Part shown: piece by piece, positions 1 to 64,000 of the stretch | How the letters are laid out: each line of letters opens with the position of its first letter | Numbering within the stretch: position 1 is the stretch's first letter | Assembly: GCA_007693585.1 (NCBI GenBank) | Contig: REDH01000081.1 | Location: forward strand, 1-64,000 | Direction of reading: 5' to 3' | Length of the DNA stretch: 64,000 bases | DNA from: Deltaproteobacteria bacterium | GTDB lineage: Bacteria; Myxococcota_A; Bradymonadia; REDH01 | Notes under the pieces: generated by a model | Told to the model about the DNA's origin: nothing | The model's database searches: none | Seen by the model: the letters and a program-made list of their open reading frames with translations, nothing else | Translations under genes and position numbers: made by a program

Positions 1-48
1 GCTCTCCGCTCGGCTCTCCGCTCGGCTCTCCGCTCGGCTCTCCGCTCG
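1..48. repeat. 12-bp tandem repeat (4 copies)
   Basis: Four exact copies of GCTCTCCGCTCG occur head to tail, beginning at the first base of the window, so the array may be longer. On the minus strand each unit encodes Glu-Pro-Ser-Gly of the lipoprotein linker. Because the unit is a multiple of three, copy-number change would alter linker length without a frameshift. Confidence 0.9.
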
Positions 49-229
49 GTTCTTCACCGGACGTGTCGATGCCGGTTCGAACGTCCGTGGGATCATGACT
101 CGTCACCGGTTCGCTTCCGGGGGGGCCTGTTCCGGCCGGTGTCTCGAGCGAGGTGTCGCACCCGAGCAGCACGACAGCGGCCAGCGCAGCGGCGAAGATT
201 GGAGAGTGGCGTTGGAGCATCGGCATCAT
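1..229 (-). CDS. Lipoprotein with EPSG repeats, 3' end outside window
   Basis: The complement reads MMPMLQRHSPIF followed by a hydrophobic stretch and the lipobox LLGC, with the acylated Cys at residue 24. The mature part begins CDTSLETPAG and soon enters a tandem Glu-Pro-Ser-Gly repeat that is still running when the window ends. An AAGGG lies just upstream of the ATG as a ribosome site. The mature N-terminus resembles that of the large Cys-rich lipoprotein at 10635-14306 (CDTSLDTPADG), so the two may share ancestry at their leader. The repeat probably forms a flexible linker to a domain beyond the edge. Function cannot be assigned. Seen: signal peptide and repeats. Inferred: membrane anchoring. 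Confidence 0.75.
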   Translation of the reverse strand, partial: MMPMLQRHSPIFAAALAAVVLLGCDTSLETPAGTGPPGSEPVTSHDPTDVRTGIDTSGEEPSGEPSGEPSGEPSGE

Positions 230-672
230 CGACCCTTGTGGCTGGTCACGAGACTCGGCACAGAGGAGCAAAACCGGCGAACCATGTAAAGAACGGAACC
301 ACACCCATGCGGCTGCGCCCTGTGCGGAGGCCCCCCGGCGCACTCCGGCACTGGCGAGCGCAGCAAGCCCGACCGTGCGAACCGAAGCGCAACCACTCCC
401 CGGTGTCGCGAGCAGCGCCCAGGTCACCCTGCCGAACGGCGACGCCCGGTGCATCCTCGCGCCGGATGCGGCCGAAGCTCGGGTTGCCCCGGCCAGTAGC
501 GCAGCAAGCCGGTACCGGCGCCACGACGATCCACCCTCCCGCGAACGGAACCCGGGGGTGTCCCCGCGGCGTGCCGTGCGCTATTCTGGTCCGGCGGCCG
601 CCCGCCCGACGCCACGTACCGCCCTTCGGCCGGCCCGCCCGCCCCCCTCCTCCCGTCTCGCCTTCAGCCGCC
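230..672. other. Intergenic region between divergent lipoprotein genes
   Basis: This stretch separates the minus-strand edge lipoprotein from the plus-strand phosphatase-like gene. Open frames crossing it lack ribosome sites and have Arg/Pro-rich composition typical of GC-rich shadow frames. A TATTCT at 582-587 could be a -10 box for the downstream gene, since the same hexamer occurs in better-supported promoters at 22022 and 14341. No good -35 lies 17 bases upstream of it. A TTTACA on the minus strand (285-290) is a weak -35 candidate for the edge gene. Confidence 0.4.
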
Positions 673-2040
673 ATGCCCAAAGCGCTCTCCCCAGCCCTCT
701 TCGCCGCCGCCATGGCGGTCCTCGTGTTTACCGCGTGTACCCGCACGAACCCGGGACCCGAGCTCCACTCGCCATCGGCGCCCATGGCCCTGCAGGCCGG
801 ACAGCAGCAGCAGGGGGCCTCCGCAGACGAGGACCGCGCCGACGGGGCGATGGACGATGACTCCCCCGCCGAGGTCCCGGCTGTCCCCGAGGACCCACCC
901 GCCCCCGAACCCGACCGGACGACCCTGCCCACGGGCTGGGGAACCGTGCCCGCCCCACCGCTCGATGAGGCTGGCCCACGGATCGACACGGGCATCGATC
1001 ATGTGGTCATCCTCGTCGTGGACGGCGTCCGATCCGACGCGATCGCGACCCTCGGGACCGAAGGTGCACCCACCTGGCACAGGCTCATGGCGGAAGGGGC
1101 CTCCACCCTCAACGCCCGCACGGATCCCCGCCGCACGTACACCAATCCCAACCACCTCGGCATGATCACCGGACTGGTCACCGATGGAGACGACGGGCAC
1201 GGGCTGCGCAGCAACCGCGATGTCGAGGGCACCCTCCACGACCTTCGCGGCGCCTACCTGCCCAGCGTTCACGACGTCACCTTCCACCACGGTCTCACGA
1301 CCGCCGTCTTCGCCTCCAAGCCCAAGCTCGACCTGCTCTCCCGGTCGTGGACCCCGGAGCACGCCGCACCCTCCTCCGCGCGTGAGGACAACGACGCCCT
1401 CCGCATCGTCGCCGAGAGCTTCAACGAGCTCGACGATGCCGAGACCCATGCCGTCGCTCTCGAGTTCCTGGAGCAGGAGGAACTGCCGGCCATCCTCTTC
1501 CTGCAGTACAGCCGGAGCGACGGCATCGGCCACAGCAGTGGGTTCAACCCGACACCCGGCTCCGCCTACATGCGGGAGCTCACCCGCATCGACGGATACA
1601 TGGCCGAGATCCTCGAGCGGATCGAGCAACATCCCGCACTCGCCGGGCGGACCGCCGTCGTCCTGACCACCGACCACGGCGGCGAGGGAACCAACCACTT
1701 CAACCTCGACCACGCCGCCAACTGGACCATTCCCCTGGTCGTGTGGGGACCGGGGGTCCCCGCCGGAACCGATCTCCACGCGCTCAATGCCGAAGGGCGC
1801 GCCGACCCCGGCGACGTCATCGCCTCCGACGCCGCACCCCCGCCGATCCGCAACATCGAAGCCGGGCAGATCGCCCTGCGGATGCTCGGCCTTCCCCCGA
1901 TTCCCGGCTCCCGGGTCGGCGTCGCCCCCCCGCTGCAGGTGTTCGCCCCCGCGGCACGCCCAGCGGAGGATGCCGAAGCGCGCCCCGCCCCCCCGGGAGG
2001 TGCACCCGCACCGGAAGCCGCGCCTGCACTCACCCCCTGA
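673..2040 (+). CDS. Alkaline-phosphatase-superfamily phosphodiesterase lipoprotein
   Basis: Predicted 455-residue lipoprotein. The start was chosen at the ATG giving a signal peptide ending FTAC (Cys22), although the frame stays open far upstream. A Pro/Glu/Asp-rich linker (about residues 25-100) precedes the catalytic domain. The domain starts at VVILVVDGVRSDA, whose Asp is a metal ligand in type I phosphodiesterase/nucleotide pyrophosphatase enzymes. TYTNPNHLGMITG supplies the probable Thr nucleophile region, SDGIGHSSG further metal ligands, and TTDHGGEGTNH the paired Asp-His ligands. It likely hydrolyses phosphate mono- or diesters outside the cell. The substrate cannot be told from sequence. 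It lies 50 bases before the esterase lipoprotein on the same strand, so co-transcription is plausible. A Pro/Ala-rich tail closes the protein. Confidence 0.8.
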   Translation: MPKALSPALFAAAMAVLVFTACTRTNPGPELHSPSAPMALQAGQQQQGASADEDRADGAMDDDSPAEVPAVPEDPPAPEPDRTTLPTGWGTVPAPPLDEAGPRIDTGIDHVVILVVDGVRSDAIATLGTEGAPTWHRLMAEGASTLNARTDPRRTYTNPNHLGMITGLVTDGDDGHGLRSNRDVEGTLHDLRGAYLPSVHDVTFHHGLTTAVFASKPKLDLLSRSWTPEHAAPSSAREDNDALRIVAESFNELDDAETHAVALEFLEQEELPAILFLQYSRSDGIGHSSGFNPTPGSAYMRELTRIDGYMAEILERIEQHPALAGRTAVVLTTDHGGEGTNHFNLDHAANWTIPLVVWGPGVPAGTDLHALNAEGRADPGDVIASDAAPPPIRNIEAGQIALRMLGLPPIPGSRVGVAPPLQVFAPAARPAEDAEARPAPPGGAPAPEAAPALTP

Positions 2041-2090
2041 CCGCTCCTCGGCACCCGCCCCCGACGACGTCCCCCCCCAACGGCGACTCC

Positions 2091-3449
2091 ATGCGCACCC
2101 TCCCCTTGCGGCTGACTCCGATCCTCCTCGCGGGCATCCTCGCCCTCCCCGCCTGTTCGGACGACGACCTGCCCGGATCCGGCACCGACGCGCCGCACTC
2201 TCTCGTGCCGGACACCACATCGCTCGGCGAAAGTGCCCCCGAACGCTCCGGCGGGCAGGCCACCACGGAATCCGTCGCCTCCATTCCGTCCGGACCCGGT
2301 TCCTCGCCGCAGCAGACCCGCGAGGACACCTCCGGCGCGACCGCATCCGGCAGCGCCGCGTCCACCCACACCCCCGAAACGGATCCGGCACACTCTTCCG
2401 AGGCCCCGGCACCGACCGGCGGCGACCCATCGAACGCCCCGTCCGGCACCGCCGAATCGTCGCAGGCGCCAGACCCGACGCAACCGCCTTCCGCTGGCCC
2501 GGACCCCACGGACCCCGAACCCACCGAGCCGCAACCCTCGGTGACTCCACCGTCGGAACCCGCCTCCACGGAGACGCAGCCCTCGGAACCCACCCCGACC
2601 GATGCTCCCGAGCCGACCGAACCCCAGCCCTCCGAGACCGGACCCACCCCGACCGATGCTCCCGAGCCGACCGCGTCAGAACCCGGGCCAGCCCCCCTGC
2701 CGCCCTACAGCGGTGGGGAGTGCCCGTCGATGGACGACGGCACCGTCCGCCTGCAGAGCGCAGGCATGGGGCGCGAAGTCCTGATCAACCTGCCCGATGA
2801 GCCACGAGACGCCCCCGTCGTGTTCGTCTACCACGGGAACGGCAATTCGGCGCCCGAGTTCGAGCAGCGCTTCCAGACTCGGCGCATCGCCGAGGAGTAC
2901 GGCGTCATCGTCGTCATCCCGTCCAGCAGCGGGCGCTTCTCCATCGAGTGGCCGGTGCGCAGCAACGAGGACAAGACGGTTGACGCGGTGCTCTTCACCG
3001 ATGTCCTCGCCTGTCTGGACGAGCACTGGGGCATCGACCGCCGCCGCGTCTACACCTCCGGATTCAGTGCCGGCGGATTCTGGAGCACCTGGCTGGCGCT
3101 CAACATGAGCGACTACATTGCGGCGGTGACGCTCTTCTCCGGAGGGATCAGCACGGGCGCCGTGTCCTACACCAGCCCGAGCTGGCCGATCCCGGTGCTG
3201 GCCTCCCATGGCGGCACCTGGGACTGGGTGCTCTACCGGTTCAACCGGGCGTCCGAGGATCTGGCCAACGCCCTCGTCGACGACGACGGATTCGCCATCG
3301 TATGCAACCACGGAAACGGGCATCGCATCCACTACGACGTCCCGGACTTCATGATGCCCTTCCTGCTCTCCCACACCTGGGGCGAGTTCCCTTCCCCGTT
3401 CGCGGCGGGCCTCGACGAGGGCTGGCCCAGCGAGTGCGTCATCTGGTGA
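2091..3449 (+). CDS. Feruloyl esterase / PHB depolymerase-like lipoprotein
   Basis: Predicted 452-residue lipoprotein. The start gives MRTLPLRL, a hydrophobic core and LPAC with Cys22. About 180 residues of Ser/Thr/Pro/Glu linker follow, including repeated TDAPEPTE-type units. The alpha/beta-hydrolase domain occupies roughly residues 205-452. It has VVFVYHGNGN at the oxyanion region, the nucleophile elbow GFSAG, a likely catalytic Asp in GGTWDW and a His in NHGNGH. This pattern matches LpqC-type esterases (feruloyl/acetylxylan esterase and PHB depolymerase relatives). A role in removing esterified groups from extracellular polymers is inferred. Cys residues flanking the domain could form disulfides. 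Confidence 0.78.
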   Translation: MRTLPLRLTPILLAGILALPACSDDDLPGSGTDAPHSLVPDTTSLGESAPERSGGQATTESVASIPSGPGSSPQQTREDTSGATASGSAASTHTPETDPAHSSEAPAPTGGDPSNAPSGTAESSQAPDPTQPPSAGPDPTDPEPTEPQPSVTPPSEPASTETQPSEPTPTDAPEPTEPQPSETGPTPTDAPEPTASEPGPAPLPPYSGGECPSMDDGTVRLQSAGMGREVLINLPDEPRDAPVVFVYHGNGNSAPEFEQRFQTRRIAEEYGVIVVIPSSSGRFSIEWPVRSNEDKTVDAVLFTDVLACLDEHWGIDRRRVYTSGFSAGGFWSTWLALNMSDYIAAVTLFSGGISTGAVSYTSPSWPIPVLASHGGTWDWVLYRFNRASEDLANALVDDDGFAIVCNHGNGHRIHYDVPDFMMPFLLSHTWGEFPSPFAAGLDEGWPSECVIW

Positions 3450-3465
3450 CCTTCGCGACGCGGCT

Positions 3466-4437
3466 TCAGCCGGCCGTCCGGTCGCCGGCCCTGGATGGAG
3501 CGGGGGGCATCCCCATGCGCTCCCGCAGCGCGACGAACGACGGCGTCCACTGGCCGCGAGCGTCGCGCACCACGAGGGTGTCCTCGCGCGTCGACCGCGC
3601 CCCCGCCGCCAGCACCGCCACGAACAGCAGCGGTTCCTTTCCCTCCCGGGGCACGACGGTCACCCGCCGCACCAGGCCCCAGCCCTCCTTCGCCGCACTC
3701 CGTTCGAGCTCGCAATACTGGGCGATGGCGCCGCACAGGACCACGCGGCCTTCGGGCGAGACGATCCGCACGGCGCTCGACACGTAGTCCTCCATGCCGC
3801 CTCGCACGGTGAACCGGCACGCCTCCCGCTGCACGCCGGCCGGAGCGGTCGCGGCCCCCTGCGCAAAATACGGGGGCGTCCCGGTCACCAGATCGGACCC
3901 GCGCGCGACGTCTCCGCGCGACGCTTCGTCGGCCCTCCTCCTTCCCATGGCGAACGGCTCGGCGACTCCGACCTGGTCGGCCATTCGCCCGGAGAGCCGC
4001 CGCGCCACCTCTTCCCGGCCCAGCCTTCGGTGGTCTCGCTCCAGCACCGCTACCCGATCCGCCGCGCCATTGTAGCGGAGCGATCGGCGGGCGAGCGCGG
4101 CGCTCAGGGGCTGCGCCTCCACACCGAGGCTGCGCACCCGGGGGAAGGCCCACGCCACCATCATGAGCACGGAGCCGATGCCGCAGCCGAGATCCACGTG
4201 GGTGCCGGGATCCTCCGGGACACTGGTGACAGCGACCCAGGCCGTCACGAGGTCGTCGAGCGACCAGCGGTGCCCGTCGACGCGCTGGAGGATTCTCCAG
4301 TCGCCGGTGAGAAAGCACAGATCCTCGCGCGGCCCGGGGCGCAGGTCCGGATGGACGAGCCCTGCGGGCCGGGGACCTGGCGCCGACCATCCCGGCGGTC
4401 GTCGAGCAGGACGGATGATGCCGTCGGGGGTGGGCAT
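3466..4437 (-). CDS. TrmN6-like tRNA/protein N6-methyltransferase
   Basis: Rossmann-fold SAM-dependent methyltransferase with motif I VDLGCGIGSVLMMVAW and motif IV GTPPYF. In the tRNA1(Val) A37 N6-methyltransferase family (TrmN6/YfiC) motif IV is usually NPPYF, so Thr replaces Asn here. The start at 4437 (MPTPDGII) was chosen because the longer frame, from 4524, would overlap the upstream ATPase gene by 77 bases. The new start leaves a 10-base gap. It is the last gene of the opp operon by position and orientation. Family membership is fairly clear. The exact substrate is uncertain because of the motif change and the Arg/Pro-rich N-terminus. Confidence 0.68.
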   Translation of the reverse strand: MPTPDGIIRPARRPPGWSAPGPRPAGLVHPDLRPGPREDLCFLTGDWRILQRVDGHRWSLDDLVTAWVAVTSVPEDPGTHVDLGCGIGSVLMMVAWAFPRVRSLGVEAQPLSAALARRSLRYNGAADRVAVLERDHRRLGREEVARRLSGRMADQVGVAEPFAMGRRRADEASRGDVARGSDLVTGTPPYFAQGAATAPAGVQREACRFTVRGGMEDYVSSAVRIVSPEGRVVLCGAIAQYCELERSAAKEGWGLVRRVTVVPREGKEPLLFVAVLAAGARSTREDTLVVRDARGQWTPSFVALRERMGMPPAPSRAGDRTAG

Positions 4438-4447
4438 CGGCGGGGAC

Positions 4448-5479
4448 TCAGACCTCGCGCTGTCCACCACCGGTCGGATCGTCGACGAGGTGGCACGCGG
4501 CCTGGTGTCCGCCACCGAGGTCATGCAGCGGCGGCACTTCCTTGCGGCATCGGTCCCAGGCGTATGGGCAGCGTGTGTGGAACCGGCACCCGGTGGGTGG
4601 ATTCTGCGGGCTGGGCAGATCCCCGGTGAGCACGATACGCTCCCGGGTGCTTTCGATGGCCGGATCGGGAATCGGAACGGCGCTGATGAGTGCCTGCGTG
4701 TAGGGGTGGGACGGCTTGCGGTAGAGCTCCTTCGCCGGCGCGATCTCGACGATGCGGCCGAGGTACATGACGGCGATGCGATCGGAGATATGTCGCACGG
4801 CGGAGAGGTCGTGGGCGATGAAGATGTAGGTGAGCCCCAGCCGCTTCTGGAGGTCGACCATCAGGTTGAGGATCTGGGCCTGAATGGAGACATCGAGGGC
4901 GGAGATGGGCTCGTCGCACACGATGAGGTCCGGTTCGGCGGCGAGGGCCCTGGCGATGCCGATGCGCTGACGCTGCCCACCGGAGAACTCGTGCGGGTAC
5001 CGGCGCACGAATCTCGCATTGAGTCCGCACAGTTCCATCAGCTCCCGAACGCGCTCCATGACGGCGGGCCCAGTGCGCAGCCTGTGCACGCGGATCGGCT
5101 CGGCGATGGTGTCTCCCACGGTCAGGCGGGGGTTGAGGGAGGCGAACGGGTCCTGGAAGATCATCTGCATGCGCCGTCGCATGGGCTTCAGATCCCGCTC
5201 CGGGAGGGTGGCGACGTCCACGGGCTCGCTCGTCCCTTCCCGTGGAGCCAGGCGCACGCTGCCCGCGGTGGGGCGATAGAGCTGCAGGATGGCGCGTCCG
5301 GTGGTGGACTTGCCGCAGCCACTCTCGCCGACGAGGCCGAGGGTTTCGCCCGCGTGCACGCTGAAGTCCACGCCGTCGACGGCGTGCACGGTGGCGACGT
5401 GCTTGCGGAAGGCGCCGGCGAAGACCGGGAAGTGCATCTTCAGGTTCTCGACCTGCAGCAGCGGCGTGGGATCACTCAT
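4448..5479 (-). CDS. oppF: Peptide ABC transporter ATP-binding protein OppF/DppF
   Basis: 343-residue cytoplasmic ATPase that powers oligopeptide import with its OppD partner. It shows Walker [10 protein letters not shown], signature [14 protein letters not shown], Walker [13 protein letters not shown] and the switch His in FIAHDLS. The C-terminal oligopeptide-transporter motif with paired Cys ([14 protein letters not shown]) is typical of OppD/F and may hold an iron-sulfur cluster. Its ATG overlaps the oppD stop in an ATGA arrangement (5476-5479), showing translational coupling. Length and motifs are normal for the family. The transported substrate is not deducible. Confidence 0.93.
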
Positions 5480-6654
5480 TCGCCTGCCTCCTGGTCGTCT
5501 GTGGCGTGGGCGGGGGAGTCGTCGGTGGCGGGCGGCGGCCGGTCGGCTCCGTCGGGATCGGGCACCGACACCTCGCGAGCGGCGTCGGAGTCATGGGGGG
5601 TGTTCGCCGGCTCGGCGGTGTCGGCGGAGGTCCCGTCCTCGTCGGTGGGGGGAGCGATGAGGCCGCGTGCGTTCCACTCGGCGACTTCGGGGCGGTGGCA
5701 GGCGACGGTGTGTCCGTCGGCGACGGTGCGGCTTTCGGGGAAGGTCTGGCGGCAGGCGTCGACGGCGAAGGTGCAGCGGTCGACGAAGGGGCAGCCGGGC
5801 TTGAGGCGGGAGAGGTCGGGGGGCTGGCCGGGGATGGGGATGAGGTCGTCGCGGCCATCGGCGTCGAGTCTGGGCAGGGAGCGCAGGAGGCCGATGGTGT
5901 AGGGGTGGTGGGGGCGTCGGAAGAGCGAGGCGGTGGGGGCGGACTCCATGACGCGGCCGGCGTACATGACGATGATGCGGTCGGCCATGCCGGCGACGAC
6001 GCCGAGGTCGTGGGTGATGAGGATGATGGCGGTGCCGAGGTCCCGCTTGAGATCGCGCATGAGGTCCAGGATCTGGGCCTGGATGGTGACGTCGAGGGCG
6101 GTGGTCGGTTCGTCGGCGATGAGGAGCGCGGGGTCGCACAGGAGGGCCATCGCGATCATGACGCGCTGACGCATTCCGCCGGAGAACTGGTGGGGGTAGG
6201 CGTCGATGCGGTTGCCCGCGTCGGGGATGCCGACCTTCTCGAGCATCTCGATGGCGCGGCGGCGCTGGGCGTTCCGATCGAGGGTGGTGTGGATGTCGAG
6301 GACCTCGGTGAGCTGCCGGCTGATCCGCAGGAACGGATTGAGGCTGGTCATCGGGTCCTGGAAGATCATGGCGATGCGGTTTCCGCGGAGCTTGCGTAGC
6401 GTCTCCGGTGGCATGCGCAGGAGGTCGACCCCTTCGAAGAGGGCTTCGCCGCTCTCGATGGTGGCGGGGGGCGAGGGGAGCAGGCCGAGGATGGAGAGCT
6501 GGGTAACGGACTTGCCGGAGCCCGACTCGCCGACGATTCCGAGGGTCTCGCCGGGGGCCAGGCGGAACGACAGTCCGTTGACGGCGGTCACGCGTCCGCC
6601 CTCGGTGTCGAAGACGGTCCTGAGGTTGCGGACATCGAGGAGGTGTTCGGCCAT
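5476..6654 (-). CDS. oppD: Peptide ABC transporter ATP-binding protein OppD/DppD
   Basis: 392-residue ATPase partner of OppF. It carries Walker A GESGSGKS, signature [14 protein letters not shown], Walker [13 protein letters not shown] and the C-terminal Cys motif [14 protein letters not shown]. About 65 residues at the C-terminus (from the region [10 protein letters not shown]) form an acidic, Pro/Ala-rich tail that most OppD proteins lack. Its role is unknown. The start codon shares a base with the oppC stop at 6654, and the stop overlaps the oppF start, so the four core genes are tightly coupled. Confidence 0.92.
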
Positions 6655-7955
6655 CAGTCCTTTCTCATGCGGGGATCGAGGGCGTCCCGGAGGCCGTCGC
6701 CGAAGAAGTTGAGGGAGAGGAGCGTGAGGGCCAGGAGGGAGCCTGGCACCAGGATGAGCCAGGGGTAGTTGACCATGACTCCGGGGGGAGCGCCCTCATT
6801 GGCGAGGCTTCCCCAGGAGGTCTGGGGGGGCTGCACGCCGAGGCCGAGGAAGGAGAGGAAGGCTTCCTGGAGCATGACGGCGGGCACGGTGAGGGTGGCG
6901 TAGACGATGATGGGACCGAGGGCGTTCGGGATGAGGTGCCGGAACACGATCTCGAGGCCCGGGGTGCCGATGCTTCGTGCGGCGAGCACGAACTCCTGGT
7001 TCTTGAGGGAGATGACCTGGCCGCGGACGATGCGGGACATGTCGAGCCACGAGACGGCGCCGATGGCGATGAAGATGAGCAGGATGGACTGCTCGAAGAT
7101 GACCATCAGCAGGATGACGAGGAAGAGGTAGGGGAGGCCGTAGAGGATGTCGACGAAGCGCATCATCACGGTGTCCACGCGTCCGCCGAAGAAGCCGGCG
7201 ATGGCGCCCCAGGTGACGCCGATGAAGAACGAGACGAGGGTGGCGAGGAGTCCGACGGCGAGGCTGATGCGGGCGCCCCAGATGGCGCGCGTGAGGAGAT
7301 CGCGGCCGAGTCCGTCGGTGCCGAGGCGGAACACCTCCGGTCGCGGCACGCCGACGAACTCGTCGGGGGAGAGGCGGCCGTCGCCGGTGCGGTCGTGCTG
7401 GCGCACGTAGAAGATGGCGGCGCTCATCGGGAAGATGTCGACGATGAGCTCGGCCTCGTCGATGTCGAGGACACCGTCGCCGTTGCGGTCGTAGCCGGCG
7501 AGGATGCGGGCGTAGTCGCTGGTGCCCGGGAAGGCCCGGGGGGCGCGGCGCAGGTCGTCCTCGGTGAGGGTGCCCGTGCCGCTGACGTCGAGGTGTTCGA
7601 ACTCGAGCTGCCGGAGGTAGACGCTGAGCTCCTCGGCGGTGACGAAGCCATCGCCGTCTCGGTCGACCGCCTCGAACGGATGCTCGTCGAGCGGGAGGGT
7701 GCGGGTGTGCACCCGCGGGATGCCGCGCATGCCGGGAGGCTGGTAGCGCAGGCACGGGTTGGTCTCCTCGACGGTGAAGCGGGTGACCTGCGAGGAGAGG
7801 ACGGGGGCGCCGAGGGCCATGGCGGACATGAGGACGATGAAGGCGAGCCCGGCCACGGCGGCCCTGTTCTTCATCAGGCGCTTGAGGGCGTCCTTCCAGA
7901 GCGAGTGTCCGGCGGCCTCGTCGTGCGCTGGGGAGTCCGGGTTGTGCTCAGTCAT
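6654..7955 (-). CDS. oppC: OppC-type permease with four inserted EF-hand loops
   Basis: 433-residue inner-membrane permease, over 100 residues longer than usual for OppC/DppC. TM1 is at about residues 31-50, then the family sequence LRYQPP. Instead of passing directly to GTDGLGRDLLTR, the protein inserts about 130 residues (75-208). These hold four EF-hand loops: D98-E109 (DRDGDGFVTAEE), D123-D134 (DVSGTGTLTEDD, Asp at position 12), D156-E167 (DRNGDGVLDIDE) and D188-E199 (DRTGDGRLSPDE). The loops fall in the first extracytoplasmic loop. After the insert the standard BPD_transp_1 core resumes with ARISLAVG and further TMs. The reading frame is continuous and the gene overlaps oppB by 8 bases. 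Calcium binding and regulation of import are inferences. Permease identity is firm. Confidence 0.93.
   Translation of the reverse strand: MTEHNPDSPAHDEAAGHSLWKDALKRLMKNRAAVAGLAFIVLMSAMALGAPVLSSQVTRFTVEETNPCLRYQPPGMRGIPRVHTRTLPLDEHPFEAVDRDGDGFVTAEELSVYLRQLEFEHLDVSGTGTLTEDDLRRAPRAFPGTSDYARILAGYDRNGDGVLDIDEAELIVDIFPMSAAIFYVRQHDRTGDGRLSPDEFVGVPRPEVFRLGTDGLGRDLLTRAIWGARISLAVGLLATLVSFFIGVTWGAIAGFFGGRVDTVMMRFVDILYGLPYLFLVILLMVIFEQSILLIFIAIGAVSWLDMSRIVRGQVISLKNQEFVLAARSIGTPGLEIVFRHLIPNALGPIIVYATLTVPAVMLQEAFLSFLGLGVQPPQTSWGSLANEGAPPGVMVNYPWLILVPGSLLALTLLSLNFFGDGLRDALDPRMRKD
7332..7733 (-). other. EF-hand insertion within oppC
   Basis: Coding segment for residues 75-208 of the permease, between the conserved QPP and GTDxLGRD motifs. 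Three loops (98-109, 156-167, 188-199) have the canonical Asp/Asn at positions 1, 3 and 5, Gly at 6, hydrophobic at 8 and Glu at 12. The loop at 123-134 is degenerate, with Ser and Thr at positions 3 and 5 and Asp at 12. Base composition matches the flanks, so there is no sign of recent foreign origin. Confidence 0.88.
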
Positions 7956-8865
7956 CGTAGGACACCCGTGGATCGAGGACGGTGTAGAGCAGGTCGACGA
8001 TGAGGTTCAGGACGACGAGCAGCGCGGAGTAGACGATGATGACCCCGAGAACGAGGAAGTAGTCGCGGTTGAAGGCGGCATCGACGAAGAAGGTGCCGAG
8101 CCCCGGGACGTTGAAGACCTTCTCGATGACCACGGACCCGGTGAGGACAGAGGCGCTCGCCGGCCCGAGGTAGCTGACGACGGGCAGCAGGGCTCCGCGC
8201 AGCGCGTGGCGAAAGACGACGAGCCGCTCGACCACGCCCTTGGCCCGCGCGGTGCGGATGAAGTCCTGGCGGATGACCTCGAGCATGCCGCCGCGGGTGA
8301 GGCGCGCGATGTAGGCGGTGTAGAACAGCCCGAGGGAGACGCTGGGCAGGATGGAGTCCGGCCATGCCTCGTAGCCCCCGGAGTTGAACCATCCCAGCCC
8401 GGCGGCGAACAGCAGGATCAGGATCGGCCCGAGCACGAAGTTCGGGATCGAGACGCCGATCATGGCGAACGTCATCGCGCCGTAGTCCCAGCCGGTGTTC
8501 TGCTTCAGGCCCGCGAGGAGCCCGAGCAGCGTACCGAGCAGGACGGCGAACAGGAGCGCCTGGCCACCGATGAGGAGCGAGTACGGGATGGCCTCGGCGA
8601 CCATCTCGCTGACGGGCGCATGCTGGCGGATGGACTGTCCGAGGTCACCGCGCACGAGGCCGCGCAGGTACCAGCCGTACTGGACGATCACGGGCTGATC
8701 GAGCCGGTAGCGCTCCATCAGCATCTGCTCGATGTCCGGGTCGAGCTGCCGGTCCTGCGACAGGGGCGAGCCCGGCGCCGCCTTCATGACGAAGAACGAC
8801 AGCGAAATGATGATGAAGAGAACCGCGATGCTCTGGCCGAGCCGCAGCGCGATGTACTGGATCAC
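7948..8865 (-). CDS. oppB: Peptide ABC transporter permease OppB/DppB
   Basis: 305-residue inner-membrane permease of the importer. The N-terminal TM (QYIALRLGQSIAVLFIIISLSF) and the motif APGSPL are characteristic of OppB/DppB, followed by five further hydrophobic segments. The EAA-type coupling loop is near the segment TARAKGVVERLVVFRHAL. It pairs with the EF-hand OppC, and the two genes overlap by 8 bases. Its own ATG overlaps the end of oppA (8862-8865, ATGA). Length is typical. It has no insert of the kind found in OppC. Confidence 0.93.
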   Translation of the reverse strand: MIQYIALRLGQSIAVLFIIISLSFFVMKAAPGSPLSQDRQLDPDIEQMLMERYRLDQPVIVQYGWYLRGLVRGDLGQSIRQHAPVSEMVAEAIPYSLLIGGQALLFAVLLGTLLGLLAGLKQNTGWDYGAMTFAMIGVSIPNFVLGPILILLFAAGLGWFNSGGYEAWPDSILPSVSLGLFYTAYIARLTRGGMLEVIRQDFIRTARAKGVVERLVVFRHALRGALLPVVSYLGPASASVLTGSVVIEKVFNVPGLGTFFVDAAFNRDYFLVLGVIIVYSALLVVLNLIVDLLYTVLDPRVSYDD

Positions 8866-10496
8866 GGGCTCTCCTCCTCATCCACCTTGTACACCCGGTG
8901 CACGATGTGGGTGTTCGTGGTGCTCATCTCCCAGCCGCGGACGTTGGGCCGCACCAGGTGGAACTGGCCGTAGTAGTAGATGGGCATGATCGGCCGCGCC
9001 TCGAGCAGGTACCGCTCGGCCTCGAGCAGGTGCCGCAGGCGCTCCTCGGGGTCGGAGATGTTGAACCCTTCCTCGATCATCCGGTCGAACGTGGGCGACC
9101 CCCAGCCGGTGTTGTTGTTCGCGTCCCCCGTCTTCCACATCTCGAGGAAGGTGTTCGGGTCCGAGTAGTCCCCGATCCAGCCCGCCCGTCCGACATCGAA
9201 GTCCATCTCGCGTGTGGAGTCGAGATAGACCTTCCACTCCTGGTTCACGAGCTGGATCTGCACCCCGAGCTCCATCTGCCACATGTCCTGAATCGCCTGG
9301 GCGATCAGCCGGTGGTTCTCGTCGGTGTTGTACAGCAGGCGCAACCGCGGAATGCCCTCGCCGTTCGGGTACCCCGCCTCGGCCAGCAGACGCCGCGCTT
9401 CGTCCCCGTCGTAGCGGATGACGTCCAGCCGCTCGTATCCGGGCATGGGGGGCACGAAGCTGGTGGCCGGCGTGTACAGATCGTCCAGGGTGCAGCGGCA
9501 CAGCTCCTCCCGATTCACCGCGAGAGAGAAGGCGCGCCGAACGCGCACGTCATCGAACGGAGGCCGCGTGGTGTTGAACCGGTAGTAGTAGGTGCCGAGC
9601 CAGTCCGCCGTGCGGAAGGCCGGATCCATGCGCAGCGTGGCCAGTTCGTTGGCCGGCAGGTCGTAGACCCAGTCCACCCTCCCGTCGCGATAGGCCTGTA
9701 CGCGCGCGGCATGGTCCTCGATGATCCGGATGATCAGCCGGTTGAGGCGAAGATTGTCGTGTCCCCACCAGTAGGGGTTCGGAACCGCCTCGATCCGGTT
9801 GCGACGGAGATAGCGGTCCATGGCCCACGCCCCGTTCGTGACAAGGTTCTCCGCCCGGAACGCGTTCTCCTGCCCGTGCTCCTCGATGCTCGCCCGGTGC
9901 ACCGGGAACAGCGTGAAGAAGCTCACCACCTCGAGAAAGAAGGGAATCGGCTTCTGCAGCTCCACCTGCAGGGTCCAGTCGTCGAGCGCGCGCACGCCCA
10001 CCTCGTCCTCGGTCGCCTCCCCGGTCTCGAAAGCTCGCCCGTTCCGGAGGTAGCGAAGGAAGCTCACATAGTAGGCTGCCACGTCGCCGCGCAGAATCCG
10101 CTTCCACGCGTACTCGAAGTCGTGCGCCGTGACGGGATCCCCGTTGGACCAGCGGCCGTCGCGCCGGAGGTGGAACGTCCAGGACAGCTGGTCCTCCGAC
10201 ACCTCGTGCCGCTCGGCCGCTCCCGGAACCGGGGGTCCGTCGCCCAGGGACGGGCTGTAGAGGCCCTCGAAGAGCTGCCACAGGATCATGCCTTCCACCG
10301 ACCCGGTGACGACGCCGGGGTCGAAGGACTCGGGGTCAGCGCCGACGGACATGCCGAAGACGTCCAGCGGCAGCCCCTCCGAACGACCGCGGCATCCCCC
10401 AAGTCCCGCGGCGAGGACTCCCACCGCAAGCAGGGTGAGGCACCACGCCAGCCCGCGTCCGCGGGCGAGGTTCGAGGAACCGTACTCTCTCATCAC
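8862..10496 (-). CDS. oppA: Peptide ABC transporter substrate-binding lipoprotein OppA
   Basis: 544-residue solute-binding protein of the SBP_bac_5 family, first gene of the operon. The signal peptide ends in lipobox GLGGC (Cys35). The family signature VGADPESFDPG opens the mature domain, and TVTAHDFEYAWKRI-like sequence (here DPVTAHDFEYAWKRI) and AINREELC-like sequence (here AVNREELC) are further hallmarks. It would capture peptides outside the cytoplasmic membrane and deliver them to OppB/OppC. Two adjacent ATGs (10496, 10493) are possible starts. A stem-loop lies upstream at 10530-10550. Confidence 0.92.
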   Translation of the reverse strand: MMREYGSSNLARGRGLAWCLTLLAVGVLAAGLGGCRGRSEGLPLDVFGMSVGADPESFDPGVVTGSVEGMILWQLFEGLYSPSLGDGPPVPGAAERHEVSEDQLSWTFHLRRDGRWSNGDPVTAHDFEYAWKRILRGDVAAYYVSFLRYLRNGRAFETGEATEDEVGVRALDDWTLQVELQKPIPFFLEVVSFFTLFPVHRASIEEHGQENAFRAENLVTNGAWAMDRYLRRNRIEAVPNPYWWGHDNLRLNRLIIRIIEDHAARVQAYRDGRVDWVYDLPANELATLRMDPAFRTADWLGTYYYRFNTTRPPFDDVRVRRAFSLAVNREELCRCTLDDLYTPATSFVPPMPGYERLDVIRYDGDEARRLLAEAGYPNGEGIPRLRLLYNTDENHRLIAQAIQDMWQMELGVQIQLVNQEWKVYLDSTREMDFDVGRAGWIGDYSDPNTFLEMWKTGDANNNTGWGSPTFDRMIEEGFNISDPEERLRHLLEAERYLLEARPIMPIYYYGQFHLVRPNVRGWEMSTTNTHIVHRVYKVDEEESP

Positions 10497-10529
10497 GCTC
10501 CTGGGTCGAACAGCCTGCCGGGGATGGCG

Positions 10530-10550
10530 CCGGACGCAACCTCCGTCCGG
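10530..10550 (-). promoter_or_regulatory. Stem-loop in the oppA leader
   Basis: CCGGACG and CGTCCGG form a perfect 7-bp stem around a 7-base loop, 34 bases before the oppA start. No T-run follows on either strand. It may be a transcript-end stem for the upstream gene or a leader structure controlling the opp operon. Confidence 0.35.
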
Positions 10551-10610
10551 GGGGCCTTACCGCAATTGCCCCCTCTTCGTCACGCGCAAGTGCCGAACAC
10601 GCCGCGAGCG

Positions 10611-10627
10611 GGCGGCGACACGCCGCC
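10611..10627 (-). terminator. Stem-loop after the giant Cys-rich lipoprotein gene
   Basis: GGCGGCG and CGCCGCC pair perfectly around the 3-base loop ACA, starting 8 bases beyond the stop of the 10635-14306 gene. There is no U-tract, so termination by this stem alone is uncertain. Stems without U-tracts are common at gene ends in high-GC genomes. Confidence 0.45.
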
Positions 10628-10634
10628 GCAAGGC

Positions 10635-13600
10635 TCAGTCGCAGGCGAAGGGGGTCGCCGCTCCCGGACTGCCCGCCGTGTTCGAGCCTCCTTGCGAACC
10701 GGAAGAACCGGATGACCCGGACGGGCCCTGAACCCGGGCGGTGCATCGGCTCGAATTGCTGCTGCACGGGTCACCCCCTTCGCCACCCGCCCCGCCGTTT
10801 CCTCCAGTGCCTCGCGCGCCGGGCTGTCCACCGTTCACCGACGTGACCGCGTGGAGAGCCGTCACGACCTGCGGCGCGGAGTACAGTCTGACAGTCGGCG
10901 CATTGCCCCCTCGCCCCGCCGCTCCGCCGTTCCCGCCGCGACCACCATCGCCCCCCCGGCCCCCGTCAGTTCCCTGCCTGTAGCAGCAACAGCAACTCGA
11001 GATGCCGCAGATTCCACACTGCGCGGTGCTGCATCCACCGTCGCTGCACTGGCCGGTCTCCCCCTTTGCACCTGTCCCGCCGTTGCCACCACGCCCACCG
11101 CTCCCCCCGACAACGCCATCGAGTCGCAGGGTGAGGAATGAGCTGACATCCTCGTCGCTGGTCACGACGCGTTCGGTGCCATCCGGTGCCACCCGGATGA
11201 CGCGATGGATCGTGAGCCGAAGATCGGGATAGTGGAACGTGGTACCTGCAGCCCCCGCTCCTCCGTTGGTTCCATCAGCCCCGCGCACCGCGGGCGTTGT
11301 CCCGTTGCTCCCGTTCCCACCGTTCAGCGAGGCCACGCTGCCCAGCGCGATCTCGAGGTGAGCGCCCTCGGGAATGCGAACGGTCTCGAGAATGAACTCG
11401 TGGGCCTGCGTGCCCATACCCTGCAGTCTCAGGACGGAGCGATTGTTCCCTTCCACGGCCGCCGTGACCGAGCGCACAATTCTGCGGGGGCCGTCCACCG
11501 AGCGACTCGAAATACTGCAGATACCGAACCAGTTGCAGGAACTGCTGAACACCACACTCTCCGTCAGCGCAAGGTCGGCGAGTCGGTCGATCTCGCCTTC
11601 GCAGCGGCACAGTCCCCCGCTGCAACCGTACAAGCACTCCACATCCTCGCTGCACAGCGCCCCGCCCGCTCCGCAGGTACCGCCCATGCAGTCGCTGTTG
11701 ACACAGTCGTCGTCGGCCGAACAACTCCCCCCTACGCCCCCGCAGATCCCGGAGCCACAACCGAGCGTCCCGTCGCAGTCTTCATCCACGATGCATGAGG
11801 CTTCCGGACCACCGCACCGCCCACCACCACATCCACCGCCAAGGCACTGCTCATCGACCTCGCAGTCCTCACCGACCGCCAGCACACGAACGCCACGCAC
11901 CGCATCGCTCCAGGCAACCTGCGCGCCAGCAGCGTCCGCTCCGACCCGGTACCAGCGCGCAGCACCCGGTGCGATGGCCTCATCGAGATAGCTGTCGCCG
12001 CCGGAGTCCTCGAATGCGAGGAACGTCCCGAACTCCTCGTCGGACCACTCCCACGTCCTTTCGGCTTCTCCCACCGCGCGGCGACCGTTCACCACATTCG
12101 AAGGCTCCCCGTCACCGGTGCCGTTCACGGCCCGGACACGATACGAGCGCTCCTCCCCCTGCTCCACATCCAGACCTTCCAGCGTCAGCAAGACCCCGTC
12201 CAGGCGGTCTCGGCTCGCCTGCGGCTCCGCCAGCATGATGCTGCCCACCGGCGCATCCTCGTCGAGGAACGTCACGTCCGTACCTGCGTCCTGCCAGGAA
12301 CCTTCGCGCTCAATCTCGTACCGCACGACCGGGGTTGCAGCTCTCCAACCTTCGGCTGCGTCCGACCACGCGCCTTGCTGCAGTGACGTGACCGCGCGCA
12401 CGCGGTACGTGACTTCCTCGCCTCGAGGAGTCTCCGCCGCGTCCCAGGACAACATGACCCCATCGACCCGATCCGACGATGCGGACAAGCCGCCGGGTGC
12501 GGATGGGGAACCACCCGCCGGTGCACCGGAGTCGCTCCAGGACGAACCCACCACAGGCTCTGCCGTCACCCGTACACCCTCGCGGTACACGTGGTACCCC
12601 GATGCATCGGCTACCGCGGCCCAGGTCACCACCACGTGCTCCTCGTGCTCGCCCTGCGTCGCCCGCACTTCACCGGGCACACCAAGCAGCGGAAGGCACT
12701 CTCCGAAGACGTCTTCGAAGCCCGGAATGCAGCCGGCACAGCGAGCGTCCACCGCAGGGTCCGGCTGCACGCACGAGCGGGATCGCGCCGCGCAGACGGA
12801 GCCGAGTTCGGCACAATCGAGGGGGATCTCACCACATCCGGGCAGCCCCGGTTCATCCACGCAACGAACCCGTTCCGAGGACGCCTCGCACACCCACACG
12901 CCGCAGTTGCCACATCGCTCTCCGGGAATGCCGATCAGCGGCGCGCAGCCGCCACAAGCGTTGAACACTTCCGAAGGAACCGGCTCAACACACTCCAGCG
13001 CAGGCCCCGGGACACACTCCAGACTCCCGGCGCCGCAGGTGCCGCAGGCACCGCCCGGGACGCCCCCGTCCAGTGGCGCACACGAACCATCGCAAGGGTG
13101 GAAGGCCGCCTGTCCCCGGTCTCCTTCGCAGATGACGCCCTCCGCTCCCGCGCAAGCCCAGCGGCCCGAATTGCACGATCCGCAAGGCATTCCCGGAACA
13201 CCCTCCAGTGTGCCACTGCCCCCGCACGCGTTTTCGGTCCCCGCCCGGGAGACACAGACCACCTCCTCCGCCCCCGCGCAAACGATCACACCTCCCCCAT
13301 CGCACGCCGAACCCGGCATCTCCGTCATGTCCGCACATCCACCACAGGGGTTCCGCTCGTCTCCGTCACACCGAACCCCAGACACCTCACGCTCGTCCAG
13401 GACCCAGAGCCCCGTGCAGCCACACGCCTCGCCTGGGCGTCCGGGCAAAACACCACAGCCACCTGCCTCGTTCCGCTCCAACCCCGCGCACACCAGCGAG
13501 GAGCCATCCTCGCTGCAGACCAGCACCCCCTCTCCGCACAAGCGCGATTCATCGAGACAGTCCTCCCCCGGAAGCGAGAGAGCGTCATCGTGAAGCAGAA

Positions 13601-14306
13601 CTCCTTCGCCCCCACAGGCGTTCTCGTCTTCCGCCAGCTCGCGGCAGTTCACTTCATCGTCCGAGACACACACCCACACCCGCTCCTCGCCCACGTCACC
13701 CCGGCAGGTCCGACCCGGCGCACCATCCAGAACCGCGCAGCCGCCGCAGCCGTTCGCGCGCGCCCCACCGGAACAGATCACATCCCCCTGCGGCCCACAC
13801 ACCCATTGCCCCCCACATGATCCACAGGGCTCACCCGGTTCGCCCGAGAGCAACCCGCACCCACCACACGGATTGAGCACCGTCTCCCCCGCACAGCGCA
13901 GCTGGTCAGGCCCTCCACACACGAGAATACCGCCACAGCCACACGAATCGAGCACGCCGGACTCCATATCGCCATGCGTGAGTACCGCACTCCCCCCGCA
14001 GGCGTTCAGGACGGGAGCATCCTCGCTGCGTTCCGTTGTCGACCGGGAGTCCACGACATCCGACACCGAAGCATCGCTCTCCGCTGCATTCGATATGCTG
14101 GACGTCACGTCGGGTTCCTCCACATCCGAACGCTCGTCATGGCCTCGTGTGCCCTCCACATCCGCGCCGGACCCCCCGTCGGCCGGAGTGTCCAGCGACG
14201 TGTCACACGCGGCCGCACTCCAACACAGCAGCACAGCCATCACCCATGCCCGCTGTGCCCGAACGAAGACAGACGACACACCCGACAGCCGAATCAGTCT
14301 ACACAC
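10635..14306 (-). CDS. Giant Cys-rich, FnIII-like and Gly-rich repeat lipoprotein
   Basis: 1223-residue secreted lipoprotein of unknown function. I place the start at a GTG (14306) because AGGAG lies 5 bases upstream and it yields a signal peptide ending SAAAC (Cys34). The frame is open further upstream but would run into the MalK-type gene. About residues 75-600 hold roughly a dozen Cys-rich units built on NACGGC...PGxPCGxCGxWVC. About 620-860 look like two or three fibronectin-III modules (VVVTWAAVADASGYHVYRE; RVRAV repeated). About 860-960 is another Cys-rich block of CxxDxDC units. The tail from about 1010 is Gly/Asn-rich, collagen- or beta-helix-like, ending PFACD. Likely a disulfide-stabilised surface adhesin or structural protein (inference). 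Confidence 0.8.
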   Translation of the reverse strand: MCRLIRLSGVSSVFVRAQRAWVMAVLLCWSAAACDTSLDTPADGGSGADVEGTRGHDERSDVEEPDVTSSISNAAESDASVSDVVDSRSTTERSEDAPVLNACGGSAVLTHGDMESGVLDSCGCGGILVCGGPDQLRCAGETVLNPCGGCGLLSGEPGEPCGSCGGQWVCGPQGDVICSGGARANGCGGCAVLDGAPGRTCRGDVGEERVWVCVSDDEVNCRELAEDENACGGEGVLLHDDALSLPGEDCLDESRLCGEGVLVCSEDGSSLVCAGLERNEAGGCGVLPGRPGEACGCTGLWVLDEREVSGVRCDGDERNPCGGCADMTEMPGSACDGGGVIVCAGAEEVVCVSRAGTENACGGSGTLEGVPGMPCGSCNSGRWACAGAEGVICEGDRGQAAFHPCDGSCAPLDGGVPGGACGTCGAGSLECVPGPALECVEPVPSEVFNACGGCAPLIGIPGERCGNCGVWVCEASSERVRCVDEPGLPGCGEIPLDCAELGSVCAARSRSCVQPDPAVDARCAGCIPGFEDVFGECLPLLGVPGEVRATQGEHEEHVVVTWAAVADASGYHVYREGVRVTAEPVVGSSWSDSGAPAGGSPSAPGGLSASSDRVDGVMLSWDAAETPRGEEVTYRVRAVTSLQQGAWSDAAEGWRAATPVVRYEIEREGSWQDAGTDVTFLDEDAPVGSIMLAEPQASRDRLDGVLLTLEGLDVEQGEERSYRVRAVNGTGDGEPSNVVNGRRAVGEAERTWEWSDEEFGTFLAFEDSGGDSYLDEAIAPGAARWYRVGADAAGAQVAWSDAVRGVRVLAVGEDCEVDEQCLGGGCGGGRCGGPEASCIVDEDCDGTLGCGSGICGGVGGSCSADDDCVNSDCMGGTCGAGGALCSEDVECLYGCSGGLCRCEGEIDRLADLALTESVVFSSSCNWFGICSISSRSVDGPRRIVRSVTAAVEGNNRSVLRLQGMGTQAHEFILETVRIPEGAHLEIALGSVASLNGGNGSNGTTPAVRGADGTNGGAGAAGTTFHYPDLRLTIHRVIRVAPDGTERVVTSDEDVSSFLTLRLDGVVGGSGGRGGNGGTGAKGETGQCSDGGCSTAQCGICGISSCCCCYRQGTDGGRGGDGGRGGNGGAAGRGGNAPTVRLYSAPQVVTALHAVTSVNGGQPGARGTGGNGGAGGEGGDPCSSNSSRCTARVQGPSGSSGSSGSQGGSNTAGSPGAATPFACD

Positions 14307-14340
14307 GGAGGCTCCTGTTCCGAAAGAACGCACCGAACGG

Positions 14341-14369
14341 AGAATACGGCAGTCGTCTGCCCCCCACAA
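14341..14369 (-). promoter_or_regulatory. Promoter for the giant lipoprotein gene
   Basis: On the minus strand TTGTGG (14369-14364) is followed after exactly 17 bases by TATTCT (14346-14341), 34 bases before the chosen GTG. The same -10 hexamer occurs at 22022-22027. It overlaps the end region of no gene, since the MalK-type gene ends at 14533. Confidence 0.5.
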
Positions 14370-14532
14370 CCCAAGAATCGTTCCCTCCACACCTCCCAAC
14401 AGGGAAGTCGCAGACGAACCGAATCTCCGTCCGCAAGGGGCACGACCGGCGAACCTCATCCGGCCCGATCGACTGCCCCGGATCGTCCACAACGGAGCCA
14501 TCCGGACCGCTCCGACTCCCCCGTTCCTTCGC

Positions 14533-15675
14533 TCAACCCGTGTACTCCAGCAAACACGCCCCGTCGTCCACACCGAACACCCGGACGTCCGCGGGCGCGG
14601 CCGTGAACGCCAGCTCCTGGCCAGGACTCCAGCTCCCCACGTCCCGCACCTCCGCGCGGACGATGAACGGCTCCTCGCCGACCCGGACGTGGAGGTTCAC
14701 CTCCCAGCCCATCGGCTCGAGCAGCTCGAGGGTCGCCCGGACCGTCACCGGCGGCGCGTCCGCGGACGCCTCCACCAAGGCCCCCTCCGGGGCCCCTCCG
14801 CCGCGGGCACCAGACCGGACGCGCAGGTCATGGGGACGCACGCCGAGCACGACCTCGCCGGCGGCCTGCCCCGCGGCGTTGAGCGGCAACGCTTCCGTGG
14901 CCACGCGCACCCCCGGCGCCACGAAGGCGTCCCCCTCGCGTGCGGCCCGCACGAAGTTCATGCGCGGGCTGCCGAGGAACGCCGCGACGAAGCGGTTCGC
15001 CGGGCGGAAGTAGAGGTCATCCGGGGTCCCGATCTGCTGGGCGATGCCCTCGTTGAGGAGCAGGATGCGATCGGCCATGGTCATCGCCTCGACCTGGTCG
15101 TGGGTGACGTAGACCATGGTGGTGGCGAGCTCCCGGTGCAGGCGCTTGAGCTCGACGCGCATCTGGGCGCGCAGGGCGGCGTCCAGGTTCGAGAGTGGTT
15201 CGTCGAAGAGGAAGACGCTCGGCCGGCGAACGATGGCGCGGCCCATGGCGACGCGCTGCCGCTGCCCACCGGAGAGGGCCTTGGGCAGGCGTTCGAGGAG
15301 GGGGGTGAGGCCGAGCATCTCGGCGGCCTCATCGACGCGGGCGGCGATGACGTCGCCCGGAGTCCGGGCGAGGCGGAGGCCGAACTCGAGGTTCTCGCGC
15401 ACGGTGAGGTGGGGATAGAGCGCGTAGCTCTGGAAGACCATGGCGACGTCGCGGTCACGGGGCGGGACCTCGTTGACGACGCGGTCGCCGATCTCGATGC
15501 GGCCTTCGGAGGGGGTCTCGAGGCCGGCGAGGAGGCGCAGAACGGTGGACTTTCCGCAGCCCGAGGGCCCGACGACGACGAGGAACTCTCCGTCGGCGAC
15601 CTCCACGTCGAGGCCGCGGACGACGTGGACGTCCCCGAAGGACTTGCGGACGGCGGCGAAGCGGACCTGGGCCAC
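14533..15675 (-). CDS. MalK/UgpC-type sugar ABC transporter ATPase
   Basis: 380-residue ATPase of the CUT1 carbohydrate importer family. It has Walker A GPSGCGKST, Q-loop FQSYALYPH, signature LSGGQRQRVAMGRAIV, Walker B VFLFDEPLSNLD and H-loop VTHDQVEA, followed by a TOBE domain (GVRPHDLRV). The start is GTG. It follows the amylase genes in the same direction with a 96-base gap, so it probably energises uptake of the maltodextrins they release. No MalE, MalF or MalG is in the window. The ATPase must serve permeases encoded elsewhere, as multitask MsmK-type ATPases do in other bacteria (inference). Confidence 0.88.
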   Translation of the reverse strand: MAQVRFAAVRKSFGDVHVVRGLDVEVADGEFLVVVGPSGCGKSTVLRLLAGLETPSEGRIEIGDRVVNEVPPRDRDVAMVFQSYALYPHLTVRENLEFGLRLARTPGDVIAARVDEAAEMLGLTPLLERLPKALSGGQRQRVAMGRAIVRRPSVFLFDEPLSNLDAALRAQMRVELKRLHRELATTMVYVTHDQVEAMTMADRILLLNEGIAQQIGTPDDLYFRPANRFVAAFLGSPRMNFVRAAREGDAFVAPGVRVATEALPLNAAGQAAGEVVLGVRPHDLRVRSGARGGGAPEGALVEASADAPPVTVRATLELLEPMGWEVNLHVRVGEEPFIVRAEVRDVGSWSPGQELAFTAAPADVRVFGVDDGACLLEYTG

Positions 15676-15771
15676 GGGGGTTCTCGGGGAGCGGGAGAGC
15701 GGTGGTGTTCTGGCGTCGTGGGCCGGGGAAGCGACCGAGGCCGCGGACGCGCGACGGACCCGCGGGGGGTG

Positions 15772-17805
15772 CTAGCGCCGCGGGACGAGGAGGCGACCGG
15801 AGAGGGGCGGCACGTCGACGAGCAGGCATCCGCAGGAGGGGCCGACGTAGTCATCGGGCACGGGCTGGCTGCAGGGGGCGGTGTCGCAGCCCTCGGTGGT
15901 GACGGTGAAGGTGGCGCCATCGGAGCCGGGCATGATGTCGACGAGGGTGGTTCCGGGCGCGAAGGTGACGCCCATGCGGTTGAAGCCAAGGTCTTCGGCG
16001 GAGGTCTCGGAGGTCTGCGTGGGGTGGGTGTTGAGGGCGACGAGGGCGCGGCTGCCGTTGAAGCGCCGTTCGAAGGCGAAGATGCCTGCGTCCTGCTCGT
16101 CCCCGGTGCGGAAGGTGCTCCAGTGGATGTGCTGGGTGCCGTACATGAGGGGACCGGTCTGTCGGCGGACGCGGATGAGGTCACGGATGAGGGTGAAGGT
16201 GGGGTTCGTGGTGTCCCAGGGGTCGAAGGGGCCGCTGGCGGGGTCCCACATGGGTTCGCGGTTGGCGGGGTCGTTGCCGCCGGAGAAGCGCTGTTCGGTG
16301 CCGTAGTAGAGGGCGGGGATCCCGGCCTGGGTGAAGAGGAGCATGAGGGCGGCGTGAAGCCGCTCGGCGCCATCCTCTTCCGGGGCGTCCCACAGGAAGC
16401 GCTGGACGTCGTGGTTGTCGATGAAGTTCACGAGGGCGCTGCGGGGCGGGATGCCTTCCCCGGCGGCATCCCGGATACCGCCGGGCTGGGGCTCGGCGCT
16501 GTAGAGCTCGGCATTCTCGTTCCACAGCTCCTCGATGAGGGCGGTGGGGCCGCCGAACTTGAAGACGGCGTTGAAGACGCGGAATTTCTGGGCGAAGTCG
16601 AAGATGCTGTCGAGCCGGCCGGGCTCGACGTAGCTGGCGAGGAGCTGGCTGTCCCCATCGAAGGCTTCGCCGACGAGGAAGAAGTTCCGCTTGCCGATGG
16701 AGGCGGCGTAGCTGCGGATCTCGCGGGAGAAGACCTCCCAGAACTCGTCGTCGACGTGCTTGACGGTATCGAGGCGGAAGCCGTCGGCGTTGGTGGCGCG
16801 GATCCAGTACTGGAACACGCGGATGAGGGCCTCGCGCACGTCCTCGCGGTCGGTGCGGAGGGCCTTGAGGCCGCCCGGGAAGTCGCCGGTGACCTCCTGC
16901 AGGCGCACGTAGTCCTGGCAGGCCTGCCAGTCCTCGCCGGCGTTGATGCCCGCCTCGGCGCAGGCCTCCCCTTCCCGTCCCCAGACGGTGACGCGCCCGC
17001 GGCGCCAGTACCAGTCGGGGTTCTGGAACTCGGCGGGCAGCGGGGGCACGCGGTTGATCTCCGGCATGTTGAACCACCGGATCGGCGCCGGCCCGGCCTC
17101 GCCGAGGCTGGTGAAGGCCTGGATGCCGCGGATGTCGAAGTCGGGGTCGTACTCGCTCACGCGCGTCACCGGCGACCGCGTGCCCGAGCCGGCGACGAAC
17201 TCGTCGGGCTGCCCGTTCATGTTGATGTCGTAGTAGAAGAGCTGCCCGACATGGTTCACGACGACGTCGAGCAGCACGAGGATGCCGTTGTCCTGCAGGA
17301 CGCGCACCATCTCGCGCAGCTTCGCGAGGTCCCCGAAGTGCGGGTTCACGCTCAGAAAGTCCTGCGTCCAGTAGCCGTGGTAGGAGTCGAATCCGGCATC
17401 CGTGTCCACATTGCGCACCACCGGAGAGATCCACACGGTGGTGACCCCCAGTTCGCGCAGGTAATCCACACGATCGATGATGCCCTGGAAGTCACCGCCC
17501 TGGTAGCGCCCCATGGCGCCGGGCTTCACCCGGGTGTTGTTGTTCGGGTCTCCGTCCTCGAAGCGGTCGGTGATGATCTGGTAGATGACCTGCTCGCGCC
17601 AGTCGCCGACGTTGGAGGTGATCGGGAAGTCGGTGGTGACGTCCTCGATGCCGGAGGGGGCGCAGGCGCCGGCGGAGGTCAGGACTCCGAGGAGCGCGAG
17701 GAGCACCAGTGCCGCGGGCAGGGGTATCCATACGGCCCGGTGGCGGGGGTTGCCGGGGGCCGATGGTGCGGCTCGGAGGTGGGGGGAAGCGTGCATGGCG
17801 GCCAT
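15772..17805 (-). CDS. Alpha-amylase family GH13 lipoprotein
   Basis: 677-residue secreted glucanase. The ATG at 17805 overlaps the porin stop as TGATG, which fixes the start. The signal peptide ends SAGAC (Cys48). The GH13 barrel begins near VIYQIITDRFEDGDP. Region I is DVVVNH, region II GFRLDTVKHVD with the nucleophile Asp, region III FLVGEAFDGD with the acid/base Glu, and region IV FIDNHD with the transition-state Asp. A beta-rich C-terminal domain ends with LLVPRR. It should hydrolyse alpha-1,4-glucans at the cell surface. Second-codon alternatives (17796) exist. The last gene of a three-gene coupled set, followed by the MalK-type gene. Confidence 0.9.
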   Translation of the reverse strand: MAAMHASPHLRAAPSAPGNPRHRAVWIPLPAALVLLALLGVLTSAGACAPSGIEDVTTDFPITSNVGDWREQVIYQIITDRFEDGDPNNNTRVKPGAMGRYQGGDFQGIIDRVDYLRELGVTTVWISPVVRNVDTDAGFDSYHGYWTQDFLSVNPHFGDLAKLREMVRVLQDNGILVLLDVVVNHVGQLFYYDINMNGQPDEFVAGSGTRSPVTRVSEYDPDFDIRGIQAFTSLGEAGPAPIRWFNMPEINRVPPLPAEFQNPDWYWRRGRVTVWGREGEACAEAGINAGEDWQACQDYVRLQEVTGDFPGGLKALRTDREDVREALIRVFQYWIRATNADGFRLDTVKHVDDEFWEVFSREIRSYAASIGKRNFFLVGEAFDGDSQLLASYVEPGRLDSIFDFAQKFRVFNAVFKFGGPTALIEELWNENAELYSAEPQPGGIRDAAGEGIPPRSALVNFIDNHDVQRFLWDAPEEDGAERLHAALMLLFTQAGIPALYYGTEQRFSGGNDPANREPMWDPASGPFDPWDTTNPTFTLIRDLIRVRRQTGPLMYGTQHIHWSTFRTGDEQDAGIFAFERRFNGSRALVALNTHPTQTSETSAEDLGFNRMGVTFAPGTTLVDIMPGSDGATFTVTTEGCDTAPCSQPVPDDYVGPSCGCLLVDVPPLSGRLLVPRR

Positions 17806-19301
17806 CAGGGGTACGAGCTGGAGTTGAACCACCACTCGGCGCCCACGCCGAGGAAGTGGACGACGCGCTCTTCGCCGCGGCGGTCCCCATCGGGGAAGAG
17901 GTTGCGCGCGGCGTCGTTTCGCAGCGAGACGGACCAGATGCCGCGCAGCTGGGGGCGGCTGTAGGTCCCGCGCTCCAGGGACAGGGCGGGCAGGAGCGCG
18001 AACTGGAGCACCTCGGGGCGCTCCCATGCGTCGTTCGCGGGGGAGAGTCCGCGGGGGGCGCGGGTCTGCCAGCTCACCTCTGCGCCGGCATGCAGGTGGT
18101 CGGTGACGTACCACACCGGGCGCAGGGCGAGGACGGCCTCGGTGTAGTCGTCGGGGTTGAAGCGGGTGCGGTGGGGCACCCGGAACTGCTGGACGAAGGC
18201 GGCGGCCATGATGCCGGCCGGTCCGAGCTCGGCATTCGCCGAGAGTCCGGCGCGGAGCTGGCGGGCGCCTCGGGCGCGGAGGTTCGCGTCGGTGCTCGTG
18301 GGCAGGCCGAGCTCACCGTAGGCTGCAAGTCCGGTCGCCCAGCGCAGGAACACGTTCACGAAGGAACCGGAGGGCGCGTGCCACCCTCCGAGCTGCGCGC
18401 CGAGGAGGAAGCCGACGTCATCGGGCAGGTCGCGGCGGGTGTCCTCGTCGTCGATGAACTCGCCCTCCCCCACGCGGTGCGTCTCGCCGTAGAGCAGCCA
18501 GCGCGCGCCGAAGTCGCCGAGGCCGTGGAAGTGCTGCTCCACGCGGGCGGAGGCGAGCAGCCGCTGGCGGTCGAGCAGGAGAAGCTGTTCGGTCCCGGCG
18601 CGCCCGCGCGCCGGCACGGTGCGCTCCTGGTAGGTGGTGCGGTCGGCGACGCGGTTGACGCCGGCATGCAGGCGCACCCGCAGGTCCGCGGGCAGGTCGA
18701 GGGAGAGCCCACCGCCGACGGTGTTGAGTTCGTCGAGGGGCCAGAGGTCGAGGAGATGGATGTCGTCCCCGCGCCACATTCGCGAGCCCGCCCAGATGCG
18801 CAGCCCGGGCGCCCCGAACTCCGCGGCCTCGACGTAGGCGTTGCGCAGCGCGAGGGCTCCCCCGAAGTCGCCGTCGTAGTGGAGCAGCGCATCGGTGACG
18901 GCGAGGGTCGTGACGGTGGTGAAGCGGGCGCCGGACTCGGCGGTGAGCCGGTAGGCGAGGTCGAGCTCGAGGTAGGGCGCCTCGTGCAGCCGCGGCCCGT
19001 GGGACACCACGTTCGTGGGGTACCCGCTTCCCCCGCGCAGGTCGGAGCCCGCGACGATGCGCCCGTAGGAGCCGAAGGTGAACTCGCCGCCGGGGAGTGC
19101 GCCCGAGGTGGCGCCGGCGGCGTCCGAGGGAGCGGCAACGGCCGCGGGAGTGACGGGCACGGCCGCGGGGACGGAGGGCGGGCCCTCCGCGAGCGCTGCG
19201 CCCTCCCCGGCCCGCGCCGAGGACTCGGGCAGGATGACGAGCGCCGCGGCGAGGGTGGCGAGGAGCAGCGGCCGTGCGAGGCGCGTGGCGTTTTCCGTCA
19301 C
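17805..19301 (-). CDS. Maltoporin (LamB)-like outer-membrane protein
   Basis: 498-residue beta-barrel candidate with an N-terminal signal peptide (cleavage near SARA-GEG) and an Ala/Pro-rich spacer. Features recalling LamB are FGSYGRIVAGSD near the start, RNAYVEA, WAGSRMWRGDDIHLLD, YSRPQLRGIW and the C-terminal strand VGAEWWFNSSS. It sits between two GH13 amylase genes with 4-base (ATGA, 19298) and 1-base (TGATG, 17805) overlaps, which strongly supports maltodextrin passage. The last residues, SSSYP, do not end in the usual Phe/Trp, which is slightly odd for BAM-dependent folding. A general porin is the alternative. Confidence 0.72.
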   Translation of the reverse strand: MTENATRLARPLLLATLAAALVILPESSARAGEGAALAEGPPSVPAAVPVTPAAVAAPSDAAGATSGALPGGEFTFGSYGRIVAGSDLRGGSGYPTNVVSHGPRLHEAPYLELDLAYRLTAESGARFTTVTTLAVTDALLHYDGDFGGALALRNAYVEAAEFGAPGLRIWAGSRMWRGDDIHLLDLWPLDELNTVGGGLSLDLPADLRVRLHAGVNRVADRTTYQERTVPARGRAGTEQLLLLDRQRLLASARVEQHFHGLGDFGARWLLYGETHRVGEGEFIDDEDTRRDLPDDVGFLLGAQLGGWHAPSGSFVNVFLRWATGLAAYGELGLPTSTDANLRARGARQLRAGLSANAELGPAGIMAAAFVQQFRVPHRTRFNPDDYTEAVLALRPVWYVTDHLHAGAEVSWQTRAPRGLSPANDAWERPEVLQFALLPALSLERGTYSRPQLRGIWSVSLRNDAARNLFPDGDRRGEERVVHFLGVGAEWWFNSSSYP

Positions 19302-21868
19302 GGCGTCCCCCAGATGACGTACTCCCAGTCGTTGATGCCGAGGAAGGCCTCGCCGTCCTGCACGGAGAGGACGCGCGGGGTGCCGAGCAGGTCGATGAGG
19401 GTGACGCCGTCGAGGCCGAGTTCGGTGGGGATGGGGATGTCGAGCTCGCGGCGGGCGCCCTTGTTCATGGCGACGATGGCGACGGATCCGCCGCCTTCGT
19501 CGCGGGCGTAGACGAGGAGGTCGTCGTCGACCCAGAGCTCGCGCCAGGTGCCGTGGCGCAGGGCGGAGTGGGCGCGGCGGGCCTGACCGATCTCGCGGGT
19601 GCGGCGGAGCATTTCGCGCTGGGCGTCGCTGAGGAAGGGTTCGAAGTCCATCATGCGGCGGTTGTCGGGGTCCGCCGCCCCGGCCAGCGCGAGCTCGTCA
19701 CCGTAGTAGAGCAGCGGGATGCCTTCCTGGGTCAGGGTGAAGGCGGCGGCGAGGGAGGTGCGGTTGATGATGTTCCACTGGGTGTCGCCCAGTCCTTGCT
19801 TCATGGGGTCGGGGTAGCCTTCCCAGGCGCTCGCGGCGGGGTGGGAGATGCGGGAGGCGAAGCGGGGGATGTCGTGGTTGCCGAAGAAGGGGCTCATCCA
19901 GGGCATGGCGTCCCCGTACTGTTCGCGGCCGAAGGCGACGCGCTCGGCGAGGTTGCGGAAGGAGCCGTTCTCGATGAAGGCGCGGCGGATCGGGTAGAGG
20001 AGCGGGAAGTCGAATTGTCCGTCGAGTTCCCAGGGCGCAACGTAGTCCATGATGAGACCGTGGCCGTCCTCGCCGGTGTAGGTCTCGCCGACGATGTAGA
20101 AGTGCGGGGTGTCGCCGCCGTGCCCGAAGCGGCGGTCGATCTCGTAGCGCAGCCGGCGCATGATGACGTGGTCCATGTGCTTGGCGGCGTCGAGGCGGAA
20201 GCCGTCGAGGTCGTACTCGGTGATCCACCACAGGACGTCGTCGATGACCTGCTGCACGATGGCGTGGTTCCGGAAGTCGAGGTCGGGCAGGTACTCCATG
20301 AACCAGCAGAAGAGCGGGTTGGTGTCCCAGTTGCAGGGTCCGGGCATCGAGGTGCAGACGCAGGGTTCGGCGGTGAACCACTCGGGGAAGTCGAGGACGT
20401 AGGTGTGGTCCTCGTGGACGTGGTTGAGGACGACGTCCTTGAGGATGCGGATGCCGCGGTCGTGGGACTCGGCCATGAGCTCCCGGAAGCGGGTGTCGGC
20501 GTCGGCCTCGCGGTCGCCGTAGCGGTACTGGAGGCCGCGCGGTTCGGTGGGCCAGTAGCCGTGGAAGCCGGTGAAGAGGTTCTGGCGGTCGGCGCTGTCG
20601 TAGGCGCCGTCGGGGTTCTGCTGGATTGGAGAGAGCCAGAGGATGTCGACGCCGAGGTCGTCGAACCAGTCCTCGCGCATGGCATCGAGGAGGCCGCGGA
20701 AGTCGCCGCCCATGTAGTTGGCGATCGCGGGCACGCCGTCGACGGGGGTGCCGACGGGGTTCGGACTGTCGTGTTCGCTGTCGCGGAAGCGATCGATGAA
20801 GATGAGGTACATGAGCCCGTCCTGCCAGGTCCAGCGGCGGGGCTCGACCCACAGGGGGATGAAGACGAGCCCGTCCTCGAGGGCTCGGCCGGCGTCGTCG
20901 GTGGCGGTGACGCGGATGGTGTGCTTGCCGTGGGGCAGGTCGCCGGCGCGCACCTGCACGAGGCCGGTGGCCGCGTCGAAGGTGCTCTCGACGGGCACCC
21001 CGCGCACGGTGGCCTGCACGGTGGTGACGGTGGCGCCGTCGGCGGGCTGGTGGAGGAGAATGGAAGCGGCCACGGCGCAGTCGTTGCTGCGCGCCTCGAG
21101 GACGCGGGCATCGGGCAGGTTGCAGTCGCGGACGATGAGATTTCGGTTCTCGAAGCCGCCGTTCCAGCGGGTGGGCACGTCCGGCGGGAGGGCTTCCTCG
21201 ACGACGCCGTCGAGGACGAACTTGAAGCCGTACTCTCCGGGGGGCAGGTCGATGTCGAGGAACCAGCTTCCGTCGTCGGCGCGATCGAGGGCGGGCGCGG
21301 TCCCGAGGTCGAAGTCCTGCCACTGGGCGATGATCCGGACCTCGCTGGCGGAGGGCGCGACGAGGCGCACCGTGCTGGTGCACGAGCGCACCACGGGCGC
21401 ATCCGGGGCGGCGGCCGTGAGATCCGGCACCGCGCAGGTCGTGGGCGGTGGGTCAGTCTCCGGGATGGTGGGGACGGGCTCGTCCGTGACCGGCGAGGTC
21501 GGTGTGGGCTCGTCCGTCGTCGGGACTCCGGACACGGGCGGGGTGGGGGTGGGCTCGTCCGTCGTGGGCTCGTCCGTCGTGGGCGGGCCGGACGTTGCCG
21601 GGCCATCGGTGGGGCGATCGGAGGTCCGCGAGGCGCCTCCGCAGAACGGATGGGCGCTGCAGCCGGGCCGGTCGCAGTCCACGCGCCCCTCGTCGTCGAG
21701 ACAGTGGCGGAAGGGGTCCGGACTCGTGGTCGCTCCGGATGCCCCGTCCTCCCCCCCGCATCCCGCTGCGAGGGCGAGCCCCAGGGCGAGGAAGAGCGGG
21801 ATGAGGACGACGGTGGGTGCGCGGCGCGCGGCCGGCACCGTGGACGGCTGGGTGGCGGGTGACATCAT
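19298..21868 (-). CDS. Large multidomain alpha-amylase GH13 lipoprotein
   Basis: 856-residue lipoprotein (lipobox LAAGC, Cys37). After it comes a short Cys pair region and a long Thr/Pro/Asp/Glu linker made of repeated TTDEPT units (about residues 80-145). Next is a beta domain resembling a CBM48/Ig-like glycan module (WFLDIDLPPGEYGFKFVLDG), a second Ig-like domain, then the GH13 barrel from WQDGLMYLIFIDRF. Catalytic motifs are DVVLNH, GFRLDAAKHMD, FYIVGETYTG and FFGNHD. It probably attacks larger starch or glycogen at the surface, leaving products for the porin encoded next. First gene of the coupled amylase-porin-amylase set. Confidence 0.9.
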   Translation of the reverse strand: MMSPATQPSTVPAARRAPTVVLIPLFLALGLALAAGCGGEDGASGATTSPDPFRHCLDDEGRVDCDRPGCSAHPFCGGASRTSDRPTDGPATSGPPTTDEPTTDEPTPTPPVSGVPTTDEPTPTSPVTDEPVPTIPETDPPPTTCAVPDLTAAAPDAPVVRSCTSTVRLVAPSASEVRIIAQWQDFDLGTAPALDRADDGSWFLDIDLPPGEYGFKFVLDGVVEEALPPDVPTRWNGGFENRNLIVRDCNLPDARVLEARSNDCAVAASILLHQPADGATVTTVQATVRGVPVESTFDAATGLVQVRAGDLPHGKHTIRVTATDDAGRALEDGLVFIPLWVEPRRWTWQDGLMYLIFIDRFRDSEHDSPNPVGTPVDGVPAIANYMGGDFRGLLDAMREDWFDDLGVDILWLSPIQQNPDGAYDSADRQNLFTGFHGYWPTEPRGLQYRYGDREADADTRFRELMAESHDRGIRILKDVVLNHVHEDHTYVLDFPEWFTAEPCVCTSMPGPCNWDTNPLFCWFMEYLPDLDFRNHAIVQQVIDDVLWWITEYDLDGFRLDAAKHMDHVIMRRLRYEIDRRFGHGGDTPHFYIVGETYTGEDGHGLIMDYVAPWELDGQFDFPLLYPIRRAFIENGSFRNLAERVAFGREQYGDAMPWMSPFFGNHDIPRFASRISHPAASAWEGYPDPMKQGLGDTQWNIINRTSLAAAFTLTQEGIPLLYYGDELALAGAADPDNRRMMDFEPFLSDAQREMLRRTREIGQARRAHSALRHGTWRELWVDDDLLVYARDEGGGSVAIVAMNKGARRELDIPIPTELGLDGVTLIDLLGTPRVLSVQDGEAFLGINDWEYVIWGTP

Positions 21869-21998
21869 CGGGCTCCGGGCATGGCGCTCTCCTCCCCACG
21901 TTACGTCCGGGAGGGTTAGCGTGCCTGTCCTGATCCGGCAACGGTGACCCGCGACACACCGGGCAGGGACAGGACAGCCAGCCGCCTGGCCGGAACTC

Positions 21999-22027
21999 TT
22001 GCCGTCCTGACCCGCGAGGGGTATTCT
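21999..22027 (+). promoter_or_regulatory. Promoter for the 22135 lipoprotein gene
   Basis: TTGCCG (21999-22004), a 17-base spacer and TATTCT (22022-22027) form a good sigma-70-like promoter about 108 bases before the ATG. It lies in the 266-base divergent gap between the amylase gene and this lipoprotein. Confidence 0.6.
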
Positions 22028-22134
22028 GGCCGAGTGATTTCGGGCGGGAGCCCGTGCCCATCCGAATCATCGTCAAGCGGCCGATCTGGATGAACTTTTC
22101 ATCGATGTCCGCAAGCTCGAGGAGTCGAGGAGCC

Positions 22135-24003
22135 ATGAGATCCGTTTGCCTGTGGGTGTCGGGTGCGCTGGTAGCGCTGGTGTTCGTGTTGACCTCGTGT
22201 GTGGAGATGTCCGGGCATGACGCACCCGAGCCCGTTCCCGGAACCCCGCTGGAGGGGCCCGTCCGGGACGTGGCCATGGAGCGAAGCGCACCGGTTGCCG
22301 CCCCTGCCCTTGCGGGCATGCGAACCCTCGGTACCTTCGAGGGTTTCATCGATCCGCGTACAGGCGAAGCACACATCGAGATGGTCGACGGGAACCGTCC
22401 GAAGAGCCAGGCGCTGCCCGGCTACGTCGATGACCTTCGGCAAAATCGGAACAGCGGTGACTTTTCGAACCGCGTGTCCGGAACCCTCCGGTTCCAGCAG
22501 GATGAGGATCGTACCTTCAGCACGATGGCAGAGTGTCAGGAGTTCTGGGAGTCGGGCTGGAACACCCCCGACTGGCGTTTCGGTCACGTTCCCGCATCGC
22601 CGGCGGCGCTGCGGCAACAGTTCTTCGAGTTGCTGGAGAGTGGGGGTCCGGGTGCTGCGGCCGTCGACCCCGGCTCGGCGCGGTTCTGCACCGAGTTCAG
22701 GGTCCGCAACGACACCGACGAAGTGATTCGAGACCTGTGGATTCTCATTGACGAGATCCGCCTCGAGGGAGCCCGCTCCTTTGTGGACCAACAGCCGCGC
22801 GTTCTGGAAGTCGAGCCGGGCGTGTTCGAGGGGCTGGAACCCTTCTCGAGTGTCGGCATGTTCAACTACGGCCGGTTGGAGCCCGACGACGGCAGTGGCT
22901 CGGAGGTCGTCAGCCGACAGTGGATGTTCTACCTCGGAACCCCCCAGTCCGTTCCGTTCACCCTCTCCGGTCGACTCGTTGAGCTGCTCCGTGAGGAATG
23001 TGGCACAGGACAGGATGACAACGGGGATGGCATCGTGGACAGCGGCTGCGGCACCGTCCCCGAAGGTTCGGGCTGCTACATCGACGCCGACTGCGCCTCG
23101 TTCAACTGCATCGGTGGCGTCCCCGGCGAACCCGACACCCGCGAGCTGGGGGTCTGCGGCGGCGGTCCCCCGCCCATCGGGCCAGGCGAGATCCTGCCCG
23201 AAGGGGTGACCTTCTATGGCACGCCCCTCACCATCGGCGAGCCCGTCGGCCACAACTCCCGCAACGTGGCCTTCGTCGACTTCGATGCCTACACTTCCGT
23301 CGTCGGATGTGAAGACGATTGCGAACTGCTCGCGACGCTCGGCCTGTACTCCCCGGAGACCCACCACATCGGCGTGAGCAACAGCTGTGTCACCCTGGAG
23401 ACCCTGGGCACCTACAACGCCGGGACCATGAGCTTCACGAGCGGCCTTTCCCTGCGAATGCGCTATCCGGGACGCGATGGTGTGTACGACATTCGGGTGC
23501 ACGTCTCCGAACCTGATGAGTCCTGCGGAGCCCTGCGCAGCCGGGTCCCGCGAACGCAGGATCCCGATGCCGGAACCACCGTGGGTACCGTGGACCTCAC
23601 GCGCGACCCCGCCTGTATCGCCGCGGAGCGGCGATTCAGCGTGAACAACGTGCGGCTGGACGGTGCGCTCCGAGAGTCCATCACCGTGTCCCCCGGAAGC
23701 TCGGTGAGTGTTCAGGCCAACTACGCCGGCAAGAACAACTCGACCTCCTGCACCGGCTGTGTCGTCCAGTTCGCTCTCTACTTCGCGGGAATGCCCGGCG
23801 TGCAGCTCTACTGCCGAAACATGGGCATTCCCCCGACGAGCTGCCCGGGCACCACCGGCACGGCCTCCTTCACCGTAACTGCACCGGATGAGCCCGGAGT
23901 CTATCCGCTCTTCTGGAACCGCGCCCTCAATTTCTCCTGCGACGACCCGTCGTCGAGCATTGGCACGGGCCGCAACAACTTCGCCACCATCGTGGTGGAG
24001 TAG
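22135..24003 (+). CDS. Large lipoprotein of unknown function
   Basis: 622-residue lipoprotein. GAGGAGTCGAGGAGCC before the ATG at 22135 and the signal peptide ending LTSC (Cys22) decide the start. No enzyme family is recognised. About residues 85-290 form a domain with SGTLRFQQDEDRTF and FCTEFRVRNDTDEVIRDLWILIDEI, which reads like a beta-rich secreted domain. Residues near 300 contain DDNGDGIVDSGC, a Ca-binding-like Asp repeat ending in Cys that is common in myxobacterial surface proteins. A Cys-rich piece (GCYIDADCASFNC) follows. Two beta-sandwich-like regions with paired Cys fill the C-terminal half. Surface location is inferred. Confidence 0.75.
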   Translation: MRSVCLWVSGALVALVFVLTSCVEMSGHDAPEPVPGTPLEGPVRDVAMERSAPVAAPALAGMRTLGTFEGFIDPRTGEAHIEMVDGNRPKSQALPGYVDDLRQNRNSGDFSNRVSGTLRFQQDEDRTFSTMAECQEFWESGWNTPDWRFGHVPASPAALRQQFFELLESGGPGAAAVDPGSARFCTEFRVRNDTDEVIRDLWILIDEIRLEGARSFVDQQPRVLEVEPGVFEGLEPFSSVGMFNYGRLEPDDGSGSEVVSRQWMFYLGTPQSVPFTLSGRLVELLREECGTGQDDNGDGIVDSGCGTVPEGSGCYIDADCASFNCIGGVPGEPDTRELGVCGGGPPPIGPGEILPEGVTFYGTPLTIGEPVGHNSRNVAFVDFDAYTSVVGCEDDCELLATLGLYSPETHHIGVSNSCVTLETLGTYNAGTMSFTSGLSLRMRYPGRDGVYDIRVHVSEPDESCGALRSRVPRTQDPDAGTTVGTVDLTRDPACIAAERRFSVNNVRLDGALRESITVSPGSSVSVQANYAGKNNSTSCTGCVVQFALYFAGMPGVQLYCRNMGIPPTSCPGTTGTASFTVTAPDEPGVYPLFWNRALNFSCDDPSSSIGTGRNNFATIVVE

Positions 24004-24024
24004 GACCCGGACGATCACAGCGTC

Positions 24025-24053
24025 GCCACCCGTGTCCCTGTCCGCCGGGTGGC
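24025..24053 (+). terminator. Stem-loop terminator after the 22135 gene
   Basis: GCCACCCG and CGGGTGGC form a perfect 8-bp stem around 13 bases, starting 22 bases after the stop. No T-tract follows. Confidence 0.5.
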
Positions 24054-24388
24054 CACCGTTGCGCAGATCGGTAGCTCAGGCACGGCCGCTGACGACGTGC
24101 GACGAACGGCACGATCAGGGGCTGAAGGCCGCACCCTTGCGACAGGCCTCTGGCGCTGGACGCGCCACCCGTGAACAATGGACGCAGACCCCCTGATCCC
24201 GGGTCCAGCCCCGCTCCGCTCGCCACCACTGGACCGGTCGTGCAGGGAAGTGCGGAGGCTTCTGGAAACGACCCTGCAGCCACGCTCCGGTCGCCACGGA
24301 GGCGGACTGTCCCGTATGCGGCGATGGTCTCGAACCGGCATGATGGGGTCTGCAGACGTCCGGCAGAGCCGGGTCCGCAAGACGCACT

Positions 24389-24420
24389 CGCCCCCCGGGG
24401 CCAGGGGCCACCGGGGGGCG
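24389..24420 (-). terminator. Strong 10-bp stem-loop after the 24467 gene
   Basis: CGCCCCCCGG and CCGGGGGGCG pair perfectly over 10 bp around a 12-base loop. The stem lies 47 bases beyond the stop of the minus-strand collagen-like lipoprotein gene and can act on either strand. It lacks a T-tract. Confidence 0.55.
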
Positions 24421-24466
24421 CACGAGGTGCCGAGTGTCCGGCAACGAGACCGACGCCGGCGTGCGT

Positions 24467-26488
24467 TCAGTCGCCGATGGGAACACCGCGAACGCGGATG
24501 GCATCAATGCGGTTGGTTCCTGCAGGGAGCACGGGGTCCGCACCGGAGACCCGATCCGTCGATGTCACGACCCAGCGGATCCAGACATCTCCGGCATCGT
24601 CGAAGGCCGCCGGAAGGGGCTCGTTGTCCACAACGCCTCCCGCCGGAGAGTTGACCACGACGACGGAGGTGATGGTCGTCCAGTCGTCCCCGTCGAGGCT
24701 GACCTCCAAGTCGAAGTCTCGAGGCCCAGTGTTTGAGCCCCGCTGCCATGAGGAGATGGTGAGCTGCTGGAAGCCAGCCGCGTTCACGCGAACGAGCCAG
24801 TACTTGGTTCCGACACCGTTGTCCCATCCGTTGGCATTCGCGGCGGAACCTTCCGTCCCGGCCACGTAGTCGCGAGCCTCCGCGCCGACGACCTGAATCG
24901 CCCGATCGGCGTTCGCAATGGTACCTTCATTGGCGAGGGACTCCGGGGTCCCGAACCAGTCTCCATCCAGCATCGAGCCGAACGTCCACCCCGCGATGAC
25001 CACGGGTTCTTCCCCCGAGGGCGGCACGGCAGTGAGCTTTCCGGCGTTCTCGACGACGTAGTCGGGCCCGTTCGTGTCGCAGTACGTCCAGGTCTCCCCT
25101 GCGTCAGTGGTGACGCGGAAGGCGAAATCGAACTCGCCGGGGATATCCCAGATGAGGGTGACGAACACTTCGTCGTTGTTCTCGGCGGAGTCCTGATCGA
25201 ACTCGGGATTGAGTTCGGCGTTGATCGCGAACCAGTCGTCCTCGTTCGCTTCGTCTCGTGGATCCGTATCGCGGGGCCCGAAGATCATCTGGGCACCGTA
25301 GCCATCGGGGCGCTCGGTGGACTGGATGCCGGTGACCCCATCGATGAAGATCTGGGCGAAGGCGGAGAACGCGTCGTCGACGTCGATCGTCACCGGGTCC
25401 GTCGGGAAGACGATGGCACACCAATCGATGGCGACGGGAGGGTCGGTGGGGTCCGTGGGGTCGGTGGGGTCGCTCGGCTCACCGCCGATGCAGAGCACGT
25501 ATCGCTCGGTATCGACGATGAGGGCGTAGCCTCCGTTGTCGCAGCCTTCGTCTCCGGCGGCGACGGTCTCGACGGTGACGTTGGGCGTCGCGCCAGGCTC
25601 GCCGTCGGTGCCGTTGCAGAGGGTGAAGGGCTCGGCCTCTCCGATGGTGATCACGGTGCCGCCGTCGGGGCACTGTTCGGTGGTCGCCGGGTCGAAGGAG
25701 ACGGAAGGCGCGGGTCCGGTGGCGCCCTCGTCTCCGGTGGCGCCGTTGCAGACGGCCCAGGACGACTCGACCTCCCCGTCCACGTCGAGGACCTCCACGA
25801 GGATGCCTCCGACGTCGGCGCACTGTTCACCTGCGCCGTCGAGACCGCTGACGCGGATCGCGGAAGCGCCGTCGCGACCGTCCGTACCGTCCGCGCCGTT
25901 GCAGACGTACTCTGCGCTGGTGTCCTCTCCGACGGAGACCGTGACGATCACACCGCCTGCGTCCCCGCAGGGGGAGTCCTCGTCCGCGGCATCGATCGGC
26001 TCGACCGTGACCGCGGGGGTCAGACCGTCCTCGCCGTCGACGCCATCGGAGCCGTCCTGTCCATCCTCACCGTTGCACAGGTACTCGGTCGTGGTGTCGT
26101 CTCCGACGGTCACCGTGACGATCACACCGCCCGCGTCCCCGCAGGGGGAGTCCTCGTCCGCGGCATCGATCGGCTCGACCGTGACCGCGGGGGTCAGTCC
26201 GTCCTCGCCCGGGGCGCCATCACTCCCCGGCGCTCCGGGAGAGCCGTCGCCTCCGCGCGCGCCCTCCTCACCATTGCAGACAACGAAGGGGTCTGCGTCG
26301 CCGATGGCCACTCGGACACCGCCCTGTTCGCACTCGGTGCCCGGGGCGATGCTGGAGACGGAGACGTCCGGAGCGGGACCGGCGGGGCCGCGATCGCCAT
26401 CGGCGCCATCGCTTCCGCCGCAGGCGGTCAGGGTCGCCACGAGGGCGATACCAGAGAGCCGGAAAAGGGGTCGTGTGAACAGGATCAT
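24467..26488 (-). CDS. Collagen-like CNG-repeat lipoprotein
   Basis: 673-residue lipoprotein (lipobox LTAC, Cys23) with GAGGAG upstream of the ATG. Residues about 24-330 are six modules of roughly 55-60 residues. Each has a short beta unit containing a Cys pair (SPCGDAGGVIV...YVCNG), then collagen-like Gly-X-Y runs such as EDGQDGSDGVDGEDG. These recall DUF7151-type modules, from memory. A Thr/Asp/Pro linker (PTDPTDPTDPP) leads to two beta-rich C-terminal domains. The last (QQLTISSWQRGSNTGPRDFDLEVS) is shared with the next protein and looks like a carbohydrate-binding or endonuclease-associated jelly roll. Probably an extended surface protein. Paralogue of the gene at 26966. Confidence 0.78.
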   Translation of the reverse strand: MILFTRPLFRLSGIALVATLTACGGSDGADGDRGPAGPAPDVSVSSIAPGTECEQGGVRVAIGDADPFVVCNGEEGARGGDGSPGAPGSDGAPGEDGLTPAVTVEPIDAADEDSPCGDAGGVIVTVTVGDDTTTEYLCNGEDGQDGSDGVDGEDGLTPAVTVEPIDAADEDSPCGDAGGVIVTVSVGEDTSAEYVCNGADGTDGRDGASAIRVSGLDGAGEQCADVGGILVEVLDVDGEVESSWAVCNGATGDEGATGPAPSVSFDPATTEQCPDGGTVITIGEAEPFTLCNGTDGEPGATPNVTVETVAAGDEGCDNGGYALIVDTERYVLCIGGEPSDPTDPTDPTDPPVAIDWCAIVFPTDPVTIDVDDAFSAFAQIFIDGVTGIQSTERPDGYGAQMIFGPRDTDPRDEANEDDWFAINAELNPEFDQDSAENNDEVFVTLIWDIPGEFDFAFRVTTDAGETWTYCDTNGPDYVVENAGKLTAVPPSGEEPVVIAGWTFGSMLDGDWFGTPESLANEGTIANADRAIQVVGAEARDYVAGTEGSAANANGWDNGVGTKYWLVRVNAAGFQQLTISSWQRGSNTGPRDFDLEVSLDGDDWTTITSVVVVNSPAGGVVDNEPLPAAFDDAGDVWIRWVVTSTDRVSGADPVLPAGTNRIDAIRVRGVPIGD
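25938..26035. repeat. 98-bp direct repeat, copy B
   Basis: Matches 26112-26209 at 96 of 98 positions, offset by 174 bases, which is one 58-residue module of the encoded protein. The near identity at DNA level points to recent module duplication or gene conversion. Confidence 0.9.
26112..26209. repeat. 98-bp direct repeat, copy A
   Basis: Partner of the copy at 25938-26035, with two base differences. Both encode GLTPAVTVEPIDAADEDSPC and the start of the following beta strand. Confidence 0.9.
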
Positions 26489-26563
26489 CGATTCTCCTCG
26501 CAGGAAGGGAAAGGGGGTGCAGGTCCCGGCCGTGGATGTGCGGGACTGGGGAGACTGCGAGCG

Positions 26564-26592
26564 GAGCTAGGAAGGTGCTTCATGGAAGTCAA
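26564..26592 (-). promoter_or_regulatory. Promoter for the 24467-26488 gene
   Basis: On the minus strand TTGACT (26592-26587), exactly 17 bases, then TAGCTC (26569-26564). The box ends 76 bases before the ATG. Confidence 0.5.
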
Positions 26593-26890
26593 CGGCACGG
26601 TGCGCCGTGGCGGGATCATGACTCGTTCGACGCGGTTTCGCCGCCGCACTGTCATGCGGAGACATCGCATCGTGGAGGGCGTTCGGCACGATGGCCGGGG
26701 TCAGCCCCTCCGGCGTGGCAAGGCTACCCTCCCCCGCTGGTCTCGGCGCGACATGCGCAGTCGAGCGAGGCCACGGCGGACCGTGCTCGTCAGGGGTTGT
26801 GCGGGTCGCGCCCGAGGCGCGCACCGCCGGAGCGCGGTCGGCTGGTGGGTGGCCAGCGGATGGTGCGCGCAGCGGGCCGGAACGGCGCGC

Positions 26891-26919
26891 GCCGCCCGGG
26901 ACACGGAGTCCGGGACGGC
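26891..26919 (-). terminator. Stem-loop after the 26966 gene
   Basis: GCCGCCCGG pairs with CCGGGACGGC with one bulged base, about 47 bases beyond the stop. This is the same distance as the stem behind the paralogue at 24467. No T-tract. Confidence 0.42.
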
Positions 26920-26965
26920 GCGGATGCTGAATGGCTCGCGGATCGCCAGCCGAACGCGACGGGAT

Positions 26966-29212
26966 TCAGAGCGGGTTGCCGAACACGCCGATGGCGCCGA
27001 TGCGGCTGGTGCCGTTGATCGAGAGCGGGTTTCCGCTGACGGCCGTGTCGCTGTTGAGGGTCCAGCGGATCGTCACGCTCGGTTGGTCGTTGGCCTCCAG
27101 CGGAAGCAGCACCTGGTCGACCACCCCCGTCGTGAAATCGTTGGCGACGGAGAGCTCGACCAGGTCATTGAAGGTGGTTCCGTCCACACTCCACTGGACG
27201 ACAAAGTCGCGAGGCCCCGTGTTGGACGAACGCTGCACCGAGAACAACGTGATGCCGTAGAATTCCTCCGTACTGAACTCGGCCTGCCAGTAGCTTCCGC
27301 CAACGAATCCCCATCCGTTGCTGTTCGGCGACCGGGTTCCGAAGGGGCCGAGAACCCAGCCGGTGAAGTCGGCCTCCACGAGGGTGACTTCGCGGGACAG
27401 GTTGGGTTCGATGCCGTCGGTTGCGGAGAAGGTCTCTTCGCCTTCCTCGCCGAAGTCCCAGGTGACGACGGTATCGGGTTCGGGGGACAGCGGACCGGGC
27501 TGCACCACGAGTTCCGCGGGAGCGGGAGCCACCTCGCCCACGAAGAAACCTTCGGTGTCGCAGTAGCGTACGTCATCCCCGACGGCGAATCGAACGATGA
27601 AGTCGTAGACCGCGCTCACCTCGATGACGATGTTGCTCTGCAACAGGACCGTGTTGCCGATGGGTTCCGTCACGAATTGCGTGGGCTCGAAGGTGCGGGA
27701 CGGGTCGTCGACGGACGCCCCTGAGGGGGCCCAGCCCACCTGCACGTCGGGCGCGGGTGGCTCGCTGGAGAAGTCGACCTCAACGGACAGGAAGACAACC
27801 ACCGGGTCTCCAGCCGCACCCACGTCGGGGGTCACGTCGGTGATTCTGCAATCCGTGAAGGGGAACGGCTGAACGAAGACACCGTTGCAGACGGGATAAT
27901 CCGTCCCGTCGATGGTCAGCAGCCAGCCACCGCCGGGGCAATCGTCGTCGCCTTCGGCGATCGGAGCCACGGTGATGGCTGGCGAAACGCCGGGTTCACC
28001 GGGCTCACCGGGTTCGCCATTGCAGATCGGGAAGGGGTCCTGACCGTCGATGCCGACGAGCAGACCGCCGCTGGGGCAATCTTCGTCACCGGCCTCGATC
28101 GGGGTGAGGGAGACGGAAGGGGACTGGCCGTCCTGTCCATCCTCGCCGTTGCACAGGGTGATGGGGTCCTGCCCGTCGATGGAAACGGCGAAGCCCCCGG
28201 CGGGACAGACGCCGGACGGGTCGGGTTCGATGACGGCAGTCGAGATTCCGGGTGCCGTACCGTCGGAACCGTCCTCGCCGTTGCACAGGGGGAACTCATC
28301 TTCGTCGACGGTCAGGAGCCAGCCGCCCGAAGGGCAGAGGTCGCCGGGTTCCACCGTGTTGACGAGCACGGCAGGTGCGGTCCCGGGTTCACCGTCCTCC
28401 CCGTTGCACACGGCGAACGCTTCCTGACCCTCGATGGCGATTCGAAAGCCTCCCGCGGGGCAGTCTGCATCCCCTGCTTCGAGCGGTGTGACGATGATCT
28501 CCGGGCTCGTTCCGGGATCTCCATCCTCGCCTGCGGCGCCGTCCTCCCCGTTGCACAGGGTGAAGGGCTCCTCGTCGCCCAGGGTGACCTCCACACCTCC
28601 GAAGGGGCAGTCATCGCCGGGCTCGACGGTGGTGACGACAATGCCCGGCGTCGTGCCGTCCGCGCCGTTGCAGACGTACTCCCGATCGTCCCCGGCCGTG
28701 ATCACGACCCCGCCCGCGTCCCCGCAGGGGCTGTCCGGGTCCTCGCCGTCGATGGAGGCCACGAGCACTTCGGACCCCGGGGCGCCATCCTCTCCGGGAG
28801 CACCATCGCAGATGACTTCCTCGGCCACCAGGTCGCCATCCACGGTGACCGTGACGCGAGTGCCGCCCGCGAGGCCACAGGGACCATCCGCATCCGGCTC
28901 CACGGCTTCGAGGGCCACGTCCGGAGTCAGACCGTCCTCGCCCGTCGCGCCATCGGCGCCTTGCGGACCGGCGGGGCCGGGGTCGCCGTCGGCTCCCGAG
29001 GCACCATCCAGACCATCGATGCCATCGGCTCCGTTGCAGACGACAATGGGCTCCTCATCGCCCAGGGTGATCCGAAATCCCCCAGCGGGACACTCTTCCC
29101 CGGGAGGAATCGAAGCGATGTCTGCCTCGACGAACTCCTCGGTGCTACCGCAGGCCATGAGGGCCATTGCGGTGAGGGCACCCAGAAGGATGCGAACGGG
29201 ACTGCGGTTCAT
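26966..29212 (-). CDS. Long collagen-like CNG-repeat lipoprotein
   Basis: 748-residue paralogue of the 24467 product. The start at 29212 has AGGAG upstream and gives lipobox ALMAC (Cys21). Residues about 25-450 carry nine or ten modules, each with a Cys-containing unit (CPSGGWLLTVDE...FPLCNG) followed by Gly-X-Y tripeptides such as EDGSDGTAPG. Then come an Ig-like domain (DVTPDVGAAGDPVVVFLSVEVD) and a C-terminal beta domain with QRSSNTGPRDFVVQWSVDG, shared with the paralogue. The fixed Cys spacing suggests each module is disulfide-closed. It is likely a rod-like surface protein presenting its terminal domain (inference). Confidence 0.8.
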   Translation of the reverse strand: MNRSPVRILLGALTAMALMACGSTEEFVEADIASIPPGEECPAGGFRITLGDEEPIVVCNGADGIDGLDGASGADGDPGPAGPQGADGATGEDGLTPDVALEAVEPDADGPCGLAGGTRVTVTVDGDLVAEEVICDGAPGEDGAPGSEVLVASIDGEDPDSPCGDAGGVVITAGDDREYVCNGADGTTPGIVVTTVEPGDDCPFGGVEVTLGDEEPFTLCNGEDGAAGEDGDPGTSPEIIVTPLEAGDADCPAGGFRIAIEGQEAFAVCNGEDGEPGTAPAVLVNTVEPGDLCPSGGWLLTVDEDEFPLCNGEDGSDGTAPGISTAVIEPDPSGVCPAGGFAVSIDGQDPITLCNGEDGQDGQSPSVSLTPIEAGDEDCPSGGLLVGIDGQDPFPICNGEPGEPGEPGVSPAITVAPIAEGDDDCPGGGWLLTIDGTDYPVCNGVFVQPFPFTDCRITDVTPDVGAAGDPVVVFLSVEVDFSSEPPAPDVQVGWAPSGASVDDPSRTFEPTQFVTEPIGNTVLLQSNIVIEVSAVYDFIVRFAVGDDVRYCDTEGFFVGEVAPAPAELVVQPGPLSPEPDTVVTWDFGEEGEETFSATDGIEPNLSREVTLVEADFTGWVLGPFGTRSPNSNGWGFVGGSYWQAEFSTEEFYGITLFSVQRSSNTGPRDFVVQWSVDGTTFNDLVELSVANDFTTGVVDQVLLPLEANDQPSVTIRWTLNSDTAVSGNPLSINGTSRIGAIGVFGNPL

Positions 29213-29258
29213 GTCGAACTCCTGGCGCGAAGGTGGGAGCCATGACACCGGGCCGGGC

Positions 29259-29270
29259 GGCACCGGTGCC
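29259..29270. promoter_or_regulatory. 12-bp palindrome in the 5' leader
   Basis: GGCACCGGTGCC is a perfect palindrome between the promoter and the start of the 26966-29212 gene. It could be an operator or a short RNA stem. Confidence 0.3.
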
Positions 29271-29294
29271 GTGGCAGCATGAAGGACCGTGCGA

Positions 29295-29323
29295 GGCGTA
29301 TGGTTTCGCCTTGCTGCCGTCAA
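29295..29323 (-). promoter_or_regulatory. Promoter for the 26966-29212 gene
   Basis: Minus strand TTGACG (29323-29318), a 17-base spacer, then TACGCC (29300-29295), about 83 bases before the ATG. Confidence 0.45.
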
Positions 29324-29487
29324 TGCGCAGGGCGCGAGGGGCGCCATGGCGGGCACTGTCCGGCCCGATCGGGCTTCTCCCGAGGAGCAGGAACGCGATA
29401 TCCAGCTCTGTTCGACGGCCGGCGATCACTCCATCGCCGGTCTCGCTTCTCTGGTTCGGTCAGGATCGCGCATTCGGATCCCGGTGG

Positions 29488-30747
29488 TCACGGGAAGGGG
29501 AACCCGCCACCGCCGCCGCCACCGCCGAAGTCGGCGATGCAGCCATCGGGATTGCCGCTGCCCGGAATGCTGCTGCAGGAGTAGCCGTCCCGACAGTCCG
29601 AGTCCCTGCTGCAGGTCGCCACGCAGCTTGCGGCGAAGCCAAAGAAGCTCTGGCAGAAGGCGCCGGTTCCGCAATCCGTGTCGTCGGTGCAGCCGGTCAC
29701 GGTGCAGTACCCGCCGGGATACTGGAAGCCGGTGGCACAGGAGAGATCGCCGCAGTCCGTGTCGTCGGTGCACGCGTCGCCGATGGACCCGTCGCCGGGG
29801 GGTGCGGGTTCCGTGGGTTCGGGGGTGGTATCGGGCGCTGGCGCGCAGTAGGCATTGCCCTGCCCGATGGGCCGACACTCGTATCCTGTTCGGCAGTCCG
29901 AGGCGCCGCTGCAGATGCGCACGCAGAGGTTCGGCGCGTTCTGCCGGGTGAGGCACCGGTTGTCGAACTCTTCGCCGGAGGCGTCTTCGCGGGCGCAGTC
30001 GGTGAACCGGGCGCATCCCGCGGTTGTGCAGTATCCACCGGGCCACTCGGGATGCTGGAGGCAGGTGCCTCCGATGCAGTCCGAGTCCACCTGGCAGGCC
30101 TCGCCATCGACCCGCGGGGTATCCGTAGGCGACGGCTCGGTGACGGGAGGCGTGCCCGTGACCGGTGGTTCGTCGGTGATCGGCGGCGGATCGGTGACGG
30201 GAGGCGTGCCCGTGACCGGAGGTTCCGCGTCCGTGGGACGCGGATCGGGCGGCGTATCGTCCGCCGGGACGCACACGCTGGTTCCTCCGATTCCGCGCGC
30301 GTCACAGACATAGCCGTTGCGGCAGTCGCTCGTGGCCTCGCACGTCCGTGCGCACCATGGCAGCTCGGTGACGTCGATCACGAGACAGGCCGACGGGGCT
30401 TCGCCTGGGTTGCAGTCGGCCGACGGGTTGGTACAGGGATTTGCGGAGCAGTACCCGCCCGCCCACCCGCCACCCCGGATGCAGACCCCCCCTGCGCACT
30501 GCTCGTCCGAGGAGCAGGAAGCGCCGTCCGCCCTTCCCTCGCCCGCTGGCGGAGCGATGGGGCCGGCGGAGGTTCCACCGGGGGTGCCCGATTCCGGGTC
30601 GTCCGAAACACTCGAGCCTGGTTCGACCTCCTCCGGCTCATCGCCCTGAACGGCATCGGTGGAGCCGCACCCGCTGACTGCGCTGCCCGCGACGAACAGC
30701 AGGAAGGGAAGGGACAGCCAGAAAGACGAGTTCGGTCGTTGCATCAT
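29488..30747 (-). CDS. Cys-rich lipoprotein with Pro/Thr linker repeats
   Basis: 419-residue lipoprotein. AAGGAG before the ATG and lipobox AVSGC (Cys27) define the start. It has three similar Cys-rich blocks. Each opens with CxxDxDC-type sequence (CSSDEQCAGGVC, CQVDSDCIGGTC, CTDDTDCGDLSC), passes GGYC and ends with a CxxxSDCRxGYxC unit. Linkers of TGTPPVTDPPPITDEPP-type repeats separate them. The tail is Gly8 followed by FPFP. This architecture is frequent in myxobacterial secreted proteins and no enzymatic motif is visible. Disulfide-rich adhesion or scaffold function is a guess. Confidence 0.78.
   Translation of the reverse strand: MMQRPNSSFWLSLPFLLFVAGSAVSGCGSTDAVQGDEPEEVEPGSSVSDDPESGTPGGTSAGPIAPPAGEGRADGASCSSDEQCAGGVCIRGGGWAGGYCSANPCTNPSADCNPGEAPSACLVIDVTELPWCARTCEATSDCRNGYVCDARGIGGTSVCVPADDTPPDPRPTDAEPPVTGTPPVTDPPPITDEPPVTGTPPVTEPSPTDTPRVDGEACQVDSDCIGGTCLQHPEWPGGYCTTAGCARFTDCAREDASGEEFDNRCLTRQNAPNLCVRICSGASDCRTGYECRPIGQGNAYCAPAPDTTPEPTEPAPPGDGSIGDACTDDTDCGDLSCATGFQYPGGYCTVTGCTDDTDCGTGAFCQSFFGFAASCVATCSRDSDCRDGYSCSSIPGSGNPDGCIADFGGGGGGGGFPFP
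30137..30219. repeat. 29-bp direct repeat pair in a linker
   Basis: A 29-base block at 30137-30165 recurs identically at 30191-30219 (period 54). It encodes the repeated PPVTGTPPVT linker of the Cys-rich lipoprotein. Confidence 0.85.
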
Positions 30748-31126
30748 GCACTCCTTGGGCGAGTCGAGCCGGCGTGCCGGCCGGGCGAGAGTATGACGCC
30801 TTCCCGGTCAGGGAGCAAGGGACCCTGCCGGAGGGGTCGTGCGGTCTGCCTCGTGCGGCCACGCGCCGCCGTCAGAGGAGTGCGGACCGGGCGACGTCCT
30901 CCCGACGAACACCCAGGCCCCCTGTCCCGGCGCATTATCGGGTCCGGCCCGGAGCCCCGATGAGCATCGGTCCCTGGCCGAAACGCGGAGCGGGCGAGGT
31001 CTCGCCTTGACGTGGCCACAGGAATGTGCGTTGCTCCCACGCCGTTGTGAGTCGCGTTCCGTCAGAGGTGCGGCCCCACAGGCCCGTGCCCCGGACTCCA
31101 GACCCTCCCCCTCAGCCAGAGGCCCC
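30748..31126. other. Divergent intergenic region
   Basis: Separates the Cys-rich lipoprotein gene (minus) from the first of three tandem lipoprotein genes (plus). It holds a promoter candidate for the minus gene at 30790-30818. A TTGACG at 31007-31012 is a possible -35 for the plus genes, but no convincing -10 follows. Nothing coding is supported. Confidence 0.45.
30790..30818 (-). promoter_or_regulatory. Promoter for the 29488-30747 gene
   Basis: Minus strand TTGCTC (30818-30813), 17 bases, CATACT (30795-30790), 42 bases before the ATG. Confidence 0.45.
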
Positions 31127-31828
31127 ATGACCGCTCGCTTCCTTTTCCAGTTCCTGCTCCTCGCGCTTCTCGGCTCGGCCGTGGCCCTCGGCGCGTGCAA
31201 CCGTGACTCCGACGCCCCGGAGGCTTCGGACGAAGCCGCCGAGGCCCCCGAAGCGGAAGGTGAAGCCGCGGAAGAGGCTGCGGACGAAATCGCCGCCGCT
31301 GGGGAAGGCGAAGGCGCCGACCCCGCCGCCGCCCCCGGGCAACCCGAGGATCTCGACCTTGCCCAGCTCCTGGGTGCCGACGGCGCCGGAGAAGCGCCGC
31401 CGGCCCACGCCTTCGCCGAGGGCGGAACCGAGGTGACCGCCAGCGACTTCAACCTCGTGGGCTCCTGGGGCATGGATGTCCAGGCCATGACCGAAGCCGC
31501 GCTCGAGAGCGCTCCCGAGGACATGACGGAAGAGATGCGCATGCAGCTCGAGATGCAGGCCGCGATGGCCCAGATGATGCAGATGTCCTTCGAGTTCCGC
31601 GATGAGACCAACGTGAACATCCGGATCAGCATGATGGGCGAGACGCAGGAAGAAGCCGGCACCTACGAGGTCGTGTCGCGCGAGGGCAACGTCATTGCCA
31701 TCCGCATGGCCGCCACGGACCCCGAGGCGGGCATGGAGGCCGAGACCGCCGAGTTCACCATCGTGAACTCGAACACGCTCCGGGCCGAAGAGGATGGCCA
31801 GGCCCTCATCCTGCGCCGTCTGCAGTAG
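31127..31828 (+). CDS. Tandem lipoprotein paralogue 1, unknown domain
   Basis: 233-residue lipoprotein (lipobox ALGAC, Cys24) with an acidic Ala/Glu linker of about 55 residues. The C-terminal domain of about 130 residues starts NLVGSWGMDVQAM. It then has a Met/Glu-rich helix (EEMRMQLEMQAAMAQMM), MSFEFRDETNVNIRIS, EAGTYEVVSREGN and ends NSNTLRAEEDGQALILRRLQ. The strand pattern suggests a small lipocalin-like beta barrel that might bind a hydrophobic ligand (inference). Two related genes follow, so the set arose by tandem duplication. I do not recognise the family. Confidence 0.75.
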   Translation: MTARFLFQFLLLALLGSAVALGACNRDSDAPEASDEAAEAPEAEGEAAEEAADEIAAAGEGEGADPAAAPGQPEDLDLAQLLGADGAGEAPPAHAFAEGGTEVTASDFNLVGSWGMDVQAMTEAALESAPEDMTEEMRMQLEMQAAMAQMMQMSFEFRDETNVNIRISMMGETQEEAGTYEVVSREGNVIAIRMAATDPEAGMEAETAEFTIVNSNTLRAEEDGQALILRRLQ

Positions 31829-31933
31829 GCGCCGGGCGCATCGCCCACCCGTCCGAACAGGACCCACTCGCGCCCGCCCGGAACCCCCCGGCGGGCGCCC
31901 GCGTTCTTGCCCCACCCCAGACCACGGAACCGA

Positions 31934-32563
31934 ATGCGCACCACGCTGCTCCCGATTCTGTCCATCACCCTCGTGCTCGGCGCCTGCGGAGGTCCGCAGC
32001 ACGCCGAAGTCCCCTCGGCCGAAGCATCCGACACGGACGCGATCGCCCCCATCCAGCACACGGAGCCCGCACCGATCGGCCACCCCGAGCCCACTGCGGA
32101 GAACCCACCGGTCCATGGAGACTTCCCTCCACCGCTTCCTCCGCCGGACTTCGCGACGGACGGAGCGCCCGTCGACGCCGCCGACTTCGTGCTCTTCGGC
32201 ACCTGGGGCATGGATACGGTCGCCATGATCGACCATGCCTTGAACGACATGCCCGACGACATCCCGGAGGAGATCCGCATGGAGATGGAGATGCAGCGTT
32301 CCATCGCCGAGCGGATGCACATGTCGTTCGAGTTCCGGGAAGATGGCGAAGTCGAAGTCACGGTGTCGATGATGGAAGAGACGCAGTCCGAGGGCGGCGT
32401 CTACGAAGTGACCTCCCGCCAGGGAGAGTCCATCTCCATCACGATGGCTCCGGCCGACGAAACCCAGGACACCGAGACCATCGTATTCACGATCGCGGAC
32501 TCGAACACACTGGTGTCCCTGGACGAGGACGGGATGGTTCTCATCCTCCGCAGACTCCAGTAG
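31934..32563 (+). CDS. Tandem lipoprotein paralogue 2, unknown domain
   Basis: 209-residue lipoprotein (lipobox VLGAC, Cys18), starting at the internal ATG 31934 because the longer frame has no signal peptide at its start. Its domain aligns along its whole length with the preceding protein: LFGTWGMDTVAM, EEIRMEMEMQRSIAERMHMSFEFRED, EGGVYEVTSRQGESISI and LVSLDEDGMVLILRRLQ. The linker is His/Pro-rich rather than Ala/Glu-rich, so the anchors diverged faster than the domain. Separated by 105 bases from paralogue 1 and 10 bases from paralogue 3. Confidence 0.75.
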   Translation: MRTTLLPILSITLVLGACGGPQHAEVPSAEASDTDAIAPIQHTEPAPIGHPEPTAENPPVHGDFPPPLPPPDFATDGAPVDAADFVLFGTWGMDTVAMIDHALNDMPDDIPEEIRMEMEMQRSIAERMHMSFEFREDGEVEVTVSMMEETQSEGGVYEVTSRQGESISITMAPADETQDTETIVFTIADSNTLVSLDEDGMVLILRRLQ

Positions 32564-32573
32564 GACGCTGAAC

Positions 32574-33074
32574 ATGAGAAATGGATTCCGAAACAAGTGT
32601 GCGGCAGGTGCGATGCACATCCTGCTGGTCCTCATGCCGGCGTGCGCCGGGACCGGGCCACCCACGACCGACGGGGTCCGCGGCGCTGACACCGCCGAAG
32701 ACGCGCCCGAGCCGATCGATGCCAGCACCGTGGACCTGGCCGGCACGTGGCAGCTCGACATGCAGGAGGCGGTCCGCAACGACCCGCTGCTCGACCCCGA
32801 GCAGCGAGCCCATCTCGAATCCCTGGGGCCCGACCTCGTCGTGGTGATGAATCTCCATCCGGATCGGTCGATGGACCTGACCACCCGAATGGGAGATCAG
32901 GAGAGGACGGTCTCGGGAACGTGGTCCGTGGCCGAGACCCGCGGCCCCTACGTGGTGCTGCTCCTCGAGGAGCCGGAGGAAGGCACCCAGGCCATCGCAC
33001 TGCGCCTGCTCGACGAGAACTCCGCGCGCACCGAGCTCGGCGAGGTGATCATGACGCTTCATCGGCGACGCTGA
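32574..33074 (+). CDS. Tandem lipoprotein paralogue 3, shorter and divergent
   Basis: 166-residue lipoprotein (lipobox LMPAC, Cys24). It keeps the domain order seen in the two genes before it: DLAGTWQLDMQEAV at the start, a Leu/Glu-rich helix, an antiparallel region (MDLTTRMGDQERTVSGTWSV) and a final strand GEVIMTLHRRR replacing LILRRLQ. Identity is low, so this is an older copy. The 10-base gap to paralogue 2 suggests one transcript. The function is unknown. Confidence 0.68.
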   Translation: MRNGFRNKCAAGAMHILLVLMPACAGTGPPTTDGVRGADTAEDAPEPIDASTVDLAGTWQLDMQEAVRNDPLLDPEQRAHLESLGPDLVVVMNLHPDRSMDLTTRMGDQERTVSGTWSVAETRGPYVVLLLEEPEEGTQAIALRLLDENSARTELGEVIMTLHRRR

Positions 33075-33154
33075 ACGACGGCGCGCCCCGGTTCGCCCGA
33101 GACCAACGGACGCACCCAGCCTGACGATCCGAAGCGAGGGCGCTCGCGTCGCCA

Positions 33155-33183
33155 TTGACGACGATTCGGGGCACGCGCAGACT
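33155..33183 (+). promoter_or_regulatory. Possible promoter for the SRPBCC gene
   Basis: TTGACG (33155-33160), 17 bases, CAGACT (33178-33183). The -35 is good and the -10 weak. Lies 55 bases before the ATG. Confidence 0.3.
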
Positions 33184-33238
33184 GGCCGGCGAGCCGCAGG
33201 GCCCTGCAGGACGCCACCACAAGACGCGAGGAATCACC

Positions 33239-33694
33239 ATGGCCTGGATCGAAGGAACGCACGAGGAGACGAGAACCATCGCCGCCCCCGAGGAGAAGGT
33301 CCTCGCGTGGTTCGCTGACCCCGCCGTGTTTCGGGAAGCGATGGCCCAGGTGGAGACCGCGGAAGAAATCCGGGCCGGAGTCTACCGCTGGATCCTTCAG
33401 GAGAAGAACGAGAAGGGCATCCGGTTCCGTCCGGACTACACCGTTGCCTACCAGAGGGACGGAAACACGGTGACCTGGCACCCGGAGGGTGGCAACATGA
33501 AGAGCAGCGGCCGGTGCGCCGTGCGACGAATCGACGATGCACGGTCGGAGATTCAGTACCGGGAGACCATCGCCGTCGACCTGCCGATCCCGCGGCTCAT
33601 GGCCAAGGTGTTCTCACCCATCGTGGCGCGGGAAATCCGCGGGGGTGTCGTGGAATATCTCGACCTCTCCCAGGCCGCACTGGAGCGTTCCTGA
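33239..33694 (+). CDS. SRPBCC-family ligand-binding protein
   Basis: 151-residue cytoplasmic protein with the START/SRPBCC fold pattern. It opens with a strand THEETRTIAAPEEKVLAWFADP, in which the AP-E-V-WF-DP series is typical, and ends with a long amphipathic helix (REIRGGVVEYLDLSQAALE). Members bind hydrophobic ligands or act as polyketide cyclase-like proteins. The central segment FRPDYTVAYQRDGNTVTWHPEGGN fits the curved sheet. It is 102 bases upstream of the RND exporter in the same orientation, so a shared lipid or hydrophobic substrate is possible, but that is only context. Confidence 0.65.
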   Translation: MAWIEGTHEETRTIAAPEEKVLAWFADPAVFREAMAQVETAEEIRAGVYRWILQEKNEKGIRFRPDYTVAYQRDGNTVTWHPEGGNMKSSGRCAVRRIDDARSEIQYRETIAVDLPIPRLMAKVFSPIVAREIRGGVVEYLDLSQAALERS

Positions 33695-33796
33695 GTTCCA
33701 ACCGGTCCGGAACAGAACCTCCGGCCCGACCCGCTCGCCGTCCCGCACGCTCCCGCTCCCCGATGTGACGACGTCGTTCGCAAGCGAAGCCCCGGC

Positions 33797-36112
33797 GTGG
33801 ATCCCGTGACAAGCCTCCCCTCCCGACTCGCGCGCTGGGTGCCCCGCTTTCGCGTCCCGATCATGGCACTCATCCTCGTGCTCGGGTTGATCGGCGCGTC
33901 GCTGGTTCCACGTATCGAGGGAGAGTTCAGCCCTCAGGCCCTCTTCGCCAGCTTCCCCGAGGAGGAAGCCTTCGCCCAGCTCTTCATCGAGCGATACGGA
34001 AGCGCGGAGAACACGCTCCTCATCGTGGTTCGCTCGGATGACCTCTTTGCGCCGGAGCGACTGGCGTGGCTCTGGACAACGGGCGAGCGCATCCGGGCCA
34101 TGGACGGGGTCGAGCGAGTCCAGTCCATCGTGCACTCTCCCCTGCCCCGCTCGGAAGGAGATGCCACGGTCTCGTTCTCTCCCCTCCTCGACGGGCCCGA
34201 TGTCACACCCGAGCAGTCTGACCGGGTCCGCGCGGCGGTCACCCCCATGCGCTCCACCCGCGGCGCGCTCCTGAGCGACACGGGCCGACTGGCCATTCTC
34301 GCCGTCGTGCTCGACCGCGAGCGCCGACAGGTGGCGGAGATCACACCGTGGGTCGAGGACATCCGTGCAGCGGTCGACGCAACTCCGCCGCCGGAAGGAA
34401 TGTCCCACTTCTTCGCTGGGCTACCCCACATCCGCGTCCATGTCGTCGGGCGGCTGATCGGAGACCAGCTCGTTCTCATCCCACTCGCCGGCCTGATCAA
34501 CCTGATCTTCCTCTTCGCCGCCTTTCGCTGGGTGCCCGGCGTCGTGCTGCCCCTGACCGCCGTCGGTCTGACCCTTTGCTTCCTTCTCGCCGGGATGGTC
34601 CTGGCCGAGGAACGCTTCAACCTCATCAACAACGTCCTCCCCACGTTGATCATCGTCATCGGGATCAGCGACTCGATCCATCTCATCAACCGATACCGGG
34701 AGGAGATCCGGGCCGGAGAGCACCAGGAGCGGGCGATCCGGACAACCGTGCGCACCATGGCGAGCGCCTGCTTCTTCACGTCCGTGACCACCGCCGTGGG
34801 CTTCGGCTCGCTGCTCGTCAGCCAGACCGAACTCCTGCAACGATTCGGGGTCACCGCAGCAATGGGCGTCCTCACGGCCTATCTCGTGACGATTCTGTTC
34901 CTCCCGGCCGCACTGACCTGGTTTCGCCCCCCACGGCATCTTCCCCGCCGCGGCGAGGATGGCATCATCGAAGCGTTCGCCGTCCGCACCCATCACCTTG
35001 CACTTCGATTCCCACGGCTGATCGTCGGCGTCAGCTCCGTGGTGCTCGTGCTGGCCGCCATCACCGGGAGCCGCGTGGTGGTCGACTCGTCGCTCCTTGA
35101 ACTGTTCGACAAGGACGACCCGATCCACATCCAGACACGCCTCCTCGAGGACGAACTGGGCGGCGTCCTGTCCTTCGATCTGGCGCTCCACACCGAGCGG
35201 CCGGGAGGGTTCGAGGAACCCGACATGCTGCACCGTGCCGAGGACCTCGCGCGCTGGATCGAGGAGAGCGAAGGGGTCATCGAAGCACGAATGTGGACCG
35301 ATCTCCTGCGCGACATGCGCTCGGCGTGGACCGGCTCGCTCGAGGCCGGTGACGAACCCTTCTCGAGCCGAGCCCAGATCGCACAGCTCTCCCTGCTCAT
35401 GGCGGACGGTTCGGACGATCCGTCCTCGACATGGGTGACTCCTGACCGCTCCGAGCTGCGCATCAACGTCCGCTCCGCCGACCGCGGGAGCCGCGCGATG
35501 ATCGCCGCGGTTACCGCCATCGAGGACGCCTTTTCCGAGCGATTCCCTGATGACATCGCCACGATGCGCTTCTCCGGCGACAGTTACCTCGCCTCCCTCG
35601 GACTCGACCTGCTCATCCGCGATCTGATCGGCAGCATCGCCATGGCCTTCGGATTCATCTTCATCATTCTCCTCATCCTGTTCCGCAGTCTCCGGCTCGG
35701 CCTGATCGCCTTCCCGCCCAACGTCATCCCCCTCATCCTGACCCTGGGCTACATGGCGTTGCGCGACATCCCGCTGAATTCCACCACGCTCATCATCTTC
35801 AGCGTGAGCCTCGGTCTCGCCGTCGACAACACCATCCACGTCGTCACCCGCTACCTTGACGAACGAAGGGAGGGGAAACATCGGGACGAGGCGCTGGAGG
35901 CCGTTGCGCGGGGAACCGGCCGGGCAGTGCTCGTGTCAAGCCTCCTGCTGCTCTGCGGGCTCAGCGTCGTGCTCGCCTCATCCTTCGTCCCCATTCGGCT
36001 GTTCGCCGAGCTGACTGCGCTGACCATCCTGAGCTGTGTCCTCGCCGACCTGCTCATTCTCCCCGCGCTGATTCATCAGTTCACACCGGACGGGCGGTCG
36101 ACCTCTTCCTGA
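33797..36112 (+). CDS. RND/MMPL-superfamily exporter
   Basis: 771-residue inner-membrane protein starting at GTG. It has the RND duplicated layout: TM1 (IMALILVLGLIGASLV), a large periplasmic domain, then a block of five TMs, and the same again in the second half. Conserved elements include GISDSIHLINRYREE, FTSVTTAVGFGSLL, and in the second half VSLGLAVDNTIHVVTRYLDERR, the proton-relay-region Asp. Members of this lipid-exporter-like branch move hydrophobic molecules using the proton gradient. No membrane-fusion protein gene adjoins it, unlike the tripartite HAE systems. The substrate is unknown. Confidence 0.85.
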   Translation: MDPVTSLPSRLARWVPRFRVPIMALILVLGLIGASLVPRIEGEFSPQALFASFPEEEAFAQLFIERYGSAENTLLIVVRSDDLFAPERLAWLWTTGERIRAMDGVERVQSIVHSPLPRSEGDATVSFSPLLDGPDVTPEQSDRVRAAVTPMRSTRGALLSDTGRLAILAVVLDRERRQVAEITPWVEDIRAAVDATPPPEGMSHFFAGLPHIRVHVVGRLIGDQLVLIPLAGLINLIFLFAAFRWVPGVVLPLTAVGLTLCFLLAGMVLAEERFNLINNVLPTLIIVIGISDSIHLINRYREEIRAGEHQERAIRTTVRTMASACFFTSVTTAVGFGSLLVSQTELLQRFGVTAAMGVLTAYLVTILFLPAALTWFRPPRHLPRRGEDGIIEAFAVRTHHLALRFPRLIVGVSSVVLVLAAITGSRVVVDSSLLELFDKDDPIHIQTRLLEDELGGVLSFDLALHTERPGGFEEPDMLHRAEDLARWIEESEGVIEARMWTDLLRDMRSAWTGSLEAGDEPFSSRAQIAQLSLLMADGSDDPSSTWVTPDRSELRINVRSADRGSRAMIAAVTAIEDAFSERFPDDIATMRFSGDSYLASLGLDLLIRDLIGSIAMAFGFIFIILLILFRSLRLGLIAFPPNVIPLILTLGYMALRDIPLNSTTLIIFSVSLGLAVDNTIHVVTRYLDERREGKHRDEALEAVARGTGRAVLVSSLLLLCGLSVVLASSFVPIRLFAELTALTILSCVLADLLILPALIHQFTPDGRSTSS

Positions 36113-36134
36113 CCTTCCCAGCAGGGTGTTCCCC

Positions 36135-36995
36135 ATGGCCACGTACGTCATCGGCGACCTTCAGGGCTGTCTCGATACCCTGCAGCGTCTCCTCGACACC
36201 ATCGCATTCGATCCGGCTCGCGATCATCTTCTCTTCTGCGGTGATCTCGTGAACCGGGGACCGCGCTCGCTCGACACCCTTCGTTTCGTCCGTTCGCTCT
36301 GCGAATCGGGCCACGCGGAGACCGTGCTCGGCAACCACGACCTTCACCTGCTGGCCGCCGCCGAGAACCTCCGTCCAGCCCAGCGGAGGGACACGCTGCA
36401 GGAGATCCTGGAGGCGACCGATCGAGAGGGCCTGCTGGCATGGCTCCGTACGAGACCTCTGCTGCTTCGGCGCGGCGACCTGGTTCTCGTCCATGCAGGC
36501 CTCCTCCCCTCCTGGTCCATCGAAGAGGCAAGCGCCCTCGCCAGCGAGGCCGAAGCAGTGCTGCGCGCCCGTGGTCCCGCACCGCTGATGGGCCCGTTTC
36601 CGCCGCGCTATCACGCGAACATGGCCGCCCCCACCCGGGTTGCCATGACCGTCGCCGTGCTGACCCGAGTCCGCATGTGCTCCGCGCCCGATGAACCCGA
36701 CTTCTCGTTCAAGCGACCCCCGGAGGAGGCCCCCGACGGACTCCAGCCCTGGTTCGCTCACCCGCATCCTTCATGGTCCGGATCACGCATCGTCTTCGGA
36801 CACTGGGCCGCCCTCGGGCACAGGCAACTCGACGTGGGCGTCGCGCTCGACAGCGGATGCGTATGGGGACGCACGCTCACCGCGTGGTGTCAGGAGGAGG
36901 ACCGCGTGTTTCAGGTGGACGCCATCGACGCCCGGACCGGCACGGCTCTTGCGCCCGAACAACCCCAACCTAGAAAGGGCCGGACCCGGGGCTGA
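36135..36995 (+). CDS. apaH: Symmetrical diadenosine tetraphosphatase ApaH
   Basis: 286-residue metallophosphatase that splits Ap4A into two ADP and removes Np4N caps from RNA. The motifs GDLQGC, GDLVNRGP, GNHD and VHAG are those of ApaH, and FGHWAALG close to the C-terminus supplies the final metal-binding His. I start at 36135 (MATYVIGDLQGC), because the upstream GTG at 36126 adds only three residues. It lies 22 bases downstream of the exporter gene. Length and motifs are typical. Confidence 0.92.
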   Translation: MATYVIGDLQGCLDTLQRLLDTIAFDPARDHLLFCGDLVNRGPRSLDTLRFVRSLCESGHAETVLGNHDLHLLAAAENLRPAQRRDTLQEILEATDREGLLAWLRTRPLLLRRGDLVLVHAGLLPSWSIEEASALASEAEAVLRARGPAPLMGPFPPRYHANMAAPTRVAMTVAVLTRVRMCSAPDEPDFSFKRPPEEAPDGLQPWFAHPHPSWSGSRIVFGHWAALGHRQLDVGVALDSGCVWGRTLTAWCQEEDRVFQVDAIDARTGTALAPEQPQPRKGRTRG

Positions 36996-37066
36996 CAGAC
37001 GACGCTCGGCCCGTCCTTCTTCGAACATGCTGCACGAACGCCGCGACATCCACAGGAGTACCCCAC

Positions 37067-37564
37067 ATGAACCAGACCGTTGCCACCGACCTCGTCATTG
37101 GTGTGTCCTACACGCTCCGCGACCGCGACGGTCAGGTTCTCGACGAGGCCGATGAGTCCGATCCGCTCTACTACCTTCACGGACATGACAACCTCCTCCC
37201 GCGAGTGGAGGAGCAGATGGCCGGACTGACCATCGGCGACTCGAAGTCGTTCGAGATTCCAGCCGCCGACGGCTACGGGGAGCACGACGCCAACGCGTTC
37301 CAGCAGATCGACCGCTCGCACCTGCCTCCCGATCCGGAGCCGGAGGAGGGCATGGCGCTCATGGCCGACTTCGGCATGGGACCACAGCCCTACCGCATCA
37401 CCCGCGTGACCAGCGACAACGTGACCATCGATCTGAACCACCCCCTCGCCGGGGTCGACCTGCACTTCACGATGAAGGTCCTCGCCATTCGGGCGGCCAC
37501 CGACGAAGAGATCGAGCACGGACATGCCCACGGGCCGGATGGATCCCACGGGCATCATCACTGA
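37067..37564 (+). CDS. slyD: SlyD-type FKBP peptidyl-prolyl isomerase
   Basis: 165-residue cytoplasmic prolyl isomerase and chaperone. The FKBP core (VIGVSYTLRDRDGQVLDE, then YLHGHDNLLPRVEEQMAG and DGYGEHDANAFQQI) carries the inserted IF domain. The C-terminus ends in the metal-binding tail HGHAHGPDGSHGHHH, which is characteristic of SlyD and delivers nickel in other bacteria. AGGAG lies upstream of the ATG. It follows apaH by 71 bases on the same strand. Confidence 0.92.
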   Translation: MNQTVATDLVIGVSYTLRDRDGQVLDEADESDPLYYLHGHDNLLPRVEEQMAGLTIGDSKSFEIPAADGYGEHDANAFQQIDRSHLPPDPEPEEGMALMADFGMGPQPYRITRVTSDNVTIDLNHPLAGVDLHFTMKVLAIRAATDEEIEHGHAHGPDGSHGHHH

Positions 37565-37796
37565 CCCTCGGGCCGACGTGCGGTGTTGACCGTCCCGGCC
37601 TCATGAATGCGTGAGCCCACAGCATGCATCGATCCGCCAGGCCGGGACTCGGGAGGTGTCTACCGTCTCCAGCCTGCGGCTGCCTGAGGAAGCCACGGCA
37701 CGTCCGCCCCAACCGTGCGGCGCGCCGAAGACTCTACCCCCCGGTTCCGTTTGCGAGCACGCTTCGGCCAACCCCCGGTCTGGAGGTCCGGCGAAG

Positions 37797-38648
37797 CTAC
37801 CAGCCTGCCTGCCAGAGCAGTCCGGCGTGCCCCGGACCCACCACGGGAAGCAGTCGCGCGCCCTGATCCTGACCGTCGCTGCTGCCGGCTTCGGCGTTGC
37901 GGCCGCTCATGGCGAAGGTGACGACCGCAAGGCCGATTGCGCTCGCAGCCGCCAAACCGAATGCCACGTCCGCTCCGAGAGCAAGGTTTCGTTCCTCTGA
38001 TCGAATCACCTCGTGCGACGTCGGGCACAATCGTTCGGGACTGCAGGCGCCCTCGAGCATGTCCCTGCGGTCGCGGGCCTGAAGACCGAGGATGATGCCT
38101 GTCGTCACGCCCCCGACGGTCAACGCGCCGAGCCCGATCTGGAGCGCGCCCTTCGTTCCGACACCTCCACCGCGGGTGTCTTCGGACGCGGAACGCGAGT
38201 CCACGGCCGATGGGGCCGAGGGCGCCTCCGGCTGGGCATCGACGCGGGCAGCCCTCTGTTCCTCGAGTCGGCGCTCCATGTTCCGAATTCGTCGGTCGAT
38301 GGTCTCGCGCTCATCGGAAGTCGCGAAGGCCCGATAGCGGTTCAGGTACGACAGCGCCTGTTCCAGATCGCCGAGCCGCTCGTGCGCGTTGGCGATGTTG
38401 AACAGCAGCAGCGGCGCGCTCGAAAGTCGGAAAGCCTCCTCCCACGCGATGATGGACTCCTCGAACTGTCCCTCTTCGTACAGGATCGCGCCGTTCTCGA
38501 ACAGCTCCCGTGCGCGCTGCTGGTTGCGGGCATCTTCCTCGGGCTGCTCCACCTGGTCCTCGGCTGCCGCGGCTGACGGGTCCACCACCGGGCCCAGAAT
38601 CAGAAGTAGCGCAAGCGCGAAGAGGGATCTGTTCGAGACGGTCTTCAC
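37797..38648 (-). CDS. TPR membrane protein paired with the kinase-like gene
   Basis: 283-residue protein with an N-terminal signal peptide (cleavage near SAAAA-ED) and TPR-like helices at about residues 40-125 (RARELFENGAILYEEGQFEESIIAWEEA; IANAHERLGDLEQALSYLNRY). A short coiled segment and an acidic linker follow, then two hydrophobic stretches (LQIGLGALTVGGVTTGIILG and VAFGLAAASAIGLAVVTFAM). The C-terminus ends GHAGLLWQAGW. This layout is common in myxobacterial envelope proteins. It starts 4 bases after the stop of the kinase-like gene, so the two are almost certainly co-transcribed and may work together. Confidence 0.75.
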   Translation of the reverse strand: MKTVSNRSLFALALLLILGPVVDPSAAAAEDQVEQPEEDARNQQRARELFENGAILYEEGQFEESIIAWEEAFRLSSAPLLLFNIANAHERLGDLEQALSYLNRYRAFATSDERETIDRRIRNMERRLEEQRAARVDAQPEAPSAPSAVDSRSASEDTRGGGVGTKGALQIGLGALTVGGVTTGIILGLQARDRRDMLEGACSPERLCPTSHEVIRSEERNLALGADVAFGLAAASAIGLAVVTFAMSGRNAEAGSSDGQDQGARLLPVVGPGHAGLLWQAGW

Positions 38649-38652
38649 GGCG

Positions 38653-40584
38653 TCAATCTCCCCATGGGTTGCGGATGTCGGAGTGTCGAAGCGTCGGCTC
38701 CGGCTCGGCTTCGCGGGCGGGTGCGGCTTCGCGGGCGGGTGCGGCTTCGCGGGCGGGTGCAGCTTCGCGGGCGGGTGCGGCTTCGCGATCAGCGGGCTCG
38801 TCTCGCGACGGTGCGGGTGCGGCGGAAGGAGCCTGCTCGGTCGTCGGCCTGCGGGAATCGGTTCTGGTCGACGGAACGGTTCCGCTCTCGGTGTTCAGCC
38901 GATCGGACCTGGAGGACACCTCCGGCGCATCGAGATCGGCGTCATCGATCGGTGTCGGTTCGAGAGCGACCCAGGACTCGATTCGCCCGGACTGCACGAA
39001 CGTCAGCTCGAGGGGCTCATGATCGGGTGCGGTGACCCGCAATCGCACAGGTCGCCGGTCACCCACGAACAGGCCGTTGATCGGGAGATTTCCGACTTCG
39101 TGGTCCTCGTGGAACACGATTGCGCCCGGGGTATCGCCGTACAGGTCCATCAGGTGATTGTGGGGCGCGGTGGCGGCGCGCGCGACGCGTCTGGCGGCAA
39201 AGTCGACGGACTGCCTGACCGCGTCAGCACTGGCCGTGTCCTCGCTGGAGGCGGCTTGCTGAGCGGGCACGGGGGAAGGGGCGTCCACCTGTGCACGCTC
39301 TGATTCGGTCCCGGTCTCTCCGGGTCGGGTCAGCCACCAGGTCGCGACACCGGCCAGCAGCAGGACGACCAGGAGGGCCGGGAGCGCCCTGCGCACGGGC
39401 GACGTTCGGCGCTCCATCCTCCGGCGAACGTGGGTCGGCATCGGCAGTCTGATCTCGCTCGCCGGCTCGTCGTCGGCGATGACTTCTACCGGACCGCTGT
39501 TCTCGCCGCGGGGGTCGAGGAACGCACCGGCGGCGGGGGTCCCTTCGGGTTCGAAGCTCGATCCCGTGGACTCCGGCGCGAAGGTGCCGCTGTCATCGCC
39601 GGCGACGTAGCTGCCGCTGTGCCACTCTTCCGGTTCGGTCTCGGCCTCGTCGTCCTCGATGCCGTGACCGAGGTCGAGGCGGAAGCGGTGCGTTCCCGAG
39701 TCCGACGCGAGATCCTCGCGCAGCTCGGTGAGCTCCTCGTAGACCTCGTCGGCCGATCCCGGGCGAGCGGCCGGATCCTTGTGGACGAGTCGGGCAACGA
39801 GGCAACCGAGCGGCCCTTCGGCGACGGCATCGGGGATGTCGATGGGTCGGTCGTCGAGCTGGCGCGCGGCGAGGAGCATGTCCTTGTCCGGTTCCAGCGC
39901 CGACTCGCCCGTGAGCATCTCGATCAGGAGCAGGCCGAGGGAGTAGAGATCGCTTGCGGGAACGGGTTCGCCCTGCAAAGCCTCCGGCGCCGCGTATGCG
40001 GGCGACGACACGAAGCGGTCCCCGGCGATCTTGGGGGCCGACCCCGCCATGATCTCGGCCAGCCCGTGGTCGAGAATCTTGGCGATCGGGTGTGGATCGC
40101 CACTCGGCTGGGCGATCAGGACATTGGAGGGCTTGAGGTTCCGGTGCACGAGTCCCCGTGCGTGCCCTTCGGCGAGGCCCCGCGCAATGCCGGCCGAGAG
40201 CGAGGTCGCCGCGAGCGGCTCCAGGGGTCCATTGAGCCTGAGGGTCTCGGGGAGGGAGAGTCCACGGACCCGTTCCATGGCGATGAACCAGCGCCCCCCG
40301 TCGTCAAGGCCAAGTTCGAAAACCCGCACGCCGTTGCGACCCTGAAGGGCGGAGATCTTCGGGCCGAGCGTCTCGAAGCGCTCCTCGGCCCCGTTTCCCG
40401 TGATGGCGTCGGGCTTGAGCACCTTGACCGCGAAGCGGAGGGCATCGATGCTGCGATGACGCGCGGCGTACACCCAGGCGAAGGGGCCTTCGCCCAGGAG
40501 CTCGTCCAGCAGGTACTTGCCGTGCAGCACCTCTCCCTTGCCGGGAGGTGCGTTGGATTCGGATAGCGCCACGTCGACCTTCAT
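38653..40584 (-). CDS. Ser/Thr kinase-like protein, probable pseudokinase
   Basis: 643-residue membrane protein with a Pkn-type kinase domain at about residues 20-290. The ATP Lys is present (FAVKV, K54) and so is APE (199-201). The catalytic HRD is HRN (147-149, codon AAC), the DFG is DHG (172-174), and the Gly-rich loop GEGPFAWV lacks its third Gly. Loss of the catalytic Asp predicts no or weak kinase activity. A juxtamembrane acidic linker leads to one TM (about 400-419), then an extracytoplasmic PEGA-like segment (TPGAIVFHEDHEVGNLPINGLFVG) and a PAREAA repeat tail. The start could also be the ATG at 40593. Confidence 0.82.
   Translation of the reverse strand: MKVDVALSESNAPPGKGEVLHGKYLLDELLGEGPFAWVYAARHRSIDALRFAVKVLKPDAITGNGAEERFETLGPKISALQGRNGVRVFELGLDDGGRWFIAMERVRGLSLPETLRLNGPLEPLAATSLSAGIARGLAEGHARGLVHRNLKPSNVLIAQPSGDPHPIAKILDHGLAEIMAGSAPKIAGDRFVSSPAYAAPEALQGEPVPASDLYSLGLLLIEMLTGESALEPDKDMLLAARQLDDRPIDIPDAVAEGPLGCLVARLVHKDPAARPGSADEVYEELTELREDLASDSGTHRFRLDLGHGIEDDEAETEPEEWHSGSYVAGDDSGTFAPESTGSSFEPEGTPAAGAFLDPRGENSGPVEVIADDEPASEIRLPMPTHVRRRMERRTSPVRRALPALLVVLLLAGVATWWLTRPGETGTESERAQVDAPSPVPAQQAASSEDTASADAVRQSVDFAARRVARAATAPHNHLMDLYGDTPGAIVFHEDHEVGNLPINGLFVGDRRPVRLRVTAPDHEPLELTFVQSGRIESWVALEPTPIDDADLDAPEVSSRSDRLNTESGTVPSTRTDSRRPTTEQAPSAAPAPSRDEPADREAAPAREAAPAREAAPAREAAPAREAEPEPTLRHSDIRNPWGD
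38706..38787. repeat. 18-bp tandem repeat in the pseudokinase tail
   Basis: Four copies plus a partial fifth of CGGCTTCGCGGGCGGGTG, one with a single base change. They encode Pro-Ala-Arg-Glu-Ala-Ala repeats on the minus strand. The unit is a multiple of three. Confidence 0.9.
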
Positions 40585-40759
40585 TCTCTGCATCCCGGGC
40601 CTGAACATCCCCAGGTGGGCATGGACGCACGCGACGCGCGCAGCGCCGAGCGGTCCCCGTCCCCGATCAGCCTTGCAGAACACCGCGCCCTTGTCGACAC
40701 CTGTACGCGGATCGACATGGCCTCTCCCGCCCTCACGCCACCGTGTCCCACACTCGGCT

Positions 40760-41398
40760 TCACGGCCGCTCGATGGTGATGAGTCCCGTGTTCCCGGTGC
40801 ACAGGCCGCCTGCGACGACCACGTAGGAGAACGAGCCGGTCGGCGGAGACAGACTCGCGTCCACGGGCCCGCTCACGTCCATCAGCAGTTCCTGGCCGCG
40901 ACTCGTCTGGCCATACAGCTCGCCGGAGAAGATCCACGTGTCCCCGTCGGATGGAGCGAGGCTACCGCGAACATTGGCCTCGCTGAAGCAGGGCGCATCG
41001 GTGAACACCGACTGCCCCGTCACGGTGCACCCCTCCTGCTCAAGGAAGACGAGTGCATCCCCGGCCAGGCCAGCCTGAGACTCGTAGCTCCCCTCCCAGC
41101 GCCCCGTCAGATCGAAGCACGCGCCGTCGCTCCCGGAGGCCGCACCGCTGGACGACCCGCCACCCCCTGCTCCTTCCGTTCCCGGCGTCGATGGTTCGTC
41201 GGTGCGCACGCTCGGCTCATCCGACGGACTGGTTGGCGTCGGACCGGAGACGACAGTGTCCGCAGCATCGTCCGGATCACCGCCGCAAGCAATGGCGAGC
41301 AGGAGGACACAGGACACAACAAGACCCAGCGGCAGGGCCGCCCCAGCCCTGGAGCCCATGCCCTCGGACACACCTTGTTTCGTGAATGGGTCACGCAT
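40760..41398 (-). CDS. Small lipoprotein, unknown beta domain
   Basis: 212-residue lipoprotein. GGAGGT five bases before the ATG at 41398 fixes the start. The lipobox is LAIAC (Cys38), preceded by an unusually long n-region. A Thr/Ser/Pro linker (about 40-85) leads to a domain of about 125 residues, FDLTGRWEGSYESQAG...VTGQSV...GRWEGxY-like to VVVAGGLCTGNTGLITIERP, with four Cys. The pattern GxWxGxY with alternating strands suggests a small barrel of the extracellular lipocalin-like type. No specific function can be assigned. Confidence 0.72.
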   Translation of the reverse strand: MRDPFTKQGVSEGMGSRAGAALPLGLVVSCVLLLAIACGGDPDDAADTVVSGPTPTSPSDEPSVRTDEPSTPGTEGAGGGGSSSGAASGSDGACFDLTGRWEGSYESQAGLAGDALVFLEQEGCTVTGQSVFTDAPCFSEANVRGSLAPSDGDTWIFSGELYGQTSRGQELLMDVSGPVDASLSPPTGSFSYVVVAGGLCTGNTGLITIERP

Positions 41399-41524
41399 GG
41401 CTACCTCCACCATCAGCCCCCGAAGCTGCGCTCGCGTGGTATTTCCGACACAGCCCGTTCCGTCCGGGCGACCGTGCCCCCCGCCACGCAACCGCCTCCG
41501 GAAGGTTTACATTCGGCCACGTCA

Positions 41525-41552
41525 CGTATAGCGATAATCGAGGGGTGCGCAA
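41525..41552 (-). promoter_or_regulatory. Possible promoter for the 40760-41398 gene
   Basis: Minus strand TTGCGC (41552-41547), 16 bases, TATACG (41530-41525), leaving a leader of about 120 bases. Confidence 0.35.
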
Positions 41553-41626
41553 TGCGCCAATTTCGACGAATCCCGTCATGACGCACCGCGCAAACCCTCC
41601 GCGAAGCTCGGTTTATTCGTTTCCTC

Positions 41627-41669
41627 CGTACGGCGGAGCCACGTCACTCGTACGGCGGAACCACGTCAC
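41627..41669. promoter_or_regulatory. Paired 21-bp direct repeats, possible operator
   Basis: CGTACGGCGGARCCACGTCAC occurs at 41627-41647 and again at 41649-41669, one base apart, with one mismatch. The 22-base spacing is two helical turns, placing both copies on the same DNA face. They sit 32 bases before the ATG of the 41701 gene. The palindrome CCGTACGG overlaps the first copy. Confidence 0.45.
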
Positions 41670-41700
41670 CCCACCGCGACCCGCGCGACGAGACGCAGCC

Positions 41701-43440
41701 ATGTACACGCCAGTCCGCCCGCATCCCGTTGCCCTGATGGTCAGCGCGCTGGTCAGCGCTGTTCTCGCTGCGTGCAGCCTGCAGACGTATGACCTGGAGG
41801 CCTGCTCCGGCAACGACGAGTGCGTCGTATCGTTCGGCGCTGGTTCGACGTGCCGATCCGGCTACTGTTCACGGCCGTCATCGTGCTCCCGGGACCGCGA
41901 CTGCCTCGAACTCGCCGCAGGAGCGACCTGCGGACCGGAGGATCGCTGCACGCCCCCGCTCGCGTGCACGAGTGACGAGGAGTGCGAGACCTCCTTCGGT
42001 CTCGGAGCAACCTGCGGTCCGGGGTACTGCGTCGGCAACACACCATGCGCCTCGACCCCCGACTGCACCCGCACCTTCGGCTGGACGTCCACCTGCGACG
42101 ACGGGATCTGTCGCGAACTCCCCGCCAACCTGGAATGCGCCCTGACCTGGCCGCGCGATCTCCTCTCCTCCGATGAGTACAACGACTATCGCGTCGTCGG
42201 CCAGCTGTTCAACCGTTCCGAGCACACCATCGAGGGCCGCGCCGCCGAGGCCGTCATCCGAGTCCTCAACGATCGGGGCGGAATCTCCGGTCAGCGCCTC
42301 GGGCTCGTGCAGTGCAACCAGGGCTCGACCCGCGAGGCCACCGCACGCGCCACCCGTTACCTCGTCCAGCTCGGCGCCTCGGTCGTCGTCGGAGCCATGA
42401 ACTCGGACGCGACCGAAGCCGCGTTCGACGTCGCCGCTGCCGCCCGGATCCCCATGATCACCCCTGCCGCAGGCTCCCCTTCCCTCACCGATCGTCGCGT
42501 CGGGGACCAGCGCGCACGCCCCTCCGGAAACCAGCCGGGCTTCCTCTTCCGCACGATCCAGGACGACGAGGCGCAGGTCGAGGTCATCGCACAACGGTTC
42601 CGCGACGAGGGATATGGCAGCGTGGGCATCATCTTCCGACAGGGCGCGTACGGAAACGACATTCAGACGCTCCTCGTCCGGGCACTCAACGAGGCCCCGA
42701 GGATCGAGACCCAGTCGCGCGGGTTCGGCACCAACGTGGCCAACCTCGACGAGGAGCTCGGCGAGGCCATCAACGTGATGGCTTCGCGAAACCCGGACAT
42801 CGTCGTGTTCGCCTCGCCCGACACCTTCGACTACGTCACCTTCCTCGACTTCATCAGCGACGACAACGCCGACGCGTTCTGGCGGAACCGCCCCCTCTGG
42901 TTCACCGACGTCGCATACAACCGGCAGCTCGCCAACCAGATGGACGAGAGGGTCTACGCCTTCTTCGACAGCATCACCGGAAGTCGGCCCGCACCGCGCA
43001 CCGACACCGCGCTCTACAGTGACTTCATCACCCAGTACGATACCATCCACGGCAACCCGAACGACCCGCGAATCACCGCCTATTCCGCCACCACCTTCGA
43101 CGCCACCTGGCTCGCCGTCCTCGGCATCGCCCGCCTGATCGCCACCACCGAAAGCTCCAGCGAGAGCGACGGGCTCCGCGCCGCCCGTGGCATCCGGCTC
43201 GCCCTCAGCGGCGAAGGTACACCCATCTCCCTGCAGCCGGGGAATCTCTCCGCCCTGCTCAGCAGGATCAGCGACGGACAGCCCTTCCAGGTCGAGGGCG
43301 CCTCCGGTGACCTGCTCATCGATCGGGAGACGAACCAACTCCTGCGCGACAGCGCCCGCGTCGAGCTCTGGCGCCTCATCGAGCCGGAGGAACCGGGCTG
43401 CGAGGACTCCGCCCGCCCCTGCTTCCAGCGCGTCGACTGA
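41701..43440 (+). CDS. Type I periplasmic ligand-binding lipoprotein with Cys-rich N-terminus
   Basis: 579-residue lipoprotein (lipobox LAAC, Cys25). Residues about 30-140 hold four Cys-rich units of the form CxxxxECxxxFGxGxTCxxGYC. From about 145 the protein is a type I periplasmic-binding (Leu/Ile/Val receptor-like) domain: EGRAAEAVIRVLNDRGGISGQRLGLVQCNQ, VVVGAMNSDATEAA, IPMITPAAGSPSL and IIFRQGAYGNDIQ. Such domains sense or deliver amino acids or amides. The Cys-rich extension is not usual for them. No ABC permease of this class is in the window, so a sensory or scavenging role is possible. Confidence 0.8.
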   Translation: MYTPVRPHPVALMVSALVSAVLAACSLQTYDLEACSGNDECVVSFGAGSTCRSGYCSRPSSCSRDRDCLELAAGATCGPEDRCTPPLACTSDEECETSFGLGATCGPGYCVGNTPCASTPDCTRTFGWTSTCDDGICRELPANLECALTWPRDLLSSDEYNDYRVVGQLFNRSEHTIEGRAAEAVIRVLNDRGGISGQRLGLVQCNQGSTREATARATRYLVQLGASVVVGAMNSDATEAAFDVAAAARIPMITPAAGSPSLTDRRVGDQRARPSGNQPGFLFRTIQDDEAQVEVIAQRFRDEGYGSVGIIFRQGAYGNDIQTLLVRALNEAPRIETQSRGFGTNVANLDEELGEAINVMASRNPDIVVFASPDTFDYVTFLDFISDDNADAFWRNRPLWFTDVAYNRQLANQMDERVYAFFDSITGSRPAPRTDTALYSDFITQYDTIHGNPNDPRITAYSATTFDATWLAVLGIARLIATTESSSESDGLRAARGIRLALSGEGTPISLQPGNLSALLSRISDGQPFQVEGASGDLLIDRETNQLLRDSARVELWRLIEPEEPGCEDSARPCFQRVD

Positions 43441-43506
43441 CGACCGGGCCGGCACACCCCTTCCCTCACCCACCTGCGCAGCCGCGGTCCCCGGTGCGCC
43501 CTTCCC

Positions 43507-43746
43507 TCAGCCGAGTTCTTCGGCGCAAGCCGGCGTGACCGGAGCGGCGGGACATGTCAGCCACTCGTCAAAGCTCGGACAGTCGTCGCCGCGCTCGAGA
43601 CACACCGTGGCCCACGCCTGATAATCCCTGACCAGCTCCCGAGCCACGAAGCGAAGACGACCCGGAGCCGCCCCCTCCGGCACGAACAGCAGCCGTCGAA
43701 GACCACCCGGGCCTCCGGCCAACCTTCCTCTCCGTCGATCGCTCAT
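43507..43746 (-). CDS. Small hypothetical protein (79 aa)
   Basis: 79-residue protein with GAGGAA five bases before the ATG. An Arg/Gly-rich start is followed by RLLFVPEGAAPGRLRFVARELVRDYQAWATVCLERGDDCPSFDEWLTC. The balanced composition and three Cys in the last third suggest a genuine small protein rather than a shadow frame. I do not recognise it. It sits alone between converging genes and the next small gene on the same strand. Confidence 0.5.
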   Translation of the reverse strand: MSDRRRGRLAGGPGGLRRLLFVPEGAAPGRLRFVARELVRDYQAWATVCLERGDDCPSFDEWLTCPAAPVTPACAEELG

Positions 43747-43848
43747 CGTTTCCTCGTGGCTCGGGGGGAGTGCGGGAACCAGCCCGCTTCACCCCACGAA
43801 CCTCGACACGCCCCCCCCCCGTGCAAGCCACGTCATCCGCTCCATCGC

Positions 43849-44133
43849 TCAGCGCGGCTTCACCCGATAGCGACGCGTCATGACCCCCGGCTCGAAGAGG
43901 GGGTCCTCCAGCGTGAAGATGCCCTCCTTCGACTCGGGAATGCTCTTGAGGGCGGGAAACTCCCTGCGGAGGTAGTTCATCAGCGCCGTTCGGGCATCGG
44001 CCTGAGGCGCGAGGTGCTCGACATCGCACCACGGATCCTCGACCCGCCCGTCGACGTTCTTGATGAGTTGAAGCTGAAACGTGTGCCGGTGGAGCTGCTC
44101 CCCCCCGCCTTCCTTCTTCTCGCTGGCTTCCAT
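43849..44133 (-). CDS. Small hypothetical protein (94 aa)
   Basis: 94-residue soluble protein starting MEASEKKEGGGEQ. Its body reads HTFQLQLIKNVDGRVEDPW...ALMNYLRREFPALKSIPESKEGIFTLEDPLFEPGVMTRRYRV, an alternating strand/helix pattern of a compact domain. GAGGGG precedes the ATG. The longer frame reaching into the divergent ABC gene is not used. Function unknown. It is divergent from the ABC-2 exporter genes across 181 bases that contain the palindrome CGACGCGTCG at 44239-44248. Confidence 0.55.
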   Translation of the reverse strand: MEASEKKEGGGEQLHRHTFQLQLIKNVDGRVEDPWCDVEHLAPQADARTALMNYLRREFPALKSIPESKEGIFTLEDPLFEPGVMTRRYRVKPR

Positions 44134-44238
44134 GGCCCCTCGATTCGGGTGCTGCGGCACACTCCGGCCGCCCGGACTTCGTCTCCCGCGCGCCACCTTG
44201 CGCACGACGGTTCCAACGTTAGTCCAATTGGCCCGTCG

Positions 44239-44248
44239 CGACGCGTCG
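44239..44248. promoter_or_regulatory. 10-bp palindrome in a divergent promoter region
   Basis: CGACGCGTCG is a perfect palindrome between the divergent 43849 and 44315 genes. In a GC-rich genome such palindromes can arise by chance, so it is only a weak operator candidate. Confidence 0.2.
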
Positions 44249-44314
44249 GTCAATAGGCGATGCGCCGCGTCCACGCGTCCCCGCCCCCCCTTCCCTCCCC
44301 CCGCCATCGCCAGC

Positions 44315-45244
<930 letters not shown>

Positions 45245-45246
45245 CC

Positions 45247-46053
45247 ATGCAACCCCCGACGCACACCCTGCAGCCCATCGAGCGGCAACCCTGGTCCCCC
45301 ATCGGACTTCGAGCCCTCTTCGCCAAGGAGGTCCGCCGCTTCGCCAAGGTCTGGCTCCAGACCGTGTTCTCCCCCCTGATCACCACCAGCCTCTACTTCC
45401 TCGTCTTCGGAGTCGCCCTCGGCACCCGAATGGGCGAGATCCACGGAGTCCCCTACATCCGGTTCGTCATTCCCGGCCTGATGATGCTCGCGATGATCAG
45501 CAACGCGTTCCTCAATTGCTCGTCGTCCCTCTTCCAGTCGCGAATCAACGGCACCATCACCGACATCCTCGTGTCCCCCCTCGGCACCGCCGAGCTCCTC
45601 GGCGCATTCGTCGGCGCCGGAGTCCTGCGGGGCCTGATCGTCGGCAGTCTCGTCTGGCTCGTCGCCGCGTTCTTCGTCTCCCCCGACATCCACCATGCCG
45701 GCTGGATGCTCTACTTCAGCGTCACCGTCTGCCTCTCGTTCGCCATGCTCGGGCTGGCCGTCGCCTGCCTCGCGCAGAAGTACGACCATCTCGCCATCGT
45801 CCCCAGCTTCGTCCTGACCCCGATGACCTTCCTCGGCGGGGTCTTCTACTCCATCGACATGCTCCCCGAGCCCTGGAGGAGCGTTTCCCTCGCCAACCCC
45901 ATGCTCTACATGGTCAACGGGCTCCGCTACGGACTCGTCGGTTCCTCCGATGTCCCCATCCTCACCGCCGCCCTCGCCGTGCTCCTGCTCGTCACCGCCT
46001 CCACAACCGCCGCCGCATGGCTTCTCGCCCGCGGCCGGAACCTGCGCACCTGA
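45247..46053 (+). CDS. ABC-2 type permease (YadH/NodJ type)
   Basis: 268-residue membrane partner of the preceding ATPase. It has an N-terminal amphipathic stretch (GLRALFAKEVRRFAKVWLQTVFSP), then about six TMs, and the ABC-2 signature near PMTFLGGVFYSIDMLPEPWRSVSLANPMLYMVNGLRY. This matches YadH/NodJ closely in length and order. It is 3 bases before a Sel1-like membrane gene, so a three-gene operon is likely. Confidence 0.9.
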   Translation: MQPPTHTLQPIERQPWSPIGLRALFAKEVRRFAKVWLQTVFSPLITTSLYFLVFGVALGTRMGEIHGVPYIRFVIPGLMMLAMISNAFLNCSSSLFQSRINGTITDILVSPLGTAELLGAFVGAGVLRGLIVGSLVWLVAAFFVSPDIHHAGWMLYFSVTVCLSFAMLGLAVACLAQKYDHLAIVPSFVLTPMTFLGGVFYSIDMLPEPWRSVSLANPMLYMVNGLRYGLVGSSDVPILTAALAVLLLVTASTTAAAWLLARGRNLRT

Positions 46054-46056
46054 ACC

Positions 46057-46731
46057 ATGCTCACCTCCTTCAGGGCCCCCGCGCGCCTCGTCGCCCTCAT
46101 GGCACTCACCGCAGGACTCACCCTCCTCGCCGTCGCCGCGCTCGCCCACCATGCGACAGGAGGCGAGGTCGTGCAGCGCATCGCCGCCCGCGGCGGCTTG
46201 CTCGCTGTCCTCGGCCTCGTGCCCCTCCTCATCGTGCGCCCCCCTCAACCCGACCTGCGCCGGCTGAGTGCCGTCGCCGTCGGTCTCTGGCCCTTCTGCG
46301 CGTTCGGCGCGTTCCTGTGGTGGCAGATCGGGCTCAGCCACGAACAGCGAGAAGCCTGTACCGTCGCCCGCGACGCCGAAGCGTGCGAAACCCTCGCCCA
46401 CCGACGACACCGGCGCGGCCACCACGACGACGCCGCCATCCTCCACGACGCAGCGTGCACGCTCGAACGGGGTCGCTCCTGCTTCTCCCTCGGAGGACTC
46501 CGCCTGCAGGGGCACCTCGGCGCTCCCGACCCCGTAGGCGCTCGCGCAGAGTTCGAGCGCGGCTGCCTCCTCGATCACCCCCAGGCCTGCGCCCGCCTCG
46601 GCACCATGCGGCGCCTCGGCCAGGGCGGCCCCGTCGACACCGACGGGGCCCGCGACGCCCTGCAGGCCGCCTGCCGCGCCTCCAACGCAAACGCCTGCGC
46701 GGAACTCGAGCTGATCGACGCCCCACCGTAG
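46057..46731 (+). CDS. Membrane protein with Sel1-like Cys repeats
   Basis: 224-residue protein with three hydrophobic segments in its first 95 residues (about 10-30, 45-60, 72-92) and a soluble C-terminal half. That half contains Sel1/HcpA-like repeats with paired Cys (CTVARDAEACETLA, CTLERGRSCFSLGGL, CLLDHPQACARLGTM, CRASNANACAEL). Such repeats form helical hairpins stapled by disulfides in extracytoplasmic proteins. It is the last gene of the ABC-2 cluster and may be an accessory, though nothing in the sequence proves this. Confidence 0.68.
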   Translation: MLTSFRAPARLVALMALTAGLTLLAVAALAHHATGGEVVQRIAARGGLLAVLGLVPLLIVRPPQPDLRRLSAVAVGLWPFCAFGAFLWWQIGLSHEQREACTVARDAEACETLAHRRHRRGHHDDAAILHDAACTLERGRSCFSLGGLRLQGHLGAPDPVGARAEFERGCLLDHPQACARLGTMRRLGQGGPVDTDGARDALQAACRASNANACAELELIDAPP

Positions 46732-46796
46732 GCACCGCGCGAGGATGACAGACCGCGACCCGCCTCCGGGCACGAGACATCCGGAACAGAACCCGG

Positions 46797-46826
46797 TTGC
46801 ACACAGGCGCGACACCGCGCGATAAC
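46797..46826 (+). promoter_or_regulatory. Possible promoter for the serine hydrolase gene
   Basis: TTGCAC (46797-46802), 18 bases, GATAAC (46821-46826), 52 bases before the ATG. Confidence 0.4.
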
Positions 46827-46878
46827 CTCCGCGTCACGGCACCGGCGCCGTCCCGCTCCTCGACTCCCCACGACCGCG

Positions 46879-48174
46879 ATGTCCCTTCTTCCCGCCCTGC
46901 GCACCGCGCCCGCATGGGTCCGGCGCCTCGACCAGCTCCTCCCCGCCCGAGAGGTGGAACAGATCGACCGGGAGGCCGAAGTCGACCCCCGTGCCGTCGG
47001 CATGACCGCAGGCGACGTGGACGCCATCTGGTCCGCCGCCCGCGATGCCTACGAGACAGGTGTTCACCCGGCCCTCGCCCTCTGCATCCGCCGAGGCGGA
47101 CAGATCATCATGAAGCGAAGCCTCGGCCACGCGTCGGGCAACGGGCCCGACGACGCCGGCAAGCCCCGGATCGCGTGCACGCCGGACACCCCGTTCTGCA
47201 TCTTCTCCGCCTCCAAGGCGATCACCGCGGTCGTCATGCACATGCTCGACGACCGCGGACTCCTGCACATCGACGACGCCGTCCAGGAGTATCTGCCCGA
47301 GTTCCAGGGCCCGCAGAAAGAGCGGATCACCATCCGCCACGTGCTCACCCATCGGGCAGGAATCCCGTCGGTCCCCGCCGAATACGCCACGCCGGAACTC
47401 TTCCACGACTGGGACCGCGTGGTGAAGCTCCTTTGCGAGGCGGAACCCACCAGCATCCCCGGACGTCGGCTCGCCTACCATGCGATCACCGGAGGGTTCA
47501 TCCTCGGCGAGATCGTCCAGCGCGTCACCGGGCGCAGCATCCGCAACGTGCTCCAGAAGGACATCCTCGACCCCCTCGGCTTCGAGCGCATGAACTACGG
47601 GGTCCCCGAGGCGGACATCCCCCTCGTCGCGCAGAGCGCGTTCACGGGTCCTCCCGTACCATGGCCCCTCGCGCCACTCGTGGAGCGCGCACTCGGAGCC
47701 CGGTTCGAGGTCGCCGCCGAGATCGCCCACGACCCCCGGTTCCTCACCTCGGTGGTCCCCTCGGGAAACGTCGTGGCCAGTGCGGACGAAGCATCCCGGT
47801 TCTTCCAGGTGCTGCTCGACGGCGGGATCGCCGATGGCGTCCGCATCCTCGAACCGCGCACCATCCGTCGAGCGTGCAACGAGAGTTCCTACCTCGAAAT
47901 GGACTTCACCCTCTTCTTCCCCGTCCGCTACGGACTCGGCTTCATGCTCGGCTCCGACCGCATCTCCCTGTTCGGCCCCCGCACCCCAAGAGCCTTCGGA
48001 CATCTCGGGTTCATGAACACCCTCATCTGGGCCGACCCGGACCGGGACATCTCGGTCGCCCTGCTCACCAGCGGCAAGGCCTTCCTGAGCCCCCACCTCT
48101 TCCCCCTCGCCCGCCTCGTGGGCGCCATCGGACGACACTGCCCGCCCGGACCGCTCCGACGACCCTCGCCCTGA
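46879..48174 (+). CDS. Class C beta-lactamase-related serine hydrolase
   Basis: 431-residue serine hydrolase of the beta-lactamase/EstB family. The catalytic SxxK is SASK (in FCIFSASKAITAVV), followed by HVLTHRAGIPS and, in place of the usual YxN, YHAIT. HLGFMN near the C-terminus fills the KTG-like position seen as HxG in esterases of this family. There is no signal peptide, so a cytoplasmic esterase or peptidase-like enzyme is more likely than a true beta-lactamase. Confidence 0.8.
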   Translation: MSLLPALRTAPAWVRRLDQLLPAREVEQIDREAEVDPRAVGMTAGDVDAIWSAARDAYETGVHPALALCIRRGGQIIMKRSLGHASGNGPDDAGKPRIACTPDTPFCIFSASKAITAVVMHMLDDRGLLHIDDAVQEYLPEFQGPQKERITIRHVLTHRAGIPSVPAEYATPELFHDWDRVVKLLCEAEPTSIPGRRLAYHAITGGFILGEIVQRVTGRSIRNVLQKDILDPLGFERMNYGVPEADIPLVAQSAFTGPPVPWPLAPLVERALGARFEVAAEIAHDPRFLTSVVPSGNVVASADEASRFFQVLLDGGIADGVRILEPRTIRRACNESSYLEMDFTLFFPVRYGLGFMLGSDRISLFGPRTPRAFGHLGFMNTLIWADPDRDISVALLTSGKAFLSPHLFPLARLVGAIGRHCPPGPLRRPSP

Positions 48175-48239
48175 ACCCCTCTCGCAGACGCGTTCTCCCT
48201 GCCGGAACGCTCCCCCGGGCTCCTCGGTCGCGGACATTG

Positions 48240-49615
<1,376 letters not shown>

Positions 49616-49658
49616 TGGAGCGTCGGGCCAGCCCCCCGCCGCGACGCGGGAGATGATC

Positions 49659-50933
49659 ATGGCGCGTCACGAGGAGCAGCTCGTCGAGGTCGTGCTGCCG
49701 GACCTCCGGCTCGAGGCCGGGGCTTCGGTCACGGCACCGCTCGCGCGGATGCAGATCATGGCGCCGCCCGGTGCGGTGCTCGTCGACGCGGCGGCACGCG
49801 TGTCCGGGGAAGCCGCGCGCGCCCTCGCCTCGGGACAATGGGTCGAGCGAAGCGGCGCGGCGCTCGATCGGCGCCGGGACGAACTCTCCTCCGCGTCCGT
49901 CCGGCTGGACAGCGATCTCCCGGTGGTGCTCGTGGTCCACGCCCTGACGGGCGACATGCGCCTCGGTGGAGACGGCGGCTGGTGGGCCCCCCTGGTGGGA
50001 CCGGGTCGGCCGCTGGATCCCACCCGCGCCGTCCTGCTGTGCGTCAACAACCTGGGGAGCTGCTACGGCAGCGCGGGACCAGCGGATGCCGACTTCCCGC
50101 ACCGGGACGCCGACGAGGAGCCCTGGGCCGGCCTCGAGGGCCCCGGCGGATTCGACCCCGCCGCGGCCTGTGGCGCGGGTGTGCGCCTGCCGGCCACCAT
50201 CACCACGTGGGACCAGGCGCGGTTCCTGCTCGCTGCACTCGACGCCATCCGCGTCGAGCGCCCCATCACCGTCGCGGGCGGGTCGGTGGGCGGGATGATC
50301 GCTCTCGCCCTCGCGACACTGGCTCCGGACCGGGTGGACAGGGTGCTGCCCATCGCCGCTTCGGCAGCCGCCGGGGCGTGGATCCAGGGGTTCAACCACA
50401 CCGCGAGGATGCTGGTGCTGTCCGATCCCGACAGCGCTTCGGGCGGAGGGCGGGGGCTGGAACTTGCCCGGCAGATCGCCCACATGACCTATCGCGCACC
50501 GGCGGGTCTGTCGGAGCGTCAGGGGAGACGCCAGGCGGAGCGGGAGCGCTGGTCGGCCGGCTCGCCCTACGCGGTGCAGACCTACCTGGAGTACCAGGGG
50601 CGGAAGCTTCGCCGGCGATTCCATGCGGGAGCGTATCTGGCCCAGCTCGACGCGATGGACCACCACGATATCTCCCGCCGCCCTCCCGGCACCGACGCAG
50701 GCCCCTGGGGACTCGCCCGACTGACCATGCCGCTCACGGCCATCGGCATCGACTCGGACATGCTGTACCCGGCCATCGCAATGCGGCAGGTCGTCGATGC
50801 GCTGCTTGCGCACGGGCGGCCCGCCGCGTACCGGGAGCTGCGGTCGGCGCACGGCCACGACGGATTCCTGATCGAGTGGACGGGCATGGCGACGCTGCTC
50901 GCGGAGGCCCTCGACACTGCAGAGGCACGATGA
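49659..50933 (+). CDS. metX: Homoserine O-acetyltransferase
   Basis: 424-residue alpha/beta-hydrolase-fold acyltransferase that makes O-acetylhomoserine (or O-succinylhomoserine). It has LVVHALTGD, NNLGSCYGSAGP, the nucleophile elbow GGSVGGM with Ser, TWDQARFL, YLEYQGRKLRRRF, the Asp motif TAIGIDSDMLYP and the His motif SAHGHDGFLIEW. GGGAG lies 6 bases before the ATG at 49659, making it the likeliest start over the in-frame ATG at 49653. It ends in ATGA overlap with thrA. Confidence 0.92.
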   Translation: MARHEEQLVEVVLPDLRLEAGASVTAPLARMQIMAPPGAVLVDAAARVSGEAARALASGQWVERSGAALDRRRDELSSASVRLDSDLPVVLVVHALTGDMRLGGDGGWWAPLVGPGRPLDPTRAVLLCVNNLGSCYGSAGPADADFPHRDADEEPWAGLEGPGGFDPAAACGAGVRLPATITTWDQARFLLAALDAIRVERPITVAGGSVGGMIALALATLAPDRVDRVLPIAASAAAGAWIQGFNHTARMLVLSDPDSASGGGRGLELARQIAHMTYRAPAGLSERQGRRQAERERWSAGSPYAVQTYLEYQGRKLRRRFHAGAYLAQLDAMDHHDISRRPPGTDAGPWGLARLTMPLTAIGIDSDMLYPAIAMRQVVDALLAHGRPAAYRELRSAHGHDGFLIEWTGMATLLAEALDTAEAR

Positions 50934-53488
50934 ACGAGACGACGTCGACCACCGAAACGCCCTTCCGAGTGATGAAGTTCGGAGGGTCCTCCTCGGGCGC
51001 TCCGGAGCGGTTGGTCCGATCGACGGATCTCATCGCCCGTGAGCGCGCGGAAGGACCCGTGGCGGTGGTGTTCTCGGCGATGGGCGACACCACCGACTGG
51101 CTGATCGAGGCGTTCGATGCGGCGGCAGCCGGCGACATGGAGGCAGCCGAGGCGACGGTCGACCGGGTGGCCGACCTCGCGGTCAGCAACGGTCTCGGAG
51201 CCCTCGATGCGCTGGCCAGGGTCGGTGGTCTCACCGGCGAGCGGCCCGAGATCACCCCGGTGGTGCGCGAGCTGCTGCATCCGCTCCGGCAGCTCCTCTA
51301 CGGCGTCTCGCTGGTTCGCGAGCGCACGGCGCAGACCCTGGACCTCGTGCTGTCGTTCGGAGAACGGACGTGCGCGACGGTGATGACGCTGCTCCTTCAG
51401 GCGCGTGGGGTCCCGGCCGTGTTCGTGGATGCGCGCGAGTGGACCGTGACGGACGACCGGTTCGGCAGCGCGCTCGTGGACTGGGAGTCGACACGCCGAG
51501 CGCTGGCCGTCCAGCGCGAGACCTGGGGTGACCGGGTGCCTGTACACACGGGGTTTCTGGGCCGGACGCCGGACGGGCGGACGACGACCCTCGGCCGCAA
51601 CGGATCGGACTACACGACCACGCTTCTCGCGCGGGCGCTGGGCGCATCGGAGGTGCAGATCTGGACGGACGTGTCCGGGGTCATGACGGCGGATCCTGCG
51701 CTGGTGGCGGACGCCTACCCGATCGCGCGGCTCAGCTACATGGAGGCGCTGGAGCTGGCCAACTTCGGCGCGCGGATGTTCCACCCGCGGACGATGATCC
51801 CGCTGATCGAGTCGGGCATCCCCCTGCGGATCCGGAACACGATGCACCCGGATGCGCCGGGCACCCGGGTGGACGCCTGCGGCGCGCAGGACGAGGAGCG
51901 GCCTACGTCCGTGGCCTCGCTCGAGAACCTCGCGATGCTCGACATCGAGTATCGTCGCCTCGATCAGCAGACCCCGGCCGGGGAGCGGGTGCTGCGGGCG
52001 CTTCAGCGGGCGGGAATCCCGGTCTGGATGGCCACCCAGAGCGCGCACGGGCAGTCCGTGGCGGTGGCGGTGCCGGCCGGTCGCGTGGACGAGGCGAAGG
52101 GGGCGATCGCGGACGAGTTCGAGGCGGAACTCGACCGGGGCGACGTGCAGCGCATCGGCCAGCGGCTTCCGGTCACGCTGCTGTCGCTCGTGGCCGAGAC
52201 GATGGGGCAGCACGTGAACGTGGCGGGGCGCTTCTTCCACGCGCTCGGCGCCGTGGGCATCAACATCCGGGCGATCGCGCAGGGCGCGAGCTCCCGATCC
52301 ATCTCCTGCGTCATCGACGCGGCGGAGACCCCCGTGGCGGTCCGGACCGTGCACGCGGCGTTCAACTTCGCGCACCACGAGATCAGCCTGCTCGTGCTGG
52401 GGCACGGGACGGTGGGCAGCCAGCTCCTCGCCCAGGTCGCCAGCCAGAAGGAGAAGCTCGAGACGCTTCACGGGGCACGGCTTCGGGTCGTCGGGCTGGC
52501 GGACAGCAGGCGCCTGCTGTGGGACGAGTCGGGGCTGGACCTCGGCCGGTGGCAGACGCAGATCGAGGCCACAGCACCGAAGGGCGGTCCCCCGGTGGAC
52601 GAGGAAGTCCTGGACCGGCTGCGGCGCCTGCCGCTCCCGGTTCTCGTGGACTGCACTGCGGCGGACGGCATGGGCCCGCTGTACGCCGCGGCCTTCGAGC
52701 GGGGCATTCACGTGGTGGGGGCCAACAAGAAGCCACTCACCCTGAACGCCGGGGAGCACGCGGCCCTGATGGCCGGCGCGAGGGAACACCATCGCGCGTG
52801 GCACTACGAGACCACGGTCGGCGCCAGCCTTCCCGTGATCGACACCCTCAAGAACCTGGTCCGCACCGGGGACCGGGTGCTCCGGATCGAGGGGTCCTTC
52901 TCCGGGACGCTGGGCTACCTGACCAACGAGCTGATGGCCGGACGCAGCCTCTCGGCTGCGGTGCGGGAAGCCCACCGGCTCGGATACACGGAACCGCGAC
53001 CGCAGGAAGACCTGTCGGGCATGGACGTGGCCCGAAAGGCGCTCATCCTCGCCCGGGAACTCGGGCTCGCGATCGAGCTCGATCAGGTGGTCATCGAACC
53101 GCTTGTGAGCGCGGAGGCGATGGCCGTGGAGGGCCGCGATGCCTTCTTCGCCGCCCTCGAGCGCGAGGACGCAACCTTCGCCGAGCGCATCGCCAGACTC
53201 GTGGAGCGAGAGGAGACCCTGCGGTACCTGGCCGTCATCGACCCGGGCACCGAAGGGAACGCTCCGAGCGTGCGGGTGGGACCCGTGGAGCTTCCGGCGG
53301 ACCACCCCGCGGTCCGCCTGCGCGGGTCCGAGGCGTTCGTGGCCTTCCAGACGCTGCGGTACAGCGACTATCCGCTGATCGTGCAGGGGGCCGGAGCGGG
53401 AGGGGCGGTCACCGCCGCGGGCGTGCTCGCCGACGTGCTGCGCATCGGACAGGCCATCCGGGGCCGCCGACCGGTCCGCGCAGCCTGA
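50930..53488 (+). CDS. thrA: Bifunctional aspartokinase / homoserine dehydrogenase
   Basis: 852-residue fusion enzyme for the first and third steps of the aspartate pathway. The aspartokinase part opens with RVMKFGGSSSG and has LSFGERTCATVM, GFLGRTPDGRTTTLGRNGSDYT and DVSGVMTADP. Two ACT-type regulatory segments follow (about residues 325-475, including VNVAGRFFHALGAVGINIRAI). The homoserine dehydrogenase half begins VLGHGTVGSQLL with NADP Rossmann motif, then VVGANKKPLT and YETTVGASLPVIDTLKNL. Its ATG overlaps the metX stop (ATGA), giving metY-metX-thrA. Feedback by threonine or methionine is typical of the class but not proven here. Confidence 0.93.
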   Translation: MNETTSTTETPFRVMKFGGSSSGAPERLVRSTDLIARERAEGPVAVVFSAMGDTTDWLIEAFDAAAAGDMEAAEATVDRVADLAVSNGLGALDALARVGGLTGERPEITPVVRELLHPLRQLLYGVSLVRERTAQTLDLVLSFGERTCATVMTLLLQARGVPAVFVDAREWTVTDDRFGSALVDWESTRRALAVQRETWGDRVPVHTGFLGRTPDGRTTTLGRNGSDYTTTLLARALGASEVQIWTDVSGVMTADPALVADAYPIARLSYMEALELANFGARMFHPRTMIPLIESGIPLRIRNTMHPDAPGTRVDACGAQDEERPTSVASLENLAMLDIEYRRLDQQTPAGERVLRALQRAGIPVWMATQSAHGQSVAVAVPAGRVDEAKGAIADEFEAELDRGDVQRIGQRLPVTLLSLVAETMGQHVNVAGRFFHALGAVGINIRAIAQGASSRSISCVIDAAETPVAVRTVHAAFNFAHHEISLLVLGHGTVGSQLLAQVASQKEKLETLHGARLRVVGLADSRRLLWDESGLDLGRWQTQIEATAPKGGPPVDEEVLDRLRRLPLPVLVDCTAADGMGPLYAAAFERGIHVVGANKKPLTLNAGEHAALMAGAREHHRAWHYETTVGASLPVIDTLKNLVRTGDRVLRIEGSFSGTLGYLTNELMAGRSLSAAVREAHRLGYTEPRPQEDLSGMDVARKALILARELGLAIELDQVVIEPLVSAEAMAVEGRDAFFAALEREDATFAERIARLVEREETLRYLAVIDPGTEGNAPSVRVGPVELPADHPAVRLRGSEAFVAFQTLRYSDYPLIVQGAGAGGAVTAAGVLADVLRIGQAIRGRRPVRAA

Positions 53489-53531
53489 CGCGCTGCGGCA
53501 GGCGTGTGCAAACCACCGTACGAGATAGGGG

Positions 53532-53560
53532 TTGACACCTGCATACCTTTCGGATCATCG
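53532..53560 (+). promoter_or_regulatory. Possible promoter for the RRM gene
   Basis: A perfect TTGACA (53532-53537) is followed after 17 bases by TCATCG, a poor -10. If used, the transcript has a leader of over 210 bases. Confidence 0.4.
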
Positions 53561-53622
53561 TTGGCTCGTTCAGGGTGCAGGGCCACGTGTCGCGTCCGGA
53601 GGATCGACAGGTAGCCAGCGCA

Positions 53623-53650
53623 CTCCCGCGGGATGATGTTCCCGCGGGAG
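53623..53650 (+). promoter_or_regulatory. 11-bp perfect hairpin in the RRM gene leader
   Basis: CTCCCGCGGGA and TCCCGCGGGAG form a perfect 11-bp stem with a 6-base loop (TGATGT), 132 bases before the RRM start. Each arm is itself nearly palindromic (CCCGCGGG). No T-tract follows, and it lies 134 bases beyond the thrA stop. It may be a terminator of the met operon or a regulatory structure in the leader of the RRM transcript. Confidence 0.5.
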
Positions 53651-53782
53651 GCGTTGCGCCCGAGAAGTCTCCGCTGGCCCCGTACTCGTCCGGAGGACCG
53701 GGCAGCCTCGAACGAACGTCGGACAGCGGCCGACACCGGGCAGGCCATTCGCCCGCCCGGATCAGGATCATGGGGAAGCGCG

Positions 53783-54073
53783 ATGAAACTCTTCGTAGGA
53801 GGACTGGCCTGGGCCACCGACAGTGACGGACTCCGACAGGCTTTCGAAGCCTACGGCGAAGTCACCGAGGCGGTCGTGATCTCGGACCGGGAAACCGGGC
53901 GTTCCCGAGGCTTCGGCTTCGTGACGTTCGCCAATGAGGCCGATGGCCGCACGGCGCTCGAGGCCATGAACGGCGTCGAGCTCGACGGCCGCACCATCAA
54001 GTGCGACGAAGCCAACAGCCCCGGCCCCCGCGCCAACGGCGATGCGCCACGGCGCAGCCGCGACCGCTGGTAG
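53783..54073 (+). CDS. Single-RRM RNA-binding protein
   Basis: 96-residue protein consisting of one RNA recognition motif and a short Arg/Gly/Pro tail. RNP2 is LFVGGL (residues 3-8) and RNP1 RGFGFVTF, with the usual aromatic residues for stacking RNA bases. Bacterial single-RRM proteins (Rbp type of cyanobacteria and myxobacteria) bind RNA and are often cold-induced. A start at 53783 places the first RRM strand at the N-terminus as in relatives. The long structured leader upstream would fit post-transcriptional control (inference). Confidence 0.9.
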   Translation: MKLFVGGLAWATDSDGLRQAFEAYGEVTEAVVISDRETGRSRGFGFVTFANEADGRTALEAMNGVELDGRTIKCDEANSPGPRANGDAPRRSRDRW

Positions 54074-54200
54074 ACCGACCAGTCCGAAAACACCCCTTGC
54101 ACGTTCCCACCCGGGACGGCACCTTCCGGCTGCAGGCTACCGAGGCCCGCCGCGCGAGTCCCGCGCGGTGAACCACTCTCGCCCCCCGCACAGGAAGACC

Positions 54201-55352
54201 GTGGCCGGCGTCCACCACATCTACCTCATCCCCGGCTTCTTCGGGTTCGCCGACCTCGGCGGAATCCCCTACTTCCACCACGTCCGCGAGTTCCTGCGCG
54301 ACGTGCTCTCCGACGTCGGCGTCGACGCCCGGGTCACCACCGTGGCCACCCTGCCGACCGCAAGCATCCGCCACCGCGCCGGACGACTCCTCTCCACCAT
54401 CGAGGCGGACGCGGCCGAGGACGACGCCCCGATCCATCTCATCGGGCACTCCACCGGCGGACTCGACGCCCGCCTGCTCGTCACCCCGCACGTCGCCCTC
54501 GGCGCCGACCGAAATGTGGAGTCCGTCGCGACGCGCGTGCGCTCGGTGATCTCCGTGGCCACTCCCCATCAGGGCACCCCCCTCGCCGGCTTCTTCGGCA
54601 GCCTGACCGGGAAGAAGGCCCTCTGGGCGCTCTCCCTCGCCAGCATCTATACCCTGCGCTTCGGCCGCCTGCCCCTGAGCGTGCTCTTTCGCCTCGTCGG
54701 CGTCATCGCGAAGCTCGACGGACACCTCGGTCTGCGCCACAACGTCCTGGATCAGGTCTACCGCGATCTCCTCGCCGACTTCGACACCGAGCGCGAAGCC
54801 GCCATCGCCGAGTTTCTCGAACACGTGCGCAGCGACCAGTCCCTCCTCCGCCAGCTCACCCCCGAGGGCATCGACCTCTTCAACGCCTCCACCGGCGACC
54901 GCCCCGGCGTCCGCTACGGATCCGTGGTCACCTGGGCACGCCGCCCTTCCCTGCGCGCCAACCTCGACATCGGCCTGGACCCCTACCTTCAGGCCACGCA
55001 GGGGCTGTACCGCGCCCTGTGGTGGATGTCCTCCCGCTCCCGCGCCGAGTGCCCCCTGAGCGCCGCACAGCGCGCAGCCCTCCTCGACGTGTGGGGCGAG
55101 GTACCCGAGCTCCGCGACAACGACGGCATGGTGCCCACCCTCGCTCAGGCCTGGGGCGAGATCATCCACGCCGCGCGCGCCGATCACCTCGATGTCTGCG
55201 GACACTTCCACGACCCGGAGCACGACCCACCGCACGTGGACTGGGTCGCCACCGGCAGCGGCTTCCGCCGTCCCGCCTTCGAGAGCCTCTGGACGGACGT
55301 GGCCGCCTTCATCGCCGGCGCCGCACAAGGGGCGTCCCCCGACGAGGCCTGA
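54201..55352 (+). CDS. Lipase-like alpha/beta hydrolase
   Basis: 383-residue hydrolase of the triacylglycerol lipase/PGAP1-like type. The oxyanion segment HHIYLIPGFFGFADLGG is followed by the nucleophile elbow IGHSTGG and by SVATPHQGTPLAGFF, both family marks. DNDGMVPTLAQAW may hold the Asp and HLDVCGHFHD the His. I start at GTG 54201, because AGGAAGACC lies directly before it; a GTG at 54168 is the alternative. No signal peptide is evident. It probably hydrolyses lipid or ester bonds, substrate unknown. Confidence 0.75.
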   Translation: MAGVHHIYLIPGFFGFADLGGIPYFHHVREFLRDVLSDVGVDARVTTVATLPTASIRHRAGRLLSTIEADAAEDDAPIHLIGHSTGGLDARLLVTPHVALGADRNVESVATRVRSVISVATPHQGTPLAGFFGSLTGKKALWALSLASIYTLRFGRLPLSVLFRLVGVIAKLDGHLGLRHNVLDQVYRDLLADFDTEREAAIAEFLEHVRSDQSLLRQLTPEGIDLFNASTGDRPGVRYGSVVTWARRPSLRANLDIGLDPYLQATQGLYRALWWMSSRSRAECPLSAAQRAALLDVWGEVPELRDNDGMVPTLAQAWGEIIHAARADHLDVCGHFHDPEHDPPHVDWVATGSGFRRPAFESLWTDVAAFIAGAAQGASPDEA

Positions 55353-55513
55353 GCGCACCGCTCCCACCGGCGCCCAGAGCCCTCCGCGCTGCACCCGGGC
55401 ACTCCTTGCCGCAGCCTGCTCTCCATGAGCGCGCTCAATTCGCTGGACGGCCGCAGACAGTCGCACCGGCGCCCATGACACCGGCCTACCGCGCCCACTC
55501 CACACCCGGCACC

Positions 55514-57289
55514 TCAGCCAGCCGCGGGCAACTGCACCGACACCAGCGCCGCGTAGGCCCCACCGCCGCGGATCAGCGCGTCGTGGGTGCCCGCCTCGGC
55601 AATGCGCCCCCCCTGGACCACGGCGATCCGGTCCGCCCCCCGCACGGTCGACAGGCGATGGGCGATGATCAGCGTGGTCCGTCCCTCCATGAGCCGCTCG
55701 AGCGCCTCCTGAACCAGGCGCTCGCTCCCCGCGTCGAGCGCGCTCGTGGCCTCGTCGAGGATCAGCACCGCCGGGTCGCGCAGCAGGGCCCGGGCGATCG
55801 CCACCCGCTGCTTCTGGCCGCCGGAGAGCTGCACCCCGCGCTCCCCCACCCGCGTGTCCATCCCCGATGGGAAGGACTCGATGAACTCCAGCGCGTTCGC
55901 CGCTTCGGCCGCCGCCCGCACCTCCGCCGCGGTCGCACCCTCACGCCCGAAGCGAATGTTCTCCTCGATGCTCCCCGAGAACAGCAGCGGCTCCTGCGCC
56001 ACGACCCCGATGTTCTCACGCAACCATCGCGCGTCGAGCTCCCGGACGTCGTGGCCGTCCACCTCGATGCTGCCGCCCGTCACGTCGTGGAGACGACAGA
56101 GGAGTCCGGCGAGGGTACTCTTGCCGCCCCCGGACGGACCCACCAGCGCCGTCCGGCTGCCCGGCGCCAGCTCCAGATCGATCCCCGCCAGCACCTCCGT
56201 GTCCGGCCGGGTCGGATAGGCGAAGCGCACCCCCCGGAACGCCACTCGACCCTTCGCGTGCTCCGGACGCAGCCCTCCGGGGCGCTCCACGTCGGCGCGC
56301 TCGTCGAGCAGGTCGAAGACCCGCTCCGCCGCGCCGGACGCCCGCATCAGGTCGGTCCACAGCCCGGCCAGCGTGCCGAGGGAGAACGCGACAATGAGCG
56401 TGTAGAGCACGAAGCTGGTGAGCTGGCCCAGCGACATGGCCTCCGCGAGCACCAGATGACCTCCACGCCACAGGACGAGGACGACGGCCGCAAAGCCCGC
56501 CGTCGACGCGGCGCCGGTGAACACCGCGGTCACGAACGCGCGCCGGCGCGCCAGCCGAAACGAGCGCTCCACGGCCCCTGTGTAGGCGGTGGCCCGTGCC
56601 GCCTCCCGGGTGAACAGGCGCACCGTTCGCAGCCCTCCGAGGGCCTCCTCGGCGACATTGCTCGCCTCGGCGAGGGCGTCCTGCACCTCCCGCGACAGCC
56701 TCCGGATGCGGCGCCCGAACACGACGGCGCCGATGGCCACGGGCGGAACCACCACGAGCATCCAGGCGGTCAGGGTCGGCGAGGTCCACCACAGCAGCGC
56801 CATGCCGCCCAGCACGGAGACGAGCGACCGCAGAGCCATGGAGACGTTCACCGTGACCGTGTTCTGCAGGACCGCGGTGTCGGAGGCCAGACGGTTGAGC
56901 AGCTCACCGGTGCGTCGCCGATCAAAGAAGGCGACGTCCAGGGCGACGAGATGGGCGAAGAGCTGGCTGCGCAATCGAGCGACCACGCGTTCGCCGGCCA
57001 CGGTGAAGAGGTGATAGCGCAGGGCGATGGCGACCCCCTGAACCGCGAACACGCCGAGCATGGCCATGGCGGCGACATCCAGGCGGCGGGGGTCCCCGCC
57101 CTCGACCGCCGCGTCGATGATCAGGCGAATCGCCTGGGGCCAGATGAGCCCCATGGCGCTTCCGACGAGCAGGAACACGGAGGCGACGGCGAGGGTGCGC
57201 CACTCGTCGCGCGCGAGGGCGAGAAGCCGCCGGGTGGTGGCCCGACGCGGCGGGCGCCCGGCGGTGTCGGGCGGGGGAGACCCGGTCAT
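55514..57289 (-). CDS. ABC exporter half-transporter (MsbA/BmrA type)
   Basis: 591-residue fused permease-ATPase. The transmembrane domain (about residues 30-320) has six predicted TMs and the coupling-helix region VAEEALGGLRTVRLFTREA. The nucleotide-binding domain contains Walker A GPSGGGKST, Q-loop VAQEPLLFSGSI, signature LSGGQKQRVAIARAL, Walker B VLILDEATSALD and H-loop IAHRLSTV. It would act as a dimer exporting lipids or drugs. The start overlaps the rsmC stop by 4 bases (57286-57289), so it is translated with rsmC. Confidence 0.9.
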   Translation of the reverse strand: MTGSPPPDTAGRPPRRATTRRLLALARDEWRTLAVASVFLLVGSAMGLIWPQAIRLIIDAAVEGGDPRRLDVAAMAMLGVFAVQGVAIALRYHLFTVAGERVVARLRSQLFAHLVALDVAFFDRRRTGELLNRLASDTAVLQNTVTVNVSMALRSLVSVLGGMALLWWTSPTLTAWMLVVVPPVAIGAVVFGRRIRRLSREVQDALAEASNVAEEALGGLRTVRLFTREAARATAYTGAVERSFRLARRRAFVTAVFTGAASTAGFAAVVLVLWRGGHLVLAEAMSLGQLTSFVLYTLIVAFSLGTLAGLWTDLMRASGAAERVFDLLDERADVERPGGLRPEHAKGRVAFRGVRFAYPTRPDTEVLAGIDLELAPGSRTALVGPSGGGKSTLAGLLCRLHDVTGGSIEVDGHDVRELDARWLRENIGVVAQEPLLFSGSIEENIRFGREGATAAEVRAAAEAANALEFIESFPSGMDTRVGERGVQLSGGQKQRVAIARALLRDPAVLILDEATSALDAGSERLVQEALERLMEGRTTLIIAHRLSTVRGADRIAVVQGGRIAEAGTHDALIRGGGAYAALVSVQLPAAG

Positions 57290-58326
57290 CGGCGCAGGCG
57301 AGGTTCCGCGCCCACCCAGACCTGATAGCGGCCGTCATCGGCGAGGCACTCGACGCGCTGGAAGGATTCTTCGAGCCATTGGTTGTACCGAAGAAACCGG
57401 TTGCACACCAGAATGATGCGCCCCCTTTTGTGAAGTCGTGCCGCGCTCTCGCGCACGAGTCGCTCGCCCACCCCGTACTCGGTGCGCACGCCCTGATGGA
57501 AGGGTGGATTGCTGACGACGAGATCGATGCGCCCATCGATGTCGGCGAGAACATCGGAGGCGAGCACGGTGGCCGCCACGCCATTGGCCTGAAGGGTGGC
57601 CTCGCTTGCGGCGAGGGCTGCGGCGTCGACGTCGCAGCAGAGCAGTTCGATGTCCGGGGCGCGTCGTCCGATGAACGCGCCGATGACCCCGGCGCCGCAC
57701 CCCACGTCGACCACCCTTCCCTCTTCGGGGAGGGAGAGGTTCTCGAGCAGAAGACGGGTGCCCTCGTCGAGCCCGTCTGCGGAGAAGACACCCGGGCGGG
57801 TGATCACGTGCAGGTCGACCCCGGCGACGGTGAGTTCATGGTGGACGGGCTCGGGCGGAGCGGCGTCGGGTCGTGGGCCGGTGGCCCGATGGAGCTGGCA
57901 GTGGCGCGCGCTCTCGAGGCGGGACACGTGCTCGAAGGCCTCCTCGAGCACGCGCGGCGCCGATCGGATTCCGGCGCCGTTGCCGCCAACGACGAGGAGC
58001 TCGCCGTCGGGCGCGAGGACCTGCGCGGCGGTCGCCGAAAGCTCGCGCAAGCGGGCCTTCCCGTGGGGCAGGAAGAGCAGCACGACATCCCGCGGCGCGA
58101 GGGACGGGTCGGGAACAACCGCGAAGCCGTGGTCGAGCGAGTCGGGCATGGACCGGTGGCGATCCCACCGCGTGTGAAGCCAGTGGACATCGCTCGCGCC
58201 CATCTCGTCCATGAGGTGCGCTGCCGCCTCCGGTTCGGGGAGATCGATGACGAGCGCCCGCCGATCGGTGAAGCGGCCGAGGACTGCACGAACGAGGACG
58301 AGCGGTTCTTCGCGGTTGCGGGCCAT
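57286..58326 (-). CDS. 16S rRNA (guanine-N2) methyltransferase RsmC-like
   Basis: 346-residue protein with the RsmC/RlmG two-domain design: an N-terminal degenerate methyltransferase (about 1-165) and an active C-terminal domain. The active domain has motif I VVDVGCGAGVIGAFIGRR, the acidic CCDVDAAAL and the catalytic NPPFHQG. Length equals E. coli RsmC, which methylates G1207 of 16S rRNA. RlmG (23S) is the alternative. The ATG at 58326 was chosen because it gives the family length. Its stop overlaps the ABC exporter start. Confidence 0.85.
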   Translation of the reverse strand: MARNREEPLVLVRAVLGRFTDRRALVIDLPEPEAAAHLMDEMGASDVHWLHTRWDRHRSMPDSLDHGFAVVPDPSLAPRDVVLLFLPHGKARLRELSATAAQVLAPDGELLVVGGNGAGIRSAPRVLEEAFEHVSRLESARHCQLHRATGPRPDAAPPEPVHHELTVAGVDLHVITRPGVFSADGLDEGTRLLLENLSLPEEGRVVDVGCGAGVIGAFIGRRAPDIELLCCDVDAAALAASEATLQANGVAATVLASDVLADIDGRIDLVVSNPPFHQGVRTEYGVGERLVRESAARLHKRGRIILVCNRFLRYNQWLEESFQRVECLADDGRYQVWVGAEPRLRR

Positions 58327-58490
58327 GCGCTGGCGGGGAACGGTGGGATGAACCCGGGCCGGGCGGCACACCCGGCAGAGGACCGGAGACGATCCCGATG
58401 GTCGTAGCGCATGCATCCTCCCTTGGCCACGGGCACGATGTCTGCGGTGCGGAGCGCGATGCCCCCTCGCCGCCCACCGGATGCACTTCC

Positions 58491-61400
58491 TCAGCCGCCG
58501 AAGCCGCTGCTGGCACAGGACGCCCCATCCTGCTCCTCCCAGGTCCCCTGGTTGCACTGGAAGGTGGCGGTGCCCGTGATCGGAGGTTCGCTGTCGCTGG
58601 CGGTTCTCGACTGGCCATGGTTGCGGGCGTTGAAGGAGGCGCTGCAGGTGAACCCGTCCACGGTCCACGAGAGCGTCTCGCGGGCACATCGGCGATCGGA
58701 GGCGCACGCTGCGTCAGTTCCGCCGTTGCTTCCGAGACACGTCCACGTGAACGGTCCACCCCCGCTCACTGCGGTCGGCGTTCCGTCGCTGCAGAGGTTG
58801 TTCGACGGCGCGTTGACCGTGTTGCCACCATCTGCCGTGCCGCACTGGCCGTCCACCACGGGTGCGCAGGTCGCGCCGGGCTGCGCAACCCAGGTCCCCT
58901 GCCGGCACTCGAGGGTCGCGGCGCCGGTGTTCGGGCGTTCACTGTCGGACACGGGGCGGGTGTGCCCGTTCTCGCCCTGCGTCACCGGGCTGCTGCAGGT
59001 ACTTCCATCCACGGTCCATGATGCAGCACCCCCCTCGCAGCTCCGGTCGGAAGAACACGATGCATCGTCGCCTCCATTGCTCCCTGCGCAGGTCCAGGCA
59101 AAGGGCCCGTTGCCGCTCACGGCGGAAGGTGCTCCCGTTGCACAGAGGTCTGCGGTGGGCGCTCCGAGCGTGCTGTTCCCCGCCGCCTCTCCGCACGTAC
59201 CGCTGACGACCGGTGCGCACGTCGCGCCGGGTTGCTGGTTCCACGCCCCCTGCTCACAGCGGTAGGTTGCCGATCCGGCGGTCTGCGGACCCTGTGCGGT
59301 GGCGGTTCGGGACTGCCCGTGGTTCCGGTTGCCGATCTCCCCGCCGCAGGTGCTTCCCTCCACGGTCCAGCTCATCGAGACACCGGCACAACTGCGGTTC
59401 GAGGAGCACTCGGCATCGGCTCCTGCTCCGCTGCCCTGGCAGGTCCACGTCCAGGGCCCGTCCCCGGTCACGGGAGTCGCCGTGCCAGCGCTGCAGAGAT
59501 TGCTCGTCGGCGGGGTGAGGGTGCTGCGTCCGCGCGCCGATCCGCACGCCCCGACCACGCCGGGCGCGCAGGTCGCTCCCGACTGCGGAACCCACGCGCC
59601 CTGATCGCAGCGCAGGGTGGCCGTGCCGGTGTTGGGCGGCCCGTTGTCCGTCGCCGTGCGGGACTGGCCATGGTTTCGAGCAGCGACCGATCCACTGCAG
59701 GTGTGGTCCCCCACTGTCCAGGAGGCCTCGCCCCCCGCGCAGCTCCGGTTGGCGGAGCATGTGATGTCGTCGCCGCCGTTGAGGCCTCCGCAGGTCCAGG
59801 TAAAGGGGCCGTCGCCACTCACGGCGGAGGCCGTTCCGGCGGTGCACAGGTCGCTGGTCGGGGCGGAGCCGAAGTGGCCGCCGCCGGCCTCGCCACACGC
59901 ACCGTCCACGACCGGCTGGCACGTGGCACCGGGCTGACGGGTCCACGCGCCCTGATCGCATCGGAATTGCGCCGACCCGGTGTTCGGAAGATCGTCGTCG
60001 GTAGCGGTACGCGACTGGCCGTGCTGGGCGGAGGTCACGGATCCGGCGCAGGCGTTGCCGCTCACCGACCAGTTGCGTGCCCCCGCGGTGCAGCTCCGGT
60101 TCGACGAACACGAGGCGCTCTCGCCCTGATTGCTCCCCTCGCAGGTCCAGGTGAACGGTCCCGAGCCCTCCACGGCCGAGGGCGTGCCTGCGCTGCACAG
60201 GTTGCCGGTCGGCGCATTGGGCGTGCTTCCTCCGTCGGCCGAGCCGCACGCGCCGTCGACGACCGGTGCGCAGGTGGCCCCGCCCTGCTGCGCCCATTCG
60301 CCCTGCTGGCAGCGGAAGGTGGCGCGCCCGGCGAGCGGTGGGCCGCTGTCGGTCGCGTTGCGCGTGCGACCATGTTCCCGCCCCGAGACCGTACCGCTGC
60401 AGGTGAGGCCATCCACAGTCCAGGAGCGGGTCTCGCGGTCGCAGCTTCGATCTGCGCTGCACTCGGCGTCCTCGCCGCCCTCCGCGCCGACGCAGGTCCA
60501 GGTGAACGGCCCCTCGCCGCTCACGCCCGATGGCGTACCCGAGGCGCACAGGTCGCTGTCCGGAACCTCGCTGGTGCTGCCCCCCGCGGCAGAGCCGCAC
60601 GCAGCATGGATGACGGCGGAGCAGGTCGCCCCGTCCTCTTCCATCCAGGTGCCCTGCTCGCACCGGAAGGTGGCTGTCCCGCGGTTGGGGGGGCCCTCGT
60701 CGGATGCGGACGCGGTCCGGCCATGGTCCCGCCCCGACAGCAGATCACCGCACGACTGATCGTCCACGGTCCACGTCGCCGTCTCCGCTTCGCAGCTCCG
60801 GCTCGACGAGCAGTTGACGTCGGGTTCGTCGCCGCTCCCGAGACACGTCCATGTGAACGGGCCTTCACCGTCGACCGCCGTGGGTGTCCCCGCGCTGCAC
60901 AGGGCCGAGTCGGGGGCGGTCGCCGTGCTGCGGCCGGAAGCCGGTCCGCAGATTCCACCCTGGCAGACCTGCACGGTCAGGGCTGCGGCCTCACTGGTTC
61001 GGGACAGGCAGGATCCCGAGGCCACAGCCCGGAAGAGGTGGCCGTCCATCTCCTGCGTCACGGCCGTTCGCCGCAGGGTGTCCGCCGAGCTGTCCTCGAA
61101 GCCGTCCTCTCCGGTCAGATCCTGCCAGGTCTCGCCCGCATCGACGCTCCGCTGCCAGACGATGGCCGGCTCGTCCCCCGAAGCCTCCACGGAGAAGGAG
61201 ACCGGCCCCCCCACGCACGCCGTCGCGTCTTCGGGGGACGCCTCAATCGTCACCTGGTCCTCCGGACACACGCAGGTGCCCTCCTCGCAGCGACGTCCAT
61301 CCGTGCAGGCGTTTCCGCACGCACCGCAGTGCCGCTCATCCGTCTGCGGATCCGCCTCGCCGATGCAGATGAGTTCCACGTCCGACGTGCAGAACCAGCG

Positions 61401-62102
61401 CCCCGTGTCGCAGTAGCCGCAGTTCTCCTCGGGGGCGCCCGGCAGGGGACCACAGCCCCCGCAGAGGTTGAACCCGGGGTCCTCGCAGGAGATCACCTCC
61501 GTTCCGTCGCAGACGAGGCGGCCACACTGGCCGCAGTGCGCGCCGACATCGCCGGCCATGGAGGTGCATCCTCCGCAGACGTTGGCCGGAACACACGCTC
61601 CGTCACAGACCAGCTCGCCGGAGGGGCAGAAGCAGGCACCGTCCGCGCAGCTCGCTCCTGTCGGGCACACCTCCCCGCAGCCTCCGCAATTCTCGGGATC
61701 CGTCCGCAGGTCCACCTCGCACCCCGTCTCCTCATCCCCGTCGCAGTTGGCGAGACCCACCGGACACTCCGAGCGGACGCACATCCCGCTCTGACACCGG
61801 TAGCCCTCGGGGCATGCCGCGCCACACGCGCCGCAGTGATCGTCGGAGAAGCGGGTGTTCGTCTCGCACCCCGTCTCCCGGTTCCCGTCGCAGTTGGCGA
61901 ACGGCGGCTCGCAGTCGAGCGCGCAGTCCTCGCCCTCGCACGGGTCATCCCCGCAACCCGATGTGCGGTCGCACACATCTCCACCCCCACCCTCCTGCGT
62001 GATCTCCGTCAGTCCGGACTCGTCCGAACAGGCCCACAGCATGGCGATGGCGACGACCGCGGGAAGGAGTACTCCTGCACGAAAAGGGGCTGCGGTCATC
62101 AT
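58491..62102 (-). CDS. Giant lipoprotein with seven 116-residue tandem repeats
   Basis: 1203-residue lipoprotein. GGAGG before two adjacent ATGs and lipobox LWAC (Cys25) fix the start. About residues 30-320 are Cys-rich, with GCETNTRFSDDHCGACGAAC and further C-x-x-C units. An Ig-like domain follows (VGGPVSFSVEASGDEPAIVWQRS, about 325-385). The rest, to the stop, is seven repeats of about 116 residues. Each runs CGxAxGxST, LCSAGTPSAV, GPFTWTC, CSSxRSC, SWTVxGxTC, HGQSRTAT and ATFRCxQGxW, ending GATCAPVVDG. Eight or so Cys per repeat are conserved. The product is probably an extended, disulfide-rich surface filament or adhesin (inference). Confidence 0.82.
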   Translation of the reverse strand: MMTAAPFRAGVLLPAVVAIAMLWACSDESGLTEITQEGGGGDVCDRTSGCGDDPCEGEDCALDCEPPFANCDGNRETGCETNTRFSDDHCGACGAACPEGYRCQSGMCVRSECPVGLANCDGDEETGCEVDLRTDPENCGGCGEVCPTGASCADGACFCPSGELVCDGACVPANVCGGCTSMAGDVGAHCGQCGRLVCDGTEVISCEDPGFNLCGGCGPLPGAPEENCGYCDTGRWFCTSDVELICIGEADPQTDERHCGACGNACTDGRRCEEGTCVCPEDQVTIEASPEDATACVGGPVSFSVEASGDEPAIVWQRSVDAGETWQDLTGEDGFEDSSADTLRRTAVTQEMDGHLFRAVASGSCLSRTSEAAALTVQVCQGGICGPASGRSTATAPDSALCSAGTPTAVDGEGPFTWTCLGSGDEPDVNCSSSRSCEAETATWTVDDQSCGDLLSGRDHGRTASASDEGPPNRGTATFRCEQGTWMEEDGATCSAVIHAACGSAAGGSTSEVPDSDLCASGTPSGVSGEGPFTWTCVGAEGGEDAECSADRSCDRETRSWTVDGLTCSGTVSGREHGRTRNATDSGPPLAGRATFRCQQGEWAQQGGATCAPVVDGACGSADGGSTPNAPTGNLCSAGTPSAVEGSGPFTWTCEGSNQGESASCSSNRSCTAGARNWSVSGNACAGSVTSAQHGQSRTATDDDLPNTGSAQFRCDQGAWTRQPGATCQPVVDGACGEAGGGHFGSAPTSDLCTAGTASAVSGDGPFTWTCGGLNGGDDITCSANRSCAGGEASWTVGDHTCSGSVAARNHGQSRTATDNGPPNTGTATLRCDQGAWVPQSGATCAPGVVGACGSARGRSTLTPPTSNLCSAGTATPVTGDGPWTWTCQGSGAGADAECSSNRSCAGVSMSWTVEGSTCGGEIGNRNHGQSRTATAQGPQTAGSATYRCEQGAWNQQPGATCAPVVSGTCGEAAGNSTLGAPTADLCATGAPSAVSGNGPFAWTCAGSNGGDDASCSSDRSCEGGAASWTVDGSTCSSPVTQGENGHTRPVSDSERPNTGAATLECRQGTWVAQPGATCAPVVDGQCGTADGGNTVNAPSNNLCSDGTPTAVSGGGPFTWTCLGSNGGTDAACASDRRCARETLSWTVDGFTCSASFNARNHGQSRTASDSEPPITGTATFQCNQGTWEEQDGASCASSGFGG
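58494..60955 (-). repeat. Array of seven ~350-bp protein-coding repeats
   Basis: Encodes the seven tandem ~116-residue modules of the giant lipoprotein. The modules share their Cys framework and motifs but differ at many positions, so they are old duplications under selection for structure rather than recent copies. The last module (ending at 58494) loses the closing GATCAPVVDG for GASCASSGFGG. Confidence 0.85.
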
Positions 62103-62133
62103 CACGCCTCCGGGCCCGACTGGCCAACGCGAG

Positions 62134-62149
62134 GTGCTCACACGAGCAC
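62134..62149 (-). promoter_or_regulatory. Stem-loop in the 5' leader of the giant lipoprotein gene
   Basis: GTGCTC and GAGCAC pair perfectly around the 4-base loop ACAC, 31 bases before the ATG. It could be an operator or an RNA stem near the ribosome site. Confidence 0.35.
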
Positions 62150-62221
62150 GGGATCGGTGAAAACGTGGCCTGCGATGACCGGCCCCCGGCCTGCCTTGCA
62201 GCACACGCAACCTCTCTGCCA

Positions 62222-62250
62222 ACGATATCAGCGACAGCCCCACTCGGCAA
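62222..62250 (-). promoter_or_regulatory. Promoter for the giant lipoprotein gene
   Basis: Minus strand TTGCCG (62250-62245), 17 bases, TATCGT (62227-62222). The -35 is identical to that of the 22135 gene. Leader length is about 110 bases. Confidence 0.55.
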
Positions 62251-62263
62251 CGAAACGCGCACG

Positions 62264-62280
62264 GAATTCGAACCGAATTC
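62264..62280. promoter_or_regulatory. 17-bp palindrome, candidate regulator site
   Basis: GAATTCGAACCGAATTC is a perfect inverted repeat (7-bp arms, 3-base centre), A/T-rich in a GC-rich region. It lies 13 bases upstream of the -35 of the giant lipoprotein gene, the usual position of an activator site, and 165 bases before the divergent gene. Confidence 0.5.
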
Positions 62281-62445
62281 AGAGGGGGAAGACCGAACGG
62301 TGGCCGCCGAAGCTGCGCGTCGGACCGCGGACGGACGACAGGCCACGATGGGATTGCGCTCGCGCGAAGACTGCCCCACCCTGCCTCGTCGCGTACCGCC
62401 TCGATGGACCGTCCGCGGTCCGCCCACCCTGTCCGGGACGCCGAG

Positions 62446-63294
62446 ATGACGACCAAGACCTGGCCCGCAGCGCGCCTCCTGGCGGAAGCCACGGGGCTGG
62501 GCAGACGCGAGATCCGCCGGAGGCGCCTGACGCTTGTCGGTCCGGATGGGGAGCGCCTGGGAACCGGGGATCGGGTGTCGCTCGGTCGGGACTGGAAGCG
62601 CTTCTCGGCGGGCGAGTTCGCCTTCCGGGCCCGCACCGGTCCCCCGCTGACGCTGGCGGTGCACAAGCCGAAGGGCGTGGTCGTGTCCCGTCGGGAACCG
62701 CTGAGCACCGACCCCACGATCTTCGAGGTGTTCGCGGAGGTGCCGGGCATCGGGGCGGTGCAGCCCGTCGGGCGACTGGACGCCGACACGTCCGGTCTCC
62801 TGCTGCTCACCGCGGACGGTGCCCTGCTGCACCGGCTGACGCACCCGTCGGCGAAGGTGGAGCGCACGTATGCGGCGGCGCTGGAGTCCCCGCCGGACCC
62901 GGACGCGCTCGAGCGCCTCAAGGCGGGGACCCTGGCCCTGCGGGACGGTCACGTGCCCCGCCCCCTCGTCGTGGAGCCGCTGCCGCCGGCGGCGCTGGCG
63001 GCGGACGGGCTGGCGGAGCGCGACGACGCGCAGTGGTGGACGATCACGCTGACGGAAGGCCGCTACCACGAGGTTCGCCGGACGTTCGCGGCCTGTGGGG
63101 CGCCGGTCGCCGCTCTGGTTCGCACATCGCACGGCCCGCTGACGCTTCGGGAGCTCGTGCCTCGACCGGGGGACTGCGCACGACTGGAGGGGACATCGCT
63201 GGACGCGCTCCATGCGGCGGCAGGTCGGCCAGTCCCCGCGGATGTCGTGGAGATCGTGCCGGAAGGGGACATGACGTCCGCGGACGTCCCCTGA
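62446..63294 (+). CDS. RsuA/RluB-family pseudouridine synthase
   Basis: 282-residue enzyme that isomerises uridine in rRNA. It contains VHKPKGVVVSRR, the catalytic Asp motif GRLDADTSGLLLLTADG and the RsuA-branch EGRYHEVRR. The N-terminal region (RLLAEATGLGRREIRRRRLTLVG) replaces the usual S4 domain start and appears divergent. The start at 62446 was chosen because the domain begins close by. A C-terminal extension of about 30 residues is unusual. RsuA (16S U516) or RluE/RluB specificity cannot be decided from this sequence. Confidence 0.85.
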   Translation: MTTKTWPAARLLAEATGLGRREIRRRRLTLVGPDGERLGTGDRVSLGRDWKRFSAGEFAFRARTGPPLTLAVHKPKGVVVSRREPLSTDPTIFEVFAEVPGIGAVQPVGRLDADTSGLLLLTADGALLHRLTHPSAKVERTYAAALESPPDPDALERLKAGTLALRDGHVPRPLVVEPLPPAALAADGLAERDDAQWWTITLTEGRYHEVRRTFAACGAPVAALVRTSHGPLTLRELVPRPGDCARLEGTSLDALHAAAGRPVPADVVEIVPEGDMTSADVP

Positions 63295-63304
63295 TGGCCC
63301 GGCG

Positions 63305-64000
63305 TCAGGCGAGGAGGTTGGCGGCGGCGGCCGGTGCATCGAGGGCGCTTGCGAGGTCCAGGCGCTCGAGGTGAGCGAGGACGGCGAGGACGGCGGCTTC
63401 GTCCCAGGCGTCGCCGATGATCTGGAGCCCGACGGGGAGGCCGTCGCGAACGGCGATGGGCGCGGTTCCGGCAGGGAGGCCGGTGAGGTTGGCGAAGAAG
63501 TTGAACCGGCACATGGCGCGGGTGTGGACGTCGTCGCTGATGGCGGTGGCTTCCTCGCCGCGTGCGTAGGGAGGAGCGAGGACGGGGAGGGTCGGGAGCG
63601 CGAGGACATCGACGGTACGGAGGGTCTCGGCGGTCTGGATGCGCAGCAGGGTTCGGGTGCGCTGGGCGGCGAGGTACTCGTCGACGCCGAGTCGGGCGAT
63701 GAGCTGGAGTGCTACGGCGAGGTCGTCGCCGTAGGCGTCGCCGTTGAGGTGGAAGTCGTCGGCGAGGTTGGCGACGGTTTCGGGGGCGATGGAGAGCACA
63801 CCGACTGCGGGGGCGTGTTCGAGGGTGGGGATGTGGACGGGGACGAGGGTGGCTCCGTCGGCGGCGAGGGCATCGAGGGCGCGCTGGCCGTCGGCGGCGA
63901 TGGCGGGGTCGGCGTGTGCCCACTCGGTCTCGGGGACGCCGATGCGGAGCCCCCGCACACCGCGGCCGAGGGCGCGACGCCAGGACTTGCGGCCCTTCGG
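63305..64000 (-). CDS. Amidase signature-family enzyme, 5' part outside window
   Basis: C-terminal 231 residues of an amidase related to GatA. The frame stays open to the window edge (entering as PKGRKSWRRALGRGVRGLRIGVP), and GLRIGVPETEW marks the region that follows the catalytic core in this family. Later sequence RFNFFANLTGLPAGTAPI and GLPVGLQIIGDAWDEAAVL are typical of the end of the fold. The Ser-cisSer-Lys triad lies beyond the edge, so activity cannot be judged. A free amidase is more likely than the GatCAB subunit, since no gatC or gatB is nearby. Confidence 0.85.
   Translation of the reverse strand, partial: PKGRKSWRRALGRGVRGLRIGVPETEWAHADPAIAADGQRALDALAADGATLVPVHIPTLEHAPAVGVLSIAPETVANLADDFHLNGDAYGDDLAVALQLIARLGVDEYLAAQRTRTLLRIQTAETLRTVDVLALPTLPVLAPPYARGEEATAISDDVHTRAMCRFNFFANLTGLPAGTAPIAVRDGLPVGLQIIGDAWDEAAVLAVLAHLERLDLASALDAPAAAANLLA

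Follow-up and report, generated by a model that had tools for sequence, protein, structure and literature searches.

What do four EF-hand loops do in the outer part of a permease that belongs to a peptide importer? The question is raised by a gene in contig REDH01000081.1 of a member of the Bradymonadia (assembly GCA_007693585.1), of which the first 64,000 nucleotides, here called the window, were analysed. A preliminary description, drawn from the letters of the window, had proposed an OppC/DppC-type permease with an insert ahead of its GTDxLGRD motif, and this is borne out by matches to the Pfam models BPD_transp_1 and OppC_N and to those of the EF-hand. The features are collected in Table 1. 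Papers are cited by PMC number.

Table 1. Coordinates of the features discussed, in the window unless a locus is named.
Feature	Position	Strand	Evidence or remarks
oppC, permease with EF-hand insert	6654-7955	-	433 aa; BPD_transp_1 1.4e-32, OppC_N 3e-12 (Pfam)
TM1 of OppC, residues 32-50	7806-7862	-	hydropathy; OppC_N match 18-74
Extracytoplasmic insert, residues about 60-209	7329-7778	-	absent from 28 insert-less OppC (alignment A3)
EF loop 1, residues 98-109, DRDGDGFVTAEE	7629-7664	-	
EF loop 2, residues 123-134, DVSGTGTLTEDD	7554-7589	-	weak ligands: Ser 3, Thr 5, Asp 12
EF loop 3, residues 156-167, DRNGDGVLDIDE	7455-7490	-	
EF loop 4, residues 188-199, DRTGDGRLSPDE	7359-7394	-	
GTDGLGRD motif, residues 212-219, start of permease core	7299-7322	-	alignments A1 and A2
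oppA, lipoprotein-like solute-binding protein	8862-10496	-	SBP_bac_5 2.7e-88 (Pfam); best NCBIfam OppA 3.7e-102, below cut-off
oppB, partner permease without long insert, 305 aa	7948-8865	-	BPD_transp_1 5.8e-38 (Pfam); best NCBIfam OppB 1.6e-98, below cut-off
oppD, ATPase	5476-6654	-	Pfam ABC_tran and oligo_HPY; best NCBIfam OppD 1.3e-128, below cut-off
oppF, ATPase	4448-5479	-	Pfam ABC_tran and oligo_HPY; best NCBIfam OppF 1.4e-121, below cut-off
OppB with lipoyl-like insert	L192:4091-5248	+	
OppB with lipoyl-like insert	L193:4205-5356	+	
OppB with lipoyl-like insert	L195:4586-5740	+	
OppB with lipoyl-like insert	L196:4476-5639	+	
OppB with lipoyl-like insert	L197:4139-5287	-	

The oppC frame contains no internal stop and is intact, as had been described. 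Both BPD_transp_1 and OppC_N score above their cut-offs in the window protein and are found in all 36 members of alignment A1, and G212, D214, G217, R218 and D219 of the GTDGLGRD motif are invariant in alignments A1 and A2. The protein is named OppC-type only, because it scores below the curated cut-offs of the NCBIfam OppC equivalogs (304 vs 450 bits for Opp3C, 295.9 vs 433 bits for PRK15406). It is encoded together with an SBP_bac_5 protein, a second permease and two ATPases, the set of genes by which a peptide-permease operon is recognised, and neighbouring reading frames from oppA through oppB, oppC and oppD to oppF share 1-8 bases, in agreement with the complete, tightly coupled operon proposed earlier. 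The same genome encodes two more OppC-like permeases, both without EF loops. Among 20 stretches around EF-bearing oppC genes (E 1e-15), some of which stop at contig ends, oppB is adjacent in 19, oppA in 16 and oppD in 15. The complete five-gene operon is common, not universal, since oppD is missing beside oppC in five genomes (G001, G002, G060, G069 and G212) although the sequence there runs on for 2.4 kb or more downstream. Other reading frames of the window include one of 1312 residues with many cysteine-rich CGG repeats (10635-14573, minus strand), which has no NCBIfam match at 0.001, a methyltransferase-like frame that overlaps the end of oppF (3466-4524, minus strand) and bears a weak likeness to TrmN (1.5e-12, far below cut-off), and one that partly resembles extracellular polyhydroxyalkanoate depolymerases (1743-3449, plus strand; 2.3e-20, below cut-off).

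All four EF-hand loops fall between TM1 and the GTDGLGRD motif. Five Pfam models of the EF-hand superfamily match the window protein, four of them above cut-off: EF-hand_6 (57.5 bits, E 4.3e-16; cut-off 25), EF-hand_1 (55.8 bits over four stretches; cut-off 25.4), EF-hand_5 (42.2 bits; cut-off 25.9) and EF-hand_7 (43.4 bits; cut-off 30); EF-hand_8 stays under its cut-off of 28 with 24.4 bits. The insert is acidic (charge -12 and pI 4.7 over the 156 residues preceding GTD), and when its profile was compared with solved structures, the best 60 of 364 matches were calmodulins or calmodulin-containing chimeras. Chance was assessed with a PROSITE-style EF-hand pattern, the relaxed form of which matches the window insert four times and none of the 28 insert-less OppC proteins. 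Shuffling residues 60-209 gave one relaxed loop in 86 of 20,000 trials, two in a single trial and more in none. A chance motif was rejected on the strength of these shuffles and of the Pfam scores above cut-off. The preliminary description had placed four loops at the positions of Table 1, which hold, and had called loop 2 degenerate and the other three canonical. These labels did not stand: loop 2 passes the strict 13-residue pattern, albeit with weak ligands, and loops 3 and 4 each fail it. By the rules of the class survey described below, two of the window loops are strict and all four are relaxed. In the window genome, EF-hand_7, EF-hand_5 and EF-hand_1 match inside oppC only (E 0.001), and EF-hand_6 gave no match at all; as this search missed oppC itself, its failure to find further EF-hand proteins carries little weight.

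The closest solved chain is that of E. coli OppC (8z21_B by phmmer; Foldseek E 4.1e-16), and AlphaFold predicts a permease fold for the core, with block mean pLDDT of at least 84 in all but the last block. In the full model, for which 28 insert-less homologues were supplied, the block means of the insert are 36-55, and the insert folded alone as a single sequence reached a mean of 32.8 and stayed below 50 throughout; both runs were made without EF-bearing homologues. DppB and DppC of the E. coli importer DppABCDF each expose their TM1-TM2 region to the periplasm, where DppA caps the pair; in DppB, this region is the scoop motif, which reaches into DppA (PMC12136057). The insert should adjoin the docking face of OppA, because the homologous loop of DppC is periplasmic and lies under the DppA cap; the placement on the outer face that had been proposed is supported by this analogy. 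Long inserts of other kinds occupy this OppC loop in L082, L101 and L106 (Acholeplasmataceae, Treponema and Rhizobium records); none of these inserts contains a Pfam domain above cut-off, and that of L106 has no EF-hand by Pfam. Judging by these three lineages, the loop seems to accept insertions.

The insert is not confined to one assembly. A first search of 95 genomes yielded, as its best 30 matches, the window and 29 others, all of the window's class and all insert-bearing. At E 0.01 or better, EF-hand_6 finds 35 of the 36 aligned members, as does EF-hand_1; the one missed by EF-hand_6 is L118, from another class. A profile built from 36 EF-bearing permeases was then run against 377 genomes from the phylum, of which 57 belong to the window's class and 320 to others, and EF-bearing OppC was found in at least 58 of them. 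Within the class, 32 of the 57 genomes contain a full-length match, and G027 and G032, in which the match ends at a contig edge with later loops still visible by eye, raise the count to at least 34. The other 23 have no long match; they include incomplete assemblies, and few of their sequences were read. Eight of them, all f3 family members, lack any OppC match at E 0.001, ten have a best listed match that starts past the insert, and five (G022, G031, G033, G037 and G041) have a weak best E-value.

Outside the class, long matches occur in at least 19 of the 320 genomes and divergent ones in at least six (G134, G108, G212, G224, G144 and G167). All 25 other-class inserts were read and scanned with Pfam: 14 score above an EF-hand cut-off (L117, L119, L157, L158, L159, L161, L162, L164, L167, L168, L169, L170, L172 and L176), ten match an EF-hand model under cut-off only (best E-values 2e-5 to 0.008), and L118 carries a homologous insert with no EF-hand match at 0.05. 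With L118 excluded, EF-hands are thus found by profile in at least 24 of the 320. The co-occurrence in related genomes that the preliminary description had looked for is therefore present both inside and outside the class, and the assembly artefact that it had considered is rejected, as many related genomes carry the insert. Beyond the phylum, none of the 80 loci listed showed an EF loop in a short-pattern (regex) scan; since that scan also recovered no member of the window's class, it leaves room for EF-bearing OppC elsewhere. Among 3267 plasmid records, 92 have matches that span 80% or more of the query; the 12 listed are rhizobial, and the Rhizobium locus L106 matches over a comparable length.

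Conservation within the insert is concentrated at the positions expected of metal sites. Mean entropy among 32 class members is 0.98 bits at the signature positions (numbers 1, 3, 5, 6, 8 and 12 of each loop, 24 in all), compared with 2.58 bits at the 24 remaining loop positions and 1.98 bits at the 76 insert positions outside the loops (p 2e-8 and 7e-8, respectively; Mann-Whitney, indicative only because the rows are related). D123 and D188, the position-1 residues of loops 2 and 4, show no variation. Mean identity to the window protein is 34% in the insert and 72% in the core; from this low identity beside conserved ligand positions, the insert drifts fast at the sequence level while its putative metal-site positions stay, and the retention claimed for it earlier holds across the related genomes. 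In 18 other-class members, D1 and G6 of loop 1 and D1, D5 and E12 of loop 4 are invariant (loops assigned by eye); the spacing alignment of such members comprised 17 sequences, three of them with their starts cut.

The number of loops varies. Four loops are strict in 4 of the 32 class members, three in 12, two in 11, one in 4 and none in 1; by the relaxed rule there are four in 16, three in 13 and two in 3. Loop 2 is strict in 29 of 31 class relatives and relaxed in 2, and loops 3 and 4 are short of ligands in part of family f5. An acidic insert is common to all 32. All 16 f5 proteins of the alignment also contain two conserved cysteines between loops 2 and 3, perhaps a disulfide, which would fit an oxidising periplasm. 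They belong to a stretch of about 17-22 extra residues at this place in L012, L014, L018-L020, L022-L025, L028-L032, L114 and L116.

The history of the insert was approached with trees of the permease core only. The first, made with a quick method from 103 rows (L130, L161 and L172 were left out, and L161 and L172 do carry EF-hands), has a branch (SH-aLRT 85) that separates 52 EF rows and five divergent rows from all others; as the divergent rows nest within, the EF rows without them require two changes. The second, from a careful search on 77 rows, remained after removal of 26 of the 103 (long branches and near-copies, all five divergent rows among them) and has the EF rows as one group (83/88), present in 84% of 200 bootstrap trees. 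No insert-less permease falls inside the EF clade in either tree. A single origin of the EF-bearing permeases is consistent with these core sequences, with moderate support.

The partner permeases were also inspected. In seven of the eight other-class OppB proteins read beside an EF-bearing oppC, some 70 inserted residues, which look lipoyl-like or barrel-sandwich-like, separate TM1 from TM2; these seven are the five of Table 1 and, likewise, L198 and L201, and L194 is without such an insert. In the five scanned with Pfam, Biotin_lipoyl lies just above cut-off in L197 (8.2e-05) and under it in L192 (0.0011), L193 (0.045) and L196 (0.21), and L195 has no match. The OppB of two class relatives, L184 (4343-5419, plus strand; family f7) and L188 (4055-5119, plus strand; family f5), contain another, shorter insert ahead of TM2, which has no Pfam match of its own and is absent from the OppB of the window.

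With slightly better than even confidence, we read the insert as a Ca2+-ordered periplasmic lobe of OppC that helps OppA to dock, a standing structural role being more likely than that of a switch. The EF-hand signature, its place and conservation, and the grouping of its bearers in the tree are established at the level of sequence; we infer that the insert binds Ca2+, folds into a lobe, touches OppA and affects transport. Periplasmic Ca2+ would fill two to four of the loops, the filled loops would order the insert as a compact, acidic lobe next to the channel mouth of OppB-OppC, and the lobe would help OppA to dock or to be held there, as a Ca2+-stapled standing docking platform rather than a fast switch. 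The Bradymonad group is described as predatory, saline and short of many amino-acid pathways (PMC7460792), and the genes common to two of its cultured strains include oligopeptide transport (PMC7188933). Ca2+ should be high in the saline habitats of these cultured relatives, and a structural role is favoured over a switch because sites in calcium-rich habitats would be filled nearly always. Of the calcium-sensing module of the preliminary description, which would let Ca2+ gate or stabilise the docking of OppA, the EF-hands, their place and their retention are supported, and sensing looks less likely than the structural role. A precedent for a docking lobe is AlgQ2, whose EF-hand-like Ca2+ motif interacts with its ABC importer (PMC5717064). 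Evidence against it comes from the low pLDDT of the insert, in runs that included no EF-bearing homologues, and from members in which the EF loops decay, both in and outside the class. A rather unlikely alternative is a calcium gate, in which the EF-hand domain would change shape with the Ca2+ level and switch the importer on and off in the manner of the mitochondrial ATP-Mg/Pi carriers. Four loops with conserved ligands, the predicted border with the docking face of OppA and the precedent of the carrier mechanism (PMC5369052) agree with such a gate, but periplasmic Ca2+ probably tracks the medium and would be high in saline habitats, so that a high-affinity switch would stay always on; loss of ligands in loops 3/4 of some f5 members and decay of the module in some other-class members also argue against it. 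We consider unlikely, too, that the gate extends to a calcium-gated ABC importer in which Ca2+, changing with broken prey envelopes or with the niche, sets peptide uptake. Such an importer would parallel, in bacteria, the mitochondrial carriers regulated by EF-hands; it would have arisen once in the phylum and, in part of it, work beside a lipoyl-like OppB module.

The remaining readings give the metal or the insert another meaning. The domain might mainly capture a partner other than OppA near the importer mouth, such as peptides, Ca2+-bridged acidic substrates or envelope polymers; an acidic, fast-evolving surface, the other inserts in the same OppC loop of three other lineages and those in the matching loop of seven of eight other-class OppB proteins would suit this, but the loop signature positions are the better conserved ones, and we regard it as improbable. 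We would give scarcely more than slight credence to a tolerated decoration, an EF insert without a role in transport in a loop that accepts inserts. Other lineages do have other inserts at this place, the insert evolves fast and L118 has lost any recognisable EF-hands; the ligand positions, however, are selectively conserved, and both trees lack insert-less permeases within the EF clade. Very improbable is a site for lanthanides instead of calcium, as in lanmodulin, whose hallmarks include a gap of 12-13 residues from one EF hand to the next and a Pro as second residue of at least one loop (PMC10232371). In 30 of the 32 class members loop 2 does start 25 residues after the start of loop 1, and in the other two 24, leaving 12-13 residues between, but loops 2-3 and 3-4 are spaced more widely in all 32, Pro occupies position 2 in 1 of 128 loops (loop 3 of L007, probably misaligned) and the protein is far longer than 200 aa.

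Peptide importers such as DppABCDF are usually described as driven by the loaded binding protein and ATP (PMC12136057). A conserved metal-binding module on the permease would add an outside ionic input to the import of nutrients; the cultured kin of these bacteria are predators without many amino-acid pathways (PMC7460792). Because an outward-facing module of the calmodulin kind is kept in many related bacteria, calcium may shape their peptide uptake. The novelty that the preliminary description had claimed survived a search of the open-licence PMC literature, in which none of the entries listed pointed to an EF-hand-bearing peptide importer; one paper names OppC and EF-hand in unrelated places, and the excerpt of a review on bacterial calcium proteins mentions no such permease. 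The permease core and the EF-hand are already known, and it is their combination, its place and its retention over a clade that are new.

Known systems share parts of this design. E. coli OppC/DppC (8z21, 8z1v; PMC12136057) has the same permease core with GTDxxGRD, six-helix fold and peptide importer operon, but a short TM1-TM2 loop; the window OppC is about 130 residues longer and contains the four EF loops. Lanmodulin, also a periplasmic protein with four EF hands and compared for that reason, has the loop 1-2 gap of 12-13 residues that is seen in the OppC insert; unlike the insert, it is small, has Pro at position 2 and keeps the short spacing throughout. Membership of the insert in that family was rejected, as the short gap is restricted to loops 1-2 (32 of 32) and none of the four window loops has Pro at position 2. 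Calmodulin and other EF-hand proteins, the best structure matches of the insert (best 60 of 364), are not parts of transporters, and in calmodulin the spacing of loops 1 and 2 is longer than in the OppC insert. OpuA and other importers that carry regulatory domains are ABC importers under ionic control, as the window system may be; the domains by which OpuA senses ionic strength lie on the cytoplasmic side. In the solute-binding proteins of cluster VII, such as AlgQ2, an EF-hand-like Ca2+ motif interacts with the ABC importer (PMC5717064), but there the site is on the binding protein, whereas the window importer has four loops on the permease. SLC25A24 and its kin are, like OppC, inner-membrane transporters with EF-hands on the outer face, either four (PMC5369052) or eight (PMC4250520), and the ATP-Mg/Pi carrier is regulated through a locking-pin mechanism by its four EF hands, which lie in the intermembrane space (PMC5369052). 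Their EF-hand domain is N-terminal and its regulation by Ca2+ has been demonstrated, whereas that of OppC is an insert known from sequence; OppC has the fold of an ABC permease by Foldseek and not that of a mitochondrial carrier, so that the likeness between the two is one of design.

Follow-up and report, generated by a model that had tools for sequence, protein, structure and literature searches.

Introduction

Sushi domains (also CCP or SCR; PF00084) are disulfide-containing beta modules of ~60 residues that are arranged in tandem chains, and HpARI is one of the CCP proteins (PMC5655542, PMC7234810). Tandem cysteine-rich surface repeats are a known kind of architecture in bacteria. We analyzed such a repeat array in a 64,000-nt stretch of DNA (contig REDH01000081.1, positions 1–64,000; hereafter the window, to which the coordinates below refer). 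A preliminary description of this stretch had reported seven tandem cysteine-rich modules of an unrecognised family. The seven copies are real and lie on the minus strand. Profile searches of Pfam, NCBIfam, PHROGs and PDB sequences with the repeats returned no family and thus no known domain of established function, and the literature searched held no description of it. The array is best described as a two-domain form of the tandem cysteine-rich bacterial surface repeat, in which a widespread module without a name is joined to a rare one.

Organization of the gene and its product

The gene starts at 62102 on the minus strand and encodes a protein of 1203 residues. Its features are as follows, with the basis of each assignment in brackets.

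58491..62102, minus strand: whole gene, 1203-residue predicted outer-membrane lipoprotein (open frame, codon-position identity, GC pattern)
62028..62102, minus strand: predicted signal peptide with lipobox-like LWAC (residues 22–25), candidate lipid-anchor Cys25 and Ser at +2 (translation read by eye)
61233..62030, minus strand: cysteine-rich N-terminal region, residues 25–290 (weak NF041328 and Stig1 matches, motif scan)
60972..61247, minus strand: probable Ig-like domain, residues 286–377 (sub-threshold Pfam and PDB matches)
60612..60962, minus strand: composite repeat 1 (modules A and B), 117 residues, 8 Cys (alignment, coordinates, HMM search)
60261..60611, minus strand: composite repeat 2 (A and B) (alignment, coordinates, HMM search)
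59910..60260, minus strand: composite repeat 3 (A and B), the copy modelled with AlphaFold2, pLDDT 97.3 (alignment, HMM search, model)
59559..59909, minus strand: composite repeat 4 (A and B), B half modelled alone, pLDDT 93.1 (alignment, HMM search, model)
59208..59558, minus strand: composite repeat 5 (A and B) (alignment, coordinates, HMM search)
58857..59207, minus strand: composite repeat 6 (A and B) (alignment, coordinates, HMM search)
58506..58856, minus strand: composite repeat 7 (A and B), last copy (alignment, coordinates, HMM search)
60099..60251, minus strand: example of module A, in repeat 3 (A-profile match, E 3.9e-22)
60261..60449, minus strand: example of module B, in repeat 2 (B-profile match, E 2.4e-29)

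The preliminary description had placed the array at 58494..60955 and given a module length of 116 residues. Tandem repeats do lie there, with measured limits of 58506..60962 (residues 381–1199), and the period is exactly 117 residues in all seven copies, without indels. Each copy contains eight cysteines, where about eight had been estimated, all in register across the seven; 32 of the 117 columns do not vary, and column identity averages 70%. Self-identity of the array was 56%, 55% and 55% at lags of 117, 234 and 351 residues, compared with a maximum of 17% over all lags in 500 shuffles. The protein ends four residues past the last repeat, so the array forms its free end. At the DNA level the copies are only 58–66% identical and a tandem-repeat finder gave no signal over the array, indicating that the duplications are old.

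Identity between copies was 0.68, 0.72 and 0.46 at codon positions 1, 2 and 3, and the corresponding GC contents were 60, 71 and 83%. This pattern marks the frame as coding, with selection acting on its protein sequence, even though a 1380-residue frame overlaps it on the opposite strand. The overlapping frame is the one point in favor of regarding the gene as a chance open frame in GC-rich DNA; the likelihood of that explanation is negligible, as codon-position conservation, the exact 117-residue period and homologous modules in many genomes refute it.

The mature protein has 101 cysteines in total. The cysteine-rich N-terminus that had been noted upstream of the array holds 42 of them, and a motif scan of this region found three NCG.CG..C..G..C..G.C units. 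The region matched NCBIfam NF041328 (C_rich_MXAN6577) with E 5.6e-5 and 23.1 bits, against a curated cut-off of 100; this weak match to a myxobacterial family is confined to the N-terminal region, and the protein does not qualify as MXAN_6577-like. From this match the window's phylum would probably be Myxococcota. Pfam Stig1 was also matched weakly (E 0.002). The Ig-like domain named earlier is probable at residues ~286–377, on matches that fall below threshold: Pfam Ig_3 (E 0.93, 10.5 bits; cut-off 30), which does not reach membership, and the Ig domains of RPTP-delta among PDB sequences (E 0.21–0.95). The signal region consists of a hydrophobic stretch followed by LWAC, in which Trp at −2 is unusual. 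On a reading of the translation by eye, a lipid anchor is probable, as had been proposed, with Cys25 as the candidate residue.

No catalytic domain was detected in the protein by Pfam and NCBIfam searches. The flanking genes encode an RsmC-like methyltransferase and an ABC transporter on the same strand, with a pseudouridine synthase and an amidase beyond; they carry no functional hint, and no ligand, receptor, secretion system or adhesion-related neighbor was identified, which counts against the surface-arm reading proposed below.

Each repeat is a composite of two modules

The preliminary description had treated the module as a single unit. The repeat is indeed regular and cysteine-rich, but each copy consists of two separable domains with independent distributions, and the 117-residue repeat is a composite of two apparently unrelated modules, A followed by B. 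Module A spans ~51 residues (CGxAxG..LCSAGT..GPFTWTC..C). We defined the A family by four cysteines spaced 17/18/11, CGxAxG, GP[WFY]xWxC and a terminal C; all seven window copies belong to it, and its profile matched 82 non-window loci. Module B spans ~60 residues (W..C..HG..TGxATFxCxQGxW..C), and the window copies conform to the B family as defined here (four cysteines, an invariant W, HG, TGxA and C..G.W...C). In an alignment of 21 B sequences from four genomes, the series C, W, C, G, C, G, W, C is invariant. Among the window copies, pairwise identity was 50–69% for the A halves and 41–63% for the B halves, and, judged from their sequences, the repeats show no sign of recent copying.

Scanning genome contigs with the whole repeat gave 78 loci, most of which matched the first half only. 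With separate half-profiles, 91 of 94 loci proved to contain A (14 being the window's own), whereas B, outside the window's own loci, was seen among these 94 only in locus L089 of genome G040. Descent of A and B from one another by duplication was ruled out by an hhalign probability of 0.1 and by the absence of a 56–60-residue sub-period in the lag self-identity of the array.

AlphaFold2 predicted a compact, all-beta fold for repeat 3 with high confidence (61 alignment rows; pLDDT 97.3, pTM 0.80), and the B half of repeat 4 was modelled alone from seven rows (pLDDT 93.1). Neither the composite nor the B-alone model had a significant fold match in the PDB. The best viral fold match was a phage protein that appears to contain a module A of its own, with 42% identity over 55 columns. 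A rod-like filament had been proposed from the regular repeat length and the disulfide pattern. Given that the model is a well-packed all-beta unit, a rod-like shape of the array is plausible, and nothing suggests that the window protein polymerises into a filament.

Module A is widespread on surface-type proteins

The modules recur beyond the window. Module A was found in Patescibacteria, Alphaproteobacteria, Geobacteraceae, Burkholderiales, Myxococcota and viral contigs, where it occurs alone, in tandems of ~56 residues (up to 15 copies, in L017), or alternating with other modules at ~130–136 residues. By profile, the window A modules belong to this unnamed family (CGSANG...LCSxGTAS.VSG.GPWTWTC.G.NGG...C; 56-residue tandems in Alphaproteobacteria, Patescibacteria, Geobacteraceae and others), with best matches at E of about 1e-17 to 1e-21. 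They share its four cysteines and GP.TW.C core, but each A of the window has a B behind it. A further difference is the aromatic next to GP: 15 of the 16 composite copies have F or Y at this position, and 104 of the 110 other copies have W. In another arrangement (e.g. L078, L071, L068), A alternates in tandem with a second small beta module, as in the window, but the period is ~130–136 residues and the partner is the cysteine-poor InlB B-repeat (PF18998) instead of B.

The partners of A recognised by Pfam comprise the OmpA C-terminal domain, Big_7, He_PIG, Big_3_5, fn3, Calx-beta, PATR and InlB B-repeat (PF18998), as well as Kelch, RCC1, CBM60, polysaccharide deacetylase and Kazal; Ig-like domains also occur. 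Module A is thus spread over many bacterial phyla and also viral contigs, and has no match in the copies of Pfam, NCBIfam and PHROGs searched. It could warrant a domain entry of its own, and such an entry would help to annotate numerous large surface proteins now called "hypothetical".

Micavibrio and other genomes labelled Alphaproteobacteria (L011, L021, L023, L032, L037, L039, L042, L044, L050) have in common a large protein in which A occurs up to 12 times. Its OmpA peptidoglycan-binding C-terminus was confirmed by Pfam for L011, L021 and L023, and predatory bacteria may conserve it as a surface protein. Viral contigs gave four A matches. Three viral-labelled loci (L120, L121, L123) have one or two A modules each, on long proteins that are repetitive, lyase-like or secreted-looking; these proteins may be phage depolymerases, or the contigs may be bacterial and wrongly assigned.

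Module B is rare and the A–B array is patchily distributed

In large runs the best 20-odd candidates per genome were considered, and many genomes are incomplete, so the following counts are lower bounds. Among 284 genomes sampled in the window's phylum, A occurs in at least two (the window genome and G081) and B in at least four (the window genome, G040, G081 and G145). In the phylum of an A-bearing Rudaea genome, A was present in at least six of 299 genomes and B in none, among the best 20-odd candidates per genome. B was likewise found in none of 29 A-bearing genomes and in none of the viral contigs searched, and no credible match came from 297 genomes belonging to the same phylum as a Geobacteraceae genome, the single hit being a 26-residue open frame with a stop. 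Among the genomes searched, module B thus appears only in the window's phylum. The 117-residue repeat had no match in plasmid and phage records. The array is missing from five genomes of the window's own family (G001–G005); this patchy distribution fits transfer or frequent loss.

A second A–B array was found in G081, from another class of the phylum (locus L118), within a 1574-residue frame. It has the same modules in the same order, the same 117-residue period and a CSSxRSC-like junction. It differs in having nine copies, the later ones nearly identical, where the window has seven, and its N-terminus consists of Hexapep and CARDB domains, in contrast to the cysteine-rich and Ig-like N-terminus of the window protein. 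Recurrence on a different N-terminus with a different copy number suggests that the array behaves as a transferable cassette of variable copy number. In a tree of 71 A halves (51 columns; mostly unresolved), the seven window copies group with copies 1 and 2 of G081 (SH-aLRT 94). Together with the F/Y aromatic and the common CSSxRSC-like junction, this grouping suggests that the A–B composite arose once and that the two arrays, each on its own N-terminal scaffold, later expanded separately, one to seven copies and the other to nine. The near-identity of the later A–B repeats at L118 (4751–9472) suggests a recent expansion there, and this locus is a candidate for repeat-number variation.

The remaining B modules have other settings. 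Those of G145 (L119) and G040 (L087, L089) share the four cysteines and the HG...TGxATYxC..G.W...C core with the window. In G145, four B copies stand in 54–56-residue tandem with TSP3, MopE and DUF4214, whereas in G040 B is paired at a 115-residue period with an LPWGGTI...C module and followed by a C-terminal Lcl_C. This cysteine-rich partner (LPWGGTIxHGxSVTAYxSxxVxCGxxCxSExRxC...; L089 3–1313, and L087) has no Pfam name.

Proposed role of the array

The anatomy of the protein is solid, and on that anatomy it could be an outer-membrane-anchored surface stalk or adhesive arm rigidified by disulfides, a reading to which we give about an even chance. Cys25 would be lipidated and the protein retained on the outer membrane; the cysteine-rich base and the Ig-like domain would carry the array outward, and the free C-terminal end would be a chain of 14 small, presumably disulfide-clamped beta domains (seven A–B pairs). 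Such a chain may act as a stiff arm that resists proteases and reaches out from the cell, either sticking to other cells or to surfaces or keeping such contacts at a distance. In other genomes A is found on exported proteins of surface type, next to domains typical of stalks or display (OmpA C-terminal domain, Big_7, He_PIG, fn3, Calx-beta, PATR, InlB B-repeat, Kelch, RCC1), which is consistent with an arm. The indel-free repeats under selection, the in-register cysteines, the confident all-beta model, the lipobox-like signal region, the recurrence of the array on another N-terminus and the lack of a catalytic domain in Pfam and NCBIfam searches also speak for this reading. A passive spacer and an active adhesin appear indistinguishable on the present sequence evidence. 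Taken as a surface arm, the composite would show bacteria building long disulfide-rich appendages by alternating interchangeable domains.

The main rival is a multivalent glycan- or polymer-binding array, in which A, B or both would be small lectin-like units gaining avidity by repetition; we consider this possible though doubtful. Invariant aromatics are present in every copy (W38 in module A; W64 and W106 in module B), although these tryptophans may be core residues. Module A also occurs on a polysaccharide deacetylase (L014), on a protein with a weak polysaccharide-lyase match (L024), on a CBM60 protein (L043) and on viral-contig proteins with parallel-repeat, lyase-like sequence. However, most partners of A are not carbohydrate enzymes, and the PDB fold search returned no lectin or CBM above noise, the Ralstonia lectin rows having E > 1 and probability < 0.1.

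The cysteine content of the mature protein might also suggest a redox- or metal-active repeat protein, with reactive or metal-binding rather than structural cysteines. This is very unlikely: the repeat cysteines are single, lie in strands at conserved spacing and form neither CxxC motifs nor His–Cys clusters, and each domain has an even number of them, four in both A and B, as expected for disulfides.

Local similarity of module B to sushi domains

Module B resembles sushi domains in size, tandem arrangement and a local G..x.Y.C..G.W...C motif. When PDB sequences were searched with the B profile, CCP proteins came first (factor XIII-B, E 0.0011; HpARI, 0.0017; factor H, 0.8 and 1.9), and hhalign of B against five bacterial sushi domains gave a score of 24.3, whereas none of 400 column shuffles scored above 18.5. 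The poxvirus SCR protein B5R was among the top viral fold matches of the composite model (E 0.33–0.55, rmsd about 7), and the window's genome contains three genuine sushi domains. B, and hence the array, could on these grounds be a divergent sushi chain, a bacterial analogue of the complement-regulator rods used in protein–protein recognition. We regard this as quite improbable. The cysteine spacing of B is 14/30/13, against 26/14/13 in a sushi domain of the same genome, and lies outside the sushi pattern (C1–C4 about 26–31/13–14/13). Pfam Sushi matched one of 21 B members, below the cut-off (E 0.091), and the whole window protein not at all up to E 1. The B-alone model had no CCP among its top 50 PDB matches, though CCP structures are plentiful; the similarity spans only ~24 columns, and module A has none.

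Because of its cysteine spacing, the fold search and the Pfam cut-off, we do not class B as a true sushi domain, even though the local similarity exceeds 400 shuffles; the link may reflect remote relation or local convergence. A bolder proposal, which we think unlikely, is that A and B each represent a small disulfide beta fold so far undescribed, that bacteria and possibly phages reshuffle these folds as units of extracellular proteins, that B is a rearranged sushi relative, and that the array is an independently evolved bacterial counterpart of the CCP rods in animal complement regulators, serving cell–cell or prey recognition. The local likeness of B to sushi, in a genome with true sushi domains, bears on the origin or spread of such domains in bacteria.

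Sushi domains are rare in bacteria and were found in only three of 58 relatives. The three Pfam-grade domains of the window genome lie at L159 (637–2658; G000:C148), L160 (G000:C211) and L161 (G000:C11). The L159 product is a lipoprotein with an FGE-sulfatase domain by Pfam, and those of L160 and L161 look alike by eye. In two relatives (L162, L163), sushi is fused to a protein in which phospholipase-D-like HxK motifs were seen by eye.
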